From: Flavobacterium sp.
Lineage (GTDB): Bacteria; Bacteroidota; Bacteroidia; Flavobacteriales; Flavobacteriaceae
Reading direction: 5' to 3'
DNA: 64,000 bases
Assembly: GCF_024710485.1 (NCBI RefSeq)
Contig: NZ_JANJUQ010000007.1
Span: 186,001 to 250,000, forward strand
A program made the translations under genes and the position numbers. Shown piece by piece: positions 1-64,000 of this stretch; position 1 is the stretch's first letter, and each line of letters begins with the position of its first letter. The notes below the pieces were generated by a model. It was not told the DNA's origin. It was given only the letters and a program-made list of their open reading frames with translations, and made no database searches.

Positions 1-554
1 TCAAAAAGATATTGACGGGCGATTTAGATGTGGCCAAATTTAGTAAAGACTCCATTACAGCTACTAATCTTGAGCCAATCTCCGAAGAAGATTTACAACC
101 TACCAAAGCCGATTTATTGCTTCGTGAACAAGTGGCTCGCGAAGACAAATACAACCTGTTCGAAATGGCCAAACCGAAAGCAGGCGTGGTCTTATTTCCG
201 CCGGCCAAAGGAATGATTACCGAAAAGTTCAATCCGAAAGAAAAGCATTATGCCGTAGATGTCGCTTTGGCTAAGAATACGCCTATTAAGTCTGTATTAA
301 GCGGAAACGTCATTTTTGCCGATTGGACACCAACCAACGGAAATGTAATCATCGTTCGCCACAATAACGGATTCATTTCGGTTTACAAACACGCCGCTTC
401 ACTCACCAAAGAACAAGGAGAGAACGTGAAATCAGGCGAGGTAATTGCTTTAGCCGGTTCGACCGGACAAGAATCTACCGGCGTGCATTTGCATTTCGAA
501 TTGTGGAAAGACGGTTACCCTATTGATCCAACTATTTTTATAGCCTTCGAATAA
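1..554 (+). CDS. M23 family peptidase, C-terminal part (5' end outside window)
   Basis: The reading frame is open to the left edge, so this is the 3' part of a longer gene. The TTG at 12 is probably internal, because in-frame codons for K-K-I precede it. The C-terminal half is a LytM/M23 zinc peptidase domain: an H-x-x-x-D motif (KHYAVDVA) and the HLHFE motif near the end are both intact, so an active peptidoglycan endopeptidase is likely. The segment before it is charged and probably a linker. The stop is two bases before the next gene, which suggests cotranscription. Substrate and subcellular site are inferred from the family; the signal peptide, if any, lies outside the window. Confidence 0.85.
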   Translation, partial: KKILTGDLDVAKFSKDSITATNLEPISEEDLQPTKADLLLREQVAREDKYNLFEMAKPKAGVVLFPPAKGMITEKFNPKEKHYAVDVALAKNTPIKSVLSGNVIFADWTPTNGNVIIVRHNNGFISVYKHAASLTKEQGENVKSGEVIALAGSTGQESTGVHLHFELWKDGYPIDPTIFIAFE

Positions 555-555
555 G

Positions 556-2040
556 ATGTCCATTAAATCCTTCGCCGCGAAATTATTTGCACAATACATT
601 CACAACAAAGTCCAAGCTTGGGCGACTAAACCGTTGGAAACCCAGGAAAAAGTGTTCCGTGATTTAATTACACAAGCCCAACACACCCAGTTCGGGAAAG
701 ACCACGATTTTGCCAATATCAAAACGTTTCAGGATTTTGCCGCCAAAGTGCCGATTCGGGATTACGAACAACTTCGCCCTTATGTGGATCGTGTAGTCAA
801 AGGTGAAGAAAATATACTCTGGAAAGGCAAACCCATTTATTTTGCTAAAACATCCGGAACAACTTCGGGTGCGAAATACATTCCGCTCACCAAAGAGTCG
901 ATGCCTTATCATATCGAAGCCGCTCGAAATGCTATTTTGAGTTACATCCGTGAAACCGGTAAAGCCGACTTTGTGAACGGCAAAATGATTTTCCTCCAAG
1001 GCAGCCCGATTTTAGAAGAAAAAAACGGCATCAAACTCGGCCGACTCTCGGGAATTGTAGCACATTTTGTTCCGAAATACCTCCAAAAAAACCGCATGCC
1101 GAGCTGGGAAACCAACTGCATCGAAGATTGGGAAACCAAGGTCGACGCGATAGTTGAAGAAACCTTCAACGAAAACATGACCGTGATTTCCGGGATTCCG
1201 TCTTGGGTGCAAATGTATTTCGAAAAGCTGCAACAAAAAGGCAACAAACCTGTTGGTGAGATTTTTAAAAATTTCAATTTGTTCATATACGGCGGCGTGA
1301 ATTACGAACCGTACCGCGCCAAATTCGAGAATTTAATCGGTCGGAAAGTCGATGCCATAGAACTGTTTCCGGCATCCGAAGGCTTTTTCGCTTACCAAGA
1401 TTCCCAAAAAGAAAAAGGCATGTTGTTGTTGCTCAACTCGGGTATCTTTTACGAATTTGTCAAAGCCGAGGAATTTTTCACCGAAAATCCACGTCGCTAT
1501 ACTATCGGTGAAGTCGAGCTTGGCGTGAACTACGTTTTGCTGCTTTCTACCAATGCCGGACTTTGGGCGTATAACATCGGCGATACCGTTCAGTTTACGA
1601 GTTTACAACCGTATCGCATTATCGTTTCAGGTCGTATTAAACATTACATTTCGGCCTTTGGCGAACACGTGATTGGTAAAGAAGTCGAAAGTGCACTGCA
1701 GGAAGCCATGGAAGGCACCAATGTACGTGTGAACGAATTTACCGTCGCGCCGCAAATCACACCCAACCAAGGATTGCCGTATCACGAATGGTTGATTGAA
1801 TTCGAGAACGAACCCGAAAATTTAGAAGACTTTGCGCTCAAAATCGATCAAGCCATGCGCAAACAAAATACCTATTACGACGATTTAATTGATGGCAAAG
1901 TGTTGCGAACGGTGGTGATTTCCAAAGTCGCCAAAAACGGTTTCCAAGAGTACATGAAATCTATCGGTAAACTCGGCGGCCAGAACAAACTGCCGCGCTT
2001 AGCGAACGACCGCAAAATAGCCGACTTTTTTGTTAAGTAG
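556..2040 (+). CDS. GH3 auxin-responsive promoter family protein (acyl-adenylate-forming enzyme)
   Basis: A 494-residue protein that resembles the GH3 family of ANL-type adenylating enzymes. The P-loop-like nucleotide motif FAKTSGTTSGAKYIP lies near residue 95, and a conserved ELFPASEGFFAYQD stretch lies near residue 270. In plants GH3 proteins conjugate amino acids to plant hormones; bacterial members are common in Bacteroidota and their acyl substrate is unknown. No signal peptide or membrane segment is seen, so it should be cytoplasmic. It starts right after the M23 peptidase gene, so the two probably share a transcript. The family call is firm; the reaction is not known. Confidence 0.9.
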   Translation: MSIKSFAAKLFAQYIHNKVQAWATKPLETQEKVFRDLITQAQHTQFGKDHDFANIKTFQDFAAKVPIRDYEQLRPYVDRVVKGEENILWKGKPIYFAKTSGTTSGAKYIPLTKESMPYHIEAARNAILSYIRETGKADFVNGKMIFLQGSPILEEKNGIKLGRLSGIVAHFVPKYLQKNRMPSWETNCIEDWETKVDAIVEETFNENMTVISGIPSWVQMYFEKLQQKGNKPVGEIFKNFNLFIYGGVNYEPYRAKFENLIGRKVDAIELFPASEGFFAYQDSQKEKGMLLLLNSGIFYEFVKAEEFFTENPRRYTIGEVELGVNYVLLLSTNAGLWAYNIGDTVQFTSLQPYRIIVSGRIKHYISAFGEHVIGKEVESALQEAMEGTNVRVNEFTVAPQITPNQGLPYHEWLIEFENEPENLEDFALKIDQAMRKQNTYYDDLIDGKVLRTVVISKVAKNGFQEYMKSIGKLGGQNKLPRLANDRKIADFFVK

Positions 2041-2089
2041 GAGCGAACCGCTTGGGCTATTGCTAAACCTTATTCCTGCTACCAAAACT

Positions 2090-2110
2090 CGCTGTAACGG
2101 CGTTACGAGC
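2090..2110. repeat. Small palindrome in the gap after the GH3 gene
   Basis: GTAACG (2094-2099) and CGTTAC (2101-2106) form a perfect short inverted repeat with one central base, extended imperfectly by CTCG and CGAG. There is no T-run, so it is a poor intrinsic terminator. It sits in the 111-bp gap between the GH3 gene and the paralogue array and may be part of a dispersed intergenic repeat; this cannot be tested from one copy. Confidence 0.4.
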
Positions 2111-2151
2111 TCAAACAATTTTGGCATCAGGGCTAAAAACAAACTAAAGGC

Positions 2152-3045
2152 ATGAAAAGAATCGGCTTACTTACCCTCTTAATTTTTAATCTGAACTTGG
2201 TTATTGGCCAAGTAACCCGACGCGAAGCCGAACGGAACGAAGTTAAAGGCGTTGTTGTAGACGAAAACAACCAACCGATTCCGTATGTGAATATTTGGGT
2301 TGAAAATGAAAATATCGGCACTACTTCAGAAGAAGACGGAACCTTCACTTTACCGGTTTCGGAAACAAAGAGAATTTGCTTCTCGGCATTGGGTTATGAG
2401 ACTAGAATTGTGTCGGCAACAAATGTAAAATCGGTTGTATTGTACCCAAAAACACTGGCATTAAATGAAGTGGTTATCGAAAAACGAAAAGGAACTCAGG
2501 AAATAGTCATTGGCGATTTTTCAGGTATAAAATTAAATTCAGGAGTCACCAACACCGGACAAGATAATGTTCATGTTTGGGCCAAATTCATCAGATACAA
2601 TGAGAAAATAAAAGCACATCCTTTTATAGAATCAATTGAATTTGTTACCAATTCAAAACTGAAGAATGCTTTGTTGAGGATTAGAATTTTCAATGTTAAT
2701 AATGAGGGTTTACCAATAGGAGATGAGGTTGAAGAAGATATTTTAGTATCCATTAAAAAAGGGGAGAAGAACAACATAGTTGACTTAGCAAAATACAACA
2801 TTAAAATTCCGGAAGAAGGAATTATGATTGGATTCGAATATTTGAAATTGGAACAAAACAAATATGAATATAATTATATCATTGAAGGGGAAAAGGAAAG
2901 TCAAAAAAGATTTAGATATGAGCCATCAATTAAAGGGTTTTACCCCGGAGACAAAACACTTATGATATTAAACCGCGATGGAAGTCCTCGTTCTGCCGGA
3001 AATGGAAATATTGAAATTGCTTTAAAAATCAAACTATCCAATTAA
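2152..3045 (+). CDS. Secreted carboxypeptidase-regulatory-like domain protein, paralogue 1 of 4
   Basis: 297 residues with an N-terminal signal peptide (hydrophobic stretch to about residue 20, ending I-G-Q). Residues about 31-105 form a carboxypeptidase-D-regulatory-like beta-sandwich (KGVVVDENNQPIPYVNIW... GTTSEEDGTFTL... FSALGYET), the same module found at the N-terminus of SusC/TonB receptors, but here no plug or barrel follows. The rest (about 125-297) is a second domain shared only with the three downstream paralogues, with a KKGxxxNxxDL motif and a P-E-x-G-x-x-I-G-F-E-x-L motif. It is the first gene of a tightly packed tandem array. No function can be assigned; a periplasmic or surface location is likely. 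Confidence 0.85.
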   Translation: MKRIGLLTLLIFNLNLVIGQVTRREAERNEVKGVVVDENNQPIPYVNIWVENENIGTTSEEDGTFTLPVSETKRICFSALGYETRIVSATNVKSVVLYPKTLALNEVVIEKRKGTQEIVIGDFSGIKLNSGVTNTGQDNVHVWAKFIRYNEKIKAHPFIESIEFVTNSKLKNALLRIRIFNVNNEGLPIGDEVEEDILVSIKKGEKNNIVDLAKYNIKIPEEGIMIGFEYLKLEQNKYEYNYIIEGEKESQKRFRYEPSIKGFYPGDKTLMILNRDGSPRSAGNGNIEIALKIKLSN

Positions 3046-3918
3046 ATGAAATCGCTCTTTTTCCTATTGTGTTTTTTCCAGCTTTCCGCTCAAGTTAAAG
3101 GTGTTGTAGTAGACGAAAACAACCAACCGATTCCTTATGTGAATATTTGGATTGAAAACGAAAATGTCGGCACTACTTCTAACGACAATGGTTTTTTTAC
3201 TATTAACGCTTCGGAAGGGAAAAGACTTGTTTTTTCGGCCGTTGGATTTCAATCCAAAATAATTTCAATCCAAAATGAAGAAAAAGTTGTTTTAAAAACA
3301 GCTGTATTTAAGTTGGATGAAATAATAATTACGAAGAGAAAGCAAGATAAAGAACTCGAAATTGGCAATGCCGAAAGGATACACCACCGACAGTTATCGG
3401 GAGACAAGCCTTGGATATACGGTAAATTATTTGAATTCGATACTCTTTATAAAAAAACGCCGTTCTTAAAAAAAATTGTCTTTTATTCTGATAGCGATAT
3501 TAAAAATGCGAAGTTAAAGATCAGAATATTCGAATTCAACGATAGCATTCCAACGAATGATTTGCTTAGCGAGGATTTAATGGTAACGGTCAAAAAAGGA
3601 ATGAGAAAAAATAGTATTGATATCTCAAAATTCAATTTAAAATTTCCCGAAAAAGGAGTCGTAATTGGTTTGGAATGGTTGATAATTGAAGAAAACAAAT
3701 TTTTCTTTGAATACAAATCATACGATTCGAAAGAAATTGTAAAATCTATTAGTTACGCACCCTGCTTGGTTGTGAATTATTCAAAAGTTGAGCACTCTTT
3801 CAGTTATTCAAAAGGGAAATGGGTTCGAAACAAAATATTCGTCAATGAGAATAGTAACGATAAACCTTGGTTTAATACTGTAATCTTGCCGGCCATAAAT
3901 TTGATACTAACGAACTGA
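3046..3918 (+). CDS. Secreted carboxypeptidase-regulatory-like domain protein, paralogue 2 of 4
   Basis: 290 residues. The signal peptide (MKSLFFLLCFFQLSAQ) is short and the regulatory-like domain begins at once with VKGVVVDENNQPIPYVN. That domain is nearly identical to paralogue 1 at the DNA level, while the C-terminal domain has diverged much more. The C-terminal domain keeps the family pattern: K-T-P-F-L near residue 140, VKKGMRKNSIDIS, and PEKGVVIGLEWL. The start codon follows the previous stop directly, and the stop overlaps the next start (TGATG), so translation is probably coupled along the array. Function unknown. Confidence 0.85.
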   Translation: MKSLFFLLCFFQLSAQVKGVVVDENNQPIPYVNIWIENENVGTTSNDNGFFTINASEGKRLVFSAVGFQSKIISIQNEEKVVLKTAVFKLDEIIITKRKQDKELEIGNAERIHHRQLSGDKPWIYGKLFEFDTLYKKTPFLKKIVFYSDSDIKNAKLKIRIFEFNDSIPTNDLLSEDLMVTVKKGMRKNSIDISKFNLKFPEKGVVIGLEWLIIEENKFFFEYKSYDSKEIVKSISYAPCLVVNYSKVEHSFSYSKGKWVRNKIFVNENSNDKPWFNTVILPAINLILTN

Positions 3919-4829
3919 TGAAAACAATCTTATTTTTTATTTTATTTTCAATATCACTTTCTGCCCAAATTACCAAAGGCGTTGTAGTAGATGAAAATAA
4001 TAAACCTATTCCGTATGTGAATATTTGGTTCGCCAATGGTAATTTAGCCGCTACCACTGAAGCCGACGGCACTTTTATTCTGGAAGTAAAAACACCGGAA
4101 CAAGACTTGCTTTTTTCTGCTTTAGGTTACGCCTCAAAAACTGTAAAAGCCAATGAAACAACTCGGGTAGTGTTGATTGCTATTGCCATTCCGCTTTCAG
4201 AAATTGTGCTTGGCAAACCCAAAGAGAGTCAGCAAAAAGAGCTGGGATATTACCAATCCGGAGGTTTCAGATACCATCAAAACTATTTTATACATGCGGT
4301 CTATTTTGATTTGGCTGAAAAGGACAGAACTTTTTATCCGTATCTTAAAGAAATTAAGTTCCGAACGGATTCAGAAACAGACAACGCCAAGATAAAAATT
4401 TACCTCGTTAATTGCCAACCCGATGGTTCTCCGGGCGAAGAAAAACTTACCGAGGAAATGATAGTAGCAGTGAAAAAAGGCAGCAGAAAAAACCTGATTG
4501 ATTTGTCGGAGCAACTAGTAAGGATTCCAGAGAACGGCTTTTTCATTGTTTTTGAAAAACTGAAGATCGAGGAAAACAAGCATTATATCACTTACAATTA
4601 CAAAGACAAAAACGGTGAAAAAAAGACACACCAAGGACTTACTTATCAGCCAGAACTATTACTCACTCCGTTTGAGGATGCCAACGCTTGGTTTAAAGAA
4701 AGACAGAATCAATGGACAAAATCATCCAAAGTGTTACTGAACAAACCCAACAGTTACGAAAACCTGCTAATGAAAAAATACCACAATAAATACTTGTTAC
4801 CGGCCGTTAATATTACCATTACGAATTAA
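3918..4829 (+). CDS. Secreted carboxypeptidase-regulatory-like domain protein, paralogue 3 of 4
   Basis: 303 residues with signal peptide MKTILFFILFSISLSAQ, then the regulatory-like beta-sandwich (TKGVVVDENNKPIPYVN) and the shared second domain (SETDNAKIKIYLVN, VKKGSRKNLIDLS, PENGFFIVFEKL). It carries an insertion near the C-terminus (around residues 255-285) that the other copies lack in this form. The ATG overlaps the stop of paralogue 2 by one base. Like its neighbours it ends in a short hydrophobic beta-strand-like segment (PAVNITITN), which suggests the C-terminal strand is structurally important. Function unknown. Confidence 0.85.
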   Translation: MKTILFFILFSISLSAQITKGVVVDENNKPIPYVNIWFANGNLAATTEADGTFILEVKTPEQDLLFSALGYASKTVKANETTRVVLIAIAIPLSEIVLGKPKESQQKELGYYQSGGFRYHQNYFIHAVYFDLAEKDRTFYPYLKEIKFRTDSETDNAKIKIYLVNCQPDGSPGEEKLTEEMIVAVKKGSRKNLIDLSEQLVRIPENGFFIVFEKLKIEENKHYITYNYKDKNGEKKTHQGLTYQPELLLTPFEDANAWFKERQNQWTKSSKVLLNKPNSYENLLMKKYHNKYLLPAVNITITN

Positions 4830-4830
4830 G

Positions 4831-5691
4831 ATGAAAACAAACTTTCTACTTTTAATTTTTCTGCCGTTTTTGGCCGTTGCTCAAATTCGAGGCGTAGTAA
4901 AAGATAGTATCTCAGGCCAACCGATTCCGTATGCCAATATTTGGGTGGAAAATGAAAATGTGGCGACTACTTCAGAAGAAGACGGGACTTTTTCAATAGC
5001 GGTGGCTAATACCAAAAACTTAATTTTTTCGGCTTTGGGTTACGAAACAAAAACACTAAAAGCTGCCCAGGTCAACCAAGTATTCCTGAATCCGAAAGCC
5101 TTTGATTTGGAGGAAGTAGTCATTTCCAACAGCATCGGAAGTAAACAAAACGTTATTGGTCTAACCGAAAACTCCGTCGCTCAAGCTTTTGATAACGGTC
5201 CGAGAATAGACGTGAAATTTTTCCCTTACCAAGCCGAATATAAGAAAACACCTTACCTCAAAAGAGTAACTGTTTACACCGATAGTAGAATAGAAGATGC
5301 GACTGTAAAACTTCATTTTTATAAAGTCGACGCCAACGGCTATCCGGGCGAAGAGTTGTTGCAAAAGCCTTTAATTGTTACAGTAAAAAACGGGACCAAA
5401 ATCAACAAAATAGACTTGAGTGATTTTGGATTGGTAATGCCTAAAAACGGACTTTTTGTAGGTTTTGAAAAACTCATGATTGAAAAAAATAAAAAGGAAA
5501 AAACCGTGATTAATCCTGTGACTAAGGAAGTCCAAATGCAAAAAACTTATTATCCGTTGATGCTGTACAATTATGTGGAAAGGGATTTTTTATTCACGTT
5601 TTCGGGTGGTAAATGGAGCAAACAAACCGATGATGTTTCGGGGAAAATCAAGGTTTACGAACCAGCCATCCATTTAACGCTGACTAATTAA
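4831..5691 (+). CDS. Secreted carboxypeptidase-regulatory-like domain protein, paralogue 4 of 4
   Basis: 286 residues: signal peptide (MKTNFLLLIFLPFLAVAQ), regulatory-like domain starting IRGVVKDSISGQPIPYAN, and the shared C-terminal domain (YKKTPYLKRVTVYTDS, VKNGTKINKIDLS, PKNGLFVGFEKL, ending HLTLTN). It is the most divergent copy in the first beta-hairpin, where KDSISGQ replaces DENNQ. It starts two bases after paralogue 3 and closes the array; a separate promoter follows for the next gene. No function is assigned. The four genes probably encode related envelope components that work together or replace each other. Confidence 0.85.
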   Translation: MKTNFLLLIFLPFLAVAQIRGVVKDSISGQPIPYANIWVENENVATTSEEDGTFSIAVANTKNLIFSALGYETKTLKAAQVNQVFLNPKAFDLEEVVISNSIGSKQNVIGLTENSVAQAFDNGPRIDVKFFPYQAEYKKTPYLKRVTVYTDSRIEDATVKLHFYKVDANGYPGEELLQKPLIVTVKNGTKINKIDLSDFGLVMPKNGLFVGFEKLMIEKNKKEKTVINPVTKEVQMQKTYYPLMLYNYVERDFLFTFSGGKWSKQTDDVSGKIKVYEPAIHLTLTN

Positions 5692-5703
5692 AGACAAAAA
5701 CCC

Positions 5704-5711
5704 TATATTTG
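5704..5711 (+). promoter_or_regulatory. Bacteroidota-type -7 box before the phosphorylase-like gene
   Basis: TATATTTG matches the TAnnTTTG consensus of the Bacteroidota housekeeping sigma factor and lies 22 bases before the ATG at 5733. It also shows that upstream in-frame codons (TTG at 5709) are not the start. Confidence 0.65.
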
Positions 5712-5732
5712 CGGGTTAGAAAAGATAAATTA

Positions 5733-7421
5733 ATGAAAGAAATTAAAAACATTTCGCGCTCCAGAGCGCAAGAGTCCTCGGCAGCTATCGAGCGACTGTA
5801 CATTACCATGAGACATTTATTTAACAGAGGTTTTTACAAACCAATGGGTGTTTCAGGAGACACATTAAGAGAAGCCTTATTAGCGCTTCGCCCCGAAATT
5901 TACGGCAGTATAGCCGAAGAAAAAGTGGAACTTAACGGTTTGTTGTATGTTATTGAGCGACTTCCGATAGGGATTGAAGAATGTCGTTACATCAACTTGA
6001 CTTCAGATGAAGGCTATTCCAAATCGCATTTTAAGCCGATTATTCCGCCCAAGAGAAGAAGAAATTGCTACCGCATCGACGATGAACAAATGAACGTGGA
6101 AATTACCCGCGGGCGCTCTGATATTTACGATATTTTGACACACTTGACTTTCATCTTTATCGAATCACACAAAATCAAAGATCGAGTGTTGATTGACGAT
6201 GAAGGCCGAATTTCTCGTGATTGGCAAAAATTAGAACATGCTGCTTTGCAAACCAAAAAGCTGAATCAAGTCGACAAAGAAAAAGCCATTTCCCATGCTG
6301 CTAATGTTTTAGGCAGAACTTTTGCGGAAGTTTTAGACATATACGATGCCTTTGGTACGGCCGAAAAACCGGATCGTTTTTTACACGTAATTTACTGGTT
6401 AGGAAAATTAGCCATTGAAGAAGTATTAGATAACAACAAAAGAACCATCACGTTTAGTCCGATTTTAAGAGAGCGCTTAGGCCATCACATTCACGGTGAA
6501 ATTTGGGCCAACAACATCAAAGAAGTTTTAAACCAAAATAATTTACTTGATCGACCTATTCATATTATCAGTGCCAATATGCACTCGGTTATGAATTCCA
6601 TTTTTGCTCAAGGCGTTTTAGGTGCTAAATACAAAGGCAAATCGGAATACCAAATTTATGAGGATTTGAGTGCTTCGGGCAATAAGGATTTGAGAAGTAA
6701 AGTAGAGGAATTCGCCCTGAAACAAGGCATGATTTCTTTGCCGGATACTTCGGGAACCAACATTGATGTACAACTTTTTGATACCGATAAAATCGATTGG
6801 TCTAAATCTGGATTTCCTCAAGCCAAACTAAGCAAGGAGAAGCCGGTTATCATTGTAATGGATTATGCATTTGGTGAGCAAGCTTACGAAACCATAGACG
6901 AGTTGTTGAAGCCTTACAAAAAAGGAAAAAATCAGATTTTCTTGAATGTAGAATCGGTTTCGATTATGGGTAAAGCCGGGATTTTACAAGGTGGAAAAGG
7001 CGACATCATGATTCCGAATGCGCACATCAATGAAGGTACGGCCGATAATTATCCGTTTGAGAATGAGTTGACCGCCAAAATGTTTGAAGGCAATGATATT
7101 CCTGTTTTTGCCGGGCCAATGGTTACTGTTTTAGGAACTTCTTTGCAAAACAAAGACTTATTGAAGTTTTTCCACGAATCGACATGGGGTGCTATCGGCT
7201 TAGAAATGGAAGGTGCTTATTATCAAAAAGCAATACAGTCGGCTTCCAAAATTCGTAAAAGCATCAACCCTAATGTAAAGGTTCGTTATGCATATTACGC
7301 TTCGGATAATCCTTTAGAAACCGGAAGTACTTTGGCTTCTGGCGGATTGGGAACCACCGGAGTTAAACCTACTTACCTGATTACCATCAAAATATTGGAA
7401 CAAATTTTTAACGTAAAATAA
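5733..7421 (+). CDS. Large cytoplasmic protein, DUF6909-like, with phosphorylase-like C-terminal half
   Basis: 562 residues from the ATG chosen because the -7 box at 5704-5711 excludes earlier starts. The N-terminal half is helical and charged, with no signal peptide. The C-terminal half (from about residue 360) has a nucleoside-phosphorylase flavour: PVIIVMDYAFGEQAYE, GDIMIPNAHINEGTADNYPF, and IGLEMEGAYYQKAI, whose E-M-E-G resembles the substrate-binding motif of the PNP/UDP phosphorylase superfamily. I recall this as a conserved Bacteroidota protein of unknown function (DUF6909). An AMP-nucleosidase-like role is possible but unproved. It precedes the polysaccharide locus by five bases and may be cotranscribed with its first gene. 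Confidence 0.7.
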   Translation: MKEIKNISRSRAQESSAAIERLYITMRHLFNRGFYKPMGVSGDTLREALLALRPEIYGSIAEEKVELNGLLYVIERLPIGIEECRYINLTSDEGYSKSHFKPIIPPKRRRNCYRIDDEQMNVEITRGRSDIYDILTHLTFIFIESHKIKDRVLIDDEGRISRDWQKLEHAALQTKKLNQVDKEKAISHAANVLGRTFAEVLDIYDAFGTAEKPDRFLHVIYWLGKLAIEEVLDNNKRTITFSPILRERLGHHIHGEIWANNIKEVLNQNNLLDRPIHIISANMHSVMNSIFAQGVLGAKYKGKSEYQIYEDLSASGNKDLRSKVEEFALKQGMISLPDTSGTNIDVQLFDTDKIDWSKSGFPQAKLSKEKPVIIVMDYAFGEQAYETIDELLKPYKKGKNQIFLNVESVSIMGKAGILQGGKGDIMIPNAHINEGTADNYPFENELTAKMFEGNDIPVFAGPMVTVLGTSLQNKDLLKFFHESTWGAIGLEMEGAYYQKAIQSASKIRKSINPNVKVRYAYYASDNPLETGSTLASGGLGTTGVKPTYLITIKILEQIFNVK

Positions 7422-7426
7422 TTCAC

Positions 7427-8407
7427 ATGAGTGCAACACCTCAAAACACTGATAATCAAGAGCTCGATTTATCTCAAATCTCCAGGAAGATAGGAGGTTT
7501 TTTCGAAAGTATTTCCAATAGCCTATTCCGTGGAATTTTATTTCTCAAAAGAAATATTGTTTGGGTTGGAATTCTCTTCATAGCCGGTGCCGGATTAGGT
7601 TTTTATCTTGATAAAAGCATTAAAGTTTATGACAATCAGATGATTGTTATGCCAAACTTTGGTTCTACCGATTACATGTACTCCAAGATAGAATTAATTA
7701 ATTCAAAAATCAAAGAAGGCGATACGGTTTTCCTTAAAGAAACAGTGGGATTGAAAAACCCCAAAAAACTCAAAGGAATCGAAGTTTCTCCTATTATCGA
7801 TGTTTATAAATTCGTTGAGAATAAAACCCAAAATTTTGATTTAATCCGATTGATGTCGGAAGACGGCGACATTAAAAAAGTCATCAATGAATCGGTTACC
7901 AGTAAAAATTATCCGTATCACCTGATCAAGTTTTCTACACTTGACCTAGCCTCAAATGAAGGAACCGTAAAACCCATCTTGGATTATTTGAATGATTCTA
8001 ATTATTACCAATTGATTCAGAAGGAGTATGTGAACAACGTTAAGATAAAAATGATTGAAAATGATTCAATTATTGGTCAAATCAACGGTTTTTTAAACAC
8101 TTTTAACACCACCGTTAATGGCTCACAAAAAAGCGATAAACTGGTTTATTACAACGAAAATTCCCAATTGGATGAAGTAATAAAAACAAAAGATGTTTTG
8201 GTAAATGAACAAGGAAGACACCGATTGGATTTAGTTAGTTTGGATAAAATTATCAAAGAAAACAGTGTGACTCTTAACGTTAAAAATACTAAAATGGTAA
8301 ACGGAAAAATGAAACTGTTTTTACCAGTGCTTTTTATTTCCCTTTTTGTTATAGTGAACTATTTTAGATCCTATTACAAAAGAAAGTTGGCCAAATTCAA
8401 TGCATAA
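7427..8407 (+). CDS. Wzz-like polysaccharide chain-length determinant/co-polymerase
   Basis: 326 residues with one transmembrane helix near residues 45-63 (IVWVGILFIAGAGLGFYL) and a second near residues 295-313 (LFLPVLFISLFVIVNYF), with a long extracytoplasmic segment between them. This two-helix hairpin layout is that of Wzz-type polysaccharide co-polymerases, which set O-antigen or capsule chain length. The typical proline-rich C-terminal motif is not obvious, so the match is by architecture and context. It lies four bases before rfbA and is the first gene of the sugar locus. Confidence 0.6.
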   Translation: MSATPQNTDNQELDLSQISRKIGGFFESISNSLFRGILFLKRNIVWVGILFIAGAGLGFYLDKSIKVYDNQMIVMPNFGSTDYMYSKIELINSKIKEGDTVFLKETVGLKNPKKLKGIEVSPIIDVYKFVENKTQNFDLIRLMSEDGDIKKVINESVTSKNYPYHLIKFSTLDLASNEGTVKPILDYLNDSNYYQLIQKEYVNNVKIKMIENDSIIGQINGFLNTFNTTVNGSQKSDKLVYYNENSQLDEVIKTKDVLVNEQGRHRLDLVSLDKIIKENSVTLNVKNTKMVNGKMKLFLPVLFISLFVIVNYFRSYYKRKLAKFNA

Positions 8408-8410
8408 TTT

Positions 8411-9268
8411 ATGAAGGGAATTATTTTAGCCGGTGGATCCGGAACCCGTTTGCACCCGTTGACTTTGGCTGTCAGCAAACAATTGATGCCGATTTATGAC
8501 AAGCCGATGATTTATTATCCGTTATCGACCTTGATGTGGTCCGGTATCAGAGAAATTCTTATCATCTCTACACCGCACGATTTGCCGTTGTTCCAACAAT
8601 TATTGGGCGACGGAAGCAGTTTGGGTTGCCGGTTTGAATATGCTGTACAAGAGCATCCTAACGGATTAGCCGAGGCATTTATTATAGGAAAAGAATTCAT
8701 CGGAAATGATAAAGTGGCTTTAGTTCTGGGCGACAATATTTTTTACGGTACTGGTTTATCTGATTTACTTTTAGCCAATAACAACCCCGACGGAGGCATT
8801 ATTTATGCTTATCATGTTCACGATCCAGAGCGTTATGGCGTAGTTGACTTTGATGAAAACGGCAATGTAATTTCCATTGAAGAGAAACCGCAACAACCCA
8901 AATCCAATTACGCTGTTCCGGGCATATATTTTTACGATAACGATGTGGTAGAAATAGCCTCGAACATCAAACCGAGTCACCGTGGTGAATTGGAAATCAC
9001 CGATGTTAATAAAGAATACCTTAGAAGAGGAAAATTAAAAGTCAGCATTCTTGATAGGGGAACTGCTTGGCTAGACACCGGTACTTTCAATTCTTTAATG
9101 CAAGCCGGTCAGTTTGTTCAGGTGATTGAAGAAAGACAAGGATTAAAAATAGGTGCCATTGAAGAAGCCGCATACAAAATGGGTTTCATTGATGCCGAAC
9201 AATTGAAAAAATTAGCCCAACCGTTGTTAAAAAGCGGTTACGGTACTCACTTGTTAAGTTTGATTTAA
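8411..9268 (+). CDS. rfbA: Glucose-1-phosphate thymidylyltransferase RfbA/RmlA
   Basis: 285 residues, the usual length. It converts glucose 1-phosphate and dTTP to dTDP-glucose, the first step of dTDP-L-rhamnose synthesis. The nucleotidyltransferase signature [11 protein letters not shown] with following [10 protein letters not shown] is at residues 8-31, and GDNIFYG near residue 110 supplies a metal-binding Asp. The C-terminus has the expected [10 protein letters not shown] motif. The stop overlaps the rfbC start by one base, indicating one operon. rfbB, which encodes the second pathway step, is absent from the window. Confidence 0.97.
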
Positions 9269-9819
9269 TGAATTTTATACCTACAAAGTTGGAAGGATGT
9301 TTTATTCTCGAACCTAAAATTATTTTAGATGAGCGAGGGTATTTCATGGAAAGCTTTAACGAGCAGACTTTCCAAAATGGCATAGGGAAGCACATTCATT
9401 TTGTACAAGACAACCAATCGTATTCTTCCAAAGGTGTTTTGCGTGGTCTGCATTACCAAACCGGAGCACACGCCCAAGCCAAATTGGTAAGGGTTTTACA
9501 AGGAGAAGTGTTAGATGTTGCGGTAGATATTAGACCGGATTCCCCAACGTTCGGACAGTATGAATCCGTTGTTTTATCCGGTGAGAATCAGAGGCAATTC
9601 TTTATACCACGCGGTTTTGCTCATGGTTTTTTAGTTTTGAGTAGTACGGCAACTTTCTTCTACAAATGCGACAATTTTTATAATAAGGAAAGCGAAGGAG
9701 GCCTACTTTATAACGACCCGTTAGTGGGTATAGATTGGGGATTCCCTTCCCAAGAGATGATTATCTCCGAAAAAGATAAAATTCAACCTTTGTTGCAAAA
9801 CGCCAAAAAAGTATGGTAG
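9268..9819 (+). CDS. rfbC: dTDP-4-dehydrorhamnose 3,5-epimerase RfbC/RmlC
   Basis: 183 residues, full length for this cupin-fold epimerase, which inverts C3 and C5 of dTDP-4-keto-6-deoxyglucose. Recognisable stretches are D-E-R-G-Y-F-M-E-S-F near residue 23, VLRGLHYQ with the active-site His near residue 60, and FIPRGFAHGFLVLS near residue 112. It overlaps both neighbours (one base with rfbA, seven with rfbD), so translation is likely coupled. Confidence 0.97.
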   Translation: MNFIPTKLEGCFILEPKIILDERGYFMESFNEQTFQNGIGKHIHFVQDNQSYSSKGVLRGLHYQTGAHAQAKLVRVLQGEVLDVAVDIRPDSPTFGQYESVVLSGENQRQFFIPRGFAHGFLVLSSTATFFYKCDNFYNKESEGGLLYNDPLVGIDWGFPSQEMIISEKDKIQPLLQNAKKVW

Positions 9820-10670
9820 TACTGGTTACAGGAAGTTCGGGTCAGTTAGGACAAGCTTTGCAATTTATAGCGCCCAAACATAAGGAGTTTCAGTTTGTTT
9901 TTTGTTCTTCTTCTGAATTAGACATAACCGATAGGGCCAATTGTAACGCTATTTTCGAACAATACCAACCGCAATATTGTATCAATACAGCAGCTTACAC
10001 GGCTGTTGATAAAGCGGAAACCGAGTCTGAGAAAGCCTACTCGATTAATGTTATTGGCGCCGGAAACATAGCTGAGGTTTGTAAAAAACTGAATACCGTT
10101 TTGATACACATTTCAACTGATTTTGTTTTTGACGGTACCCGAAAATTACCTTACACCGAAGAAGACCAACCCAATCCGACCGGAGTTTACGGAAAAACCA
10201 AATTGGAAGGCGAAGTAGCCGTTCAACAAACCTGGAAGAAGCATTATATTGTTAGAACCTCTTGGGTGTATTCGCCATTCGGGCATAATTTTATGAAAAC
10301 CATGTTGCGTTTGGCTTCGGAAAGAGAAACCATTTCGGTAGTAAACGACCAAATTGGCACTCCTACTAATGCTGTTGATTTGGCTGAGGCTTTGGTTCAA
10401 ATCATCAAAAACAACCAACAACAACCGGCAATTGATAACTACGGCATTTATAACTTTAGTAATGAAGGTCAGTGTTCTTGGTATGATTTTGCTGAAAAAA
10501 TATTTGAAATCAACAAGATAAGTATAAATTTACTGTCGATTCCCACTTCTAGTTTTCCCACGCCGGCTAAAAGACCAAGTTACAGCGTGTTGGATAAAAC
10601 GAAGATTAAAAAGGCTTTTAGTTTGAAAATTAACAACTGGGAAACTAGTTTGAAAGATGAGCGAAAATAG
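9813..10670 (+). CDS. rfbD: dTDP-4-dehydrorhamnose reductase RfbD/RmlD
   Basis: 285 residues. This short-chain dehydrogenase makes dTDP-L-rhamnose with NAD(P)H in the last pathway step. The dinucleotide motif GSSGQLGQAL is at residues 7-16, STDFVFDG near residue 103, and the catalytic YGKTK (Y-x-x-x-K) near residue 129. It begins inside the end of rfbC and its 3' end overlaps the next glycosyltransferase by 14 bases. The three rfb genes together imply that rhamnose, or a sugar branched from it, is in the surface polymer. Confidence 0.96.
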   Translation: MVVLVTGSSGQLGQALQFIAPKHKEFQFVFCSSSELDITDRANCNAIFEQYQPQYCINTAAYTAVDKAETESEKAYSINVIGAGNIAEVCKKLNTVLIHISTDFVFDGTRKLPYTEEDQPNPTGVYGKTKLEGEVAVQQTWKKHYIVRTSWVYSPFGHNFMKTMLRLASERETISVVNDQIGTPTNAVDLAEALVQIIKNNQQQPAIDNYGIYNFSNEGQCSWYDFAEKIFEINKISINLLSIPTSSFPTPAKRPSYSVLDKTKIKKAFSLKINNWETSLKDERK

Positions 10671-11622
10671 TATCGATATATCCATTATTGTTCCTTTGTA
10701 TAATGAGGAACAGGTTTTTAATCAATTGATTCAAAGACTTCAGAATGTTATTTCTTCTACCCAATTTAGCTGTGAGGTTATTTTGGTTAACGATGGGAGT
10801 AGCGACAAAACTGCGGAATTGATAGAAACGATTTGCAAAGAAGACCATCGTTTTACCGGAGTATTACTTTCAAGAAATTATGGTCATCAATTGGCGGTTA
10901 GTGCCGGATTGGCGAATGTAAGAGGAAAAAGAGGTGCTATGATAATTGATGGTGATTTACAAGATCCACCAGAATTAATAACCGATTTTTACTCATTGTT
11001 ACTTGGCGGATATGATGTAATTTATGCTGTCCGAAAAAATCGAAAAGAAAGCTTCCTAAAAAAGAAAGCCTACAATTTGTATTATCGCTTACAGAAAAAA
11101 ATATCTAATTTTAATATTCCTATCGATAGCGGTGATTTCTCCATGATTAGCCGAAGAGTAGTAGATAATTTGAACGATATGCCCGAAAAAAGCCGATATA
11201 TCAGAGGTATGAGGGCGTGGATTGGTTTCAAGCAAATTGGTTATGAATACGACCGAGACGAAAGACAAGCCGGAGAAACCAAATACAGTTGGTCAAAACT
11301 CTTTGAATTGGCCTTTAATGGTATTTTTAATTTTAGTGACTTTCCCGTAAGGTTCATTGCTAAATTGGGATTTTTAACGGTCATTTTTTCCTTAATTTAC
11401 TTTGCTTATAATCTTTATAGAAAGTTTTATTACAATGACGTTCCGCACGGATTTACCGCAACAATATTGGCTATCATTTTATTTAGTGGTGTTCAGTTAA
11501 TCTCTTTAGGGATTATTGGCGAATATGTTTTACGCATATATAACCAAGTAAGAAACAGACCATTATTTATTATTGATAAAATAATCAGAAAAGAAGACAG
11601 TAACTTGAGCAAGGAATCTTAG
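10657..11622 (+). CDS. Family 2 glycosyltransferase, polyprenyl-phosphate type (DPM1/GtrB-like)
   Basis: 321 residues. The GT-A domain occupies the first 230: SIIVPLYNEEQVF, LVNDGSSDKT, and the D-x-D-type metal site within IIDGDLQDPPE. Two transmembrane helices follow (about 238-258 and 270-292), the layout of enzymes that put a sugar onto undecaprenyl phosphate at the inner membrane. Members of this group supply lipid-linked sugar to integral-membrane transferases such as the GT39 protein two genes downstream, so a pairing is plausible. The start overlaps rfbD. Confidence 0.9.
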   Translation: MSENSIDISIIVPLYNEEQVFNQLIQRLQNVISSTQFSCEVILVNDGSSDKTAELIETICKEDHRFTGVLLSRNYGHQLAVSAGLANVRGKRGAMIIDGDLQDPPELITDFYSLLLGGYDVIYAVRKNRKESFLKKKAYNLYYRLQKKISNFNIPIDSGDFSMISRRVVDNLNDMPEKSRYIRGMRAWIGFKQIGYEYDRDERQAGETKYSWSKLFELAFNGIFNFSDFPVRFIAKLGFLTVIFSLIYFAYNLYRKFYYNDVPHGFTATILAIILFSGVQLISLGIIGEYVLRIYNQVRNRPLFIIDKIIRKEDSNLSKES

Positions 11623-11626
11623 ATTT

Positions 11627-12394
11627 ATGAATCACGAATACTACAAAGAATATTACGATTTGGAGCGAAATCACTGGTGGTTTGTAGCTAGAGAGAGAAT
11701 AATATCCAATTATATCAGACGATTAATTCAGAAAGAGCAACTTTCTGATAAGAATTTAAACATTCTTAATATAGGTTGCGGCCCCGGAAGAAGTTCAGAG
11801 TATTTATCCCAATTTGGCAAAGTTACTTCTGTAGAGTATGATAAATTTTGTTGCGAATTTGCCTCCCAAAAAACAGGTCTTGAAATTATAAACGGCTCCA
11901 TTACCGAACTTCCTTTTGCCGAAACTTCCTTCGATTTGGTTTGCGCTTTTGATGTTATCGAGCACGTAGAAAACGATCAATTAGCAGTGACGGAAATGAA
12001 AAGAGTAGTAAAAAAGAATGGTGTTGTTTTTATTACAGTGCCTGCTTACATGAGTTTATGGAGTCATCACGATGTGATTAATCACCATTTCAGAAGGTAT
12101 AAATTACCCGAAATCAAGAAGTTGTTTTTAACTGGGAACGATGGTAAGATGATTTTTTCCTCTTATTTCAACACTTTTTTATTTCCTCCGATTTATGCGT
12201 TCAGAAAATTGAGCAATTTGTTTAAAACCGGAGAAAAAAGAGCCGGATCAGGCAGTGATTTTGAAGCCTTTAAACCCGGATTATTAAACAATGTTTTGTT
12301 TGCCATTATGCATCTTGAAACGAAATTTATCAATAAAAACATAAGTTTCCCGTTCGGAGTATCAATTTTATATACTTGGAAAAAACATAAGTAA
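11627..12394 (+). CDS. Class I SAM-dependent methyltransferase
   Basis: 255 residues. The SAM-binding motif I NIGCGPGRSSEYL is near residue 48, followed by VEYD with the ribose-binding acid, and FDLVCAFDVIEHVEND for motifs II/III. The N-terminus (YYDLERNHWWFVARERII) is typical of methyltransferases located beside membrane glycosyltransferases in polysaccharide loci. A hydrophobic patch near residue 185 may bring it to the membrane. It could methylate a sugar or a lipid carrier; the target is not shown by the sequence. Confidence 0.85.
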   Translation: MNHEYYKEYYDLERNHWWFVARERIISNYIRRLIQKEQLSDKNLNILNIGCGPGRSSEYLSQFGKVTSVEYDKFCCEFASQKTGLEIINGSITELPFAETSFDLVCAFDVIEHVENDQLAVTEMKRVVKKNGVVFITVPAYMSLWSHHDVINHHFRRYKLPEIKKLFLTGNDGKMIFSSYFNTFLFPPIYAFRKLSNLFKTGEKRAGSGSDFEAFKPGLLNNVLFAIMHLETKFINKNISFPFGVSILYTWKKHK

Positions 12395-12395
12395 A

Positions 12396-14252
12396 ATGAA
12401 GCTACTAAATTGGATAAAAAATAATAAGTGGTTTGTATCAATCTTATTTTTTGCTACAGCATTGAGAATCTACAATATTGATTTTCAAAGCGTTTGGTTG
12501 GATGAGATTCACACTATTAATGAAGCAAATCCTACTTTAAGTTTCCGTGAGATGTATCAATTGATGATGATTACTGAGCCACATCCGCCACTGTATTTTA
12601 TTCTGGTAAAGATATCATTCACAGTTTTTGGGTACACAACATTTGTTTTGAGATGTTTTTCGGCACTGATTGGTGTTGGAGGATTAATATCTATTTATTT
12701 TCTTGGAAAAGAATTGATGAATAAACAGGTTGGCATTGTTAGTGCCTTGCTTTTAAGTGTAAATTATTTTCATTTGTATCATTCACAAGATGGAAGAATG
12801 TATTCCATGTTGTTTTTAACCACTACTTTATCATTTTTGTACTTGGCTAAATTTATTAAAAAGCCATCTTATAAAGCGGCTGTTCTACATGGTGTTTTTG
12901 CGGGTTTAATGATTTACACTCATTTTTTTGCATTATTTGCCCTCTTTGCAGAATATTTAATTTTGTTATTTTTTATTCTAAGGCCATTTAAAACAGACTC
13001 AAAGAAATTTTTTTTGTTTTCGTTTATTTCTGGATTAATAACACTTGTTCTTTTTTTACCAAGTTTGAAATTATTTTTTGCAGCTTCAGAAAGGACATCT
13101 ATTTGGATTCCAATCCCTGGAGTAGATGTGTATACCCAAATGTTTAAAGAGTTTTTCGGTCAATCAGAAATTGTTTTGTTCTTTGTAGTTACCGTATTAT
13201 TTTATTGTTTGGTTCGATTATTTGAAAGCACTAATGAAGAAAGCTACACTATAAATCCTGATAAAAATGAGCTAAATTTTAGTTTTTTTATATTGATTAC
13301 ATGGATAATGGTTACCCTGCTAATTCCACTAGTATTGTCCTTTGTCAATTTACCCATGTTAATTACCCGTTATTTTATAAACTTACTTCCGGCAATAATT
13401 ATTTTGATTTCAATGGGAATCTTTTACATTCGAAATAGTGTTGTTAAATTAGGTATTATTAGTTTAATAATTGTTTTTTCATTAATAGATGTAGTTATCG
13501 TCAAGCGATTTTACACTAGTACCTACAAAACACAATTCAGAGAGTTGAGTTTGTTCATACAGAAGAACAAAAAGTCAGACGAAAAAGTTGTGAGCAGTTT
13601 GGCTTGGTATTTTCCTTATTTCTTTAATAAGAATGAAGAAAAAACAATTTTAATAGAAAATAATTTAGATAATTATGTAGCCGAAATGATTAGCGGTAAG
13701 GAACAAACAACATCTTTTTGGTATGCTGATGGACATCAAAGAACCTATAATCCTTCACAAGCCACCCTCGATTTTTTGAATGCAAACTTTGTGGTTGATT
13801 TGAATAGCGATTTTTATGACTGTTGGACAAAACATTATATTTTAAAGAAAGATTATAAACCTAATGTTGATATTACATCATTTTTTCCTTTAAAAACCGT
13901 AAACGGCGACAAAATGAATTTTTCTTTTGAAAGTTTTAATATCACTGCTGATAAAATTACCTTTAACGGTTGGGCTTATCTTGAAAACCAAGATGCATTA
14001 ACAACTCGGATTTATGTACTTGCGTTTGATGAGCAAAATAATTATACCATTTTAAACATCCAAAACAGCACAAGAAAAGATGTTACAACTTACTTCAAAA
14101 GTAAATTTAATATTGATAATTCAGGATTTTCAGCAGAGATTGACAAATCTGAATTCAGAAAAGGAATCTATAAGTTAGGAGTTTTACTTTTTGATGACCA
14201 AAATAAATCAAAAGGATTGGTAATTACTGATAAAAAAGTCAATATTGATTGA
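12396..14252 (+). CDS. Family 39 (ArnT/PMT-like) membrane glycosyltransferase
   Basis: 618 residues. The N-terminal two thirds contain about ten hydrophobic helices. The first extracytoplasmic loop carries the acidic W-L-D-E motif (residues 34-37) and a following EPHPPLYF stretch, both hallmarks of GT39/ArnT-type enzymes that use polyprenyl-phosphate sugars. From about residue 400 the protein is soluble, including a C-terminal beta-rich domain after residue 490 that is longer than a minimal family member. It starts two bases after the methyltransferase and ends the first operon of the locus. Confidence 0.85.
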   Translation: MKLLNWIKNNKWFVSILFFATALRIYNIDFQSVWLDEIHTINEANPTLSFREMYQLMMITEPHPPLYFILVKISFTVFGYTTFVLRCFSALIGVGGLISIYFLGKELMNKQVGIVSALLLSVNYFHLYHSQDGRMYSMLFLTTTLSFLYLAKFIKKPSYKAAVLHGVFAGLMIYTHFFALFALFAEYLILLFFILRPFKTDSKKFFLFSFISGLITLVLFLPSLKLFFAASERTSIWIPIPGVDVYTQMFKEFFGQSEIVLFFVVTVLFYCLVRLFESTNEESYTINPDKNELNFSFFILITWIMVTLLIPLVLSFVNLPMLITRYFINLLPAIIILISMGIFYIRNSVVKLGIISLIIVFSLIDVVIVKRFYTSTYKTQFRELSLFIQKNKKSDEKVVSSLAWYFPYFFNKNEEKTILIENNLDNYVAEMISGKEQTTSFWYADGHQRTYNPSQATLDFLNANFVVDLNSDFYDCWTKHYILKKDYKPNVDITSFFPLKTVNGDKMNFSFESFNITADKITFNGWAYLENQDALTTRIYVLAFDEQNNYTILNIQNSTRKDVTTYFKSKFNIDNSGFSAEIDKSEFRKGIYKLGVLLFDDQNKSKGLVITDKKVNID

Positions 14253-14282
14253 TAACATAAACAACGTTTTATATATAAATTT

Positions 14283-14290
14283 TATATTTG
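14283..14290 (+). promoter_or_regulatory. -7 box before the small lipoprotein gene
   Basis: TATATTTG, a perfect TAnnTTTG match, 16 bases before the ATG at 14307. It indicates that the lipoprotein is transcribed on its own. Confidence 0.65.
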
Positions 14291-14306
14291 CAAAAAAACA
14301 TTAAAT

Positions 14307-14855
14307 ATGAAAACTAAAAGTCTTATCCTTTTTGTGTTGCTAACAGTAAGTTTTTTTTCTTGCAAGGAAGAGAAAAAAGTAGAAGATAACACAAGTGAAG
14401 AGGTTAAAAATGTTGACACAAAATTTAAAGTTTCATTTGAATTATTAGCTATCAAAGACGATAATTTTCATCTTTATTACACAGAAGATGGTTCTATAAA
14501 CTTCACAGAAGAAAAATCACTTTGGTACCCATACAAAGGGAGCGATAAACCTCAAGAGGTGGTTTTCAGTTTGCCAGATGATGTAATTCCAACCAATTTA
14601 AGAGTTGATTTTGGTCATGATGTCAATAAAGAACAAACTGAAATTGTATTGAAAAAGTTTAAGATGAATTATTACGAAAAATCTTTTGAGGCAAAAGACT
14701 CTTTGATTTATTATTATTTCTATCCGAATCAAGAAAGTACAATTTTAGATAAAAAGACATCTACTTTAAAACGAATTAAACTAGATCAGAATTCACCACC
14801 AATTTTATATCCGCATGAGACACTTTCTCAGGAGATAGATAAATTAGTGAAATAG
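14307..14855 (+). CDS. Hypothetical lipoprotein
   Basis: 182 residues. The signal peptide ends in a lipobox (SFFSC), so Cys19 should be lipidated; E-E-K-K after the Cys is a charged start to the mature protein. The rest is a mixed alpha/beta soluble domain with no motif I recognise. It has its own promoter and its own terminator inside the polysaccharide locus, so it is a separate single-gene unit. Its relation to polymer assembly is unknown. Codon use is AT-rich like the adjacent glycosyltransferase gene. Confidence 0.8.
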   Translation: MKTKSLILFVLLTVSFFSCKEEKKVEDNTSEEVKNVDTKFKVSFELLAIKDDNFHLYYTEDGSINFTEEKSLWYPYKGSDKPQEVVFSLPDDVIPTNLRVDFGHDVNKEQTEIVLKKFKMNYYEKSFEAKDSLIYYYFYPNQESTILDKKTSTLKRIKLDQNSPPILYPHETLSQEIDKLVK

Positions 14856-14874
14856 GTTTAGCTAAATACTATTG

Positions 14875-14909
14875 AAATGCTACGAATGAACAAATTTGTA
14901 GCATTTTTT
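14875..14909 (+). terminator. Intrinsic terminator after the lipoprotein gene
   Basis: AAATGCTAC (14875-14883) pairs perfectly with GTAGCATTT (14898-14906) around a 14-base loop and is followed by T residues. Confidence 0.7.
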
Positions 14910-14942
14910 ATTTGACTACATTTACATTTATTCAAGTGAAGA

Positions 14943-16208
14943 ATGTTTAAAGGAATAGCGACATATTTGTTTAAAAACAAAAATCTCAAAAACCTAATTA
15001 CCTACGGTTTTGGGCAAGGGTTTAATTTAATTACGCCGTTGTTGGTTATTCCTTATATTGTTTCCATTTGTGGTGAAGAAGGCTACGGAAAAATAGGCGT
15101 AGGTATGGCCTTGGCCTTTTTCATCATGGTTTTTGTGGATTACGGTTCCGAAATTGTAGGGGTAAAAGACATTTCGGTCAATAGGGAAAACCAGGCCGAA
15201 TTAGAGCGCATTTTTATCACAACCTACACTGCAAAATTGGTGTTACTGGTATTAATGCTCGCGTTATTCAGTTTGGTTTTTTGGTTTATTCCCTATTTCA
15301 GCGAAGAAAAAACACTTTTCTTTTTTAGTTTGTCAATGGTTATAGGTCAGTATATTAACCCAACCTGGTTTTTACAAGGCGTTGAAAATTTCAAGTGGAT
15401 AACCCTACTCAACATCTTGTCAAAAGTAATTTACCTACTTGGCGTTTTTCTTTTTATCCATAAACCAGAAGATTACGTTTACAGCAATTTGATTTGGGGA
15501 ATCGGAATGATTGTCGCCTACGGAATCGTGTGGTTTTATGTTGTAACACACCATTCCTTCTCGTTTTCGAAGGTAAAAAAGGCTGCAGTAATTCAAATGA
15601 TTAAAGACAACTTCTCGCTCTTTTCTTCCCAGATTTTTGTTTCGCTTCAAATGTATTCTCCTATAGTGTTAATTAGTTTTTTCGGCGGAAATGCAATGGC
15701 CGGACAGTATAAAATTATCGACCAAATTATTGTGATTTTTAAAACCTATATTTTACTGTTCTTTAATTTTGTTTATCCCAGAGTATGTTATTTATTAGAC
15801 AAAAGCAAAGAAGAAGCGCTTCATTTTTGGAAACTTTACAACGGACTGAACCTGCTTTTTATTGTTTTATGCATGATAGGAATCCTAATTTTCTCGGTTG
15901 AAATTGTGTCCTATTTTAATCCGAAAGAAATCACAACGCTTAGCAATCTGTTAAAAATCGCAATTTTTATTCCTATACTACAAGGTATTACCATTCCGTT
16001 AAAGCAATTGGTTTTAGGATCGAATAAGCAAACACAATATGTTAAAATTACCATGATTATAACACTGTTAAGTTTGTTAATTATCGTACTGATTACTCCG
16101 GTGTACCATGTTTTAGGGGTTTTGGTAGCTTTGATAATCACCGAAATTATTACTTCATTCGTTTTCTATAAAACAATTAAAAACAATGTATTTCTTCGCA
16201 CAAGTTAA
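14943..16208 (+). CDS. Oligosaccharide flippase, Wzx-like (MATE/MVF superfamily)
   Basis: 421 residues with about twelve hydrophobic helices, the size and layout of Wzx-type flippases that move undecaprenyl-linked repeat units across the inner membrane. The N-terminal amphipathic start (LKNLITYGFGQGFNLITPLLVIPYIV) and the early motif YGKIGVGMALAFFIMVF are characteristic of the polysaccharide transport family. It follows the terminator of the preceding gene, and an upstream promoter is not obvious. Together with two polymerase-type proteins it points to Wzx/Wzy-dependent export. Confidence 0.9.
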   Translation: MFKGIATYLFKNKNLKNLITYGFGQGFNLITPLLVIPYIVSICGEEGYGKIGVGMALAFFIMVFVDYGSEIVGVKDISVNRENQAELERIFITTYTAKLVLLVLMLALFSLVFWFIPYFSEEKTLFFFSLSMVIGQYINPTWFLQGVENFKWITLLNILSKVIYLLGVFLFIHKPEDYVYSNLIWGIGMIVAYGIVWFYVVTHHSFSFSKVKKAAVIQMIKDNFSLFSSQIFVSLQMYSPIVLISFFGGNAMAGQYKIIDQIIVIFKTYILLFFNFVYPRVCYLLDKSKEEALHFWKLYNGLNLLFIVLCMIGILIFSVEIVSYFNPKEITTLSNLLKIAIFIPILQGITIPLKQLVLGSNKQTQYVKITMIITLLSLLIIVLITPVYHVLGVLVALIITEIITSFVFYKTIKNNVFLRTS

Positions 16209-16217
16209 AAACTATTG

Positions 16218-16225
16218 TATTTTTG
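16218..16225 (+). promoter_or_regulatory. -7 box before the acyltransferase gene
   Basis: TATTTTTG matches TAnnTTTG and lies 25 bases before the ATG at 16251, in the 42-bp gap after the flippase gene. Confidence 0.5.
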
Positions 16226-16250
16226 AAGCTGATAGTAAAATTGCGCTTAG

Positions 16251-16928
16251 ATGATTAAAAGATTTTTCCAAAAAATGCTGGCCAATTCCGGAAAAAGCTA
16301 CCAAATTGACGACCGAATCCCAACCCGATTGATTTATGTAACGCTATACAATCGAATGATAATGTTGGTCAGAGGCTTTTTAAAAACCGGCAAAAAAGTA
16401 TTCATTGGATGCAACACAAAAATTTTGAATTCACGCAATATAGTTTTTGGCAGCAACGTTACTATTGGGAGCTATTGTGAGCTTGACGGATTTGCTTCTG
16501 AAAAAATTGTCTTGGGAGATTGTGTGAAAATAGGATCTTACTCAAAATTGCTGTCCACCAGTCATTTTTCAAAATTCGGAAAAGGTTTGGTTATGGGAAA
16601 TAATTCAGCCGTAGGCGATTTTACCCATTTCGGCGCACCGGGCGGGATTGAAATAGGCAATGATGTGATTATGGGTTCCTATGTTTCTTTTCATTCCGAA
16701 AATCACAATTTCGGTGATGCTTCCAAACTCATTCGAGAGCAAGGTACCACATCAAAAGGAATCAAGTTAGGGAATAATATTTGGGTTGGCGCAAAAGTCA
16801 CTTTTTTAGACGGCTGCAGTGTTGGCAATAATTCTGTGGTGGCTGCCGGAGCAGTGGTAAACGGAAGTTATCCGGACAATGTTGTTATAGGAGGAATACC
16901 CGCTAAAGTAATCAAAACCTTAGCCTGA
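16251..16928 (+). CDS. Hexapeptide-repeat acyltransferase (left-handed beta-helix)
   Basis: 225 residues. Repeated hexapeptides of the [LIV]-G-x-x-x-x type run from about residue 60 to the end (for example IVFGSNVTIGSYCEL, IEIGNDVIMGSYVSF, IKLGNNIWVGAKVTF). The catalytic His lies in SFHSENHNF near residue 147, as in xenobiotic/maltose O-acetyltransferases. The likely role is O-acetylation of a polymer sugar. It overlaps the next gene by one base. The acceptor cannot be read from sequence. Confidence 0.9.
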   Translation: MIKRFFQKMLANSGKSYQIDDRIPTRLIYVTLYNRMIMLVRGFLKTGKKVFIGCNTKILNSRNIVFGSNVTIGSYCELDGFASEKIVLGDCVKIGSYSKLLSTSHFSKFGKGLVMGNNSAVGDFTHFGAPGGIEIGNDVIMGSYVSFHSENHNFGDASKLIREQGTTSKGIKLGNNIWVGAKVTFLDGCSVGNNSVVAAGAVVNGSYPDNVVIGGIPAKVIKTLA

Positions 16929-18154
16929 TGAAAATAGCCATACCCAATAATTGGTTTTATCAATTCCTGTTTATACTGTGTATTGTAGTACCTTATTTGG
17001 ATAATTTTGAATCAACCATATCGGTATGGAGTTTGGCCTTTATCATTACCATTCAGAGAAAATACTCCATTTCTCTATTTAAATTGGTCATACCTTATAT
17101 TTTAATTTTACTGATTGCGATAATAGTTTCGTTTAATTATGACTATCAAAAATACTTAGTCATCAGAGACATAACATATCTGTGTAAACCAATAATTGGA
17201 TTCTTTTTAGGCTACCAATTGTGTGGCAAAAATTTACAAAATGCCTTTAGATTAATTGTTAAAACAGGTGCTTTTATTGCGGGATGTCACATTTTAGTTA
17301 TTCTGAATGCCATTTTTATAGAAGGTGTCAGAACAGTCGCAGACTTAAGATTTTATTCAGGCTATTTCAGTGATTATGAAATTTATACGTTTATAATATT
17401 ATTATTTCACAAAGATTTTCAACTTGATTATTCCAAAAAAACACTTAGAATACTGACGGTTTTAGTAGGTTTTTCTGCGTTTATGTATTTGGCGCGAACC
17501 AATTTTATACAATTTATCATACTCTACCTGGCTGTCAAGGGTTATTTTGTAATCAATAAAAAATCTTTGGTCATTATCAGCAGTATTCTTATTACTTCAG
17601 TAGTAGGATATTTGATAGTTGTTTCCACTAATCCACGAAGAGGCGCTGAAGGATTTGAAGGATTTCTCTATAAAATCAAAGTGGCGCCTATGGAGCCTTT
17701 TAAAACGAAAATTAACCGAGAAGATTATAAAGATTTTAATGACAACTATCGTTCTTATGAGAATATTTTAACGGTACGTCAAGTAACCAGAGAAGGTGCA
17801 ATCCCAACCATTTTCGGTAAGGGAATAGGCTCTCAAATCGATTTGAAACAAGAAGTTTGGTTGGGTGATATGAACCTCAGATACATCTCAATTCTTCACA
17901 ACGGCTTCATGATTGTTTTTTTGAAATCGGGGTTACTGGGTATTTTTATTTATCTTTTTACTATTATTTATTTCTTTAGGAAATCCAAATCCGACCTTCC
18001 CATAGTCAGAAATATCAATTTACTATTTTTAGGGACCGGAGTTTTCCTTTTTGTATCCAATTGGGTGTTTTTAGGGTTTTATAATTTAACCGAAACCAAA
18101 TCAATACTCATAGGCTTTTTAATTGCCTATAGGGCGAAAATAAACCATCAATGA
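16928..18154 (+). CDS. O-antigen polymerase-like membrane protein (candidate Wzy)
   Basis: 408 residues with roughly ten hydrophobic helices and a large loop (about residues 235-310) rich in charged residues between late helices, the usual form of Wzy polymerases and WaaL ligases. No strongly conserved motif distinguishes the two. Position between an acetyltransferase and a glycosyltransferase favours Wzy. The overlaps at both ends (one and four bases) show operon organisation. A second protein of this superfamily is encoded at 21756-23117, so one may polymerise and the other ligate. Confidence 0.75.
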   Translation: MKIAIPNNWFYQFLFILCIVVPYLDNFESTISVWSLAFIITIQRKYSISLFKLVIPYILILLIAIIVSFNYDYQKYLVIRDITYLCKPIIGFFLGYQLCGKNLQNAFRLIVKTGAFIAGCHILVILNAIFIEGVRTVADLRFYSGYFSDYEIYTFIILLFHKDFQLDYSKKTLRILTVLVGFSAFMYLARTNFIQFIILYLAVKGYFVINKKSLVIISSILITSVVGYLIVVSTNPRRGAEGFEGFLYKIKVAPMEPFKTKINREDYKDFNDNYRSYENILTVRQVTREGAIPTIFGKGIGSQIDLKQEVWLGDMNLRYISILHNGFMIVFLKSGLLGIFIYLFTIIYFFRKSKSDLPIVRNINLLFLGTGVFLFVSNWVFLGFYNLTETKSILIGFLIAYRAKINHQ

Positions 18155-19323
18155 AAAGCATTCTCTTTATACACCAATCGGCCGAACTTTACGGTTCCGA
18201 TAAAACCATTTTAATGTTTATATCCGGTTTGGATAAAAAGCAATACAAGTCGGTCGTAATTCTTCCTTTTGACGGACCTTTAAAAAGAGAGTTTGAAAAA
18301 AACGGTATAGAAGTCATCATTGCACCGGTTTTAAAACTCTACCGAAAGATGTTCACTCCTAAAGGGATTTTAAATTTCTTCAGAGAATACCGAAACGGAT
18401 TAAAAATATTGAATGCATTACACAAAAAGCACCGATTTGACATTGTATATTCTCATACACTAGCTTCATTGATAGGTTTAATTTTTGCCCGAAAGCATCA
18501 CATCAAACACCTTTGGCATGTTCAGGAAATCATTGCCCAACCGGCCATATTCTATAAAGGATTTGTGAAATTGTTGTCGTTGGATTGCAATCATGTAGCG
18601 GTATATGATTCCAAAACCACTATGGATTTTTGGATTAAGAATAACAAAAAACTAGCCCAAAAATCGCATGCGATTTGTAATGGTTTGGATGTTACCCAAA
18701 AGCTGGATACCAGTTTGGAAGAAGTTGCTTCAATCCGAAAAAATTATTTTAAAGTTGGTTCCGATGACTTGGTAATAGCCCTGGTGGGAAGAATCAACAG
18801 TTGGAAAGGCCAACAGTTGCTTTTGGAAGCCTTTCAAAAAATTGCCCATAAGTATCCTAACATTAAATTGGTTTTCATCGGTTCTGCACCGCCCAATCAA
18901 GAAATTTTTGAAATCGAATTGCAGAATAAAATAATCGAATTTGCTTTAACGGAAAGAGTGGTTATCATTCCTTTTCAAGAAGCTATTTGGAAGTTTTGGG
19001 ACTCTATTGATATAGCGGTGGTACCGTCAACAGAGCCGGAACCTTTCGGCATGGTAGCCATTGAAGCAATGCTTTCCAAAAAGCCTGTAATTGCAGCAAA
19101 TCACGGAGGTTTGACAGAGATTGTATTGCCTAATGAAACAGGGTTGTTATTTGAGCCTCGAAACCCGGAAAAGTTAGCAGAGGCACTTAGTGTTTTGATA
19201 AGCGATGAAAATAAAAGAAAATCATTCGGAATAAAAGGGTGTGGACGTGTGCATTCTGAATTTTCTCTAAAGAAACACATCGACCAATTTGAAGCTATTT
19301 TTAATAGTCTCTCGAATCGTTAA
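18151..19323 (+). CDS. Family 4 glycosyltransferase
   Basis: 390 residues with a GT-B fold. The N-terminal domain starts ILFIHQSAELYGSDKT. The C-terminal nucleotide-sugar domain has VALVGRINSWKGQQLLLEAF (written ALVGRINSWKGQ in the protein) near residue 210 and the E-x7-E type signature EPEPFGMVAIEAM near residue 290. It transfers a sugar during repeat-unit assembly at the cytoplasmic face of the membrane. It overlaps the preceding polymerase gene by four bases and is the last gene of this plus-strand run; a minus-strand gene faces it. Confidence 0.93.
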   Translation: MKSILFIHQSAELYGSDKTILMFISGLDKKQYKSVVILPFDGPLKREFEKNGIEVIIAPVLKLYRKMFTPKGILNFFREYRNGLKILNALHKKHRFDIVYSHTLASLIGLIFARKHHIKHLWHVQEIIAQPAIFYKGFVKLLSLDCNHVAVYDSKTTMDFWIKNNKKLAQKSHAICNGLDVTQKLDTSLEEVASIRKNYFKVGSDDLVIALVGRINSWKGQQLLLEAFQKIAHKYPNIKLVFIGSAPPNQEIFEIELQNKIIEFALTERVVIIPFQEAIWKFWDSIDIAVVPSTEPEPFGMVAIEAMLSKKPVIAANHGGLTEIVLPNETGLLFEPRNPEKLAEALSVLISDENKRKSFGIKGCGRVHSEFSLKKHIDQFEAIFNSLSNR

Positions 19324-19397
19324 CACCTTAAGGTTTAACAACCTGCTCAAAACCAAACAAAGCTTGAATTTTTTTTATTTTCAATAGAAAAGAGCTG

Positions 19398-20513
19398 TTA
19401 AAAACGGCTGATTATCTCTTTGATTTTTTGGCTGGTGGTTCCGTCTCCATAAGGATTAGAAGCCGTGGCAATTTGTGAATAATAGGATGGATTTTCTAAT
19501 AGTTTTTGGGTTTCTAAGATAATTTTAGCTTTATTCGAGCCTACTAACACCGCTGTTCCGGAATGAACACCTTCCATTCTTTCCGTAACTTCTCTTAAAA
19601 CTAAAACAGGTTTACCTAAACTTGGCGCTTCTTCTTGTATGCCTCCGGAATCAGTAATAATGATGTTACTTTTGTTCATCATCCAAATTAGTTCCGGATA
19701 ATCTAAAGGCCAAATTAGTTTGATATTGTCGGCAATCAGTTGGCTTTTAGCAACTTCTTTTATGTTCGGATTTAGATGTACCGGATACACAATTTCTGCC
19801 AGATTTTCAAATGAAGTTGCAATGTTCAACAAAGCTTCGCAGATTTCTTCAAAAGGTTTTCCAAAATTTTCTCTGCGATGGCAGGTGACCAAAATGATTT
19901 TTTTTGAAAAATCGATGAAATCAAATTTTGAAAGAAGCTCCTGTTCTTTGTCGGCATCTATTTTTTGTAATCCCATTAGCAAAGCATCTATCACAGTATT
20001 CCCAACCACGAAGACATTGTCATTAATATTTTCTTTTGTCAAATTTTCTGAAGCGGCTTCAGTAGGGCAAAAATGAAACGAAGTAATGCGTGACGTTAAA
20101 ACACGGTTCATTTCCTCAGGAAATGGGGACAACATATCACCACTTCTCAAACCGGCTTCAATATGAACAATTTTTATTTTTTGATAAAAAGAAGCTAAAG
20201 CACCGGCTAAAACGGTAGTGGTATCGCCTTGAACGAAAACCAAATCAAAGTGTTCTTTTAATAAGATATCTGAAGTAATTTTAGCAATCAAATCAGCAGT
20301 CAATTCGTGAAGTGTTTGATTGGGTTTCATCAAATTTAAATCATAATCTACCTTAATTTCAAAAAAAGACAAAACCTGATCCAACATTTCGCGATGTTGT
20401 GCCGTAACACCTACCTTAACTTCAAAATCAGCATCGCAAGAAAACGCCGCAATAAGAGGTGCCATTTTTATGGCTTCAGGACGGGTTCCAAAAAGAAACA
20501 AGACTTTTTTCAT
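19398..20513 (-). CDS. wecB: Non-hydrolysing UDP-N-acetylglucosamine 2-epimerase (WecB), copy 1
   Basis: 371 residues, full length. It interconverts UDP-GlcNAc and UDP-ManNAc. The start FGTRPEAIKMAPLI, VQGDTTTVLAGALA near residue 95, HIEAGLRSGD near residue 120 and ITDSGGIQEEAPSLGKPVLV near residue 280 are all conserved. It is encoded alone on the minus strand inside a plus-strand locus. A second, clearly different epimerase lies at 26652-27737. A weak -7-like TAGTTTTA is found on the minus strand at 20539-20546. Confidence 0.95.
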   Translation of the reverse strand: MKKVLFLFGTRPEAIKMAPLIAAFSCDADFEVKVGVTAQHREMLDQVLSFFEIKVDYDLNLMKPNQTLHELTADLIAKITSDILLKEHFDLVFVQGDTTTVLAGALASFYQKIKIVHIEAGLRSGDMLSPFPEEMNRVLTSRITSFHFCPTEAASENLTKENINDNVFVVGNTVIDALLMGLQKIDADKEQELLSKFDFIDFSKKIILVTCHRRENFGKPFEEICEALLNIATSFENLAEIVYPVHLNPNIKEVAKSQLIADNIKLIWPLDYPELIWMMNKSNIIITDSGGIQEEAPSLGKPVLVLREVTERMEGVHSGTAVLVGSNKAKIILETQKLLENPSYYSQIATASNPYGDGTTSQKIKEIISRF

Positions 20514-20661
20514 TAAAAAGAAGGAATTTAGTAGACCGTAAAACTAGCAATTAAATCTATATTTTCAAGCGTCAAAACTACACAACAAGCGTTTTATTAA
20601 AATTGAAAATACAATGCTAAACTTTTTAGACGAATCTCGGGTTCAAGTCAAATCAATTTAT

Positions 20662-20669
20662 TACGTTTG
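20662..20669 (+). promoter_or_regulatory. -7 box before the DUF1972 glycosyltransferase gene
   Basis: TACGTTTG matches TAnnTTTG. Transcription should begin near 20676, which makes an ATG at 20675 unusable and supports the ATG at 20708. Confidence 0.65.
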
Positions 20670-20707
20670 CAAAAATGACATACCCATTAAACTGTAGTAA
20701 AAACAGC

Positions 20708-21823
20708 ATGAAAATAGCCATACTAGGAACCCGCGGTGTACCCAATTATTACGGCGGTTTTGAACAGTTCGCTGAATTTTTTTCGGTGTATTTGGTTCAA
20801 AAGGGACACGAAGTGTATTGCTATAATTCTCACAATCATCCGTTTCAGGAAAAATCTTTTCACGGCGTAAACATCATTCACCAATATGATCCCGAATACA
20901 AGCTGGGTACTTTTGGTCAGTTTGTCTACGATTATAATTGTATCATGGATTCTCGTAAAAGAGATTTCGACATTATACTGCAGTTGGGATATACCAGTAA
21001 TTCAATTTGGTATTTTCTCCTGCCCAAAAACTCCATTATCATCACCAATATGGATGGATTGGAGTGGAAGCGTACCAAATACTCCAAGCCGGTACAACAG
21101 TTTTTAAAATTTGCTGAAAGACTGGCAGCTAACAGCAGTGATTTTTTGGTGTCTGATTCCATTGGAATTCAGAATTTTTTGGATACCAAATACCAAAAAT
21201 CATCTACGTACATAGCCTATGGTGCTTATCCGTTTGATAATCCCGACGAATCAATCTTAAAAAACTATGGGGTGACAAAAGAGCAATATAATATGATTAT
21301 GGCGCGCTTTGAACCTGAAAATAATTTAGACATGGTTTTGGAGGGCGTGGCCATGAACGAGGATAAAACGCCCATATTGGTCATTGGGAAACATGAAACG
21401 AAATACGGGGAATACCTTAAAAATAAATTCAAGTCACACTCGAATATCAGGTTTTTGGGCGGAATTTACAATCTGGAACACCTTAACAATTTGCGTTATT
21501 TTTCAAACTTGTATTTTCATGGCCATTCGGTTGGAGGAACCAATCCGTCACTTTTAGAAGCTATGGCATCAAGAGCTTTGGTGATTGCCCACAACAACGA
21601 TTTCAACAAAGGCATTTTAGCCAACAACAGCTACTACTTTTCTACCGCTCAGGAGGTCAAAAATATTCTCCATACTATCAAAAAAAATGATAACTTGCAA
21701 TTAGTTCAAAACAATTATGACGCTATCGTCAACGAATTTAATTGGGAAAAAATAAATGGGGAATATCTACAACTCTTTGAAGACTGTTTGGCAAAATCTG
21801 AAAAAAGAAAACCAAAACAATAG
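20708..21823 (+). CDS. DUF1972-type rhamnosyltransferase-like glycosyltransferase (GT4)
   Basis: 371 residues from ATG 20708; the earlier in-frame ATG at 20675 lies at the predicted transcription start and adds residues unlike the family. The N-terminus KIAILGTRGVPNYYGGFEQF is diagnostic of the DUF1972 group, which includes streptococcal Cps2T/RgpA-type rhamnosyltransferases. The C-terminal GT-B domain has HGHSVGGTNPSLLEAMAS with the conserved Glu. Combined with rfbA/C/D upstream, transfer of rhamnose is a reasonable inference. The 3' end overlaps the next gene by 68 bases. Confidence 0.9.
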   Translation: MKIAILGTRGVPNYYGGFEQFAEFFSVYLVQKGHEVYCYNSHNHPFQEKSFHGVNIIHQYDPEYKLGTFGQFVYDYNCIMDSRKRDFDIILQLGYTSNSIWYFLLPKNSIIITNMDGLEWKRTKYSKPVQQFLKFAERLAANSSDFLVSDSIGIQNFLDTKYQKSSTYIAYGAYPFDNPDESILKNYGVTKEQYNMIMARFEPENNLDMVLEGVAMNEDKTPILVIGKHETKYGEYLKNKFKSHSNIRFLGGIYNLEHLNNLRYFSNLYFHGHSVGGTNPSLLEAMASRALVIAHNNDFNKGILANNSYYFSTAQEVKNILHTIKKNDNLQLVQNNYDAIVNEFNWEKINGEYLQLFEDCLAKSEKRKPKQ

Positions 21824-23117
21824 TTCTTTCTTTCCAACCCTTTTATTGCTGGTTACCATACCGTTACTGTATGCTGTAAACAATGTGGCTATGGGAGTTT
21901 TTCTCATTTTTACCTTTATCGGTTTTAATAAATCCCATCTTAAACTCCAGTTTTCAATATTGCTCCCAATATTGTTATTTGTACTAATGGCGCTTTCCTG
22001 TATTTGGTCTATTGATAAGGATAGCTCATTAAAAGCATTACCAAAGGAAATATCGCTACTCATCATTCCTTTAGGTTTTTTATTGATGAAAAACTTTACA
22101 GTTGATCAAAAAAATAAAATCATTTCAACCTATAGTTATTCAATCCTCTTGTTGGCGTTTGTGTTTTTGTGCAGAGCTGCCAAACGCTATTTTTTAACCC
22201 AGGATACTCGCGCGTTTTTTTACCATGGTACCAATCAAGACGATTACGGTTTGGTGCCAAAACTACTCAACGCTATCCATGTTTCTGTTTTTGTAGCAGT
22301 TGCTTTTTTCTATTTCTTTACCAAAACCTCAAAAACCAAGTGGGATTCTTTTTTTGCCGCTTTTCTGTTCGGATTCATTCTATTGTTGTCTTCTAAAAAC
22401 ATTGTACTGGTAGTAGTAGCATTGAGTGCCATTTACCTGTTGTTTTTCTCCAAATCCGCTCACCAATTGCGATTGAGAAACCTATTTGTTTTTGGTTTAT
22501 TGGTTGGGCTTATTTTTTCCATGGGAAGAATCAAACATCGTTTTCAGGTAGAGTTTCAAACCAATACTAACAAGAGTTTAAGTGCTAATGTAATCGAAGG
22601 CGTACCGCAAGGTGTGCATTATGTCAGCATCAAAGAAGCTTGGACCAATCCGACATTTACGCCTAACGATTATTTTCCGGGAACGGCTTTCCGAGTGTAC
22701 CAATTCCGAATATTTACCGAATTAATTCGAGAAGAAGCGGTTTTTTTGACGGGATTCGGACTCAACGCATCTTACCCTAAAATCCAAGAAAAAGCCCAAC
22801 GGTACAATTTATTTATGGGAAATGACAGCACTGAGGGTTATCAAAGTAAGAACTTCCACAATCAATACGTTCAAAATTTTGCCGAATTGGGTTTTATCGG
22901 TTTTATCTTATTGTTATTAATGTTGGTGATTAACGTTAAAAACGCATACAATTCCAAAGATTTTGTCCATTTTGTTTTCGCAATTCTAATGATAAGTTTA
23001 TTTTTGACCGAATCATTTTTGTGGCGACAAAGAGGTGTGGTGTTTTTCACTTTATTCTATTGTCTTTTTAATTCCGGAGTTTCTCTCAAGAAACCCAAAC
23101 CTGACCAACTGATATGA
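21756..23117 (+). CDS. O-antigen ligase/polymerase family membrane protein
   Basis: 453 residues with about eleven hydrophobic helices. The large extracytoplasmic loop (about residues 265-370) includes [13 protein letters not shown] and ends in [20 protein letters not shown], whose H-N-x-Y-x-x-x-x-x-E-x-G pattern is the Wzy_C/WaaL signature. The start at 21756 creates a 68-bp overlap with the glycosyltransferase gene; no later ATG gives a complete first helix, so it is kept, although an internal TTG start is possible. It ends overlapping the next gene by four bases. Confidence 0.85.
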
Positions 23118-24097
23118 AAAGAATATTAATTACCGGAGCCGCCGGTTTTTTAGGCTCTCATCTGTGTGACCGTTTTATTGCCGAAGGATACTTTGTGATT
23201 GGAATGGATAACTTAATCACAGGAGATTTAAAAAACATCGAACATCTTTTTAAAGACAAAAACTTTGAGTTTTACCACCACGATGTAACTAAGTTTGTTC
23301 ATGTTCCCGGGAAATTAGATTATATTTTACATTTTGCTTCCCCGGCAAGTCCTATTGATTATTTAAAAATTCCTATTCAAACCTTAAAAGTAGGCTCGTT
23401 AGGAACCCATAACCTTTTAGGTTTGGCCAGAGTAAAAAAGGCTAGAATTTTAATTGCTTCAACTTCTGAAGTTTATGGCGATCCATTGGTTCATCCGCAA
23501 ACAGAAGATTACTACGGCAATGTAAATACAATCGGTCCGAGAGGTGTTTATGATGAAGCCAAGCGTTTCCAGGAATCTATAACTATGGCCTATCATACTT
23601 TCCACGGACTGGAAACCCGTATAGTTCGTATATTCAATACTTACGGTCCGAGAATGCGACTGAACGATGGTCGAGTAATCCCGGCTTTTATCGGTCAGGC
23701 ATTGCGTGGAGAAGATTTGACCATTTTTGGTGACGGAAGTCAAACCCGTTCCTTCTGCTATGTTACAGATCAGGTGGAAGGTATTTTCCGTTTGTTGCAC
23801 TCGGATTATCCTTATCCGGTAAATATTGGTAATCCGGACGAAATCAGCATTAAAGATTTTGCCGATGAGATTATCAAATTAACCGGCACCAATCAAAAAG
23901 TGGTTTACCATCCGCTGCCTATCAACGACCCATTACAACGCCAACCCGATACTACCAAAGCCAAAGAAATTTTAGGTTGGGAAGCCAAAGTAAAGCGGGA
24001 AGAAGGAATGAAGCTGACTTACGAATATTTCAAATCGCTCTCAAACGAAGAACTTTTAAAAGAAGAGCATAAAGATTTTAAGGGATATATCCATTAG
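23114..24097 (+). CDS. UDP-glucuronate decarboxylase-like NAD-dependent epimerase/dehydratase
   Basis: 327 residues. Extended short-chain dehydrogenase: [14 protein letters not shown] at residues 8-21 binds [11 protein letters not shown] is near residue 117, and the catalytic YDEAK (Y-x-x-x-K) is near residue 150. [15 protein letters not shown] and [14 protein letters not shown] are typical of UDP-xylose synthases, which make UDP-xylose from UDP-glucuronate. It is not an RfbB, which would carry a different substrate loop. The polymer may therefore contain a pentose. Confidence 0.88.
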
Positions 24098-24103
24098 TAT
24101 CGA

Positions 24104-25471
24104 ATGACGGCACAGCAAACAGGAAGATATTCTAAGTACATCAGACCCATCAGCGTATTGTTTGATTTGATGGTGATTACTACTTTAAGTTTATACTTTT
24201 TCAGAGAGTTAAACCTAAACCAGTGGTATTACTTGACGTATCAAACAGTTACTTGGTTGTTCATTGCGCTGATTGTCCGTTATTATGAGGTCTTCCGATT
24301 TACCACACCGGTAGAAATCATCACTAAACTTGTCAAACAGTTTAGCATTTTTTTACTCGTTGTGATTGCGTTTTTCCCTTTTGCCAAAACAGCTATTTTC
24401 AGTGGTAGAGCCATAGCGATATTCGTGATTTTTAGTTTTGTTATCATCGTCGCATTCAAGTACTTCCTGTTTTTTTACTTAAAAAGATATCGTATAGTAA
24501 CCGGCAGTAATTTCAGAAATGCAGTTATCATAGGCTATACGACAGAAGCTATTCGATTAAAAGAAGTTTTTGAAAACAGAAAAGATTACGGCTACCGATT
24601 TTACGGCTATTTTTCAGATAAAAAGCAAAATCCTGAAATTAAAGGAAAAGTAGAAGAAATCAAGAAATTCGTCATCGACAATAAAATAGATGAAATTTAT
24701 TGTTCTTTGAATGAAATCTCCAACGAGAAATTAAAAGACTTGGTGGAGTTTGCCGATGAGAATAAAAAGGCAATCAAATTCATACCCGACACCAAAGAAA
24801 TATTTTCTAAAAACCTGAAAATTGATTATTATGAATTGTTTCCGGTTTTATCACTTCAAAAAACCCAACTCCATAATCCTTATATCAAAGGGATTAAAAG
24901 AGCATTTGACATCGTTTTTTCTCTCTTTGTCATTGTATTTCTTTTGTCTTGGTTGATTCCTATACTGGCAGTTTTAATCAAACTCGAATCCAAAGGACCG
25001 GTATTTTTTAAACAAGGACGACCGGGCTTGGACGAGCAAGAATTTTTTTGTTACAAGTTTCGCTCTATGCAGGTGAACGGACATACCGAAAAAGAAGCGT
25101 CTAAAAATGATCCACGCGTTACGCGAATAGGAAAGTTCATGCGTAAAACGAGTGTTGATGAATTGCCACAGTTTTTCAATGTGCTTTTAGGCGATATGTC
25201 GGTGGTTGGTCCGAGACCGCATCTTTGGTCGCAAAACAAAGCTTATGCCAGTAAAATCAAAAAATACATGGTACGCCATTATGTTAAACCAGGGATTACC
25301 GGATTGGCTCAGGTAAAAGGTTTCCGTGGCGAAATTGAAACCGAAGAAGACATGATTAACCGAATCAAATTGGATGTGTTTTACATCGAAAATTGGTCGA
25401 TGATAATGGACTTAAAAATCATTCTGCAAACAGTCATCAATATCTTTAAAGGAGAAGACAAGGCTTACTAG
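24104..25471 (+). CDS. Polyprenyl glycosylphosphotransferase (WcaJ/WbaP-like initiating enzyme)
   Basis: 455 residues. Four N-terminal helices (to about residue 130), a CoA-binding-like soluble domain, a re-entrant helix near residue 270, then the catalytic phosphotransferase domain: FFKQGRPGLDEQEFFCYKFRSM, KTSVDELPQFFNVLLGDMSVVGPRPH and KPGITGLAQVKGFRGE. It links the first sugar 1-phosphate to undecaprenyl phosphate at the inner membrane and so starts repeat-unit synthesis. Its stop codon shares the CTAG at 25468-25471 with the facing gene. Confidence 0.94.
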   Translation: MTAQQTGRYSKYIRPISVLFDLMVITTLSLYFFRELNLNQWYYLTYQTVTWLFIALIVRYYEVFRFTTPVEIITKLVKQFSIFLLVVIAFFPFAKTAIFSGRAIAIFVIFSFVIIVAFKYFLFFYLKRYRIVTGSNFRNAVIIGYTTEAIRLKEVFENRKDYGYRFYGYFSDKKQNPEIKGKVEEIKKFVIDNKIDEIYCSLNEISNEKLKDLVEFADENKKAIKFIPDTKEIFSKNLKIDYYELFPVLSLQKTQLHNPYIKGIKRAFDIVFSLFVIVFLLSWLIPILAVLIKLESKGPVFFKQGRPGLDEQEFFCYKFRSMQVNGHTEKEASKNDPRVTRIGKFMRKTSVDELPQFFNVLLGDMSVVGPRPHLWSQNKAYASKIKKYMVRHYVKPGITGLAQVKGFRGEIETEEDMINRIKLDVFYIENWSMIMDLKIILQTVINIFKGEDKAY

Positions 25472-26652
25472 AACACCTCTTTGTCAATCAAATTTTTTAT
25501 TTGAGCATCCAAGTCAAAAGTGTTAATCGATCTCTCGAAAACCTTTTGTTTTAGGGCTGCCAAATCCGATTTACTGAGCTGGGAAATCGCAGCTAATTGT
25601 CGATTCAATTCTTCAAAATTACCCACTGAAGCTACCCAACCCAATTGGTTTTGTGCCACTATGGCTTCGCCTTCTCCGCCGCCAAAATACAACACCGGAA
25701 ATCCCAAAGAGGTATATTCAAAAATCTTAGAAGGAACGGAACCGTAAATTCGGGTTTTCAAAGGTACTAAAGCAATGTCATAGCTTGTCAATGTTTCGTG
25801 CAATGCTTTCCGATCCAGCATACCGTGGTATATTATTTTAGGGTTTTTCCCCTCAGCAATAAGCGATTCTATAGCGGTTTTTTCGGCTCCGTCGCCAAAC
25901 AAATGCAATTCGATATTCAAATCGTTTAAATCGATTTGCTGACAGAGTTCAAAAACGCCCTGGGCAATACCTAAAAGTCCGGCAAAAAATAATTTTATCG
26001 GTTCATTTTCCACCGTTTTCAATGCTAACGAATTGGCTTTATGATCCGGAAAGTTGCGGTACAGAAAGGCTTTTTTTTCGGGGAAGAGCGTTTTAACATG
26101 CGTTAGGATTTCCTCCGATTGCCCAATAATAACCGTTGCTTTTTTGTAAATGAAACGTTCCATAAACAAAGAAACTTTATGCGAAAAAGAACCGGCTTTT
26201 ACCGCTTGGAGTTCTATGGCAGCCAAAGGCCATAAGTCGGATATATTGAGAATGATTTTTTTGTTTTTAAACGATAAAACGAACACCGACAGAAACGATA
26301 GTAACAAAGGAGGCGATTGGACTATCACTTTTTTCGGCGTTTTACGAAATAATAAATAGCCAAATAAACACAATGAAAAAGATAATACAGAAAGTATGCG
26401 AACCAAAAGATTTTTACTCACACTCGGATAAATCCAAAGCCTTTTCACCGTGACATTATCCCGATGTTCCGTTACCGAAAATTTGCCTTGGTATTCCGGA
26501 AAAAGTTCGCCTTTCGGATAATTTCCTAGCGGACAAACAACGGAAACTTTGTAATTGTTTTGCTGTAATTTCAGCGCCAATTGTTCGATTCTATTCGCGG
26601 CAGCCCCTTTTTCGGGTGGATAATAATTGGATATAATTAGAATTTCCTCCAT
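25468..26652 (-). CDS. Family 4 glycosyltransferase, WbuB-like
   Basis: 394 residues. The N-terminus ILIISNYYPPEKGAAANRIEQLA resembles WbuB-type fucosyl/N-acetylfucosaminyl transferases. A hydrophobic segment near residues 85-130 may give membrane contact. The C-terminal donor domain has FFAGLLGIAQGVFEL, and YGSVPSKIFEYTSLGFPVLYFGGGEGE with the conserved Glu. It is in a three-gene minus-strand operon with an epimerase and a CapK-like gene; genes touch or overlap. A role in adding a HexNAc-type sugar fits the epimerase next to it, but is inferred. Confidence 0.88.
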   Translation of the reverse strand: MEEILIISNYYPPEKGAAANRIEQLALKLQQNNYKVSVVCPLGNYPKGELFPEYQGKFSVTEHRDNVTVKRLWIYPSVSKNLLVRILSVLSFSLCLFGYLLFRKTPKKVIVQSPPLLLSFLSVFVLSFKNKKIILNISDLWPLAAIELQAVKAGSFSHKVSLFMERFIYKKATVIIGQSEEILTHVKTLFPEKKAFLYRNFPDHKANSLALKTVENEPIKLFFAGLLGIAQGVFELCQQIDLNDLNIELHLFGDGAEKTAIESLIAEGKNPKIIYHGMLDRKALHETLTSYDIALVPLKTRIYGSVPSKIFEYTSLGFPVLYFGGGEGEAIVAQNQLGWVASVGNFEELNRQLAAISQLSKSDLAALKQKVFERSINTFDLDAQIKNLIDKEVF

Positions 26653-27737
26653 TACTTTTGCAACAGGATTTCAACAATGCGTTCCGATGCTTTTCCGTCC
26701 CAGAGTTCCGGTATTCCAGCCGGTTTCGGGCCATTTTTTAAAAAGGCACTGAACAGTTTTTCTAAGTTTTCTATGGAAGTGCCAACCAACGTATTGGTCC
26801 CGATGGTTTGGGTTTCAGGTCTTTCAGTATTGTTGCGCATGGTGAAACACGGAATGCCTAAAACTGTAGTTTCCTCCGAAATACCTCCGGAATCAGTTAT
26901 CACGGCAAAGCTGTTTTTCACCAAAAACATAAAATTCAAATAGCCTTGTGGTTCCACCATTAGGGTGTTCTTCAGTTCGAGCGACCTATCGCCTAAAATA
27001 GCTTTGGTGCGCGGATGTACCGGGAAAATTATTTTCTTCTCACCGGCCAAAGCATCTATGCCTTGCAATAAGCTCAGTAAAGACTGCGCTTCATCTACAT
27101 TGGCCGGGCGATGCAACGTTAAAACAATATAATTGCCCTTCTCTAATTTGAATTCTTCCCAAAATACAGGAGCGGAAAAGCGGTTTAAGTTTTGGGCTAA
27201 AGTGTCAATCATCACATTGCCTACAAAATGAATATCATTAGGATTAGCACCGTATTTCAATAAGTTTTCTGAAGCTGTGGTTGAGGTAGTGAAAAAGTAA
27301 TCGGTGATGCTGTCGGTTACAATGCGGTTAATTTCTTCCGGCATCGTCATGTCGCCCGAACGAATTCCGGCTTCCACGTGAGTAACCTTGATGTTGCTTT
27401 TTTTGGCCACAATAGCACAAGCCATAGTCGAATTGACATCGCCAACAACCAATACTAAATCACAGGGATGTTGCTGCAATTCTTTTTCAAAAGCAACCAT
27501 AATAGCCCCGGTTTGCTCAGCTTGAGTGCCGCTTTTTACTTCTAAATTGGCATTCGGGTGCGGAATGTTGAGCTCTTCAAAAAAAGTATCACTTAGGTTT
27601 TTATCGTAATGTTGACCGGTATGCACCAAACGATACGTGATTTCCACACCTTCACTTTGCTTTTTCTCAATGGCTTTAATGATGGGAGCAATTTTGATAA
27701 AATTTGGCCTTGCACCTGCAACGATTGTTATTTTCAT
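26652..27737 (-). CDS. Non-hydrolysing UDP-N-acetylglucosamine 2-epimerase (WecB-like), copy 2
   Basis: 361 residues. Conserved epimerase stretches: VAGARPNFIKIAPII at the start, VVGDVNSTMACAIVAKK near residue 97, HVEAGIRSGDMTMPEEINR, and ITDSGGISEETTVLGIPCFT. The Asn in R-P-N-F-I-K, where copy 1 has R-P-E-A-I-K, marks a different subfamily, perhaps acting on another UDP-HexNAc. It overlaps the CapK-like gene by four bases and shares a base with the glycosyltransferase gene. Confidence 0.93.
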   Translation of the reverse strand: MKITIVAGARPNFIKIAPIIKAIEKKQSEGVEITYRLVHTGQHYDKNLSDTFFEELNIPHPNANLEVKSGTQAEQTGAIMVAFEKELQQHPCDLVLVVGDVNSTMACAIVAKKSNIKVTHVEAGIRSGDMTMPEEINRIVTDSITDYFFTTSTTASENLLKYGANPNDIHFVGNVMIDTLAQNLNRFSAPVFWEEFKLEKGNYIVLTLHRPANVDEAQSLLSLLQGIDALAGEKKIIFPVHPRTKAILGDRSLELKNTLMVEPQGYLNFMFLVKNSFAVITDSGGISEETTVLGIPCFTMRNNTERPETQTIGTNTLVGTSIENLEKLFSAFLKNGPKPAGIPELWDGKASERIVEILLQK

Positions 27738-29065
27738 AATTTGTTTGTCAAATGTGAAACAATTAATTGAGGTTTTCCGGACTTTGTTGGCCTAATTTCT
27801 TTTACCTCTTCAAATTTTATTTCAAATGGTTCATTCAAACTTTTCAGTATTTGAACTTTGATGCTTTCCAGAATATCATTATTGAAACCTTTGTCTGTAA
27901 TATACTGAATTTCAATTCCTGATAACTCCTTTTGAATGACACAAAACTGTTTAATTTCCGGAATATGTTCAAAAATACCGGTAAAAGAATGTACTACTAA
28001 AAAATTTCCGGAAGGTGTTTTTACAATATCAGTATCTCGACCGATAATTTTTTGGATTATAGGCAATTGCAATTCTCTATGGGTTGGATAATTATTCCGA
28101 GCCATTTTTATACCAAGGTCTCCTATTTTATAGCGAATTAAAGGCATTGCGTAACCATTCAGGTTTGTTACAATTACATTCCCGATTTCTCCGTCTTCAA
28201 CTTCATTTCCGTTTTCGTCTACTATTTCTACAAAAACATTAGTGGCCATCAGATACATACAATCTAAATCTTTCTGAGCGCCAATCATAAAGCCTTCCCC
28301 CGAACCATATGTTTCATACGTTTTGCACCCAAAAGTGTCTAGAATGGTTTTTTTATAGTAATCAAAAAGTTTATCGCCCCAAGAAATAGCTGATTTAAAT
28401 TTAACTTTTATATTGTTTTCTTGAGCAATTTTTGCCATCACATAAAGGGAAGAGGCATATCCGGCCAAAACATAATCTTTATCATCCTTTAGTCCCTTCA
28501 GTACATTCTTAACATCAACTTCATTGTGAGAGAAAGCTTGAACATATTTTGTTCTGAAAAAGAAATCTTTATATTTCTTCAATCCAAGTCTTTTCGGGTT
28601 AATTCCGGTTTGAATCAATTTATCACCAAGCTCATAATTTGCCCATTTCCACCACAATAATTGGGTTGCTCTATTAATGGTTTGCTCTTTTTTATTCCAA
28701 TAAATAATGGTTTGCTCTCCTGTCGAACCGCTGCTTCCGTTTTTTAAAAGATTTTTTTTAGGTTCCGTTAAAATAGATTCTGTATTTTTTTTTAAAACAG
28801 GCTTTGTTAAGATTGGAAACTTTTTTAAGCTTTCGATAGGGTTATTATTATCAATGTTGATGTTCAGCTTTTTATAATACTCGGAACGACCAACAGCATG
28901 CTTCAATAATAACGAAAGTTTTTGTTGTTGTAATGCGGCTATTTCTGTTTCAGACAATCGGGTAAAATCATCCAGTTTTTTCAATTCTTTTGTCAAAGGA
29001 ATGCCAAAAATGAACTCACTTATCGGGAGAATAATCCTTTTTAAAATTGTATTGTAAACGTCCAT
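27734..29065 (-). CDS. CapK / phenylacetate-CoA ligase family protein
   Basis: 443 residues. It resembles the adenylate-forming CapK group found in capsule loci. The phosphate-binding loop NGSSGSTGEQTIIYW is near residue 112, GSGEGF near residue 260, and LIRYKIGDLG near residue 315. Such proteins may activate an acid for transfer to a polymer, but substrates are unknown. It is the first gene of the minus-strand operon and has a -7 box TATTTTTG at 29113-29120. No phenylacetate catabolic genes are nearby. Confidence 0.85.
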   Translation of the reverse strand: MDVYNTILKRIILPISEFIFGIPLTKELKKLDDFTRLSETEIAALQQQKLSLLLKHAVGRSEYYKKLNINIDNNNPIESLKKFPILTKPVLKKNTESILTEPKKNLLKNGSSGSTGEQTIIYWNKKEQTINRATQLLWWKWANYELGDKLIQTGINPKRLGLKKYKDFFFRTKYVQAFSHNEVDVKNVLKGLKDDKDYVLAGYASSLYVMAKIAQENNIKVKFKSAISWGDKLFDYYKKTILDTFGCKTYETYGSGEGFMIGAQKDLDCMYLMATNVFVEIVDENGNEVEDGEIGNVIVTNLNGYAMPLIRYKIGDLGIKMARNNYPTHRELQLPIIQKIIGRDTDIVKTPSGNFLVVHSFTGIFEHIPEIKQFCVIQKELSGIEIQYITDKGFNNDILESIKVQILKSLNEPFEIKFEEVKEIRPTKSGKPQLIVSHLTNKL

Positions 29066-29112
29066 TTTAACTCTTCGGAATGATTTTAGAAAACAATCAA
29101 ATCTATTTTTTT

Positions 29113-29120
29113 CAAAAATA
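29113..29120 (-). promoter_or_regulatory. -7 box for the CapK-epimerase-glycosyltransferase operon
   Basis: Reads TATTTTTG on the minus strand, a TAnnTTTG match 47 bases before the start codon at 29065. Confidence 0.5.
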
Positions 29121-29195
29121 AGAAAACCAAACCCTAATTACTTCAAACCACAATTTTTTTTAAAAGATTATCTTTAAACTCCAATCAAAACAAAC

Positions 29196-29203
29196 TACTT
29201 TTG
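29196..29203 (+). promoter_or_regulatory. -7 box for purD
   Basis: TACTTTTG matches TAnnTTTG and is 24 bases before the ATG at 29228. It overlaps an in-frame TTG at 29201, ruling that out as the start. Confidence 0.7.
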
Positions 29204-29227
29204 CGGAACAACTACAAACAACACATT

Positions 29228-30502
29228 ATGACTATTTTACTACTGGGTTCCGGAGGAAGGGAACATGCATTAGCCTATAAATTATTACAAAGTCCGTCTT
29301 GTCAAAAACTTTTTGTAGCACCCGGAAATGCCGGTACTGCTGCCATTGCAACTAATGTTGTGGTAAGTCCAACAGATTTTGAAGCACTTAAAGTATTAGT
29401 GCTGAGCGAAAACATAAATATGGTAGTAGTAGGGCCGGAAGATCCTTTGGTACAAGGGGTTTATGACTTTTTTAAAAATGATCCTCAAATCAGCCACGTT
29501 CCGGTAATTGGTCCTTCCAAATTAGGGGCGCAACTTGAGGGCAGTAAAGAATTTGCCAAAGAGTTTTTGGTCAAACACAAAATCCCGACAGCTGCATATG
29601 CCAGCTTTACCGCCGAAACCGTAGAGCAAGGCTGTCAATTTTTAACCACTTTACAACCGCCTTATGTATTAAAAGCCGACGGATTAGCTGCCGGTAAAGG
29701 TGTTTTAATTTTGAATGATTTACAAGAAGCTCAAACCGAATTGCGCAATATGTTGGTCAATGCCAAGTTTGGCGCTGCGAGTTCCAAAGTAGTTATCGAA
29801 GAATTTTTAGATGGTATTGAGTTGAGTTGTTTCGTGTTAACCGACGGTAAGAATTACAAACTATTGCCAACGGCCAAAGATTATAAGCGAATAGGAGAAG
29901 GCGATACCGGATTGAATACCGGAGGAATGGGTGCTGTTTCACCGGTGCCGTTTGCGGATGAAGTGTTGATGGAAAAAATCGAAACTCGCATTGTGAAACC
30001 TACCGTTGCCGGTTTACAAAAAGACGGTATCGAGTACAAAGGATTTGTGTTTATCGGTTTGATTATTGTCAAAGGAGAACCCATGGTAATTGAGTACAAT
30101 GTAAGAATGGGCGATCCGGAAACCGAAGTGGTGATGCCGAGAATCCAATCGGATTTGGTGACTTTATTTCAGGCGGTTGCCGAACAAAAACTGGATGAAG
30201 TTAACTTGATCATTGATTCGCGTAGCGCTACTACGATTATGGTAGTTTCGGGCGGTTATCCCGAAGAGTACGATAAAGGATTTACTATTTCGGGTATTGA
30301 AAGTATTTCGGATTCGATAGTGTTTCACGCCGGAACTAAGTTAGAAAATGGTCAGGTGGTAACCAATGGCGGAAGGGTTTTAGCGGTGACTTCTTTCGGA
30401 GATACTTACCAAGAAGCCATAAAAAAATCTTACCAAAACATAAACAAGTTACATTTTGATAAGATGTATTTCAGGAAAGATATCGGCTTTGACTTAGCTT
30501 AA
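29228..30502 (+). CDS. purD: Phosphoribosylamine-glycine ligase PurD (GAR synthetase)
   Basis: 424 residues, the normal length. It joins glycine to phosphoribosylamine with ATP in step two of purine synthesis. The N-terminal motif LLLGSGGREHALAYKL is intact, followed by the ATP-grasp domain: GSKEFAKEFLVKHKIPTA, YVLKADGLAAGKGV near residue 155, and DTGLNTGGMGAVSPVPF near residue 228, with EYNVRMGDPETEVVMPR for metal binding. The start is set by the -7 box. It lies just past the polysaccharide locus and its 3' end overlaps a minus-strand gene by nine bases. Confidence 0.97.
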   Translation: MTILLLGSGGREHALAYKLLQSPSCQKLFVAPGNAGTAAIATNVVVSPTDFEALKVLVLSENINMVVVGPEDPLVQGVYDFFKNDPQISHVPVIGPSKLGAQLEGSKEFAKEFLVKHKIPTAAYASFTAETVEQGCQFLTTLQPPYVLKADGLAAGKGVLILNDLQEAQTELRNMLVNAKFGAASSKVVIEEFLDGIELSCFVLTDGKNYKLLPTAKDYKRIGEGDTGLNTGGMGAVSPVPFADEVLMEKIETRIVKPTVAGLQKDGIEYKGFVFIGLIIVKGEPMVIEYNVRMGDPETEVVMPRIQSDLVTLFQAVAEQKLDEVNLIIDSRSATTIMVVSGGYPEEYDKGFTISGIESISDSIVFHAGTKLENGQVVTNGGRVLAVTSFGDTYQEAIKKSYQNINKLHFDKMYFRKDIGFDLA

Positions 30503-30724
30503 GAAAGAGTGAGCCGTTGTATCTTGGTTTTCTTCGTTGTTTTCTTGGTGTTTTTTCAACTCTTTGCACCAGTACACGATGTACTTGCAACAAACAATGA
30601 TTAAAACCCAACTGATAATATTCGCTAACCACCAATTGCTCAATTCTAAATCGCGTAACCAATCGAAAGGTTTGAATAGAAAGTCTACAAATAAAGTCTG
30701 AATAGCTTCGAAAAATGCTTTCAT
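30494..30724 (-). CDS. Small membrane protein, DUF6341-like
   Basis: 76 residues from the ATG at 30724, chosen because a -7 box (30750-30757) lies just upstream and the longer frame runs through it. One clear membrane helix (NWWLANIISWVLIIVCCKYIVYW, about residues 29-51 overall) is followed by a charged tail with repeated E-N-N-E. I recall this as a Flavobacteriales family (DUF6341) conserved beside purD and upp. Function unknown. It converges with purD and overlaps its last nine bases. Confidence 0.75.
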   Translation of the reverse strand: MKAFFEAIQTLFVDFLFKPFDWLRDLELSNWWLANIISWVLIIVCCKYIVYWCKELKKHQENNEENQDTTAHSFLS

Positions 30725-30736
30725 TGTATAAAATGT

Positions 30737-30744
30737 TATATTTA
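30737..30744 (+). promoter_or_regulatory. Possible -7 box for the DUF6427-like gene
   Basis: TATATTTA differs from TAnnTTTG only at the last base and lies 25 bases before the ATG at 30770, within six bases of the divergent minus-strand box. Confidence 0.4.
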
Positions 30745-30749
30745 CACCA

Positions 30750-30757
30750 CAAATGTA
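30750..30757 (-). promoter_or_regulatory. -7 box for the DUF6341-like gene
   Basis: TACATTTG on the minus strand, a full TAnnTTTG match, 25 bases before the start codon at 30724. Confidence 0.6.
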
Positions 30758-30769
30758 TAAAATATCCTC

Positions 30770-31699
30770 ATGATTACAAGCATTTTTAAAAAATCGAGCA
30801 TCGTTAATTATGTCTTGGTGTTTCTTTTGCTTACCGCGACTTTCTTTATCTACCAAAACAGCTTGTTGAGCCAGTCTGTCAATGCCGCTGGAAGTTCTTC
30901 TAATGCGTTGTTAATCATTATTTTATTGGTGTGCTTCTTCTTGGTTAACTTTATAGTCAAGAAAAATGGTCTCACCAAAGACAGCAGTTATACCATATTG
31001 TTTTTCTTGTTGTTTTTGCTGCTTTTTCCTTCCGTTTTTAGTCATACCAATCTGTTATTTGCCAATTTCTTTTTGCTGTTGGCCATGCGAAGATTAATTT
31101 CACTTCAAACTTTAAAAGCACCAAAAGAGAAAATATTTGACGCTTCTATTTGGATTTTTATCGCTTCATTATTCCATTTTTGGTGTATTCTTTTTGTGCT
31201 ATTGGTCTATATTTCTATTGTTTTCCATGTTTCACGTGACTATAGAAACTGGCTCCTACCATTTGTAGCCTTGGTAGCTACAGCAGTAGTGTTTTTATTT
31301 TTGGCTTTATTGATAGACCAGTCGTGGTTGAATCATATAGTAAAACAAGCCCAAATGAATTTCGAGTTGGATTATTTTACCCATAATTACCAAAATGCAG
31401 CCTTGTCTTTTTATGTAGTTGTTTCTTTGTATTTCCTGCTATCTATGATTTTTACGTTAACCAACAGACCGTTGATTTTACAAGCTTCATACAAGAAAAT
31501 GGTTTTCGGATTTTTAATTGGCAGTGTGGTTTTTTTGTTTTCGCCTGAAAAAAACAATGCGATGTTGTTGTTTACTTTTTTCCCTCTGGCGGTAATGACT
31601 ACTAACAATATCGAATACTCCCAAAACAAGATGTATCAGGAAATCGTACTGTTGTTATTAATCGTCGGGAGTTTTATTGCCTTTTTTGCCCAATTATAG
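30770..31699 (+). CDS. Polytopic membrane protein, DUF6427-like
   Basis: 309 residues with about eight to nine hydrophobic helices spread along the whole length and only short loops. No catalytic motif is recognised. I recall this as the DUF6427 family, conserved in Flavobacteriaceae next to upp and purD. The 3' end overlaps the convergent upp gene by six bases. Function is unknown; cell location should be the inner membrane. Confidence 0.75.
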   Translation: MITSIFKKSSIVNYVLVFLLLTATFFIYQNSLLSQSVNAAGSSSNALLIIILLVCFFLVNFIVKKNGLTKDSSYTILFFLLFLLLFPSVFSHTNLLFANFFLLLAMRRLISLQTLKAPKEKIFDASIWIFIASLFHFWCILFVLLVYISIVFHVSRDYRNWLLPFVALVATAVVFLFLALLIDQSWLNHIVKQAQMNFELDYFTHNYQNAALSFYVVVSLYFLLSMIFTLTNRPLILQASYKKMVFGFLIGSVVFLFSPEKNNAMLLFTFFPLAVMTTNNIEYSQNKMYQEIVLLLLIVGSFIAFFAQL

Positions 31700-32347
31700 T
31701 TTGCTGCCATAGGCCAAATCTCCGGCATCGCCCAATCCGGGAATAATGTAGTTTTTCTCATTCAGTCGATCATCCAAAGCTGCGACCCACAAGTGACAAT
31801 TTTCAGGTAGATTTTCTTCCAAGTAGGCAATTCCCTCCGGAGCTGCAATAACTACTGCAATGTGAATTTCTTTAGGTTTTTGTTCCAAATGCAATTTGTG
31901 TAAAACGGCCACGATGGATTGTCCGGTGGCCAGCATCGGATCAATTAAGATAAGGTTTTTATCTTCAAAAGATGGCGCCGCTTGGTATTCTACTAAAATT
32001 TCAAACTTATCATCGTTGTCATAATGATGGCGATAAGCCGAAACAAATCCGTTTTCCGCATTGTCAAAAATGTTCATAAATCCGGTATGTAAAGCCAGTC
32101 CGGCTCGAAGGATAGAACACAAAACCACATGATCGGCGATGGTAGTGGTGTGTTTGATGCCTAGCGGCGTTTGAACATCAATGTTTTTGTATTCAAGTGT
32201 TTTACTCAATTCATAAGCCATGATTTCTCCGATACGTTCTATATTTTTTCGAAATCGCATACTGTCTTTTTGAATCGCAACATCTCGAATTTGGGCCAAG
32301 AAATGATTGAGGATACTATTTTGCTCAGAAATGTAATGAATATGCAT
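31694..32347 (-). CDS. upp: Uracil phosphoribosyltransferase Upp
   Basis: 217 residues from ATG 32347; the frame is open further upstream but those residues are not part of the family and cross the likely promoter. It makes UMP from uracil and PRPP. The PRPP-binding loop LIDPMLATGQSIVAVL is near residue 128, SILRAGLALHTGF near residue 80, and the C-terminal PGLGDAGDLAYG motif that binds uracil is present. A minus-strand -7-like TACTTTTA lies at 32371-32378. Confidence 0.95.
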   Translation of the reverse strand: MHIHYISEQNSILNHFLAQIRDVAIQKDSMRFRKNIERIGEIMAYELSKTLEYKNIDVQTPLGIKHTTTIADHVVLCSILRAGLALHTGFMNIFDNAENGFVSAYRHHYDNDDKFEILVEYQAAPSFEDKNLILIDPMLATGQSIVAVLHKLHLEQKPKEIHIAVVIAAPEGIAYLEENLPENCHLWVAALDDRLNEKNYIIPGLGDAGDLAYGSKL

Positions 32348-32386
32348 GGACGACTTAAATTTTGTTGAGGTAAAAGTATAAAAAAC

Positions 32387-32394
32387 TATCTTTG
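32387..32394 (+). promoter_or_regulatory. -7 box for the DUF4254 gene
   Basis: TATCTTTG matches TAnnTTTG, 50 bases before the ATG at 32445 and divergent from upp. Confidence 0.55.
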
Positions 32395-32444
32395 TACCTG
32401 TGACCTTTTGGTCAATTACTATGAAATAAAATAGAATCTGAATT

Positions 32445-33050
32445 ATGTTTTCACAATTTGCTTTCCCAATTTTCGAACAGAGTATCAAAGATTATCACAT
32501 CATCGATGATGTTTACCAACCTACTTTAAACCCTTACGCCAAAGGAAGTATAGAGTATTTATTGTATGCAAAAAATTGGGTAGATACCGTTCAATGGCAT
32601 TATGAAGACATCATTCGCGATCCCAATATTGACCCGATTGCGGCTTTGGATTTAAAAAGAAAAATCGATGCCTCCAACCAAGTTCGTACTGATATGGTTG
32701 AATATATCGACAGTTACTTTTTACAGAAATACAAAGATGTATCAGTAAAACCTGGAGCCAAAATCAATACGGAAAGTCCGGCTTGGGCTATAGACCGTTT
32801 GTCGATTTTAGCTTTAAAAATTTACCACATGAGCGAAGAAGCTAACCGCGCTGAAGCCAGTGAAGAACACAGAGCCAAGTGTCAGGAAAAGTTAAACGTA
32901 TTGCTGGATCAGAAAAATGACATGTTTGTGTCTATCAATGACTTGTTGACCGATATTGAAAACGGCAACAAATACATGAAAGTATACAAACAAATGAAAA
33001 TGTACAACGACGAAGAATTGAATCCGGTGTTATACCAAAATAAAAAATAA
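32445..33050 (+). CDS. DUF4254 domain-containing protein
   Basis: 201 residues, soluble and mostly helical with no signal peptide. The stretch LLYAKNWVDTVQWHYEDIIRDPNIDP and RKIDASNQVRTDMVEYID match what I recall of DUF4254, a Bacteroidota family that usually lies next to a family 9 glycosyltransferase, as here. A role in lipopolysaccharide core assembly is a context guess only. It is followed by a 94-bp gap holding a hairpin. Confidence 0.8.
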   Translation: MFSQFAFPIFEQSIKDYHIIDDVYQPTLNPYAKGSIEYLLYAKNWVDTVQWHYEDIIRDPNIDPIAALDLKRKIDASNQVRTDMVEYIDSYFLQKYKDVSVKPGAKINTESPAWAIDRLSILALKIYHMSEEANRAEASEEHRAKCQEKLNVLLDQKNDMFVSINDLLTDIENGNKYMKVYKQMKMYNDEELNPVLYQNKK

Positions 33051-33059
33051 CCCTTATTG

Positions 33060-33126
33060 TCATTTCGACGTAGGACGAATTTCATCACGCTATATCGATT
33101 ATGTGATTTCTCTTTCGTCGAAATGA
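33060..33126. repeat. Long hairpin-forming intergenic repeat
   Basis: TCATTTCGACG (33060-33070) is perfectly complementary to CGTCGAAATGA (33116-33126), with a second internal pairing ATCAC (33084-33088) / GTGAT (33103-33107). It lies between the DUF4254 and GT9 genes. There is no T-run, so it looks like a dispersed palindromic repeat or processing site rather than an intrinsic terminator. Confidence 0.7.
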
Positions 33127-33144
33127 TAAGTTAATCTCATTTAA

Positions 33145-34188
33145 TTGTCAGACAAAATCCAACATATAGCCGTCATCCGATTGTCTGCCATGGGTGATGT
33201 TGCGATGACTGTTCCTGTTCTCCGTGCTTTTGTTCGGCAACATCAAGGCGTTAAAATCACGGTGGTTTCCCGTCCGTTTTTCCAGCCTTTCTTCGATGAA
33301 ATTCCGAATGTAAGTTTCTTTGCAGTCGATCTTAACGGCAGACACAAAGGTACTATGGGTTTGTTTAAATTATATGCTGATTTAAAGAAGCTAAATATTG
33401 ATGCCATAGCCGATTTACACAACGTATTGCGCTCTATAGTACTTAGAAATCTATTTGCGTTAGGCGGCAAAAAAGTAGCGTATACCGACAAGGGCAGAGC
33501 TGAAAAAAAAGCCTTAACCCGTGCTGAAAATAAAATCTTTGAACCCGTAAAATCGATGGTGGAACGCCATGTAGAAACATTCAAAAATTTAGGTTTCTAC
33601 ATCGACTTGATGAATCCTGTTTTTCCGGATAAAGCCAAACTTCCGGATGAAATCTTGAAAATTTTCGGAGAGAAAAATAATCTTCATTGGATTGGAATCG
33701 CCCCTTTTGCCCAATACGAGAGCAAGGTTTATCCGCTCGATTTAATGCAAAAAGTGATTGATGAACTAGCCAATAACACCACTCACAAGATTTTACTATT
33801 CGGCGGTGGCAAGAAAGAAACCGAACTGCTGCATACCTTAGCCGCTGACAAAAACAATGTAATAGTGGTGGCCGGAAAAGTAAAATTTTTACAAGAGTTG
33901 CAGTTAATTTCCAATCTCGATGTAATGCTGTCTATGGATTCCGGTAATGCGCATATTGCCGCTATGTTGGGTGTTAAAGTCGTTACACTTTGGGGCGCCA
34001 CACATCCGTATGCCGGATTCAAACCGTTCAATCAGCCATACGAAAATTGTTTGACTGCCGACAGGACTAAATATCCGCTTTTGCCAACTTCAGTCTACGG
34101 AAATAAAACAGTTCAGGGCTATGAAGACGTTATGCGAACCATTTCTGTGGATGATGTGGTGGCAAAAATAAATTCCAATCTTGCCTAA
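33145..34188 (+). CDS. Family 9 glycosyltransferase (ADP-heptose:LPS heptosyltransferase-like)
   Basis: 347 residues from a TTG start; the next in-frame ATG (in S-A-M-G-D-V) would remove the conserved N-terminal strand IAVIRLSAMGDVAMTVPVLRAF. The N-terminal acceptor domain is followed by a donor domain with IGIAPFAQYESKVYPLDLM, ILLFGGGKKE, and SMDSGNAHIAAMLGVKVVTLWGATHP, the heptosyltransferase signature. It probably builds the LPS inner core at the cytoplasmic face. It is the partner usually found with DUF4254. Confidence 0.9.
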   Translation: MSDKIQHIAVIRLSAMGDVAMTVPVLRAFVRQHQGVKITVVSRPFFQPFFDEIPNVSFFAVDLNGRHKGTMGLFKLYADLKKLNIDAIADLHNVLRSIVLRNLFALGGKKVAYTDKGRAEKKALTRAENKIFEPVKSMVERHVETFKNLGFYIDLMNPVFPDKAKLPDEILKIFGEKNNLHWIGIAPFAQYESKVYPLDLMQKVIDELANNTTHKILLFGGGKKETELLHTLAADKNNVIVVAGKVKFLQELQLISNLDVMLSMDSGNAHIAAMLGVKVVTLWGATHPYAGFKPFNQPYENCLTADRTKYPLLPTSVYGNKTVQGYEDVMRTISVDDVVAKINSNLA

Positions 34189-34232
34189 ACAAAATTGGAA
34201 TTTAAAAGTGATTGTTGTTTGAGTTTTAAAGA

Positions 34233-35288
34233 CTACACGTCGTCAAAATCCACGTAAATTTCAGTAGTAGTCGGATGCGCTTGACAAGTTAAAATCAATC
34301 CTTCGGCCACTTCACTATCGGTTAAAATCGAATTCTTTTTCATCACAGCAGCACCATTAGTAATTCTTGCCAAACAAGAACTGCAAATACCGCCCTGACA
34401 AGAGTAAGGCGCATCAATGCCCTGTTTCAAAGCGGCTTCCAATAGGGTTTGCTTTTGCGACATCTCGAAAGTGGTTTCTTCATCATCTACCAAAACCGTG
34501 ATTTTAGTGTGACCTTCTTGAGAAGTAACAGCCGAATTGTCTGCTGCGGATGACGTAGAAAACAATTCAAATTTGATGTTTTTCTCGGCCACATTGTGTT
34601 CTTTCAAAACCCCAGAAACCAAGTTAATCATTTCTTCCGGACCGCATAAATAAAACTTATCGAACGTTTTTTCTTTGTGTTTGTTGTGCAGTACGAAGTT
34701 AACGGTTGATTTGTCAATACGACCAAAAAGTTCGTTGTCTACTTTAGTCTGACTGTACACAAAATGAACAAAAAAGCGACCGACATATTTCAGTTGTAAG
34801 TCGTGTAATTCATCGTGAAAGATGGTTTCCTCCGGTGTTTTATTCCCGTAAACCAATACAAATGAACTGTTGGGTTCGCCTTCCAAAACCGATTTCAATA
34901 TAGACATTACCGGTGTAATCCCGCTACCGGCCGCAAAAGCCGCATAGTTTTTTTGATTGGTGAAAGAAGGTTCAAAAGTAAATCTTCCTTCGGGTTGACC
35001 GACTTCCAAAAGATCGCCTACTTTCAAATGCTCGTTGGCAAACTTTGAAAAGTGTCCGTTTTTAACCGATTTTATAGCAATGCGCAATTCACCGCTGTTC
35101 GGCGAAGAACATACAGAATAAGCCCGTCGAACTTCCTGACCGTCAAGGGTTAATTTTAAGTTCACGTATTGCCCGGCGGTAAATTGGTAAGCCGATTGTA
35201 ATTCGGCCGGAATGGTAAAAGCAACGGAAATAGCGCTTGGCGTTTCGCGTTTTACCTCTTTAATGTGTAGTTTATAGAAAGTGGACAT
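34233..35288 (-). CDS. FAD/2Fe-2S oxidoreductase (PaaE-like ferredoxin-NADP reductase)
   Basis: 351 residues with three domains: an FAD-binding barrel (RRAYSVCSSP near residue 55, binding flavin), an NAD(P)H-binding domain (FAAGSGITPVMSIL near residue 115, LCGPEEM near residue 210), and a plant-type 2Fe-2S domain whose ligands are in PYSCQGGICSSCLA and a later LTCQAHP. This is the order of PaaE/HmpR-like reductases, which pass electrons from NAD(P)H to a partner oxygenase. No oxygenase subunits are nearby, so its partner is unknown. It is transcribed away from padR and shares that control region. Confidence 0.9.
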   Translation of the reverse strand: MSTFYKLHIKEVKRETPSAISVAFTIPAELQSAYQFTAGQYVNLKLTLDGQEVRRAYSVCSSPNSGELRIAIKSVKNGHFSKFANEHLKVGDLLEVGQPEGRFTFEPSFTNQKNYAAFAAGSGITPVMSILKSVLEGEPNSSFVLVYGNKTPEETIFHDELHDLQLKYVGRFFVHFVYSQTKVDNELFGRIDKSTVNFVLHNKHKEKTFDKFYLCGPEEMINLVSGVLKEHNVAEKNIKFELFSTSSAADNSAVTSQEGHTKITVLVDDEETTFEMSQKQTLLEAALKQGIDAPYSCQGGICSSCLARITNGAAVMKKNSILTDSEVAEGLILTCQAHPTTTEIYVDFDDV

Positions 35289-35304
35289 GAGTTTTTATTT
35301 TTTA

Positions 35305-35312
35305 CAAAGGTA
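35305..35312 (-). promoter_or_regulatory. -7 box for the reductase gene
   Basis: TACCTTTG on the minus strand matches TAnnTTTG, 17 bases before the start codon at 35288. Confidence 0.6.
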
Positions 35313-35344
35313 GCGAACGAATCACTTTTGAGAAAAAAATAATT

Positions 35345-35384
35345 TATACCTAAGATTTTTATGTATATAAAAAACTTAGGTATA
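35345..35384. promoter_or_regulatory. 40-bp palindrome, candidate PadR operator
   Basis: TATACCTAAG (35345-35354) and CTTAGGTATA (35375-35384) are perfect inverted arms. Inside them ATTTTT and AAAAAA pair at five of six positions around an 8-base centre. The right arm overlaps the padR -7 box by four bases, so a bound repressor would block it. It also lies just upstream of the divergent reductase promoter. Confidence 0.65.
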
Positions 35385-35388
35385 TTTG
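35381..35388 (+). promoter_or_regulatory. -7 box for the padR operon
   Basis: TATATTTG, a full TAnnTTTG match, 20 bases before the ATG at 35408 and overlapping the right arm of the palindrome. Confidence 0.7.
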
Positions 35389-35407
35389 TTAGTGTAAATT
35401 CAGTTCA

Positions 35408-35746
35408 ATGAAAAATTCACAATTGTACAAAGGCAGTCTGACTACCATAGTTATGAAGCTTTTGGAAGAAAACGGCAGAATGTACGGGTATGAAATCACC
35501 CAAAAAGTAAAAGAGATTACGCAAGGTGAATTGAAAATCACCGAAGGCGCACTGTATCCGGCTTTACACAAACTGGAAGCCGACGGCGTACTCGAAGTAG
35601 AAATTGAAAATGTTGACAATCGCCTACGCAAATACTACAAACTCACCGAAAAAGGTACTGCCGAAACCGTGAACCGATTGGCAGAGTTGGATGATTTTAT
35701 CAGAAACATGCAAGCTTTAGTACAACCTAAATTAGATACAATATGA
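35408..35746 (+). CDS. PadR-family transcriptional regulator
   Basis: 112 residues: a winged helix (YKGSLTTIVMKLLEENGRMYGYEI, then GALYPALHKLEADGVLEVE as recognition helix and wing) followed by a short C-terminal dimerisation helix, the PadR subfamily 2 layout. It is probably an autorepressor acting at the palindrome 35345-35384. The stop overlaps the next start (ATGA), so it heads an operon with two membrane proteins and perhaps the ABC genes. The ligand is unknown. Confidence 0.92.
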   Translation: MKNSQLYKGSLTTIVMKLLEENGRMYGYEITQKVKEITQGELKITEGALYPALHKLEADGVLEVEIENVDNRLRKYYKLTEKGTAETVNRLAELDDFIRNMQALVQPKLDTI

Positions 35747-36369
35747 AACTAAGTAAGGACGAAATCTTGTTTATTGACACTTATCTTCTAAGTAACAATG
35801 TTATTTATGTTGACATTCGGCAGGAAATGGTAGATCATATTGCGTCTGGAGTAGAAGATAAAATGGTTTCGGAACAGCTTGATTTTTATAACGCCTTCAA
35901 ACAGTATATGCTGGTTAATAAAAAAGATATTCTGAAAAGTAATAAACATCGCTGGAGTTTTTCGTTATCAACTATAGTTCAGTTTCTTCTTTTTCTAGGA
36001 AAGCCCCTTATGTTGATTTTCGGAGTTCTGTTCTACGTTGTTTTTAAAAACCTCGATGTTAATCAATATTTTTCTGAAGACTTTACCATTAATAATTTGT
36101 TTTTCGCGTTGGTATTTACGGCTGCAATTTTTCAGCAGGTTTATATGAAGTATCAACTTAGAAAGCAATTTTATAAAGTTGAAAAAGTGTCTCAGCTATT
36201 AGTTTTAATCTACTTCGGGCAACTTTTTTTCTTCCCCGTTTTTGAAAAAGCGCCTCCATCAGTAATAACACTCACTATTTTTAGCTTCCTGTTTTTTGGA
36301 TATGTTTCTTATTTTATACAAGAACTCATAAAATTTAATCGACAACAAATCAGTTATCTGAAATCATGA
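35743..36369 (+). CDS. Membrane protein with PadR-associated N-terminal domain, copy A
   Basis: 208 residues. The N-terminal 60 residues are soluble and contain IYVDIRQEMVDHIASGVED, which matches the same place in the next protein (YYDLQTELVDHLANAIE). Four hydrophobic helices follow (around residues 80-105, 115-140, 150-170 and 175-195). Small proteins of this design often follow PadR regulators, as DUF1700-type proteins do in other phyla; I cannot name this family. It overlaps padR and the next gene by four bases each. Confidence 0.8.
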   Translation: MKLSKDEILFIDTYLLSNNVIYVDIRQEMVDHIASGVEDKMVSEQLDFYNAFKQYMLVNKKDILKSNKHRWSFSLSTIVQFLLFLGKPLMLIFGVLFYVVFKNLDVNQYFSEDFTINNLFFALVFTAAIFQQVYMKYQLRKQFYKVEKVSQLLVLIYFGQLFFFPVFEKAPPSVITLTIFSFLFFGYVSYFIQELIKFNRQQISYLKS

Positions 36370-37058
36370 AACTCACCGCCGAACAAATCGAAAAGCTTTA
36401 TGCTTTTACGCGCCAGCATTATGTAGAATACTACGATTTGCAAACCGAGTTGGTCGACCATTTGGCTAATGCTATAGAAGCACAATGGGAGCAAAACCCG
36501 AAACTATCTTTTGAGGAAGCACTGCGAATCGAATTCAAAAAATTCGGTGTTTTCGGGTTTATGGACGTGGTGGAAAAACGCCAAGCAACCCTGCAAAAAA
36601 AGTACAATCAATTGGTTTGGAAGGAACTCAAAACTTTTTTCCGCTTGCCTAAAATTATAGGAACGTTAGCAGCAGTAGGCATCATTTTTTACGCTTTAAA
36701 GCTGTTCCAACAAGATGTTTTTATTGTTCAAATGACTTTTGTGGTTTTGGTCGTTTCCTTTTTTGTCGGGATTTTTTGGTTGTCCAGAAAGAATAAAAAG
36801 AATCACCGTAAAACCGGGAAGAAATGGTTGCTCAAAGAAATCATTTTTGGTTATGGTTCCTTCACGGGATTGATGAATTTGCCGATTCAAATCGCTCTTC
36901 ACATTAAAGGAGACAATTACAATGATTGGGCTTTGCTATTGGTTAGCTTTCTGTTGATTATTATGGCTTTAGCTGAATATATTGTGCTGGTCTTAATTCC
37001 GACAAGGGCCGAAACTTTTTTGAAAGAGACTTATCCTGAGTACGAATTAGTCAACTAA
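36366..37058 (+). CDS. Membrane protein with PadR-associated N-terminal domain, copy B
   Basis: 230 residues, a diverged paralogue of the preceding protein. The N-terminal domain carries the shared Y-x-x-L-Q-x-E-L-V-D-H-L-A pattern near residue 20, then F-E-E-A-L as in other prefix-type domains, and about four to five membrane helices from residue 90. Function unknown; a sensory or regulatory role with the PadR protein is inferred from the conserved neighbourhood alone. Confidence 0.8.
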   Translation: MKLTAEQIEKLYAFTRQHYVEYYDLQTELVDHLANAIEAQWEQNPKLSFEEALRIEFKKFGVFGFMDVVEKRQATLQKKYNQLVWKELKTFFRLPKIIGTLAAVGIIFYALKLFQQDVFIVQMTFVVLVVSFFVGIFWLSRKNKKNHRKTGKKWLLKEIIFGYGSFTGLMNLPIQIALHIKGDNYNDWALLLVSFLLIIMALAEYIVLVLIPTRAETFLKETYPEYELVN

Positions 37059-37113
37059 TTTGTAACTTTTTTCTATCTTTAGAAACTAACTCACAAACCT
37101 TAAACCAAATAAC

Positions 37114-38580
37114 ATGTTCAAACATTTTATCAGGCTCGAATGGAAATCTTTTGTCCGTTCGGCTTCTTTTGGGACCAATCTCGCGCTGAAAATTATCATG
37201 GGATTGGGAGCGTTGTATTTTATTGCCTGTTTTGCTATTTTGGGTACCGCCGTCTTCTTTATTCTGGAAGACGAAGGAATGGAACCACTGGCCGCCATCA
37301 ACAAATTCATGATTTACTATGTATTGTTCGATTTGGTGATTCGTTATTTTTTACAAAAAATGCCGGTAACCAATATCAAACCGCTCTTGATTCTGCCTAT
37401 TAAACGAAGCACGATTGTGCATTATTCCTTGGGTAAGACAACCATTTCGTTTTTCAATATTTTACACGCTTTTTTCTTTGTACCGTTCACTGCAGTCTTG
37501 TTGTATAAAGGCTATGGATACCAAGTCATACTATGGCATTTGGCCTTGATGGCGTTGATTTACACTAATAATTTCTTGAATATTTTAGTCAACAGTAAAA
37601 ATACCGTTTTTTACATTGTATTGTTACTTTTAGCCGCTTTGGCTTCTTCTCAATATTACCATGTTTTTGATATTACGGTTTACAGTCAACCGTTCTTTCA
37701 AAACATGTATGACACTAATTATTGGTTTTTGATTCCGGTATTTTTGGTTGCCCTTGTTTATTACAGCGCTTATAATTTTTTTAAGAATCGCCTGAATCTT
37801 GACGATGGTTTGGCCAAAAAAAGCGAAGTAGCTAAAACCGAAAATTTCACCTGGTTGGATCAGTTCGGCACTTTGGGGACTTTCCTCAAAAACGATATTC
37901 GATTACTCAAACGCAACAAACGTTCGAGAACGACTTTGATTATGAGCTTCATCTTTATTTTTTATGGGTTATTGTTTTTTACCCAATCGATAGAAGCGTA
38001 TGACAATCCATGGATGAAGGTTTTTGCCGGAATTTTTGTTTCGGGTGGATTTTTATTCACTTTCGGGCAGTTTGTGCCGAGTTGGGACAGTGCGTATTAC
38101 CAACTCATGATGAGTCAAAATATTCAGTACCGTGAATACATCAGTTCTAAATGGTGGCTCATGGTAATCGGTACGGTAATTTCAACCTTGATTGCCTCTT
38201 TCTATTTGTATTTCGGATTGCACACTTATTTGATTATTGTGGCCGGTGCCATTTTTAACATCGGAGTGAATTCGCATTTGGTGATGTTGGGCGGCGCCTT
38301 TGTCAAAACACCAATCGACTTAACCACTTCCAAACAAGCTTTCGGCGACAAGCAAGCGTTCAACGTGAAAACCATGTTGATTTCTTTGCCTAAAATGTTG
38401 GTACCGATGGGATTGTATACTGTTGGGTACTATTTGATTTCGCCTAACGCAGGTTTGGTTTTTGTGGCTGCAGCCGGTATTTTAGGCTTTGCCTTCCGCA
38501 ACTATGTTTTCGACAAAATTGAAAAGATTTATAAATCTGAGAAGTACGCCACCATTGCGGCCTACAAACAAAAAAACTAA
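37114..38580 (+). CDS. ABC transporter permease-like membrane protein (DUF5687-like)
   Basis: 488 residues with about twelve hydrophobic helices. The N-terminus (FKHFIRLEWKSFVRSASFGTNLALKIIMGLGALYF) and the central FLKNDIRLLKRNKRSRTTL are charged cytoplasmic parts typical of ABC-2-type exporters. I recall the family as DUF5687. It pairs with the ATPase 26 bases downstream to form a probable exporter at the inner membrane. Substrate unknown. It begins 55 bases after copy B and may belong to the PadR operon. Confidence 0.85.
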   Translation: MFKHFIRLEWKSFVRSASFGTNLALKIIMGLGALYFIACFAILGTAVFFILEDEGMEPLAAINKFMIYYVLFDLVIRYFLQKMPVTNIKPLLILPIKRSTIVHYSLGKTTISFFNILHAFFFVPFTAVLLYKGYGYQVILWHLALMALIYTNNFLNILVNSKNTVFYIVLLLLAALASSQYYHVFDITVYSQPFFQNMYDTNYWFLIPVFLVALVYYSAYNFFKNRLNLDDGLAKKSEVAKTENFTWLDQFGTLGTFLKNDIRLLKRNKRSRTTLIMSFIFIFYGLLFFTQSIEAYDNPWMKVFAGIFVSGGFLFTFGQFVPSWDSAYYQLMMSQNIQYREYISSKWWLMVIGTVISTLIASFYLYFGLHTYLIIVAGAIFNIGVNSHLVMLGGAFVKTPIDLTTSKQAFGDKQAFNVKTMLISLPKMLVPMGLYTVGYYLISPNAGLVFVAAAGILGFAFRNYVFDKIEKIYKSEKYATIAAYKQKN

Positions 38581-38606
38581 TCCATAACTACTAAATTACA
38601 AGAAAC

Positions 38607-39305
38607 ATGATACAAGTTACTAACCTTTCAAAAAAATATACCAACGGTGTTCGCGTGTTAAACATTGAACATTTGGAAATTCCCAAAGGACAAAGCTTCG
38701 GATTAGTGGGCAACAACGGAGCCGGAAAAACTACATTTTTCAGTTTGTTACTCGACTTAATCCAACCCAGTACCGGAAAAATTGTGACCAATGGGATTCA
38801 AGTCAATACCAGCGAAGCCTGGAAACCTTTTACTGCCGCGTTTATAGATGAAAGTTTTTTAATAGGTTACTTAACAGCTGAAGAATATTTTTATTTCATC
38901 GGAGATTTACGCGGTCAAAACAAAGCCGATGTGGATGCCTTGTTGGCCAAACACGAAGAGTTTTTCAATGGCGAAATCCTTAACAGCAAAAAATACCTTC
39001 GAGATTTATCGAAAGGAAACATGAAAAAAGTCGGGATTATTGCAGCTTTAATAGGTGATCCTGAAGTAGTTATTTTGGACGAGCCTTTTGCCAATTTAGA
39101 TCCGACGACCGTTAATCGCTTGAAAAAAATCATCAAAGAATTAGCCGATGATCCTAACCGAACTATTTTGGTTTCGAGTCACGATTTGGCGCACACGGTT
39201 GAGGTTTGTAACCGAATTGTAGCCTTGCATTTAGGCGAAGTGGTGAAAGACATTCAAACCTCGCCGGAAACCTTGAAAGAATTGGAAGCGTTTTTTGCGG
39301 TGTAA
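38607..39305 (+). CDS. ABC transporter ATP-binding protein
   Basis: 232 residues. Walker A is GNNGAGKTT near residue 36, the signature LSKGNMKKVG near residue 137 (S-K-G-N instead of the usual S-G-G-Q), and Walker B VVILDEPFANLDP near residue 154, with an H-loop in SSHDLAHT. It powers the DUF5687-like permease. The Lys in the signature is common in ABC-2-type exporters. It is the last gene of this group. Confidence 0.95.
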   Translation: MIQVTNLSKKYTNGVRVLNIEHLEIPKGQSFGLVGNNGAGKTTFFSLLLDLIQPSTGKIVTNGIQVNTSEAWKPFTAAFIDESFLIGYLTAEEYFYFIGDLRGQNKADVDALLAKHEEFFNGEILNSKKYLRDLSKGNMKKVGIIAALIGDPEVVILDEPFANLDPTTVNRLKKIIKELADDPNRTILVSSHDLAHTVEVCNRIVALHLGEVVKDIQTSPETLKELEAFFAV

Positions 39306-39325
39306 TTTTTTTGCCATATCAAAAA

Positions 39326-39392
39326 GAAACGTATTTTTACCAGTTAGTTATACAATTTATAACAATTTGACGTTATACTAAAAATACGTTTC
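39326..39392. promoter_or_regulatory. 14-bp inverted repeat in the porW leader
   Basis: GAAACGTATTTTTA (39326-39339) is perfectly complementary to TAAAAATACGTTTC (39379-39392), 39 bases apart. A smaller repeat GTTATA/TATAAC (39347-39352, 39358-39363) lies in the loop. The right arm ends three bases before the TTG start of porW. The left arm contains a -7-like TATTTTTA. It could be a regulator site or an RNA hairpin that hides the start. Confidence 0.6.
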
Positions 39393-39395
39393 GCC

Positions 39396-42200
39396 TTGAA
39401 AACCAATACGCTTAAATATCTTCTCTATACAGGATTGTTTCTTTTTTTGATAGCTTGTTCTACCAAAAAAAACACATTCCTTTCCCGTAACTCTCACGCT
39501 TTAAGTACCGAGTATAACATTTTATACAACGGTCAATTGGCTTTGGATAAAGGGATTGAAGATGTAAAGCTGCAAAATAAAGACAACTTCTGGGAGCTGC
39601 TTCCTATCGAAAGAATGCAAATCACCGAAGATAAAATGTTACCCGGCGATAACCGAAACGCCAATTTTCAGAGAGCTGAGGAAAAAGCCACTAAAGCCAT
39701 CCAAAAACATTCGATGTACATCCAAGGGTCGGAAAAAAACCCTCAAATGGATGAAGCGCATTTGTTGTTAGGTAAATCGAGATATTACGAACAACGTTTC
39801 GTTCCGGCTTTGGAAGCCTTCAACTATGTGTTGTACAAATATCCAAAGAGCGATAAAATTTACGAGGTAAAGATTTGGCGTGAAAAAACCAATATGCGTT
39901 TGGAGAACGATGCGATAGCCGTTAACAACCTGACCAAATTACTCAAAGAAATCAAATTCAAAGACCAAATTTTTGCTGATGCAAATGCTGCATTGGCGCA
40001 AGCCTTTCTGAACTTGGAGCAAAAAGACAGCGCTATAGCCAAAATTAAGTTGGCTACCGAATTCACGAAATCCAACGAAGAAAAAGCCCGCTACCGTTTT
40101 ATTCTGGGACAATTGTATGAAAGCTTAGGCTACAAAGACAGTGCTTTTGCCAAATACCAAGAAGTGATTGATATGAATCGTAAAGCGGCGCGTCAATATG
40201 TGATTCAGGCGCATGCCAAACAAGCCGGACAGTTTGATTACATTAAAGGCGATACGATTGCTTTTCTGAAAAAATTCAACGATTTAATTGAAGATCGTGA
40301 AAACCGACCGTATTTGGATGTATTGCATCACCAAGTAGCGTTGTTTTACGACAAAAACCAAAATATTCCACAGGCCAAAAAGCATTACAATATCTCGCTC
40401 AAGAAAAAGGGAACAGACACGTATTTGGCCGCTTCTAACTACAGAAATTTGGCAGATATTTACTTTGATTCTGCTAAATATGCCACGGCAGGAAAGTATT
40501 TCGACAGCACTTTGGTTAATTTAAAACCCAGAACGCGCGAATTCAATCTTATCAAAAAGAAGCGAGAAAACTTAGACGATGTCATCAAATACGAAGGCAT
40601 TGCTCAAACTAATGACAGTATTATTTCTTTGTATAAAATGTCTAACGAAGAAAGAGTTGCTTACTTTGAGAAGTACATTGAGAAAATCAAGAAAGAAGAA
40701 GCTGCCGCGATGAAGTTGGCTGAAAAAGAAGCGCAAATCAAAGAAAATCAAGAACGGAATTCCGGAAATGTTACAGAGGACAATGGTAAATCCGGCGGTG
40801 CTGAATCTCCTAAGTCAAATAAAGGCAATCAAAGTTCCTTTTATTTTTACAATCCGACAACAGTAGCTTTTGGCCAAAAGGAATTCCAGAAAAAATGGGG
40901 AAAAGTTACCTTGCAGGACAATTGGAGAAACTCGGCTGCAACCGGAAGTTTGAAAGGTAAAGAAAACGAAAGTAAAGAGGAAGAGTTAGCTGAAGAAACC
41001 AAAGACATTGCCAAAACAGACGAACGCTTTACCCCCGATTTTTATATCAAACAAGTGCCAACTGATGCCGTTTTGATTGACAGTTTGAGCAAAGAGCGAA
41101 ACTTTGCTTATTACCAATTGGGAATCATCTACAAAGAAAAATTCAAGGAATACCAATTGTCTGCCGATAAGCTAGAGCAATTGCTAAAAAATAATCCTGA
41201 AGAACGTTTGGTTTTGCCGTCCATGTATCATTTGTACAAGGTGTATGAGTTGATTGATAAAACGAAGGCAGAAGCCATGAAATCTCGCATCATATCGCTT
41301 TACCCAGAATCCAGATATGCGCAAATTTTAGCCAACTCGAGTAGTCAATTGGCGGAAGAAGGCGGTTCGCCAAAATCAGTTTATGAAAACCTGTATGAAA
41401 GGTATCTGAATCATGAGTACAAAACTGTATTAGCCGAAATTAACGAAGCAATCGATCGTTTTACCGGTGATGAAATTGTACCGAAATTAGAATTGTTGAA
41501 AGCCAATTTAATCGGGAAATTATCCGGTTTAGAAGAATATCGGAAAGCACTAAACTTCGTGGCCCTTAACTACCCGAACAGCGAAGAAGGGAAAAGAGCC
41601 GAGCGAATGATTTCTGTCGATTTACCAAAGCTTCAGGCTTTACAACTTTCGAGTTTAGATTCCAAGAACTGGAAAATTTTGTACGCTACCAAAGATTTTG
41701 AAGACAAAAGCACTAAAATATTACGTGAAAAAATCGCTAAATTTATCAAAGAAAGAGGTTTAGAAAAGCTGAATGTTTCTTTGGATATTTACACAATGAC
41801 CGATAATTTTATAGTAATTCACGGGTTGAATTCCAAAGATTTAGCCGATGGTATCACTGCCATTTTGAAAGACTACAAAGATTACAAGGTACAAGAAACA
41901 CCGATTATAATCTCGGCCGAGAATTATACGATTGTTCAGATTAAGAAAAATATAGATGAGTTCTTAGCCGGAAATTTAACAGCAACACCAACCCAACCTA
42001 ATTGGGACGGAACCTACGAGAAACCGGTTGTTCAACAAGAACAAAAACCAGTTCAAATTCAGGATCAGCCTAAGAAAGAAGTTCAAGATAAACAAAAGAA
42101 TAACGCTCCTGTGAAACCATCAACCAGCATTGAGAGTAAAGACGGCGAATTTGGTTTACCGCCGGCACCACAGATGGGAAATCCGGGTAAAAAAGGATAG
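39396..42200 (+). CDS. porW: Type IX secretion system periplasmic lipoprotein PorW/SprE
   Basis: 934 residues from a TTG start that gives a proper lipoprotein signal (LFLFLIAC, Cys21). PorW/SprE is needed for type IX secretion and gliding in Bacteroidota. The N-terminal half is a series of TPR-like helical repeats (EAHLLLGKSRYYEQRFVPALEAFNYVL as a clear unit near residue 110), with further TPR units near 560-720. A charged low-complexity linker near residues 425-480 and a proline/glutamine-rich tail (about 875-934) interrupt the folded parts. No ATG earlier in frame exists. It is followed by the bactofilin gene after two bases. Confidence 0.9.
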   Translation: MKTNTLKYLLYTGLFLFLIACSTKKNTFLSRNSHALSTEYNILYNGQLALDKGIEDVKLQNKDNFWELLPIERMQITEDKMLPGDNRNANFQRAEEKATKAIQKHSMYIQGSEKNPQMDEAHLLLGKSRYYEQRFVPALEAFNYVLYKYPKSDKIYEVKIWREKTNMRLENDAIAVNNLTKLLKEIKFKDQIFADANAALAQAFLNLEQKDSAIAKIKLATEFTKSNEEKARYRFILGQLYESLGYKDSAFAKYQEVIDMNRKAARQYVIQAHAKQAGQFDYIKGDTIAFLKKFNDLIEDRENRPYLDVLHHQVALFYDKNQNIPQAKKHYNISLKKKGTDTYLAASNYRNLADIYFDSAKYATAGKYFDSTLVNLKPRTREFNLIKKKRENLDDVIKYEGIAQTNDSIISLYKMSNEERVAYFEKYIEKIKKEEAAAMKLAEKEAQIKENQERNSGNVTEDNGKSGGAESPKSNKGNQSSFYFYNPTTVAFGQKEFQKKWGKVTLQDNWRNSAATGSLKGKENESKEEELAEETKDIAKTDERFTPDFYIKQVPTDAVLIDSLSKERNFAYYQLGIIYKEKFKEYQLSADKLEQLLKNNPEERLVLPSMYHLYKVYELIDKTKAEAMKSRIISLYPESRYAQILANSSSQLAEEGGSPKSVYENLYERYLNHEYKTVLAEINEAIDRFTGDEIVPKLELLKANLIGKLSGLEEYRKALNFVALNYPNSEEGKRAERMISVDLPKLQALQLSSLDSKNWKILYATKDFEDKSTKILREKIAKFIKERGLEKLNVSLDIYTMTDNFIVIHGLNSKDLADGITAILKDYKDYKVQETPIIISAENYTIVQIKKNIDEFLAGNLTATPTQPNWDGTYEKPVVQQEQKPVQIQDQPKKEVQDKQKNNAPVKPSTSIESKDGEFGLPPAPQMGNPGKKG

Positions 42201-42202
42201 TC

Positions 42203-42607
42203 ATGTTTGAGAAAAGTCCGAAATCATACACCGATTTATTGGGTAAAACCAACCGTATCGTAGAAGGCACCACCATTACCGGCGACATCAATTCTCCGGC
42301 AGACTTTCGGTTAGACGGCCATTTGATTGGCAATTTTCAATCGAAAGGTAAAATAGTAATTGGACCTGCCGGCAGCGTTAAAGGCGATATCATTTGTAAA
42401 AACGCTGATATAGAAGGTCATTTTGAAGGAAAAATACAAGTTTTGGAAATACTGAACGTAAAATCCAAATCCCATATAAAAGGTGAAGTAGTTTGCGGAA
42501 AACTTTCGGTAGAACCGGGTGCCGAATTCAGCGCTTCCTGCGTGATGAAACCCAACGTAAAAAATCTTCCGCATCATGGACCAACCAAAGAAGAACAAAG
42601 CGCCTAA
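42203..42607 (+). CDS. Bactofilin (polymer-forming cytoskeletal protein)
   Basis: 134 residues. A single DUF583 beta-helix domain runs from about residue 16 to 110: IVEGTTITGDINSPADFRLDGHLIG and VIGPAGSVKGDIICKNADIEGHFEG show the repeat. Bactofilins assemble into membrane-bound filaments without nucleotides. The short tails at both ends are typical. It lies between porW and the ATP synthase operon and overlaps atpZ by 32 bases, so it is probably cotranscribed. Confidence 0.92.
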   Translation: MFEKSPKSYTDLLGKTNRIVEGTTITGDINSPADFRLDGHLIGNFQSKGKIVIGPAGSVKGDIICKNADIEGHFEGKIQVLEILNVKSKSHIKGEVVCGKLSVEPGAEFSASCVMKPNVKNLPHHGPTKEEQSA

Positions 42608-42803
42608 CAAATGGTTGGTTCTGATTAATATTCCCATTCAAATGGGAATCATCATTTTTCTTTTTGCCACTTTGGGAGATTGGCTCGATGAAAAATATCC
42701 CAACCCCAAAAATTGGTATGTTAAAATCCTCGTGATTATTGGCGTTGCCGTGGCCTTTTACAACATCAATCGCCAACTGAAAGAAATCAATAAAAATGAC
42801 TAA
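42576..42803 (+). CDS. atpZ: AtpZ/AtpI-family protein
   Basis: 75 residues with two membrane helices (about 15-35 and 48-65) joined by a short loop with GDWLDEKYPNPKNW, the small AtpZ layout. These proteins sit upstream of F-type ATPase operons and may help cation entry or c-ring assembly. The start lies within the bactofilin gene and the stop overlaps the next gene by eight bases. Confidence 0.85.
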   Translation: MDQPKKNKAPNKWLVLINIPIQMGIIIFLFATLGDWLDEKYPNPKNWYVKILVIIGVAVAFYNINRQLKEINKND

Positions 42804-43206
42804 AACTCCTAATGTAAGCAGGTTTGTAAAGACCTTAGTTCCTCTTTTTTTATTTTCGATTGTTGCTTTTATCATTCATTATTTCTGGACAGAAAATTAT
42901 GTGCCAGAGGCCGAATCGTCGCAATGGGTTTATTCAGTAGCTTCTTTGTACGCGCTCTTTTTTGTTTTTTCTTTGGTCATTATGAGTGTGTTGTTGCTCG
43001 TAAGGGCTAAAAATTTGGATTATGTCGGCTATACTTTCTTAATTACAACTTCTGTAAAAATGGGAGTGGCGTATTTTTTATTCCGACCTATTTTGGCTGT
43101 AACCACTCGAGAAGTTTCAATCGAAAAGACCAACTTCTTTATTATTTTTATTTGTTTTTTGACAATAGAAACACTTCTAACCATCAGAATTTTAAATAAT
43201 AAGTAA
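42796..43206 (+). CDS. AtpI-like four-helix membrane protein (DUF6168-like)
   Basis: 136 residues with four hydrophobic helices (about 12-30, 45-68, 80-98 and 112-131) and short loops. The arrangement and position, between atpZ and atpB, are those of AtpI, which assists c-ring assembly, although sequence motifs are weak. I recall the flavobacterial family as DUF6168. It precedes a promoter for the ATP synthase genes proper. Confidence 0.75.
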   Translation: MTKTPNVSRFVKTLVPLFLFSIVAFIIHYFWTENYVPEAESSQWVYSVASLYALFFVFSLVIMSVLLLVRAKNLDYVGYTFLITTSVKMGVAYFLFRPILAVTTREVSIEKTNFFIIFICFLTIETLLTIRILNNK

Positions 43207-43276
43207 TAAATCAGATAAAAATTGATAGTTCAATCAAAAAAACAAAACTTATACTTTTTCATATTAATTAAAATTG

Positions 43277-43284
43277 TACTTTTG
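43277..43284 (+). promoter_or_regulatory. -7 box for the atpB operon
   Basis: TACTTTTG matches TAnnTTTG and lies 40 bases before the atpB ATG in a 118-bp gap, giving the core ATP synthase genes their own promoter. Confidence 0.65.
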
Positions 43285-43324
43285 CGCCAAATTTGAAGAA
43301 ATAAAATCTTAGATAAAATCAGAT

Positions 43325-44476
43325 ATGGTGATTTCAAAAAAACCACTCCATTTTATAGTTGCAGCTTTAGTAGCATTTTTGCCATTAGTTACCGTTGCAA
43401 ATACTGAAAGCGATTCAACTGCCGTTGCCCAAAATCCGGCTGCTACCGAAACAGCTGCAGCAAGCCATGAAGGAGAATCGAAAGATTTAAAAACCGAGAT
43501 TAAAGAGTTTATCAACCATCACTTGCAGGATTCGTATGACTTCCATTTGTTTTCTTACGAAGATGATGCCAAAGTAGAACACCACATTGGTTTTCCATTA
43601 CCGGTAATTTTATGGGATAACGGCTTGCAATTATTTTCTTCCTCTGCTTTTCACCACGGTGAAAGTACTGCCGAAAGCAATGGAAACTACTACCGACTAT
43701 TTCACGGAAAAATTTACAAAGTATCCGGAGCAGAAGGTGAAGTAACCCTTGACGAGAAACACCACGCAACCAACGAAAAACCATTGGATTTTTCCATCAC
43801 TAAAAACGTGTTTATGATGTTGGTGGTTTCTATCATAATGTTCTTCCTATTTACCGGTTTAGCAAAATCATACGCTAAAAACGGCGGTATTGCTAAAGGA
43901 GCAGGACGTTTCTTTGAGCCAATTATTCTTTACATCAGAGATGATATCGCTATTCCTAATATTGGAAAGAACTACAAAAAATACATGAGTTATTTGTTAA
44001 CGATTTTCTTCTTCGTTTGGTTCCTGAACCTATTTGGTTTAACACCGCTGGGAGTAAACGTAACCGGAAACATTGCCATCACAGCAGGTTTAGCTTTGAT
44101 AACTTATTTAATCACTACCTTTACTGCTAATAAAAATTATTGGGGTCACATTTTTTGGATGCCGGGTGTACCTGCGCCAATGAAATTGGTTTTGGCACCA
44201 ATCGAATTATTGGGAACTATCATTAAGCCGTTCTCGTTAATGATTCGTCTTTATGCAAATATTGTAGCAGGTCACGTAGTTTTGATGAGCATCATCGGTT
44301 TGATGTTTATCTTCAAAAACTGGATCGGAAGCAGTTTGTCTTTCGTTTTGGCTTTTGCCTTATCATTGTTGGAAATTTTAGTAGCAGCTTTACAAGCCTA
44401 CATTTTTACCATGTTATCAGCACTTTATTTTGGTGCAGCCAATGAGGAACATCACCACGGGGACGAGCATCATTAA
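43325..44476 (+). CDS. atpB: F0F1 ATP synthase subunit a (AtpB)
   Basis: 383 residues, longer than the approximately 270 of E. coli because of an N-terminal extension with a signal-like helix (residues 8-25) and a His-rich extracytoplasmic segment, as is usual in Bacteroidota. The C-terminal core has five helices. The essential Arg lies in SLMIRLYANIVAGHV near residue 305. It forms the proton half-channels against the c-ring in the inner membrane. A perfect hairpin follows the stop. Confidence 0.95.
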   Translation: MVISKKPLHFIVAALVAFLPLVTVANTESDSTAVAQNPAATETAAASHEGESKDLKTEIKEFINHHLQDSYDFHLFSYEDDAKVEHHIGFPLPVILWDNGLQLFSSSAFHHGESTAESNGNYYRLFHGKIYKVSGAEGEVTLDEKHHATNEKPLDFSITKNVFMMLVVSIIMFFLFTGLAKSYAKNGGIAKGAGRFFEPIILYIRDDIAIPNIGKNYKKYMSYLLTIFFFVWFLNLFGLTPLGVNVTGNIAITAGLALITYLITTFTANKNYWGHIFWMPGVPAPMKLVLAPIELLGTIIKPFSLMIRLYANIVAGHVVLMSIIGLMFIFKNWIGSSLSFVLAFALSLLEILVAALQAYIFTMLSALYFGAANEEHHHGDEHH

Positions 44477-44497
44477 AAAATGTCCACCGGACATTTT
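44477..44497 (+). terminator. Perfect hairpin between atpB and atpE
   Basis: AAAATGTCC (44477-44485) and GGACATTTT (44489-44497) form a nine-pair stem with a three-base loop right after the atpB stop. With only four terminal Ts, it may be a weak attenuator or an RNA-processing/stability element protecting the atpE message. Confidence 0.6.
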
Positions 44498-44564
44498 GTG
44501 CGAGTAGCCAGATGGCGCGTTGGCGTATTAATAAATTGAATGTTTAATTAAATATATATACATT

Positions 44565-44756
44565 ATGCAAATTCCAACTATCGTAGGAGCAGGTTTAATC
44601 GTTATTGGTGCTGGTTTAGGTATCGGTAAAATTGGTGGTTCAGCAATGGATGCTATTGCTCGTCAACCTGAAGCTTCAGGAAAAATCCAAACAGCTATGC
44701 TTATTGCTGCTGCTTTGATTGAAGGTATTGGTTTCGCTGCGTTATTCGCTGCTTAA
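44565..44756 (+). CDS. atpE: F0F1 ATP synthase subunit c (AtpE)
   Basis: 63 residues, two helices in a hairpin. Helix 1 is GAGLIVIGAGLGIGKIG with the small-residue packing motif; the polar loop is ARQPEASGKI; helix 2 carries the ion-binding Glu in AALIEGIGFAALF. The Glu is followed by Gly rather than Ser/Thr, and the Gln of Na+-type rings is not seen, so it is probably proton-coupled. Multiple copies form the rotor ring. It is flanked by two hairpins. Confidence 0.95.
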   Translation: MQIPTIVGAGLIVIGAGLGIGKIGGSAMDAIARQPEASGKIQTAMLIAAALIEGIGFAALFAA

Positions 44757-44770
44757 TCATAAAAAAACAG

Positions 44771-44806
44771 CAACAGTTGCAACGGTTGGTTGTAACTGTT
44801 GTTTTT
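44771..44806 (+). terminator. Terminator-like hairpin after atpE
   Basis: CAACAGTTGCAAC (44771-44783) pairs with GTTGTAACTGTTG (44789-44801) at 12 of 13 positions, loop five bases, then TTTTT. It lies before atpF and could reduce read-through so that subunit c exceeds the other subunits. Confidence 0.75.
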
Positions 44807-44839
44807 AAAAAAGAATTCTAGATCTGAATATTATATATA

Positions 44840-45340
44840 ATGGAAAAACTATTAGAACAATTTTCGCTTGGTTTATTTGTTTGGATGCTTGTCATCTTTA
44901 TCGCGTTGATTTTCTTATTGAAAAAATTCGCTTGGAAACCAATTCTTGATGCGGTAAACGAAAGAGAAGAAGGAATTAGAAATGCATTATTATCAGCTGA
45001 GAACGCTAAGAAAGAAATGCAAAATTTAAAAGCCGATAACGAGAAATTATTAGCTGAAGCCAGATTAGAGCGTGATTCAATGATTAAAGAAGCTCGTGAA
45101 ATCAAAGAGAAAATGATTAACGATGCCAAATCGGAAGCACAAGTTGCCGGTCAACAAATGATTGAGCAAGCCAAAGCTTCTATCGAAAGTGAAAAAAATG
45201 CAGCTATGGCTGAATTGAAAGCACACGTTTCAACCTTATCGTTAGATATCGCTGAAAAATTGTTGAAAGAAGAATTATCCAACAAAGAATCTCAAACCAA
45301 ATTGGTTGAGAAAATGTTAGGTGACGTAAAATTAAATTAA
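44840..45340 (+). CDS. atpF: F0F1 ATP synthase subunit b (AtpF)
   Basis: 166 residues. One N-terminal membrane helix (LGLFVWMLVIFIALIFLL, about residues 10-28) precedes a long charged helix, the peripheral stalk that joins F1 to the membrane. KFAWKPILDAVNEREEGI is a conserved start to the stalk. No insert or fusion is seen. It lies five bases before atpH, so the two are translated from one message. Confidence 0.95.
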   Translation: MEKLLEQFSLGLFVWMLVIFIALIFLLKKFAWKPILDAVNEREEGIRNALLSAENAKKEMQNLKADNEKLLAEARLERDSMIKEAREIKEKMINDAKSEAQVAGQQMIEQAKASIESEKNAAMAELKAHVSTLSLDIAEKLLKEELSNKESQTKLVEKMLGDVKLN

Positions 45341-45345
45341 TCGGT

Positions 45346-45873
45346 ATGTCAAGAGCAGCGATTAGATACGCAAAAGCAATTTTAGAGACAGCAGTTGCCA
45401 CCGGAAATACGGCCAAAGTAAACGACGATATGTTGACTATTGTGGCTACCGTAGCCGGAAGTGCTGAATTGAGCGAATTTTTAGCAAGCCCGATTACTTC
45501 ATCTGAAGTAAAAATGAGTGCTTTGAAAGAAGTTTTCGCTACGGTTCAACCGGAAACTACTTCCTTGTTCCGATTGCTTCAAGAGAACAAAAGATTCGAA
45601 ATTTTAGCCACTATCGCGTCCCAATTCAACGCACAGTTTGATGAAATGAACGGAGTGGAAGTAGCCAAAATCACCACCGCTTTCCCAATCACAGCTGATT
45701 TGGAGCAACAAGTTTTGGCTAAAATCGCTACTATTTCAAACAAAAAGATAACCGTTCAAAACGTAGTAGATCCAAGTATTATAGGTGGATTTATTTTAAG
45801 AATCGGTGACAAACAATACAACGCTTCTGTGGCCAACAGATTGCAAGAGTTAAGAAGAGAATTTAGTAATTAA
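45346..45873 (+). CDS. atpH: F0F1 ATP synthase subunit delta (AtpH)
   Basis: 175 residues, normal length. The N-terminal helical bundle ([15 protein letters not shown]) binds the top of the alpha subunits, and the C-terminal part with [22 protein letters not shown] binds subunit b. It is 20 bases before atpA and within the operon. Nothing is unusual in the sequence. Confidence 0.95.
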
Positions 45874-45893
45874 TTACCATTAAATATAAAACA

Positions 45894-47471
45894 ATGGCAG
45901 AAATTAAAGCTGCTGAAATTTCAGCAATATTAAAGAAACAAGTAGAAGGATTTCAATCCGGTGCTACGTTAGAAGAAGTAGGAACTGTTCTTCAGGTAGG
46001 TGATGGTATCGCTCGTGTTTACGGGTTATCAAACGCACAGTACGGTGAGTTAGTACAATTCGAAAACGGATTGGAAGCTATCGTATTGAACTTAGAAGAA
46101 GACAATGTTGGGGTAGTACTCTTAGGACCTTCAACCGGTATTAAAGAAGGATCAACTGTAAAAAGAACGCAACGTATTGCCTCTTTAAAAGTAGGTGAGC
46201 AAATCGTAGGTCGTGTAGTAAACACCCTTGGCGAGCCAATAGACGGTAAAGGACCAATCGGTGGTGATTTATACGAAATGCCATTGGAAAGAAAAGCTCC
46301 CGGAGTTATCTTCCGTCAACCGGTAACCGAGCCGTTACAAACCGGAATCAAGTCAATCGACGCCATGATTCCTGTAGGTAGAGGGCAACGTGAGTTGGTA
46401 ATTGGTGACCGTCAAACCGGTAAAACCACGGTTTGTATCGATACTATCTTGAACCAAAAAGAGTTCTACGATGCTGGTCAACCGGTATTTTGTATCTATG
46501 TAGCCGTTGGACAAAAAGCGTCTACGGTTGCGGGTATTGCTAAAACATTAGAAGAAAAAGGTGCTATGGCATATACAGTAATTGTAGCTGCTAACGCTTC
46601 TGACCCTGCGCCAATGCAGGTATATGCTCCAATGGCAGGTGCTGCTATCGGAGAGTATTTCCGTGATTCAGGTCGTCCGGCTTTGATCATTTATGATGAT
46701 TTATCAAAACAAGCGGTTGCCTACCGTGAGGTGTCTTTGTTGTTAAGAAGACCACCGGGACGTGAGGCTTACCCTGGAGACGTATTCTACTTACACTCTC
46801 GTTTGTTAGAAAGAGCTTGTAAAGTGATTGCCGATGATGATATCGCGAAAAACATGAACGATTTACCGGAATCTTTACGTCCTATCGTAAAAGGTGGCGG
46901 TTCATTAACAGCTTTACCAATCATTGAAACTCAAGCAGGTGACGTTTCTGCGTATATCCCAACCAACGTAATTTCGATTACTGACGGACAGATTTTCTTG
47001 GAGTCTGACTTGTTCAACTCAGGAGTTCGTCCGGCAATTAACGTAGGTATCTCGGTATCTCGTGTTGGAGGTAATGCCCAGATTAAATCGATGAAAAAAG
47101 TATCAGGTACCTTGAAATTGGACCAAGCACAATTCCGTGAATTAGAAGCATTTGCTAAATTCGGTTCTGACTTGGATGCTGCTACTTTAAACGTAATCGA
47201 AAAAGGTAGAAGAAACGTAGAAATCTTGAAACAAGCGGTAAACGATCCGTTTACTGTGGAAGATCAGGTAGCGATTATCTATGCCGGTTCTAAAAACTTG
47301 TTGAGAAACGTTCCTGTGAATAAAGTAAAAGAATTCGAAAAAGATTATATTGAATACTTGAACAACAAACACAGAGATACTTTAAATGCGCTTAAAGCCG
47401 GTAAATTGGATGATACCATTACCGATGTTTTAGAAAAAGCAGCTAAAGAAATTTCAGCGAAATATAACTAA
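45894..47471 (+). CDS. atpA: F0F1 ATP synthase subunit alpha (AtpA)
   Basis: 525 residues. It has the beta-barrel N-terminus, the nucleotide-binding domain with P-loop [10 protein letters not shown] near residue 170, and the alpha signature [14 protein letters not shown] near residue 380. Alpha subunits bind nucleotide without catalysis and alternate with beta subunits. Beta (atpD) and epsilon (atpC) genes are not next to it, in line with the split arrangement of Bacteroidota. A 77-bp gap with a repeat-like sequence precedes atpG. Confidence 0.97.
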
Positions 47472-47480
47472 TAACAATTT

Positions 47481-47540
47481 GAAGATTTGAGAATTTGAAG
47501 ATGTAATCTATTTTCAAATTTTCAAATCCGATAATTTTCA
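47481..47540. repeat. TTTGAA/TTCAAA-rich inverted repeat between atpA and atpG
   Basis: A left block of repeated ATTTGAAGA/GATTTGAG and a right block of repeated TTTCAAAT are roughly complementary and could form an AT-rich hairpin in the 77-bp gap. It is probably a dispersed intergenic repeat; a T-run is absent. Confidence 0.45.
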
Positions 47541-47548
47541 AATTAACT

Positions 47549-48409
47549 ATGGCAAACTTAAAGGAAATCCGTAATAGAATTACTTCCGTTCAGTCGACGA
47601 TGCAAATTACATCGGCGATGAAGATGGTTTCTGCCGCTAAGCTAAAAAAAGCACAAGATGCTATTACAGCTATGCGCCCTTATGCCGAAAAATTAACGGA
47701 ATTATTACAAAGTGTTAGTGCCACTTTAGAAGGTGATGCCGGCGGACAATACACTTCACAACGCGAAGTAAACAAAGTTTTGATTGTTGCCATTACGTCT
47801 AACAGAGGTTTGTGTGGTGCTTTCAACACTAACGTTATCAAGCAAGTAAAAGTGGTAGCCGACAGTTATGCCGGAAAACAAGTAGACGTTTTTGCCATCG
47901 GAAAGAAAGGTAATGATGTGTTGCGTAAAACCAATACAGTAGTTGACAACAAAAGCGAAGTATTTGACAACCTGACTTTTGATAATGTGGCCGAGATTGC
48001 GGATGTATTGACAGAAAAATTTGTTTCGGGTGAATACGATAAAATTGAAGTGGTGTATAACCAATTCAAAAATGCTGCAACACAAGTGGTCATGACAGAG
48101 CAATTCTTACCATTGGCTCCGGTACAATCAGACAAAGCTTCTTCAAGCGGAGATTATATTTTCGAACCGTCAAAAGAAGAGATTGTGTTGACCTTGATTC
48201 CTAAGTCGTTGAAAACACAATTGTACAAATCGGTTCGTGATTCATTTGCAGCTGAGCACGGAGCTCGTATGACGGCGATGCACAAAGCAACCGACAATGC
48301 CACCGAATTGAGAAACCAATTGAAATTAACCTATAACAAAGCGCGTCAAGCAGCTATTACCAACGAAATCTTAGAAATCGTAGGTGGAGCCGAAGCTTTA
48401 AACGGATAA
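47549..48409 (+). CDS. atpG: F0F1 ATP synthase subunit gamma (AtpG)
   Basis: 286 residues, the central rotor shaft. Typical ends are present: NLKEIRNRITSVQSTMQITSAMKMVSAAKLKKAQ at the start (positions 3-36) and the terminal helix ATELRNQLKLTYNKARQAAITNEILEIVGGAEAL, together forming the coiled coil. The internal SNRGLCGAFN is the family signature. It is the last gene of the operon and is followed by a strong terminator. Confidence 0.97.
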   Translation: MANLKEIRNRITSVQSTMQITSAMKMVSAAKLKKAQDAITAMRPYAEKLTELLQSVSATLEGDAGGQYTSQREVNKVLIVAITSNRGLCGAFNTNVIKQVKVVADSYAGKQVDVFAIGKKGNDVLRKTNTVVDNKSEVFDNLTFDNVAEIADVLTEKFVSGEYDKIEVVYNQFKNAATQVVMTEQFLPLAPVQSDKASSSGDYIFEPSKEEIVLTLIPKSLKTQLYKSVRDSFAAEHGARMTAMHKATDNATELRNQLKLTYNKARQAAITNEILEIVGGAEALNG

Positions 48410-48430
48410 TTTTAAAAAGAATATTTAAAA

Positions 48431-48463
48431 GAAAGAGCGAACATTTGTTCGCTCTTTCTTTTT
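48431..48463 (+). terminator. Intrinsic terminator of the ATP synthase operon
   Basis: GAAAGAGCGAAC (48431-48442) and GTTCGCTCTTTC (48447-48458) form a perfect 12-pair stem with loop ATTT, followed by five Ts. Confidence 0.9.
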
Positions 48464-48592
48464 GCACCAATTATCAAATCAATTATCTCAAAGTTGTAGA
48501 ATATATTTTTTCTTAAGTCAAATAATGCAAGTAACCCACCAAAAGCCGGTACTAATTTACGGTAGTTTAAAACAACTTAATACCCGTAATTT

Positions 48593-49471
48593 TTATAATT
48601 TAATCCACTTGAGAACTTCCGTTTTTTCTTCTGAGAAGATTTTTATGTAATAAGTGCCGGAGCTAAAATCAGCTACATTAACTTCTTCAGCGGATATTTG
48701 AAAATTCTCCTCTTTAATCATTTGACCATTGGAATTATAGATAACATATTTTGTAATGTTTTTTTCTGAGGATAAAAATAAAATATCTTTAGTGGGATTT
48801 GGATACAATTTGAAGTTTGCATTTTCAAATTCATTACTATTCAATTGTTCGGTAATAGTTAATTGAACCAAAGGTCTATTAGCATTGATTAGCATTACTA
48901 AAGCATCAAGACTGCTACTTCCAACACGTGCTGCATTTGTATTTGCATTAGTTGATCTTTCCCAAGTAATATCTGCTGTTGGTGTACTTGGTCTGTACCA
49001 TTCTACAAAGATGATGATGTTTGAAGTTCCGTCCCATTGAAAAGGAGTACTAAAAGGAACTTCTTTCCATCCGGTACCTGTCGGGATACTATAAGTAGAT
49101 GAAGCGAAAACCTCTGTAGCACCAATTATTTCTGTATTCCAAGCCGGGACTGGATTAGTTGCCCAAACGTTATTTGTAGTATGCTTGAGCAACACCTTGA
49201 TGTAGGCATCATTGAATGTATATTCTCCAGTGCCCGATTTCCTCCAAGCCAATTTGTTAATGGTTCCGGCTATACCACCGGCAGCTACAATCTCTTGTGC
49301 TGTATAGAGCGACATTGTTCTGGAGTATCGATTAACAGTTGTGCTCGTTGATAGTAATACATTGGTCGAGGATGCGCCTGTTGAAGTTCCCAAAGAAACA
49401 GTCACTTGCGCTGTCATCTGAAAAGTAAAACAAAGAAATCCTGTTAAAAATAAGAGTAAAGCTTTTTTCAT
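48593..49471 (-). CDS. T9SS type A sorting domain-containing secreted protein
   Basis: 292 residues. It has a signal peptide (hydrophobic to about residue 20, ending T-A-Q), a beta-rich central domain (about 25-205) with aromatic and Thr/Asn-rich strands, and a C-terminal type A sorting domain of about 80 residues: FKLYPNPTKDILFLSS, VYNSNGQMIKEE (as YVIYNSNGQMI), and GTYYIKIFSE with terminal KWIKL. The type IX system should export it and cut the tail on the cell surface. The central domain's ligand is unknown. A possible minus-strand -7 box TACTTTTA is at 49508-49515. Confidence 0.9.
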   Translation of the reverse strand: MKKALLLFLTGFLCFTFQMTAQVTVSLGTSTGASSTNVLLSTSTTVNRYSRTMSLYTAQEIVAAGGIAGTINKLAWRKSGTGEYTFNDAYIKVLLKHTTNNVWATNPVPAWNTEIIGATEVFASSTYSIPTGTGWKEVPFSTPFQWDGTSNIIIFVEWYRPSTPTADITWERSTNANTNAARVGSSSLDALVMLINANRPLVQLTITEQLNSNEFENANFKLYPNPTKDILFLSSEKNITKYVIYNSNGQMIKEENFQISAEEVNVADFSSGTYYIKIFSEEKTEVLKWIKL

Positions 49472-49507
49472 AGTTATTTAGGATTTTAATTTATGATTGT
49501 TGTTTGA

Positions 49508-49515
49508 TAAAAGTA
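49508..49515 (-). promoter_or_regulatory. Possible -7 box for the T9SS cargo gene
   Basis: TACTTTTA on the minus strand differs from TAnnTTTG at the last base; it is 37 bases before the start codon. Confidence 0.4.
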
Positions 49516-49597
49516 AACAAAAAACTAACTCAATTAATAAAAAATGATTTTACTCATGTTGAGTCTTTTTTATTACTTTTAAAGTAAAATTCAGCCG

Positions 49598-50035
49598 ATG
49601 GAAGTCAGAGAGCTTACAACCATTTGCCAAATGTTGGCGCAATTCGACACAATGCAATTTTTGTATCCTAAAATGACAATTGAACGTTACGAATCCTTCT
49701 TAGTAGATATGATTCCCAAAAACTATAAACAAGCTGCAGTTTTTGAAAATAATGTTTGCGTAGGATTGACCGGCTTTTGGTTTGGTACCAAGTTATGGAC
49801 GGGGAAATACATTGAAATTGATAATTTTATTGTGCATCCTAATCACCGTCAAAAAGGAATAGGCAGTATCATTTCGAGTTACATTGATAAAAAAGCCAAA
49901 GAATTAAATTGCACGTGTATTGTTTTAGATGCTTTTACAAGTAATTTCCAGGCACACAAATTCTACTACAATTTAGGCTATGTGCCGAGAGGTTTTCATT
50001 TTGTCAAAACTATTAATGAAAATGGATTTTCCTAA
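49598..50035 (+). CDS. GNAT-family N-acetyltransferase
   Basis: 145 residues forming a single GNAT domain. The acetyl-CoA binding motif A is seen in DNFIVHPNHRQKGIGSIISSYI (residues about 84-105), with the Q/R-x-x-G-x-G pyrophosphate loop; motif B is in FYYNLGYVPRGFHFVK. It transfers an acetyl group to an unknown amine. It seems to be a single-gene unit between a minus-strand cargo gene and a flippase gene. A weak -7-like TACTTTTA is at 49574-49581. Confidence 0.9.
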   Translation: MEVRELTTICQMLAQFDTMQFLYPKMTIERYESFLVDMIPKNYKQAAVFENNVCVGLTGFWFGTKLWTGKYIEIDNFIVHPNHRQKGIGSIISSYIDKKAKELNCTCIVLDAFTSNFQAHKFYYNLGYVPRGFHFVKTINENGFS

Positions 50036-50048
50036 TCCAATAAAATCC

Positions 50049-50056
50049 TATTTTTG
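50049..50056 (+). promoter_or_regulatory. -7 box for the flippase-dut genes
   Basis: TATTTTTG, a TAnnTTTG match, 20 bases before the TTG start at 50077, which supports that start. Confidence 0.6.
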
Positions 50057-50076
50057 TTACCCTAACAAGCATTATC

Positions 50077-51543
50077 TTGAGTTTATATAAAAACCTTTTC
50101 AAACAAACCCTAATCTATGGCCTGGCAACGGTGCTACCCAGAATGATTAGCTTTTTATTGAATCCGCTTTACGTAGACCAATTGCCCAAACAGGAATTTG
50201 CCGATGTTTCTATTGTTTTTGCTTGGTTAGTCTTTTTCAACGTTATTTTATCTTACGGCATGGAAACGGCTTTTTTCCGATTTTACAATACGGATACTGA
50301 CAAAAAGAAGGTGATTTCAACCGCAACCGTTTCGTTAGTTTGGACTTCCATACTCTTTTTATTCTTATCGTTGTTGTACAGAAACACCTTGTCCGATTGG
50401 TCCGGCATCAAAGTAGAATACATCACTTATACCATTTGGATTTTGGTGTTAGACGCTTTGGTTATCATTCCGTTTTCTAAATTAAGAGCTACGCAAAGGC
50501 CTATGATGTATGCCTTTATCAAAATCGGGAATGTAGTGTTAAACCTATTGCTCAACTTGTTCTTTTTGTTGCTGTTGCCCCGATTGGCCCAAACAGATAC
50601 AGAAGGTTTTTTCAATACCATTTATTTCGAAAACTTCCAGGTAGGTTACATTTTCGTGTCTAATTTAATTGCGAGTCTGGCCACTTTCGCAGTTTTATCG
50701 CCGGATTATTTTAAAATTAGTTGGAAGTTTGATTTCAACCTATGGAAAAAAATGATGAATTATGGTTTGCCAATTTTAATTGCAGGTATAGCCTTTGCCA
50801 TCAACGAACATTTCGATAAAATTTTATTAGATTGGATGAAGGTGTCCAAGTCAGACATCGGTGCTTATTCTGCTTGTTACAAGATAGGAATGTTTATGGT
50901 TTTATTCAGAACGGCTTATACCTTAGGAATAGAACCGTTCTTCTTTAGTCATGCCCAAAATGAAAATGCTCAGCAAACTTACGCTACTATCACGAAGTAC
51001 TTTGTGATTTTTGGTTCGCTTATCAGCTTTTTTGTCATTGCGTTTATCGATTTATTGAAGCTGCCTTTGGTTCCTGAAGACAGTTATTGGGTCGCCATCA
51101 AGGTAGTGCCGCTGATTGTAATTGCTAATTTCTTTTTGGGAATCTATACCAATTTATCTGTTTGGTATAAATTAATTGACAAAACTAAAATTGGGGCTTA
51201 TATTTCAATAGTAGGTGCTTTGGTAACATTGCTGCTTAATTATGTACTCATCAAATTTGGTTTAAGTTATTACGGCTCTGCAATTGCTACTATAGCAGCT
51301 TATGGCACCATGATGATGATATCTTATCAAATGGGACAAAAGCAATATCCTATTCCTTACGACATTACTACAATTTTAAAGTATTTGTTGCTTTCAATAT
51401 CGTTCTCAGCAATCTCGTTTTACATACCTGAATTAAGAGACAATTATATTGTTAAAGTGGTTTTACTATCACTATTTTTATATTTTATTTACTACAGTGA
51501 AAAAGAAACGCTTACCGGAATTATTAAAAGAAAAGCCAAATGA
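50077..51543 (+). CDS. Oligosaccharide flippase family protein (MVF/Wzx-like)
   Basis: 488 residues with about fourteen hydrophobic helices, longer than the Wzx-like protein at 14943. It starts with TTG; the -7 box position and the amphipathic N-terminus [22 protein letters not shown] support this. MTAFFRFY-like ([15 protein letters not shown]) near residue 65 is typical of lipopolysaccharide/polysaccharide flippases. It lies outside the main polysaccharide locus and is conserved next to dut and a nucleotidyltransferase, so it may handle a core envelope lipid-linked sugar. Overlap with dut is four bases. Confidence 0.88.
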
Positions 51544-51974
51544 CCATAAAAATCATTAACAAGTCACAACACGATTTGCCTAATTATGAAACCATAGCCT
51601 CTGCCGGAATGGATTTGAGAGCAAATTTAACCGAATCTATAGTGCTAAAACCCTTAGAGCGAACCATAGTAAAAACCGGTCTTTTTATTGAATTGCCGTT
51701 AGGCTATGAAGCCCAAGTCCGACCAAGAAGCGGTTTGGCAGCCAAAAAAGGAATCACTGTTTTAAATTCACCGGGTACAGTTGATGCCGATTATCGCGGA
51801 GAAATTGGGGTGATTTTAGTAAATTTATCCCAAGAAGATTTCACCATCGAAAATGGAGAAAGAATCGCTCAATTAGTTATTGCCAAACACGAACGTGCCG
51901 AATGGATTGAAGTTTCCGAATTATCTGAAACCTCAAGAGGCGAAGGCGGTTTTGGCAGTACAGGAGTAAAATAG
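51540..51974 (+). CDS. dut: Deoxyuridine 5'-triphosphate nucleotidohydrolase (dUTPase)
   Basis: 144 residues, the trimeric type. The five family motifs are present: [35 protein letters not shown] with the catalytic Asp, [10 protein letters not shown], and [10 protein letters not shown] at the C-terminus. It splits dUTP to dUMP and pyrophosphate, keeping uracil out of DNA. It is probably cotranscribed with the flippase gene. Confidence 0.97.
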
Positions 51975-52022
51975 TGCTCAGTATTCAGTTGACAGTGTTC
52001 AAAAAAACAAAGTAAAAACATC

Positions 52023-52058
52023 TTGCGAACTTTGCGAAATACCTTTGCGAACTTTGCG
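52023..52058 (+). repeat. Two-unit direct repeat before the nucleotidyltransferase gene
   Basis: TTGCGAACTTTGCG occurs at 52023-52036 and 52045-52058, spaced 22 bases start to start. The unit resembles dispersed intergenic repeats of flavobacteria, from memory. The sequence between the units carries a -7 box. Confidence 0.65.
52040..52047 (+). promoter_or_regulatory. -7 box inside the intergenic repeat
   Basis: TACCTTTG matches TAnnTTTG, partly overlapping the second repeat unit, 28 bases before the ATG at 52076. Confidence 0.5.
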
Positions 52059-52075
52059 GTTAAATTAAATAAATA

Positions 52076-53086
52076 ATGAAAATAATAGTTCCAATGGCCG
52101 GTCGTGGCTCACGCCTCCGTCCACATACCTTAACCGTTCCAAAACCGTTAATCCCAATCGCCGGAAAACCTATCGTTCACCGTTTGGTAGAAGATATCGC
52201 CAAAGTGCTTAATCAAGAGATTGAAGAAATTGCCTTTATCATCCACGAAAGTTTTGGAAAAAAAGTGGAAGAAGATTTGATTGCCATAGCCGAAAAATTG
52301 GGCTCCAGAGGAACCATTTATTACCAAAATGAAGCCTTAGGCACCGGTCACGCCATCATGTGTGCCAAAGACTCTTTAAGCGGCCCGGCTGTTATTGCTT
52401 ATGCCGATACTTTGATTCGCGCCAATTTTAATTTAGACCAATCGGCCGATAGCGTGATTTGGGTAAAACAGGTCGACCAACCGGAAGCTTTCGGGGTAAT
52501 CAACTTAAACGAAGCCAATGAAATTGTAGAATTAGTCGAAAAACCTAAAGAGTTTGTTTCGGATTTGGCGGTTATCGGGATTTATTATTTCAAAGACGTT
52601 GGCGTTCTTAAAAATGAATTGCAAAGTGTTTTAGATAACAATATTATCCACGGCGGCGAATACCAAATTAACGACGGTATTAAACAAATGATGGCAAAAG
52701 GCATGAAATTTGTGCCGGGTGAAGTAGACGAATGGATGGATTGTGGCAACAAAGAAGTCACCGTAGAAACCAATTCCAGAATGCTCGGATTTTTACATGA
52801 AGATGGCGAAAATTTAATCGCTGAAAACGTAAGATTGGAAAATGCTACGGTCATTCCGCCATGTTATATTGGGGAAGATGTAGCCATCATCAATTCGGTG
52901 GTTGGCCCTAATGTTTCCTTAGGCAAAGGCACACATGTAACCAATAGTAAAATCCAAAATAGTTTGATTCAAACCCATTCTCATATTAAAAATGCGCAAT
53001 TGAATAATGCGATGATAGGCAATCACGCGAGTTTTGACGGCGATTTCACCAGCATCAGCTTAGGGGATTACTCGGTTTTAGAATAA
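52076..53086 (+). CDS. Sugar-phosphate nucleotidyltransferase with beta-helix tail
   Basis: 336 residues. The N-terminal nucleotidyltransferase domain has MAGRGSRLRPHTLTVPKPLIPIAG (residues about 7-30) and YADTLI near residue 114 for metal. The domain is followed after residue 240 by short left-handed beta-helix turns (CYIGEDVAIINSVVGPNVSLG), as in GlmU-like and GDP-mannose pyrophosphorylase-like enzymes. The exact sugar and nucleotide are not evident. Genes for a TPR protein, a DUF4292 lipoprotein and an EnvC protein follow closely, suggesting envelope work. Confidence 0.9.
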   Translation: MKIIVPMAGRGSRLRPHTLTVPKPLIPIAGKPIVHRLVEDIAKVLNQEIEEIAFIIHESFGKKVEEDLIAIAEKLGSRGTIYYQNEALGTGHAIMCAKDSLSGPAVIAYADTLIRANFNLDQSADSVIWVKQVDQPEAFGVINLNEANEIVELVEKPKEFVSDLAVIGIYYFKDVGVLKNELQSVLDNNIIHGGEYQINDGIKQMMAKGMKFVPGEVDEWMDCGNKEVTVETNSRMLGFLHEDGENLIAENVRLENATVIPPCYIGEDVAIINSVVGPNVSLGKGTHVTNSKIQNSLIQTHSHIKNAQLNNAMIGNHASFDGDFTSISLGDYSVLE

Positions 53087-53093
53087 AAAGATA

Positions 53094-54443
53094 ATGAAGA
53101 GATTTAAAATGTATAGTTGGCTTATCGGAATGGTATTCGTTCCCACGCTTCTTTTGGCGCAAACTGAGCCTGAAGAGGTTGCGGCTATAGACGATAAATT
53201 TCAAAACTTTTTTTACGAAGCTCTTAAACAAAAAGGCATCGAGAACTACGACAAAGCCATAGAGGCTTTAGAGCGTTGCAAAGAACTTGAACCTAACAAT
53301 GCCGTAGTGTATTTTGAATTGGGCAAAAATTATCTGTCGCAAAAAAAGTATAAAGACGCCTACGACAATTTCGAGAAAGTGACTCAAATGGATTCTAAAA
53401 ACCGTTGGGCTTGGGTTGGCATGTACGACGTTTGCTACGACACTCACGATTACCATCAGGCGATAATCATCGTCCAAAAGTTAATCGAGTTCAAACCCGA
53501 CTACAAAGAGGATTTGACCTCATTGTATATGAATACACAGCAATATGATAAAGCGTTGGAGCTCATCAACGAACTTAATGAAAAGGTAGGGAGATCAGAC
53601 AAGCGCGACTTGTACAAAGCCGATATTTTACGCGATGCCAAATACCAATCGGCGGAAAAAAATAATTTACTCGATCAAATTAAAAAGTTCCCAAAGGAAG
53701 AATCCAATTACATTAGCTTAATCTACATGTATTCGCAAAGCAATCAGGAAGAAAAAGCCCTGGAAATAGCCAAAAAATTGGAAAAAGAAATCCCGACTTC
53801 CGATTGGGCGCAAGTGAGTTTGTTCAAATTTCATCTCAATAATAACGATGGCGACAATGCGGTAAAAGCGATGAACATCGTGTTGCCGAGTAAAAAAATC
53901 GACCCTAAAATCAAGCATCGCATTTTAAATGAATTCTTGCTGTTTGCTAAAAACAATCCGAAATACGAAGCCGATTTAGATAAAGCCATTGGGTATTTTG
54001 ATGAGGACAAAGACATTAAAGTAGCCAAAGAAATCGGTAAGTTTTTCTACGGAAAAGCCAATTGGTCCAAAGCTGTAAAATACTTCGAAATGCATCTTAA
54101 AAATGCACCCGAAGACATGGAAACGCTCTTACTTTTGTTGCAAGCCTATACCGAAAATAACCAGTTTGATGCTCTGGCTAAAAAATCAGACGAGTTGTCA
54201 CAGCTTTTCCCGACACAGCCTCAGTTTTATTATTATGCCGGATTGGCTTATAATCAGCTTAAATCATTTAAAAAAGCTACTGACATGCTAGAAACTGGCT
54301 TGGATTTTGTTATCGAGGATTTGGCTCTGGAGATTAATTTCAACATTCAACTCGGCGAAGCCTACAGTGGTTTAGGCGATATGAAAAAGAAAGAAAAGTA
54401 TTTTACCAAAGCCAACGAACTCATTAACAAACAAAAGAAATAA
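53094..54443 (+). CDS. Exported TPR-repeat protein
   Basis: 449 residues. A signal peptide (cut near LLLAQ, residue 23) precedes arrays of TPR units: ENYDKAIEALERCKELEPNNAVVYFELGKNYL (residues about 43-75) is a textbook unit, with further units near 300-450 (WSKAVKYFEMHLKNAPEDME, ATDMLETGLDF). It probably acts as a periplasmic scaffold. It starts seven bases after the nucleotidyltransferase and its stop shares a base with the DUF4292 gene. Confidence 0.88.
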   Translation: MKRFKMYSWLIGMVFVPTLLLAQTEPEEVAAIDDKFQNFFYEALKQKGIENYDKAIEALERCKELEPNNAVVYFELGKNYLSQKKYKDAYDNFEKVTQMDSKNRWAWVGMYDVCYDTHDYHQAIIIVQKLIEFKPDYKEDLTSLYMNTQQYDKALELINELNEKVGRSDKRDLYKADILRDAKYQSAEKNNLLDQIKKFPKEESNYISLIYMYSQSNQEEKALEIAKKLEKEIPTSDWAQVSLFKFHLNNNDGDNAVKAMNIVLPSKKIDPKIKHRILNEFLLFAKNNPKYEADLDKAIGYFDEDKDIKVAKEIGKFFYGKANWSKAVKYFEMHLKNAPEDMETLLLLLQAYTENNQFDALAKKSDELSQLFPTQPQFYYYAGLAYNQLKSFKKATDMLETGLDFVIEDLALEINFNIQLGEAYSGLGDMKKKEKYFTKANELINKQKK

Positions 54444-55228
54444 TGAAGTATTGGACTTTAATCATAGCGACACTCTTTTTGGTTTCCTGTAAATCAAAAG
54501 CAGGAATGGTAAATACCAATTCGGTCACGCCTTATGTAGTGGATGAAAACGAAATGACTTCCAAAAAAGTAATCGAAAACCACTACAGCAATAAAAGAGA
54601 TTTTTCCACGTTATACATTCGTTCAAGCGCCAAATACCGCGACGACAGACAATCGCAAAACGTTTCGGCTGAAATCAAAATCAAAAAAGACGAAAAGATA
54701 TTGGTCAGTATTCGTTTCTTAGGCATCACTATGGCCAAAGCCCTAATTACACCGAAAGAAGTGAAGTATTACGAGAAAATCAACGGGACTTATTTTGAAG
54801 GCGATTACGCTTCGTTAAGCGAATGGTTGGGAACCGATTTGGATTTCACCAAAGTGCAAAACATGTTGTTGGGACAGCCGATAGACGATTTGACCCAACA
54901 AAAATACATCTCAGAGGTGACCGATAAGTTTTACAAATTGAACGCCACGGATAATAAAACCGAAAAATCTTTTTTCTTCGAGGCTAAAAACTATCTGCTT
55001 AAAAAACAAGAAGTGGTACAACCCGAAAAAGAAAGAGCTTTTGCTGTGAACTATTCAGAATTTCAAAATTTTGCTTCTGCAATACTTCCGGCCGGATTGT
55101 TTATCAATGCCACGCAGAAGAAAGGTAAAACCGAAATTGCCATCGATTACAATTCGGTTACCTTCAACGAAGAATTGTCATTTCCGTACAGCGTTCCCGA
55201 CGGATATGACAGAATTTTTATAAATTAG
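54443..55228 (+). CDS. DUF4292-like lipoprotein
   Basis: 261 residues. The lipobox is TLFLVSC (Cys16), so it should be a lipoprotein. The mature part has beta-strand-rich sequence (STLYIRSSAKYRDDRQSQNVSAEIKIKKD split over positions 52-80, then ILVSIRFLGITMAKALITP) similar to LolA/LolB-type folds, which carry lipoproteins; I recall the family as DUF4292. The role is unproved. It is located between a TPR protein and EnvC. Confidence 0.85.
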   Translation: MKYWTLIIATLFLVSCKSKAGMVNTNSVTPYVVDENEMTSKKVIENHYSNKRDFSTLYIRSSAKYRDDRQSQNVSAEIKIKKDEKILVSIRFLGITMAKALITPKEVKYYEKINGTYFEGDYASLSEWLGTDLDFTKVQNMLLGQPIDDLTQQKYISEVTDKFYKLNATDNKTEKSFFFEAKNYLLKKQEVVQPEKERAFAVNYSEFQNFASAILPAGLFINATQKKGKTEIAIDYNSVTFNEELSFPYSVPDGYDRIFIN

Positions 55229-55251
55229 TCGAGCCAAAATTTACTTTTATC

Positions 55252-56508
55252 ATGCCAAAATTCCTTTTCTGCCTGTTGTTCTTTTGTTTAGCTACACCCA
55301 TGTGGAGCCAACCGCCAACGCAAGAAGAACTCGAAGAACGAAAAGCCAAAATTCAACTCGAAATCCAAGAGAAAGAAAAATTACTGCAATCGGTAAAGAG
55401 TAAAGAAAAGTCCGTGGTAAGTCAGCTATTGATTCAAAAAGAAAAAATCGGACTCAAAGAAAAACTCATCCGCACTACCGAAAAGCAAACCAAGTTGCTC
55501 AGCAATGATATTTACATCAACCAATTGAAAATTAATCAGCTTAATCGCGATTTGGAAAAGTTGCGCGAAGATTACGCACAGATGATTGTCAAGTCGTATA
55601 AAAGCCGTTCAGAGCAAAGTCGCGCCATGTTTTTATTGTCTTCGGAAAACTTCCTGCAAGCTTACAAAAGAGCCCAATATATGAAGCAATATGCCAGTTA
55701 CCGTAAAATGCAAGGCGAAGAAATCAAAGGAAAAACCAAGCAATTGGAAGACTACAATGTTAAGATTGGCGCTCAAAAGCAAGAGAAAGAAAAGCTAATC
55801 GCTGAAAACGAAAAAGAGAAGCAAGAGCTTGAAAAAGAGAAGCAAGAGCAAGAAAAAATTGCCAATCAAATCAAGAAAGAAAAGGGTAAAATTGCCGCCG
55901 AAATTAAAAAGAAGCAGCAGGAAACTAAACGAATTGATGCTCAAATTAAAAAAATGATTCGCGATGCGATTGCCGCTGCTAACAAAAAAACTGCTGCGGC
56001 TAATGCCAAATCAAATCCTAAATCAACAGCCGCCGAGAAAAAAGCTATCGAATCATCCTCTAAAATTGTATTGACGCCGGAAGGCAAAATAGTTTCAGAT
56101 AATTTTAAAGCCAATAAAGGAAGGTTGCCTTGGCCGGTGGAGAAAGGCGCTATTACTTTAGGATACGGAGACCAACCACATCCGGTATTCCGAACGCTGA
56201 CAGTTCACAACAGTGGCATCGAAATTTCTACGGAAAGCGGTTCAACGGCACGCGCGGTTTTTGCCGGAGAAGTTACTCAAGTGCAACAGCTAACACCACT
56301 TAAAAAAGCAGTAGCGGTGAAACATGGAGATTTTTTCACCATTTACCAAAACTTGAGTTCAGTAAATGTGAATGTTGGAGACAAAGTTTCTGCCAAAGAA
56401 GTGTTGGGGAAAATCAGAACAGATTCCGACGGCAGAACCGTTTTGAAGTTTTTAGTCCTGCAAAACACGACTTTCTTTAACCCAACCGGATGGTTGTCAG
56501 GAAGATAA
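55252..56508 (+). CDS. EnvC-like murein hydrolase activator (degenerate M23 domain)
   Basis: 418 residues: signal peptide (to about residue 20, M-W-S-Q), a long coiled coil (about residues 22-245, rich in Lys/Glu) and a LytM/M23 domain at the C-terminus (about 300-418). The metal-binding residues are replaced: the first motif reads HNSGIEI with Glu for Asp, the late H-x-H is T-V-L-K-F, and the Y-x-H-L motif reads YQNL. This loss is expected for EnvC-type proteins, which activate amidases during division. No FtsEX is nearby. Confidence 0.9.
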   Translation: MPKFLFCLLFFCLATPMWSQPPTQEELEERKAKIQLEIQEKEKLLQSVKSKEKSVVSQLLIQKEKIGLKEKLIRTTEKQTKLLSNDIYINQLKINQLNRDLEKLREDYAQMIVKSYKSRSEQSRAMFLLSSENFLQAYKRAQYMKQYASYRKMQGEEIKGKTKQLEDYNVKIGAQKQEKEKLIAENEKEKQELEKEKQEQEKIANQIKKEKGKIAAEIKKKQQETKRIDAQIKKMIRDAIAAANKKTAAANAKSNPKSTAAEKKAIESSSKIVLTPEGKIVSDNFKANKGRLPWPVEKGAITLGYGDQPHPVFRTLTVHNSGIEISTESGSTARAVFAGEVTQVQQLTPLKKAVAVKHGDFFTIYQNLSSVNVNVGDKVSAKEVLGKIRTDSDGRTVLKFLVLQNTTFFNPTGWLSGR

Positions 56509-56536
56509 AAAAAAGACCCAATCGGGTCTTTTTTTT
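56505..56536. terminator. Bidirectional terminator between envC-like and thioesterase genes
   Basis: GACCC (56515-56519) and GGGTC (56524-56528) are flanked by an A-run and a T-run, giving a stem extended by A-T pairs that works for both convergent genes. Confidence 0.8.
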
Positions 56537-57044
56537 ATACAAATAAGGCTTTTAATTCAGTGGCATCGTTGGGCTTCATCTTGCCGGCCAACACCAAACT
56601 GAGTTGTTTTCTTCTCAAAGCCGCATCGTAACGTTGTTTTTCCAATTCGGTTTCCGGGATAATGTTCGGCACCGGTACAGGATGTCCCATCTCGTCTACC
56701 GCTACAAAAGTGTAAATGGCTTCGTTAGCTTTGGTTCGGTTACCCGATTCGCGGTCTTCAATCCAAACATCAATAAATATTTCCATCGATGAGGTAAAAG
56801 CCCTTGATACTTTAGCTTCTACAGTTACCACGCTTCCCAAAGGAATAGCGCGATTAAAAGCCACATGGTTCACCGAAGCGGTTACTACTATTCTGCGCGA
56901 ATGTCTTCTGGCGGCGATACTGGCAGCACGGTCCATTCTGGCTAATAATTCACCACCAAAAAGATTGTTCAACGGATTCGTTTCACTGGGTAATACCAAA
57001 TCGGTTAATACCGTTAAAGATTCAGAAGGATGTTTCGGATGCAT
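56535..57044 (-). CDS. Acyl-CoA thioesterase (hotdog fold)
   Basis: 169 residues, one hotdog domain of the YciA/BACH group. The conserved acid and amide sites are in NNLFGGELLARMDRAASIAA (Asn, Asp near residues 30-45), and VNHVAFNRAIPLGSVV forms a conserved strand. It hydrolyses acyl-CoA to free acid and CoA; chain length is not predictable. A minus-strand -7 box at 57058-57065 gives it its own promoter. Confidence 0.9.
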   Translation of the reverse strand: MHPKHPSESLTVLTDLVLPSETNPLNNLFGGELLARMDRAASIAARRHSRRIVVTASVNHVAFNRAIPLGSVVTVEAKVSRAFTSSMEIFIDVWIEDRESGNRTKANEAIYTFVAVDEMGHPVPVPNIIPETELEKQRYDAALRRKQLSLVLAGKMKPNDATELKALFV

Positions 57045-57057
57045 AGCTGTTTTTTTG

Positions 57058-57065
57058 CAAAGGTA
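57058..57065 (-). promoter_or_regulatory. -7 box for the thioesterase gene
   Basis: TACCTTTG on the minus strand, a TAnnTTTG match, 14 bases before the start codon at 57044. Confidence 0.65.
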
Positions 57066-57078
57066 AGTACAGTAAACA

Positions 57079-57107
57079 AAAAATCCCGACTTAACGGGAC
57101 TTTTTTA
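57079..57107 (-). terminator. Terminator after the HU/SPOR gene
   Basis: TCCCG (57084-57088) and CGGGA (57095-57099) form a short stem flanked by T-rich sequence on the minus strand. It separates this gene from the thioesterase promoter. Confidence 0.65.
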
Positions 57108-58049
57108 TAATTCTTCTATCAGCAACCAAGCGTCTTTGTTGTCTAACTTTCGGATGTCTTTTACCGTGGCTTGTGCTTCGGCATAGCTCGAAAAACTGCC
57201 GTATAATACCGGGAATAAACCGTGCTTGTTTTGTGGTAGTCTTTTAGCTTTAAAACCTAATTTTATTAAAGAGTTGTATGCTTTATCGGCATTGCTTTCA
57301 ATTCTGAAAACTCCGGCCACTACATGGTAAGGCATTTTTTCATTCGGTACTGTTAAGGTAACACTCGGTAACGGGTTTTCGATGAAAAAGGTAGCTTCTT
57401 GTATTTTTTGGTTGATTTTTTTCTGAACATTGGATTGAACTAACAACGTTTCTTGCTCTATTTGATTCAAATAATTGTCGTATAATTTATAGCCCAAAGC
57501 TCCGGTTAAACCAAGAGATAAGACAAAAACAGCGGCATATTTTAAAGCTTTGTAATTGCTTCTTTTTTCCGGAGTGAAGGCAATCGGCGCTTTTTCTTCG
57601 ATGGTTTCAACCTCTTCTTTGTACACCTCGCGTTTCACGGCAGGCGACATAAACGGACTCAATCCGAAAGATTCTTTGAGATAGTTGATTTGATCAGCCG
57701 GAACGAAAACTATATTTCTCTCGGCATTCAGCGTAAACTCCCCTATGTTTTTTAAAGAAATGCGGCCCATTTCTTGGATGCGATTCATCCAAACCGTTAC
57801 TTCATTTTGAATGGCATGTACGGCTGTTTCGTAGGCAACTTTTTCAGCTTGTGCCAAATGATTGGCCAACAAACCGTCATTGTTCTTCAAAAACGGATTG
57901 AAAGAAATCAATTTTTTTGGCGGATAAAAAGAATGTGAACTCTCATCCAATTGTGCCGATTGGAATTCGGTTAAAAAAGCACCAAATCCGGGAACGGTAA
58001 CACACTGATAGCGATATAATAATTGGGAAATGTGGTGTTCAATCTTCAT
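57105..58049 (-). CDS. HU-CCDC81-like and SPOR domain membrane protein
   Basis: 314 residues. The N-terminal 140 resemble the prokaryotic HU/CCDC81 module: CVTVPGFGAFLTEFQSA near residue 16 is the HU-like beta-arm, and GRISLKNIGEFTLNAERNIVF a second repeat. A membrane helix (AAVFVLSLGLTGALGYKLY, about 170-188) leads to a periplasmic SPOR domain at the end (YHVVAGVFRIESNADKAYN... PVLYGSFSSYAEAQATVKDI), which binds denuded peptidoglycan at division sites. Together the parts join a possible cytoplasmic DNA- or protein-binding domain with septal peptidoglycan. Confidence 0.85.
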   Translation of the reverse strand: MKIEHHISQLLYRYQCVTVPGFGAFLTEFQSAQLDESSHSFYPPKKLISFNPFLKNNDGLLANHLAQAEKVAYETAVHAIQNEVTVWMNRIQEMGRISLKNIGEFTLNAERNIVFVPADQINYLKESFGLSPFMSPAVKREVYKEEVETIEEKAPIAFTPEKRSNYKALKYAAVFVLSLGLTGALGYKLYDNYLNQIEQETLLVQSNVQKKINQKIQEATFFIENPLPSVTLTVPNEKMPYHVVAGVFRIESNADKAYNSLIKLGFKAKRLPQNKHGLFPVLYGSFSSYAEAQATVKDIRKLDNKDAWLLIEEL

Positions 58050-58128
58050 ATTGACAAATTTAGAGAAACAATAGTAGTATCAAAAAATTATTCACAATTT
58101 TTATTAACAATCCGAATAAAAAAACCGT

Positions 58129-58136
58129 TATTTTTG
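58129..58136 (+). promoter_or_regulatory. -7 box for dprA
   Basis: TATTTTTG matches TAnnTTTG, 15 bases before the ATG at 58152. Confidence 0.6.
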
Positions 58137-58151
58137 TAGTATTTTATTGAT

Positions 58152-59255
58152 ATGAATACCAACGAACTATTTTATCTTTTAGCACTGATTCAAGTAGAAG
58201 GCGTAGGCGATATTATGGCAAAAAAGTTACTAACTGCTTTTGGTTCAGCTACTGCCGTTTTTGAAGCCAAGTCTAATCAACTACGGGCTGTTGACGGTAT
58301 AGGCGATGCTTTGGTGCGAAAGCTGAAAGACAAATCCATTTTTGAAAAAGCTAACGCCGAAATGCAATTTATTGAACAAGAAGGTGTTCGGGTGTTGTGT
58401 TTTACAGACGAAGCCTATCCGGAACGATTGAAACACTGTATAGACGGTCCGGTTTTGTTGTTTGGTTCCGGTAATTTTGATTTTCGCAATCGGAAACTAA
58501 TCAGTATTGTTGGTACCCGACAAATCACTGCTTACGGCACCGAATTTTGCAAAAAAATGCTGGAAGATTTATCGTTTTACAATCCAATAATTGTCAGTGG
58601 ATTTGCGTACGGCGTCGACATTGTGGCGCACCAAACCGCTATGGAATTGCAACTCCAAACCGTTGGCGTTTTAGCCCATGGATTGAATCAAATATATCCT
58701 AAAAGTCATAAAAAATACGTTGCCAAAATGGAGCAGAATGGTGGCTTTTTAACCGAATTTTGGAGTAGTTCCAGTCCCGAAAAAGAAAATTTTGTCAAAC
58801 GAAATCGCATAGTAGCCGGCATGAGCGAAGCCACGATTGTGATTGAAAGCGCTGAAAAAGGCGGTTCGTTAATCACTGCCAATTTGGCCAACGACTATAA
58901 CAGAGATGTTTTTGCCGTGCCCGGAAGAACGACCGATAAATACAGTCAGGGTTGCAACGAATTGATCAAAACCCAAAGGGCACAACTGATTACTTCGGCC
59001 GCCGATTTGATTTACAATCTGAATTGGCAATTGGAAGATAAAAAGCCTAAAACCATTCAAAAACAACTTTTTGTGTCGCTGGATGCTGAAGAACAAAAAA
59101 TCTATGATTACTTACTGCTAAACGGTAAACAACTTTTGGATATCATAGCACTTGAATGTGATTGCCCGATTTTTAAAGTTTCATCAACGCTTATCAATAT
59201 GGAACTGAAAGGCGTGATTCGCCCGTTACCCGGAAAATTATTTGAGGCGATTTAG
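58152..59255 (+). CDS. dprA: DNA-processing protein DprA
   Basis: 367 residues: a helix-hairpin-helix/SAM-like N-terminus (VEGVGDIMAKKLLTAFGS, residues 14-31), the Rossmann-like core with SIVGTRQITAYGTEF and SGFAYGVDIVAHQTA, and VIESAEKGGSLITANLAND near residue 235, then a winged-helix C-terminus. DprA loads RecA on incoming single-stranded DNA. The Arg of the usual S-G-x-A-R-G-I-D motif is Tyr here. Its stop lies three bases from the convergent trpS stop. Confidence 0.95.
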   Translation: MNTNELFYLLALIQVEGVGDIMAKKLLTAFGSATAVFEAKSNQLRAVDGIGDALVRKLKDKSIFEKANAEMQFIEQEGVRVLCFTDEAYPERLKHCIDGPVLLFGSGNFDFRNRKLISIVGTRQITAYGTEFCKKMLEDLSFYNPIIVSGFAYGVDIVAHQTAMELQLQTVGVLAHGLNQIYPKSHKKYVAKMEQNGGFLTEFWSSSSPEKENFVKRNRIVAGMSEATIVIESAEKGGSLITANLANDYNRDVFAVPGRTTDKYSQGCNELIKTQRAQLITSAADLIYNLNWQLEDKKPKTIQKQLFVSLDAEEQKIYDYLLLNGKQLLDIIALECDCPIFKVSSTLINMELKGVIRPLPGKLFEAI

Positions 59256-59258
59256 TTT

Positions 59259-60236
59259 TTATTCAAAACCCAATTTCACACGAACTCTTTGTAAAACACC
59301 ATCGGCAACGGCACCTGCTTTTTCAGCGCCCTGTTTGAGTAAAGCATCTACTTCCGGCAAGTTGTTCATGTAGTAGTTGTACTTTTCTCTTTCAGTTTTG
59401 AAACGCTCGCAAATCAATTCAAATAAAGCTTGTTTGGCATGACCGTAACCGAAATCTCTGTTCGCATTAGCGTATTTGGTTTTCATTTCGGCAATTTGCT
59501 CCGCATTGGCTATCAATTTGTAAATCGCAAAAATTTTACAAGTCTCCGGATCTTTCGGTTCTTCTAATGGCGTACTGTCGGTTTCAATACTCATGATTTG
59601 CTTACGCAAGGCTTTGTCGTCTAGGAAAATATTAATGAAGTTGCCGCGGGATTTACTCATTTTCTGCCCATCGGTACCGGGAACATACATGGTTTCTTCT
59701 TGTACTTTGCCTTCCGGTAATACAAAAGTTTCACCCATTTGGTGGTTGAAACGAGAAGCCACGTCACGAGTAATTTCGATGTGTTGCATTTGGTCTTTGC
59801 CTACCGGCACAAAATTAGCATCATACAACAAAATATCGGCGGCCATGAGCATCGGATAGGTAAACAAACCGGCATTTACATCTTCCAAACGATCGGCTTT
59901 ATCTTTAAAAGAATGTGCCAAGGTTAAGCGTTGGAACGGAAAGAAACAGCCTAAATACCATGACAATTCCGTCGTTTGCACCACATCGCTTTGACGGTAG
60001 AAAATTACCTTATTCACATCTAAACCACAAGCCAACCAAACCGACGCTGTACTATACGTGTTTTGGCGAAGTTCGGCACCGTTTTTAATTTGGGTTACCG
60101 AATGTAAATCGGCTATAAACAAAAACGACTCGTTATTGGGGTTTTTCGACATTTCGATGGCAGGCAAAATAGCGCCTAACAAATTTCCTAAATGTGGTGT
60201 TCCGGTACTTTGAATTCCGGTTAGTATTTTTGGCAT
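59259..60236 (-). CDS. trpS: Tryptophan-tRNA ligase TrpS
   Basis: 325 residues from ATG 60236; earlier in-frame codons overlap the -7 box at 60258-60265 and are excluded. The class I HIGH-type motif is TGTPHLGNLLGA near residue 10 and the KMSKS loop is GQKMSKSRGN near residue 190. It charges tRNA-Trp. Its length and motif positions match the bacterial enzyme. Confidence 0.96.
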   Translation of the reverse strand: MPKILTGIQSTGTPHLGNLLGAILPAIEMSKNPNNESFLFIADLHSVTQIKNGAELRQNTYSTASVWLACGLDVNKVIFYRQSDVVQTTELSWYLGCFFPFQRLTLAHSFKDKADRLEDVNAGLFTYPMLMAADILLYDANFVPVGKDQMQHIEITRDVASRFNHQMGETFVLPEGKVQEETMYVPGTDGQKMSKSRGNFINIFLDDKALRKQIMSIETDSTPLEEPKDPETCKIFAIYKLIANAEQIAEMKTKYANANRDFGYGHAKQALFELICERFKTEREKYNYYMNNLPEVDALLKQGAEKAGAVADGVLQRVRVKLGFE

Positions 60237-60257
60237 TTTCAATAAATTTTCTTCCCG

Positions 60258-60265
60258 CAAAGTTA
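60258..60265 (-). promoter_or_regulatory. -7 box for trpS
   Basis: TAACTTTG on the minus strand matches TAnnTTTG, 22 bases before the start codon. Confidence 0.65.
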
Positions 60266-60297
60266 AGCCTTTGTAGCAAAAATTGCATACGTTTCAT

Positions 60298-60305
60298 TAC
60301 TTTTG
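60298..60305 (+). promoter_or_regulatory. -7 box for plsC
   Basis: TACTTTTG matches TAnnTTTG and ends six bases before the ATG at 60311, so the transcript may begin at or next to the start codon. Confidence 0.6.
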
Positions 60306-60310
60306 ACAAC

Positions 60311-61048
60311 ATGAGAGGCATCAAAATTATTTTTTGGATACTGTATCGCGTTTGGTTTTACATTTTAATGGCGATTCCCATCATTGTCATGTTCCCGTTT
60401 CTGTTGGTTTCTATACTTTCAGAAAAATGGTATCCGTACTTTTTTGTCATGGCGCGAATTTGGGCCAAGTTTATCCTTTTTGGTATGGGATTCCGAACCA
60501 AGGTTGAATTTGAACAGCAACCTGAAGCCGGTCAAAGCTATATGTTTGTGGCTAATCATACTTCGATGACCGATATTATGCTGATGCTTTCTGTAGTTCG
60601 AAATCCGTTTGTTTTTGTGGGCAAAAAAGAACTGGCCAAAATTCCGCTTTTTGGATTTTTCTACAAACGCACTTGTATATTAGTAGACAGAAGTAGTTCT
60701 AAAAGCCGTATGGCTGTTTTTGAAAGAGCACAGAAAAGGTTGCACCAAGGCTTAAGCATTTGCATTTTTCCTGAAGGCGGCGTTCCCGAAGAAAGTGTTG
60801 TTTTGGATGAATTTAAAGATGGTGCTTTCCGCTTGGCTATGGAACATGAAATTCCGATAGTTCCGATGACTTTTTTTGATAACAAACGATTGTTTTCCTA
60901 TACTTTTTTCAGTGGAAGGCCCGGTTTGATGCGGGTAAAAGTCCATCGTTTTTTTGAGACTAAAAACCAAAGTCCGGATTACAAAAAAACACTTAAAAAT
61001 GAAGTTCGTGAGTTACTGCTGAAAGATTTATTAGCAGACCAAAAATAA
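60311..61048 (+). CDS. 1-acyl-sn-glycerol-3-phosphate acyltransferase (PlsC-like)
   Basis: 245 residues from ATG 60311. Upstream in-frame codons cross the divergent promoters and encode unrelated sequence. Two N-terminal hydrophobic helices (about 5-45) anchor it to the inner membrane. The acyltransferase motifs are NHTSMTD (H-x4-D, near residue 83), the K-K-E-L-A-K-I-P-L-F-G block, and FPEGGVPEES near residue 155. It makes phosphatidic acid from lysophosphatidic acid. A strong terminator follows. Confidence 0.92.
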   Translation: MRGIKIIFWILYRVWFYILMAIPIIVMFPFLLVSILSEKWYPYFFVMARIWAKFILFGMGFRTKVEFEQQPEAGQSYMFVANHTSMTDIMLMLSVVRNPFVFVGKKELAKIPLFGFFYKRTCILVDRSSSKSRMAVFERAQKRLHQGLSICIFPEGGVPEESVVLDEFKDGAFRLAMEHEIPIVPMTFFDNKRLFSYTFFSGRPGLMRVKVHRFFETKNQSPDYKKTLKNEVRELLLKDLLADQK

Positions 61049-61077
61049 AAAAGAGTTCCGCAAAACGGAACTCTTTT
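61049..61077 (+). terminator. Intrinsic terminator after plsC
   Basis: AAAAGAGTTCCG (61049-61060) and CGGAACTCTTTT (61066-61077) form a perfect 12-pair stem with a five-base loop and T-rich 3' side. Confidence 0.85.
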
Positions 61078-61131
61078 CAGTTATTACTCGAAAGCAATAA
61101 CACCACTTAACTAATTTTAAACAAGCACAAA

Positions 61132-62676
61132 TTAAAATTTGTAACTAAAACCGCTGTAAACGCCAAACAAGTAAGGTCTGAAGTTTCCGGCGTTACTGTT
61201 GAACGTATTGATTTGGTATTTGAATGTTGGTTCAATATGAAATTCAAATGACTTCAGTAAATCATATTTTACTCCTAATCCAATGTTGGTGCTGAAATGG
61301 ATATTGTTCAAATTATTCGCTTCACCTAAAAGAGTAGATCGGTTATCGGAAACCACAGAAATCGAATTGTCTTGTAAAAATAAAGTACTGAAACCACCAA
61401 TAATTTTTATTCCGAATCTTTTCGCCACCAGCGCGTAAGTCAATTCTACAGGCATTTCTAAATAACCGATTTCCTGGTTAATATAACCTTTGTTTTTGTA
61501 GACCATGTTTTGTTCAAATGACAACAAATCATCTTCAGTCGGGCCAAGTGAAGCCGAGGGATTCAGTGTATTGTCGTTTTCAACTTGGATAGTGTAACCT
61601 GCTCCGGATGGGTTTAAGCCGCTTAGAGTGCGAGTTTGCATGCTGGCATAGTAGAACACGTCGTTGGTGTTGTAGTTCATGTTTACTTTATTCAATCCGG
61701 TTCTAATGGATAGCTTTGAATTTACAGCATAACTTACTCCTAATCCGAAACCAACATTGGTATTGAATGTTTTACTATTGTTGACAAAAGTGGAGTCGAT
61801 AGCGGAACCGTTAGCAAGCGCACCCATAAATACTGGTGCAACATTAGAAGTGATTTGCCATTTGCTCTGTTTGGTTTCTTGTTTTTTCTTATCGTCTTGT
61901 TTAGAGGCTAATAATTCTTCCAGAGGATTTTTAGGGTTTTCGTTAGTTTTAGTGCTGTCTTTCGTATTGATTCTGCTCTCTGTTTCGGCTATGACTTTGC
62001 CGGTTCCTTTTAGTGATTCAAGAGAAATTTCTTTGGACGTGTCAAAAGCAGCCTTGGTTGATGCTTCTTTGTTAACTATTGCTTGATTGGTTGTAATAAC
62101 AGATTTTTCGGCGTCAGACAAGTTATTCAAGTTGCTTTGTGATGCTAATTCAACAGTTTTGTTTGCCGCTGATTTCTCCTCTTTTGAGATGTTTCTATCG
62201 GCTATGGCTTTGTTTAATAAAGGTTTATAACCAATAGATTTTTTTGGAGTACTTTGTTGACGGTGTTTTTTCGTTCCGGTTGTGGCTTCCGCAGAGGACG
62301 AGTCGGAACCGTTGCTTTTTTGAATTTCAGTATTTACAATAACATCTTTAATAACTTCTTCATTCGGCTGAATTGTGGTATTGATAGTTGGGTTTGTATT
62401 CGACACGTTTTCTGTACCTTTAGGAGTTTTGTTTTCTTCCACTGTAACTTGGTTTGACGGAATCGATTTCTCGTTGAACTTGGTTATTGTAATCAATCCG
62501 CCTACCAACAATATTGCTGCAATACCGGATAGTTTCCACCATAACGGAATGACGCGTCTGGTTTTTTCTTTCTCTAGCTTGGCTTCAATATTGCCCCAAA
62601 GTTCTTCAGGAGGATTGGCTTCAAAATCCTTGAATTTTTCCTGAAAAAGGCGGTCTATATTTTTTCTTTCACTCAT
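61132..62676 (-). CDS. Sigma-factor-linked membrane protein: anti-sigma-like N-terminus with outer-membrane-beta-barrel-like C-terminus
   Basis: 514 residues. The N-terminus (ERKNIDRLFQEKFKDFEANPPEELW) is the soluble helical start common in Bacteroidota sigma-factor partners, followed by one membrane helix (about 45-65, WWKLSGIAAILLVGGLITI). A long Thr/Ser/Asn/Lys-rich linker (about 70-265) leads to a C-terminal domain (about 270-514) with alternating beta strands and a terminal aromatic residue (YSGFSYKF), as in OMP_b-brl proteins. It overlaps the sigma gene by four bases. Function as an envelope-spanning sigma regulator is inferred. Confidence 0.8.
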   Translation of the reverse strand: MSERKNIDRLFQEKFKDFEANPPEELWGNIEAKLEKEKTRRVIPLWWKLSGIAAILLVGGLITITKFNEKSIPSNQVTVEENKTPKGTENVSNTNPTINTTIQPNEEVIKDVIVNTEIQKSNGSDSSSAEATTGTKKHRQQSTPKKSIGYKPLLNKAIADRNISKEEKSAANKTVELASQSNLNNLSDAEKSVITTNQAIVNKEASTKAAFDTSKEISLESLKGTGKVIAETESRINTKDSTKTNENPKNPLEELLASKQDDKKKQETKQSKWQITSNVAPVFMGALANGSAIDSTFVNNSKTFNTNVGFGLGVSYAVNSKLSIRTGLNKVNMNYNTNDVFYYASMQTRTLSGLNPSGAGYTIQVENDNTLNPSASLGPTEDDLLSFEQNMVYKNKGYINQEIGYLEMPVELTYALVAKRFGIKIIGGFSTLFLQDNSISVVSDNRSTLLGEANNLNNIHFSTNIGLGVKYDLLKSFEFHIEPTFKYQINTFNSNAGNFRPYLFGVYSGFSYKF

Positions 62677-63224
62677 TTTGCAGAAGGAAACTTTTTTGTT
62701 TCTTCGTTTTTTAACTGTTCTATTTTTTCTTTTAATATCATTCGCCCTCTGGCCAAATTTGATTTTGAGGTGCCGATATTGATTTGTAACATCTCCGCAA
62801 TCTCCGCATGAGAATAGCCGTCTATTACATAAAGGTTGAAAACCAATCGGTACCTATCGGGCAATTCTTGGATAATCTTTAACAGATAATCCAGAGAAAT
62901 TTCATCTTCATCCAATTCAATCTCACAATCTTCCGCAATATCTTCATTTACCAAACTGAGGAAAGTCTGATTGCGGTATTGTTGCAGCACGTTATTTATC
63001 ATGACCCTTTTCAGCCAACCGTCGAACGAGCCTTTAAAGGAATATTGTCCTATTTTTTGAAAGATAATCAGAAACCCGTCTTGTAAATTGTCTTGTGCCT
63101 CGGTATAATTGCGCGAATATTTTAAGCATACAGCGAACAATTTTCCCGAATACAATCGATACAATTGTTCTTGTGCTTTCCTGTTGTTATTCTTGCAATC
63201 ATTAATGAGGTCCTTTAAATCCAA
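62673..63224 (-). CDS. ECF-type RNA polymerase sigma factor
   Basis: 183 residues. Region 2 is YRLYSGKLFAVCLKYSRNYTEAQDNLQDGFLIIFQKI (residues about 22-58), with the -10-binding helix, and region 4 is LPDRYRLVFNLYVIDGYSHAEIAEMLQINIGTSKSNLARGR (about 115-160), a helix-turn-helix for the -35 element. It is an extracytoplasmic-function sigma factor. It is cotranscribed with the membrane protein just downstream, which likely controls its release. Confidence 0.93.
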   Translation of the reverse strand: MDLKDLINDCKNNNRKAQEQLYRLYSGKLFAVCLKYSRNYTEAQDNLQDGFLIIFQKIGQYSFKGSFDGWLKRVMINNVLQQYRNQTFLSLVNEDIAEDCEIELDEDEISLDYLLKIIQELPDRYRLVFNLYVIDGYSHAEIAEMLQINIGTSKSNLARGRMILKEKIEQLKNEETKKFPSAK

Positions 63225-63243
63225 TTTTCAATAATTGAGAGGT

Positions 63244-63654
63244 TTAATCGATTACCGGTATTTCATACTCTAAAAACATATCGTTTCCTTGTTCGTCTTT
63301 GCCTTGCCAAAATTTGAAAACATAAGAGCCGTTACTGGTGACTAAAAAATCAAACGTACACTCGTATAAGTTGTTCTCCGTCAGTTCTTGACAATTATTT
63401 TGTATCTTAACTGCACTTTCAACGGCAATGGTCCTAACGTTTAAATCTTTGTGATAGTAAATAGCATTGTAATCGTGGCAGGTAGAAGGAAGACGATAAA
63501 ACATTTTGAATTGATAGGTTTCTCCTAATGTCATCTCGCTGGGAATTTCAACACTTTCAACCGGTAATAATACCAGCGAATATCTTGTGTCCGATTCCGA
63601 GGAACAAGAATTAAGTAAAAAGAAGAGCGTTACGATAGAAATTAATTTCTTCAT
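63244..63654 (-). CDS. Small hypothetical lipoprotein
   Basis: 136 residues. The signal is MKKLISIVTLFFLLNSC with Cys17 in a lipobox, and the mature part begins S-S-E-S-D. The rest is a predicted beta-sandwich of about 110 residues, including four cysteines that may form disulfides (near residues 58, 83, 93 as visible within STCHDYN, NNCQEL, YECTFD). No family is recognised. It is 19 bases upstream of the sigma gene on the same strand, so it may belong to the same operon. Confidence 0.8.
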   Translation of the reverse strand: MKKLISIVTLFFLLNSCSSESDTRYSLVLLPVESVEIPSEMTLGETYQFKMFYRLPSTCHDYNAIYYHKDLNVRTIAVESAVKIQNNCQELTENNLYECTFDFLVTSNGSYVFKFWQGKDEQGNDMFLEYEIPVID

Positions 63655-63721
63655 GATGGTAATACTTATTTGCTTTTAAGATGATTAGATTGCTAAATGG
63701 TTGCGTTAATTTTATAAAAAA

Positions 63722-63744
63722 ACGTCTCGCTTTAAACGAGACGT
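63722..63744 (-). terminator. Intrinsic terminator of recA
   Basis: ACGTCTCG (63722-63729) and CGAGACGT (63737-63744) form a perfect eight-pair stem; on the minus strand the stem is followed by a T-run. Confidence 0.85.
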
Positions 63745-63749
63745 GAATT

Positions 63750-64000
63750 TTAATTATCAGATTCTTTGATTAGTTCTTTGATTTTTAGTTCGAGTTCATC
63801 GGCCAATTCCGGATTGTCTTTGATAAGTGCTTTTACAGCATCACGACCTTGTCCTAATTTCGTATCGCCGTAGCTGAACCAAGAACCGGCTTTTTTGATG
63901 ATTTCAAACTCAACAGCCAAGTCCAAAATTTCTCCGGTTTTAGAAACGCCTTCGCCATACATGATATCGAATTCAGCGGTTTTAAAAGGCGGCGCTACTT
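63750..64000 (-). CDS. recA: Recombinase RecA, C-terminal part (5' end outside window)
   Basis: The last 83 or so codons of recA; the frame is open to the right edge. The residues [26 protein letters not shown] (split across the edge) are the conserved end of the RecA core, followed by [22 protein letters not shown] and an acidic C-terminal tail (EESDN-type, ending L-I-K-E-S-D-N). RecA drives homologous recombination and the SOS response. The dprA gene 5 kb away acts with it in natural transformation, but the two are separate units. Confidence 0.97.

Follow-up and report, generated by a model that had tools for sequence, protein, structure and literature searches.

An optional set of four abutting paralogues at a fixed chromosomal slot

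The window analysed here is a stretch of 64,000 nucleotides of Flavobacterium sp. DNA. Its open reading frames include four abutting paralogues spanning positions 2152-5691, all on the forward strand (Table 1). Each encodes a signal-peptide-like stretch (recognised by reading) followed by two domains, CarbopepD_reg_2 (D1) and D2. The genes meet, in order, with 0 bases between them, a 1-base overlap and a 1-base gap. The original prediction of four adjacent, tightly packed paralogous genes of this architecture was confirmed by the open reading frames and by PF13715 matches, and the packing suggests that the four products are made together by co-transcription. Paralogues 2 to 4 are 35-41% identical to paralogue 1. 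A profile of the four copies detected full-length relatives in congeners (E down to 7.5e-111), which argues that the array is not a product of chance. Two motifs had been proposed for D2: P(E/K)xGxx(I/V)(G/V)(F/L)ExL occurs in all four paralogues, whilst KKGxxxNx(I/V)D(L/I) is strict in three, the fourth reading KNGTKINKIDL. D2 measures about 180 residues in the predicted model rather than the proposed 160 or so.

Table 1 Coordinates of the array, its domains and the genes at its borders.
Feature	Positions	Strand	Remarks
GH3-family gene, OlsH-like	556..2040	+	391 bits, below 620 cut-off; upstream slot border (relative in L049)
Paralogue 1	2152..3045	+	297 aa; D2 type 7
D1 of paralogue 1	2242..2478	+	PF13715 match; LNEVVI at 2461-2478 closes D1
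D2 of paralogue 1	2491..3042	+	alignment
Paralogue 2	3046..3918	+	290 aa; D2 type 6
D1 of paralogue 2	3094..3327	+	PF13715 match; LDEIII at 3313-3330
D2 of paralogue 2	3343..3915	+	alignment
Paralogue 3	3918..4829	+	303 aa; D2 type 10
D1 of paralogue 3	3975..4157	+	PF13715 match, stops early; LSEIVL at 4194-4211
D2 of paralogue 3	4224..4826	+	modelled alone, pLDDT 92.7
Paralogue 4	4831..5691	+	286 aa; D2 type 3, commonest type in the set examined
D1 of paralogue 4	4885..5124	+	PF13715 match; LEEVVI at 5107-5124
D2 of paralogue 4	5137..5688	+	whole protein modelled, pLDDT 92.3
DUF6909-type gene	5733..7421	+	downstream slot border (relative in L049); start by comparison

The array is an optional gene set in a fixed chromosomal slot. 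Among 79 loci, GH3 lay at most two genes upstream in 58 (upstream sequence was too short for this test in 8) and DUF6909 at most two genes downstream in 57. Both border genes are retained in each of the 12 congeners sampled that lack array matches, and none of the array genes lies between them; the gap between aligned ends was 17-100 bases in 11 of the 12, and a transposase-like ORF lay inside the slot in one. The copy number of the array genes also differs between genomes, a point that the original prediction had singled out for checking. No gene stands out as a partner that accompanies the array. The start of the DUF6909-type gene was placed by the ORF tool at 5709 (TTG), whereas the ATG at 5733 agrees with its relatives. 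A TAnnTTTG site is found at 5704-5711, 5' of this gene; sites of this type are no more numerous in the window (81) than shuffling would predict (90), and the two-part pattern occurs 5 times where 4.7 are expected.

Patchy presence at a fixed slot, the occurrence of relatives in cassette-like arrays, the transposase-like ORF and internal stops in a few congener copies would fit selfish or neutral accessory genes that spread by recombination and have no envelope role. We nevertheless regard this explanation as very unlikely: the D2 types described below hold across species, with a mean within-type identity of 54-64%, their motifs are retained and the frames are mostly unbroken. Repeats at loci L066 and L073 were considered as integron attC sites; folding was unusual in one of three (z -0.68, -0.09 and -4.41), Rfam identified only tRNAs, and the strict pattern was found in 3 of 208 loci and in one stretch of viral contigs. 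Paralogue 4 (P0004) had no match in plasmid and phage records (E<=1e-10 and 1e-5), and PADLOC gave no row for the four window proteins at E<=0.01.

A receptor-type N-terminal domain

All four window proteins scored above the PF13715 gathering threshold (49-62 bits against 32.2), and PF13715 matched each of 84 homologues (E<=0.1). The fold of the D1 model matched the SusC NTE (9hfj, Z 13.4; 6ytc, Z 11.1). It also matched 9n2d_E, a chain of the Flavobacterium johnsoniae BAM complex and presumably BamP, at Z 9.1. D1 shares fold and family with the NTE of SusC-type TonB-dependent receptors and is likewise followed by a TonB-box-like segment. In those receptors, however, a plug and barrel come after the TonB box, whereas here a jelly roll takes that place in proteins of 286-303 aa. 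The SusC/RagA model TIGR04056 aligned over model positions 2-106 of 981 only, at 42-70 bits against a cut-off of 368. A 2021 report called the role of the NTE domain in SusC-type receptors unknown (PMC7782687).

The segment after D1, L-x-E-V-V-I, holds the same place relative to this domain as the TonB box of Bt1763, VDEVVV, whose deletion or mutation renders the transporter non-functional on levan (PMC7782687). Were it a working TonB box, the paralogues would be soluble proteins that load or compete for TonB and couple it to the ligand bound by D2. Such a role is consistent with the position of the segment, with its conservation (L in 109 and E/D in 106 of 110 homologues), with its coil conformation in the predicted model (in a block of mean pLDDT 73) and with eight TonB_C matches in the genome. 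Conversely, the same ending recurs elsewhere in this genome among D1 proteins, some of them open frames (836, 854 and 287 aa) that may not be TonB-dependent, and an ending of this kind may simply be how a D1-type domain closes; on balance we judge TonB engagement unlikely.

A further alternative, to which the likeness of D1 to the BAM complex chain lends support, is that the paralogues are BamP-like accessory subunits that modulate the assembly of outer-membrane proteins through binding to BamA/BamD. The NCBIfam BamP model (NF053692) matched 64 of the 84 homologues, and BamP of F. johnsoniae has both a D1-type N-terminal domain and several homologues per genome. In the window proteins, the NF053692 match was confined to the first 120 residues and reached 39.5 bits at best against a cut-off of 230, and paralogue 3 had no such match. 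Separate BamP-like genes are present in the genome on C39 and C2 (154.7 and 82.3 bits, also below the cut-off). Furthermore, BamP is described as possessing a three-helix C-terminal domain and a barrel-threading linker (PMC12611786), both absent from the array proteins, in the model of which the linker is short and leads to a jelly roll. A BamP-like function is therefore most improbable.

Fold of the second domain and location of the products

A jelly roll was predicted for D2 in both models (paralogues 3 and 4, pLDDT 92-93). Among the VIA matches listed, the lectin-like domain of Cwp84 was the top D2 match of the paralogue 4 model (P0004; Z 14.1, 3.5 Å, 154 aligned) and of D2 of paralogue 3 modelled alone (P0003; Z 14.7, 2.7 Å, 152 of 201), although a phage baseplate chain tied with Cwp84 at Z 14.0 for the latter. 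Phage fibres, viral capsid chains, esterase and PHR domains followed (Z 8.3-12.1), together with CBM6/35/36 (Z 6.4-7.2). In a Foldseek search with the whole paralogue 4 model, Cwp84 ranked only 31st; teneurin and virus-capsid chains, whose TM-scores were low, came before it. The Cwp84 domain (PF18560) is similar to D2 in size as well as fold, but it sits behind a cysteine protease where D2 sits behind D1, and the likeness observed is one of fold. A bound Ca ion and a putative carbohydrate-binding role have been reported for it, whilst the authors remark that the usual sugar-binding region seems absent from it (PMC4089489). CBM6/35/36 have the jelly-roll core in common with D2 but are smaller, and none of the Pfam rows listed matches D2 to them by sequence. 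D2 is thus predicted to adopt a lectin-like/CBM-type jelly roll. A common fold does not show function, since phage baseplate, fibre, capsid, esterase and PHR chains match D2 too.

At the sequence level, D2 had no consistent Pfam or NCBIfam match among the matches listed for the window proteins and 84 homologues, and a D2 profile gave no row against PDB chains at E<=10. DUF7638 (best 3.3e-4, in 3 of 84 homologues) and PHD_like (the best D2 row in the window proteins, at 0.08) were taken as noise. PF18560 was absent among the matches listed for 84 D2s (25 of 33 families), and hhalign of D2 against two Bacteroidota PF18560 domains (probability 0.6, E 0.1) involved too few sequences to decide. D2 can consequently be assigned to a fold, though not to a family. 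The original prediction could link the D2 motifs to no family, which agrees with the lack of a consistent sequence match among the matches listed; the fold is a known one, so any novelty lies at the family level. Restriction to Flavobacteriia, also entertained originally, was contradicted by matches in Rufibacter (Cytophagia) and in a MAG labelled Roseivirga; of 395 genomes sampled across the phylum, 11 matched outside the window's family, several of them weakly. A description of this D1 and D2 family was not found in the literature; the component parts are known. The Riemerella transformation gene RA0C_RS04915, annotated as carboxypeptidase regulatory-like, adjoining a DUF5689 gene and predicted to lie in the outer membrane, was left out of account because, going by its description in PMC8459023, it is probably a protein of a different kind.

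The original prediction called the products secreted. A small residue followed by Gln precedes D1 in the leaders of 108 of 110 homologues, and across 84 of them conservation of Gln 18 reaches 90% or more. This fits the Q-rule for signal peptidase I, which predicts Gln at the mature terminus (PMC5837995), and the mature products are therefore probably periplasmic. A loose lipobox pattern caught a leader with Cys in 4 of the 110. NCBIfam includes models of T9SS sorting domains, and none was among its 17 families listed for 84 homologues (E<=0.1). These leader signals render secretion doubtful. They also bear on a rival reading in which the type IX system exports the paralogues as surface-bound or secreted adhesins; the resemblance of D2 to lectin-like jelly rolls and phage-fibre-type folds could be cited in its favour. 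With no such sorting domain among the matches, leaders that in 106 of 110 homologues show a Q-rule start but no clear lipobox, and a C-terminus that coincides with the last jelly-roll strand of the predicted model, we hold adhesins to be decidedly improbable.

Divergence of the domains and the role of the array

The four array copies represent four distinct D2 types, each of which recurs elsewhere. Across 75 of 110 proteins (the three largest matching groups, small groups being left out), D1 identity was 0.52-0.53 between types and 0.56-0.62 within them, at loci that were seeded on two D1 patterns (best 80 of 199), with a possible bias towards conserved D1. The corresponding D2 values were 0.27-0.35 and 0.54-0.64, the low identity between types arising partly by construction because types were cut on D2. 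The result was similar for 44 of 46 proteins found by the whole profile (4 from the window and 42 of loci L020-L048). Only 6 type-specific D2 positions were detected at the 85% level. Counts exclude frames shorter than about 780 bases, such as the second gene of L057, L095 and L127 fragments. The similarity of D1 across types, set against the divergence of D2, suggests one dock with four ligand heads.

For some pairs, nucleotide identity in D1 was suggestive of gene conversion within arrays: 0.78 in the L100 pair (at most 0.66 elsewhere), 0.72 in the L071 pair (at most 0.71), 0.67 in window paralogues 1 and 2 (at most 0.64) and 0.77 in L055 genes 2 and 3 (mean 0.64, maximum 0.79). As only 20 of 36 pairs were positive (Wilcoxon p 0.05; D1-minus-D2 excess, p 0.14), no general claim of conversion is made.

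The reading that we prefer, tentatively and at somewhat less than even chance, is that the array encodes non-enzymatic binding proteins. Each gene would give rise to a soluble, two-domain periplasmic protein, in which D1, a transthyretin-like module of the kind found N-terminally in SusC-type receptors and BamP, would most likely dock either on a common partner, sited where the outer membrane faces the periplasm, or on TonB. D2, as a non-catalytic lectin-like jelly roll, would most likely bind a glycan-type envelope ligand. The array would then comprise four old variants, with the same dock and four different heads, as an optional gene set in a fixed slot. Of the proposed undescribed envelope system, the analysis shows envelope-type context only.

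A more speculative and quite improbable extension is that these soluble periplasmic proteins form a barrel-less TonB-box family, in which the receptor NTE and TonB box are kept and a lectin-like head replaces plug and barrel. TonB would then pull on, or be tethered to, a glycan of the envelope rather than a transporter, and arrays would provide several heads per dock. D2 has no family entry in the libraries searched and has relatives in several Bacteroidota lineages. A natural family that combines an NTE with a segment at the TonB-box position, and has no barrel, offers a clean way to test NTE binding.

Four abutting paralogues and the fold of their second domain

As originally predicted, the four abutting open reading frames encode genuine paralogues of 286-303 residues, each comprising a putative signal peptide, a regulatory-like domain (D1) and a second domain (D2, ~180 residues). 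Full-length matches to the array's own profile in the genome are confined to these genes; the 15 other matches all fall within the first 132 of 292 positions, which is mainly D1. Of the two D2 motifs proposed, the second is present in all four proteins and the first, in its strict form, in only three.

Positions of the array genes and their neighbours, with D2 groups and total group membership
Feature	Position	Strand	D2 group	Members
GH3-family gene	556-2040			
Paralogue 1	2152-3045	+	7	3
Paralogue 2	3046-3918	+	6	20
Paralogue 3 (P0003)	3918-4829	+	10	7
Paralogue 4 (P0004)	4831-5691	+	3	48
DUF6909-type gene	5733-7421			
Membrane and rfb genes (by reading)	7427-10670			

D1 belongs to CarbopepD_reg_2 (PF13715), scoring 49-62 bits in the window proteins against a threshold of 32.2 and matched by 84/84 homologues. 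For D2, the four proteins and 84 homologues gave no consistent Pfam or NCBIfam match, only scattered weak ones among the families listed (at most the best 25 of 31 and best 25 of 33), and a D2 profile search of PDB chains by sequence found no chain. Profile comparison of D2 with two members of Lectin_like (PF18560) did not show kinship by sequence (probability 0.6, E 0.1). That family is rare in the phylum sample (2/198 genomes), and both PF18560 matches lie on what read as papain-like peptidases of Bacteroidota (L192:464-2074; L193:526-3453).

AlphaFold2 models were obtained for whole P0004 (pLDDT 92.3, pTM 0.85) and for D2 of the divergent P0003 alone (pLDDT 92.7, pTM 0.88), and VIA-align was run on Foldseek's first 1000 chains. 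The lectin-like domain of the protease Cwp84 heads the D2 matches of P0004 (Z 14.1, 3.5 Å, 154 aligned; next D2 match 12.1). For P0003 D2 it again ranks first, at Z 14.7 (2.7 Å, 152/201), although a baseplate chain of phage phi812 ties with it at 14.0. Lower ranks hold phage-fibre and viral-capsid chains; esterase and PHR domains score 8.3-9.5, and CBM6/35/36 score 6.4-7.2. Foldseek itself has the Cwp84 chain 4ci7 at the top of the list for the D2 model (E 1.4e-3, probability 1.00) and only at rank 31 for whole P0004, where teneurin, virus capsid and NTE (SusC-type N-terminal domain) chains lead. On the basis of these structural matches, the predicted D2 fold is a lectin-like jelly roll. Thus D2, originally described as unassigned, does lack a named family but not a known fold.

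D2 types and distribution

Frames of about 780 bases or more supplied 110 proteins, 106 of them from 78 loci and four from the window; clustering these on D2 produced 13 groups, with the window D2s in four different ones. Of the 78 loci, 53 show one array gene, 22 two and three three. The gene numbers per locus are lower bounds, given that short contigs and the length limit hide some genes; the window's four are the most in this set. The top-scoring relative locus among the best 80 of 199, from Flavobacterium sp. J49, has the type order 7-6-3 without type 10. D2 identity is 72-79% between the window and these orthologues, and 25-35% among the window's own paralogues.

Within groups 3, 6 and 10 (75/110 proteins), D2 identity was 0.54-0.60, against 0.27-0.35 between types; since types were cut on D2 itself, more weight falls on the near-absence of such a difference in D1 (0.57-0.61 within, 0.53 between). 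A second set (44/46 proteins) behaved similarly. At the 85% level, type-specific positions number six in D2 and none in D1, and those conserved across all types 18/183 in D2 and 20/81 in D1. In two relatives, D1 DNA of neighbouring array genes is 77-78% alike compared with 48-52% for D2 (L055:8845-10564; L100:7998-9697), and at L055 the likeness reaches 95% over the first 40 residues, as would be expected after gene conversion of D1.

At E<=1e-20, 77/150 genomes of the genus match, some through D1-only matches to long receptors or through distant relatives. The D2-only profile (E<=1e-4) matches 85/299 genomes of the family, with a few weak matches in frames of 645-1014 aa. The phylum sample yielded 28/395, of which 11, several of them weak, lie outside the window's family. 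The 79 named loci, from the best 80 of 199 relatives, all carry D2 and include Polaribacter, Cellulophaga, Maribacter, Tamlana, Rufibacter and a MAG labelled Roseivirga. As the last two are Cytophagia, restriction to Flavobacteriia does not hold. Many distant members occupy open frames of ~275-345 aa with a diverged D2; D1 was found in 10/10 tested, one below threshold. By eye, relatives at L137, L145 and L180 lack D1 and consist of a signal peptide and D2 only. The family also turns up in MAG records that bear the names Rhizobium, Bifidobacterium and Chitinophaga (L064, L119, L111, L052, L112); four of these loci (L111, L052, L112, L119) show the gene order usual in Flavobacterium, and the names probably reflect wrong labels or contamination.

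An optional array at a fixed junction

A GH3 gene lies at most two genes upstream in 58/79 loci and a DUF6909 gene at most two downstream in 57/79; 15/79 have neither nearby. An M23 peptidase gene occurs in 54/79, a Wzz-like membrane gene (by reading; no Pfam match) in 50/79 and rfbA-like genes (named by reading) in 41/79. Twelve of 73 congeners lacking an array match were tested, and all 12 have GH3 (74-85% identity) and DUF6909 (77-84%), their aligned ends 17-100 bases apart in 11. In the twelfth, G006, the gap is 836 bases long and holds, in place of the array, an ORF (L206:2308-2931, -) that resembles REP-associated tyrosine transposases below the model's threshold. Because array-less congeners keep both flanking genes close together, the array is, as judged from sequence, an optional gene set at a fixed junction within the genus.

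The GH3 neighbour resembles the lyso-ornithine lipid synthetase model OlsH below its cut-off (391 vs 620 bits), and MepM is the closest model for the M23 neighbour, also below cut-off. All 12 congeners have a second GH3 match (35-38% identity) elsewhere. Directly downstream, a membrane gene resembling chain-length regulators was recognised by reading, together with rfbA, rfbC and rfbD genes of dTDP-rhamnose type, so the array reads as bordering a surface-polysaccharide region. Type 13 relatives in Polaribacter and Tamlana sit among unrelated, mostly same-strand genes (L066:5126-9044; L073:1-6093; L080:9976-10001, 13865-13890), set apart by ~120-base repeats with sometimes complementary ends (GGCAAC / GTTGCC, L066:7855-7992); these loci look cassette-like, possibly of integron type.

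Location and proposed function

A small residue plus Gln occurs at some point ahead of D1 in the leader of 108/110 proteins, Gln 18 being at least 90% conserved in an 84-row alignment. This pattern fits the Q-rule for signal peptidase I substrates, as set out in PMC5837995. A loose lipobox pattern caught a Cys in 4/110 proteins, and the NCBIfam matches of 84 homologues included no T9SS domain. The description of the products as secreted thus gives way to a periplasmic location as the best inference.

Residues 93-98 of P0004 read L-E-E-V-V-I, a coil in the model within a block of mean pLDDT 73. Across the 110 proteins the segment has L in 109, E in 98 and D in 8, and V/I at residue 96 in 108. 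Its place after D1 recalls that of VDEVVV after the NTE in the receptor Bt1763, where, according to PMC7782687, this TonB box is required for function on levan; in that paper a strain with the NTE deleted showed no detectable growth within 24 h, and what the NTE does is described as unknown. Other D1 proteins of the same genome, which has eight TonB_C matches, share the L-E-E-V-V-I-type ending, and a TonB-box function of the array segment therefore stays putative. A TonB-coupled version of the array proteins is the bolder reading and an improbable one. The best-supported mechanism, itself tentative, is that in the periplasm D1 would serve as a common dock and D2 would provide type-specific ligand heads.
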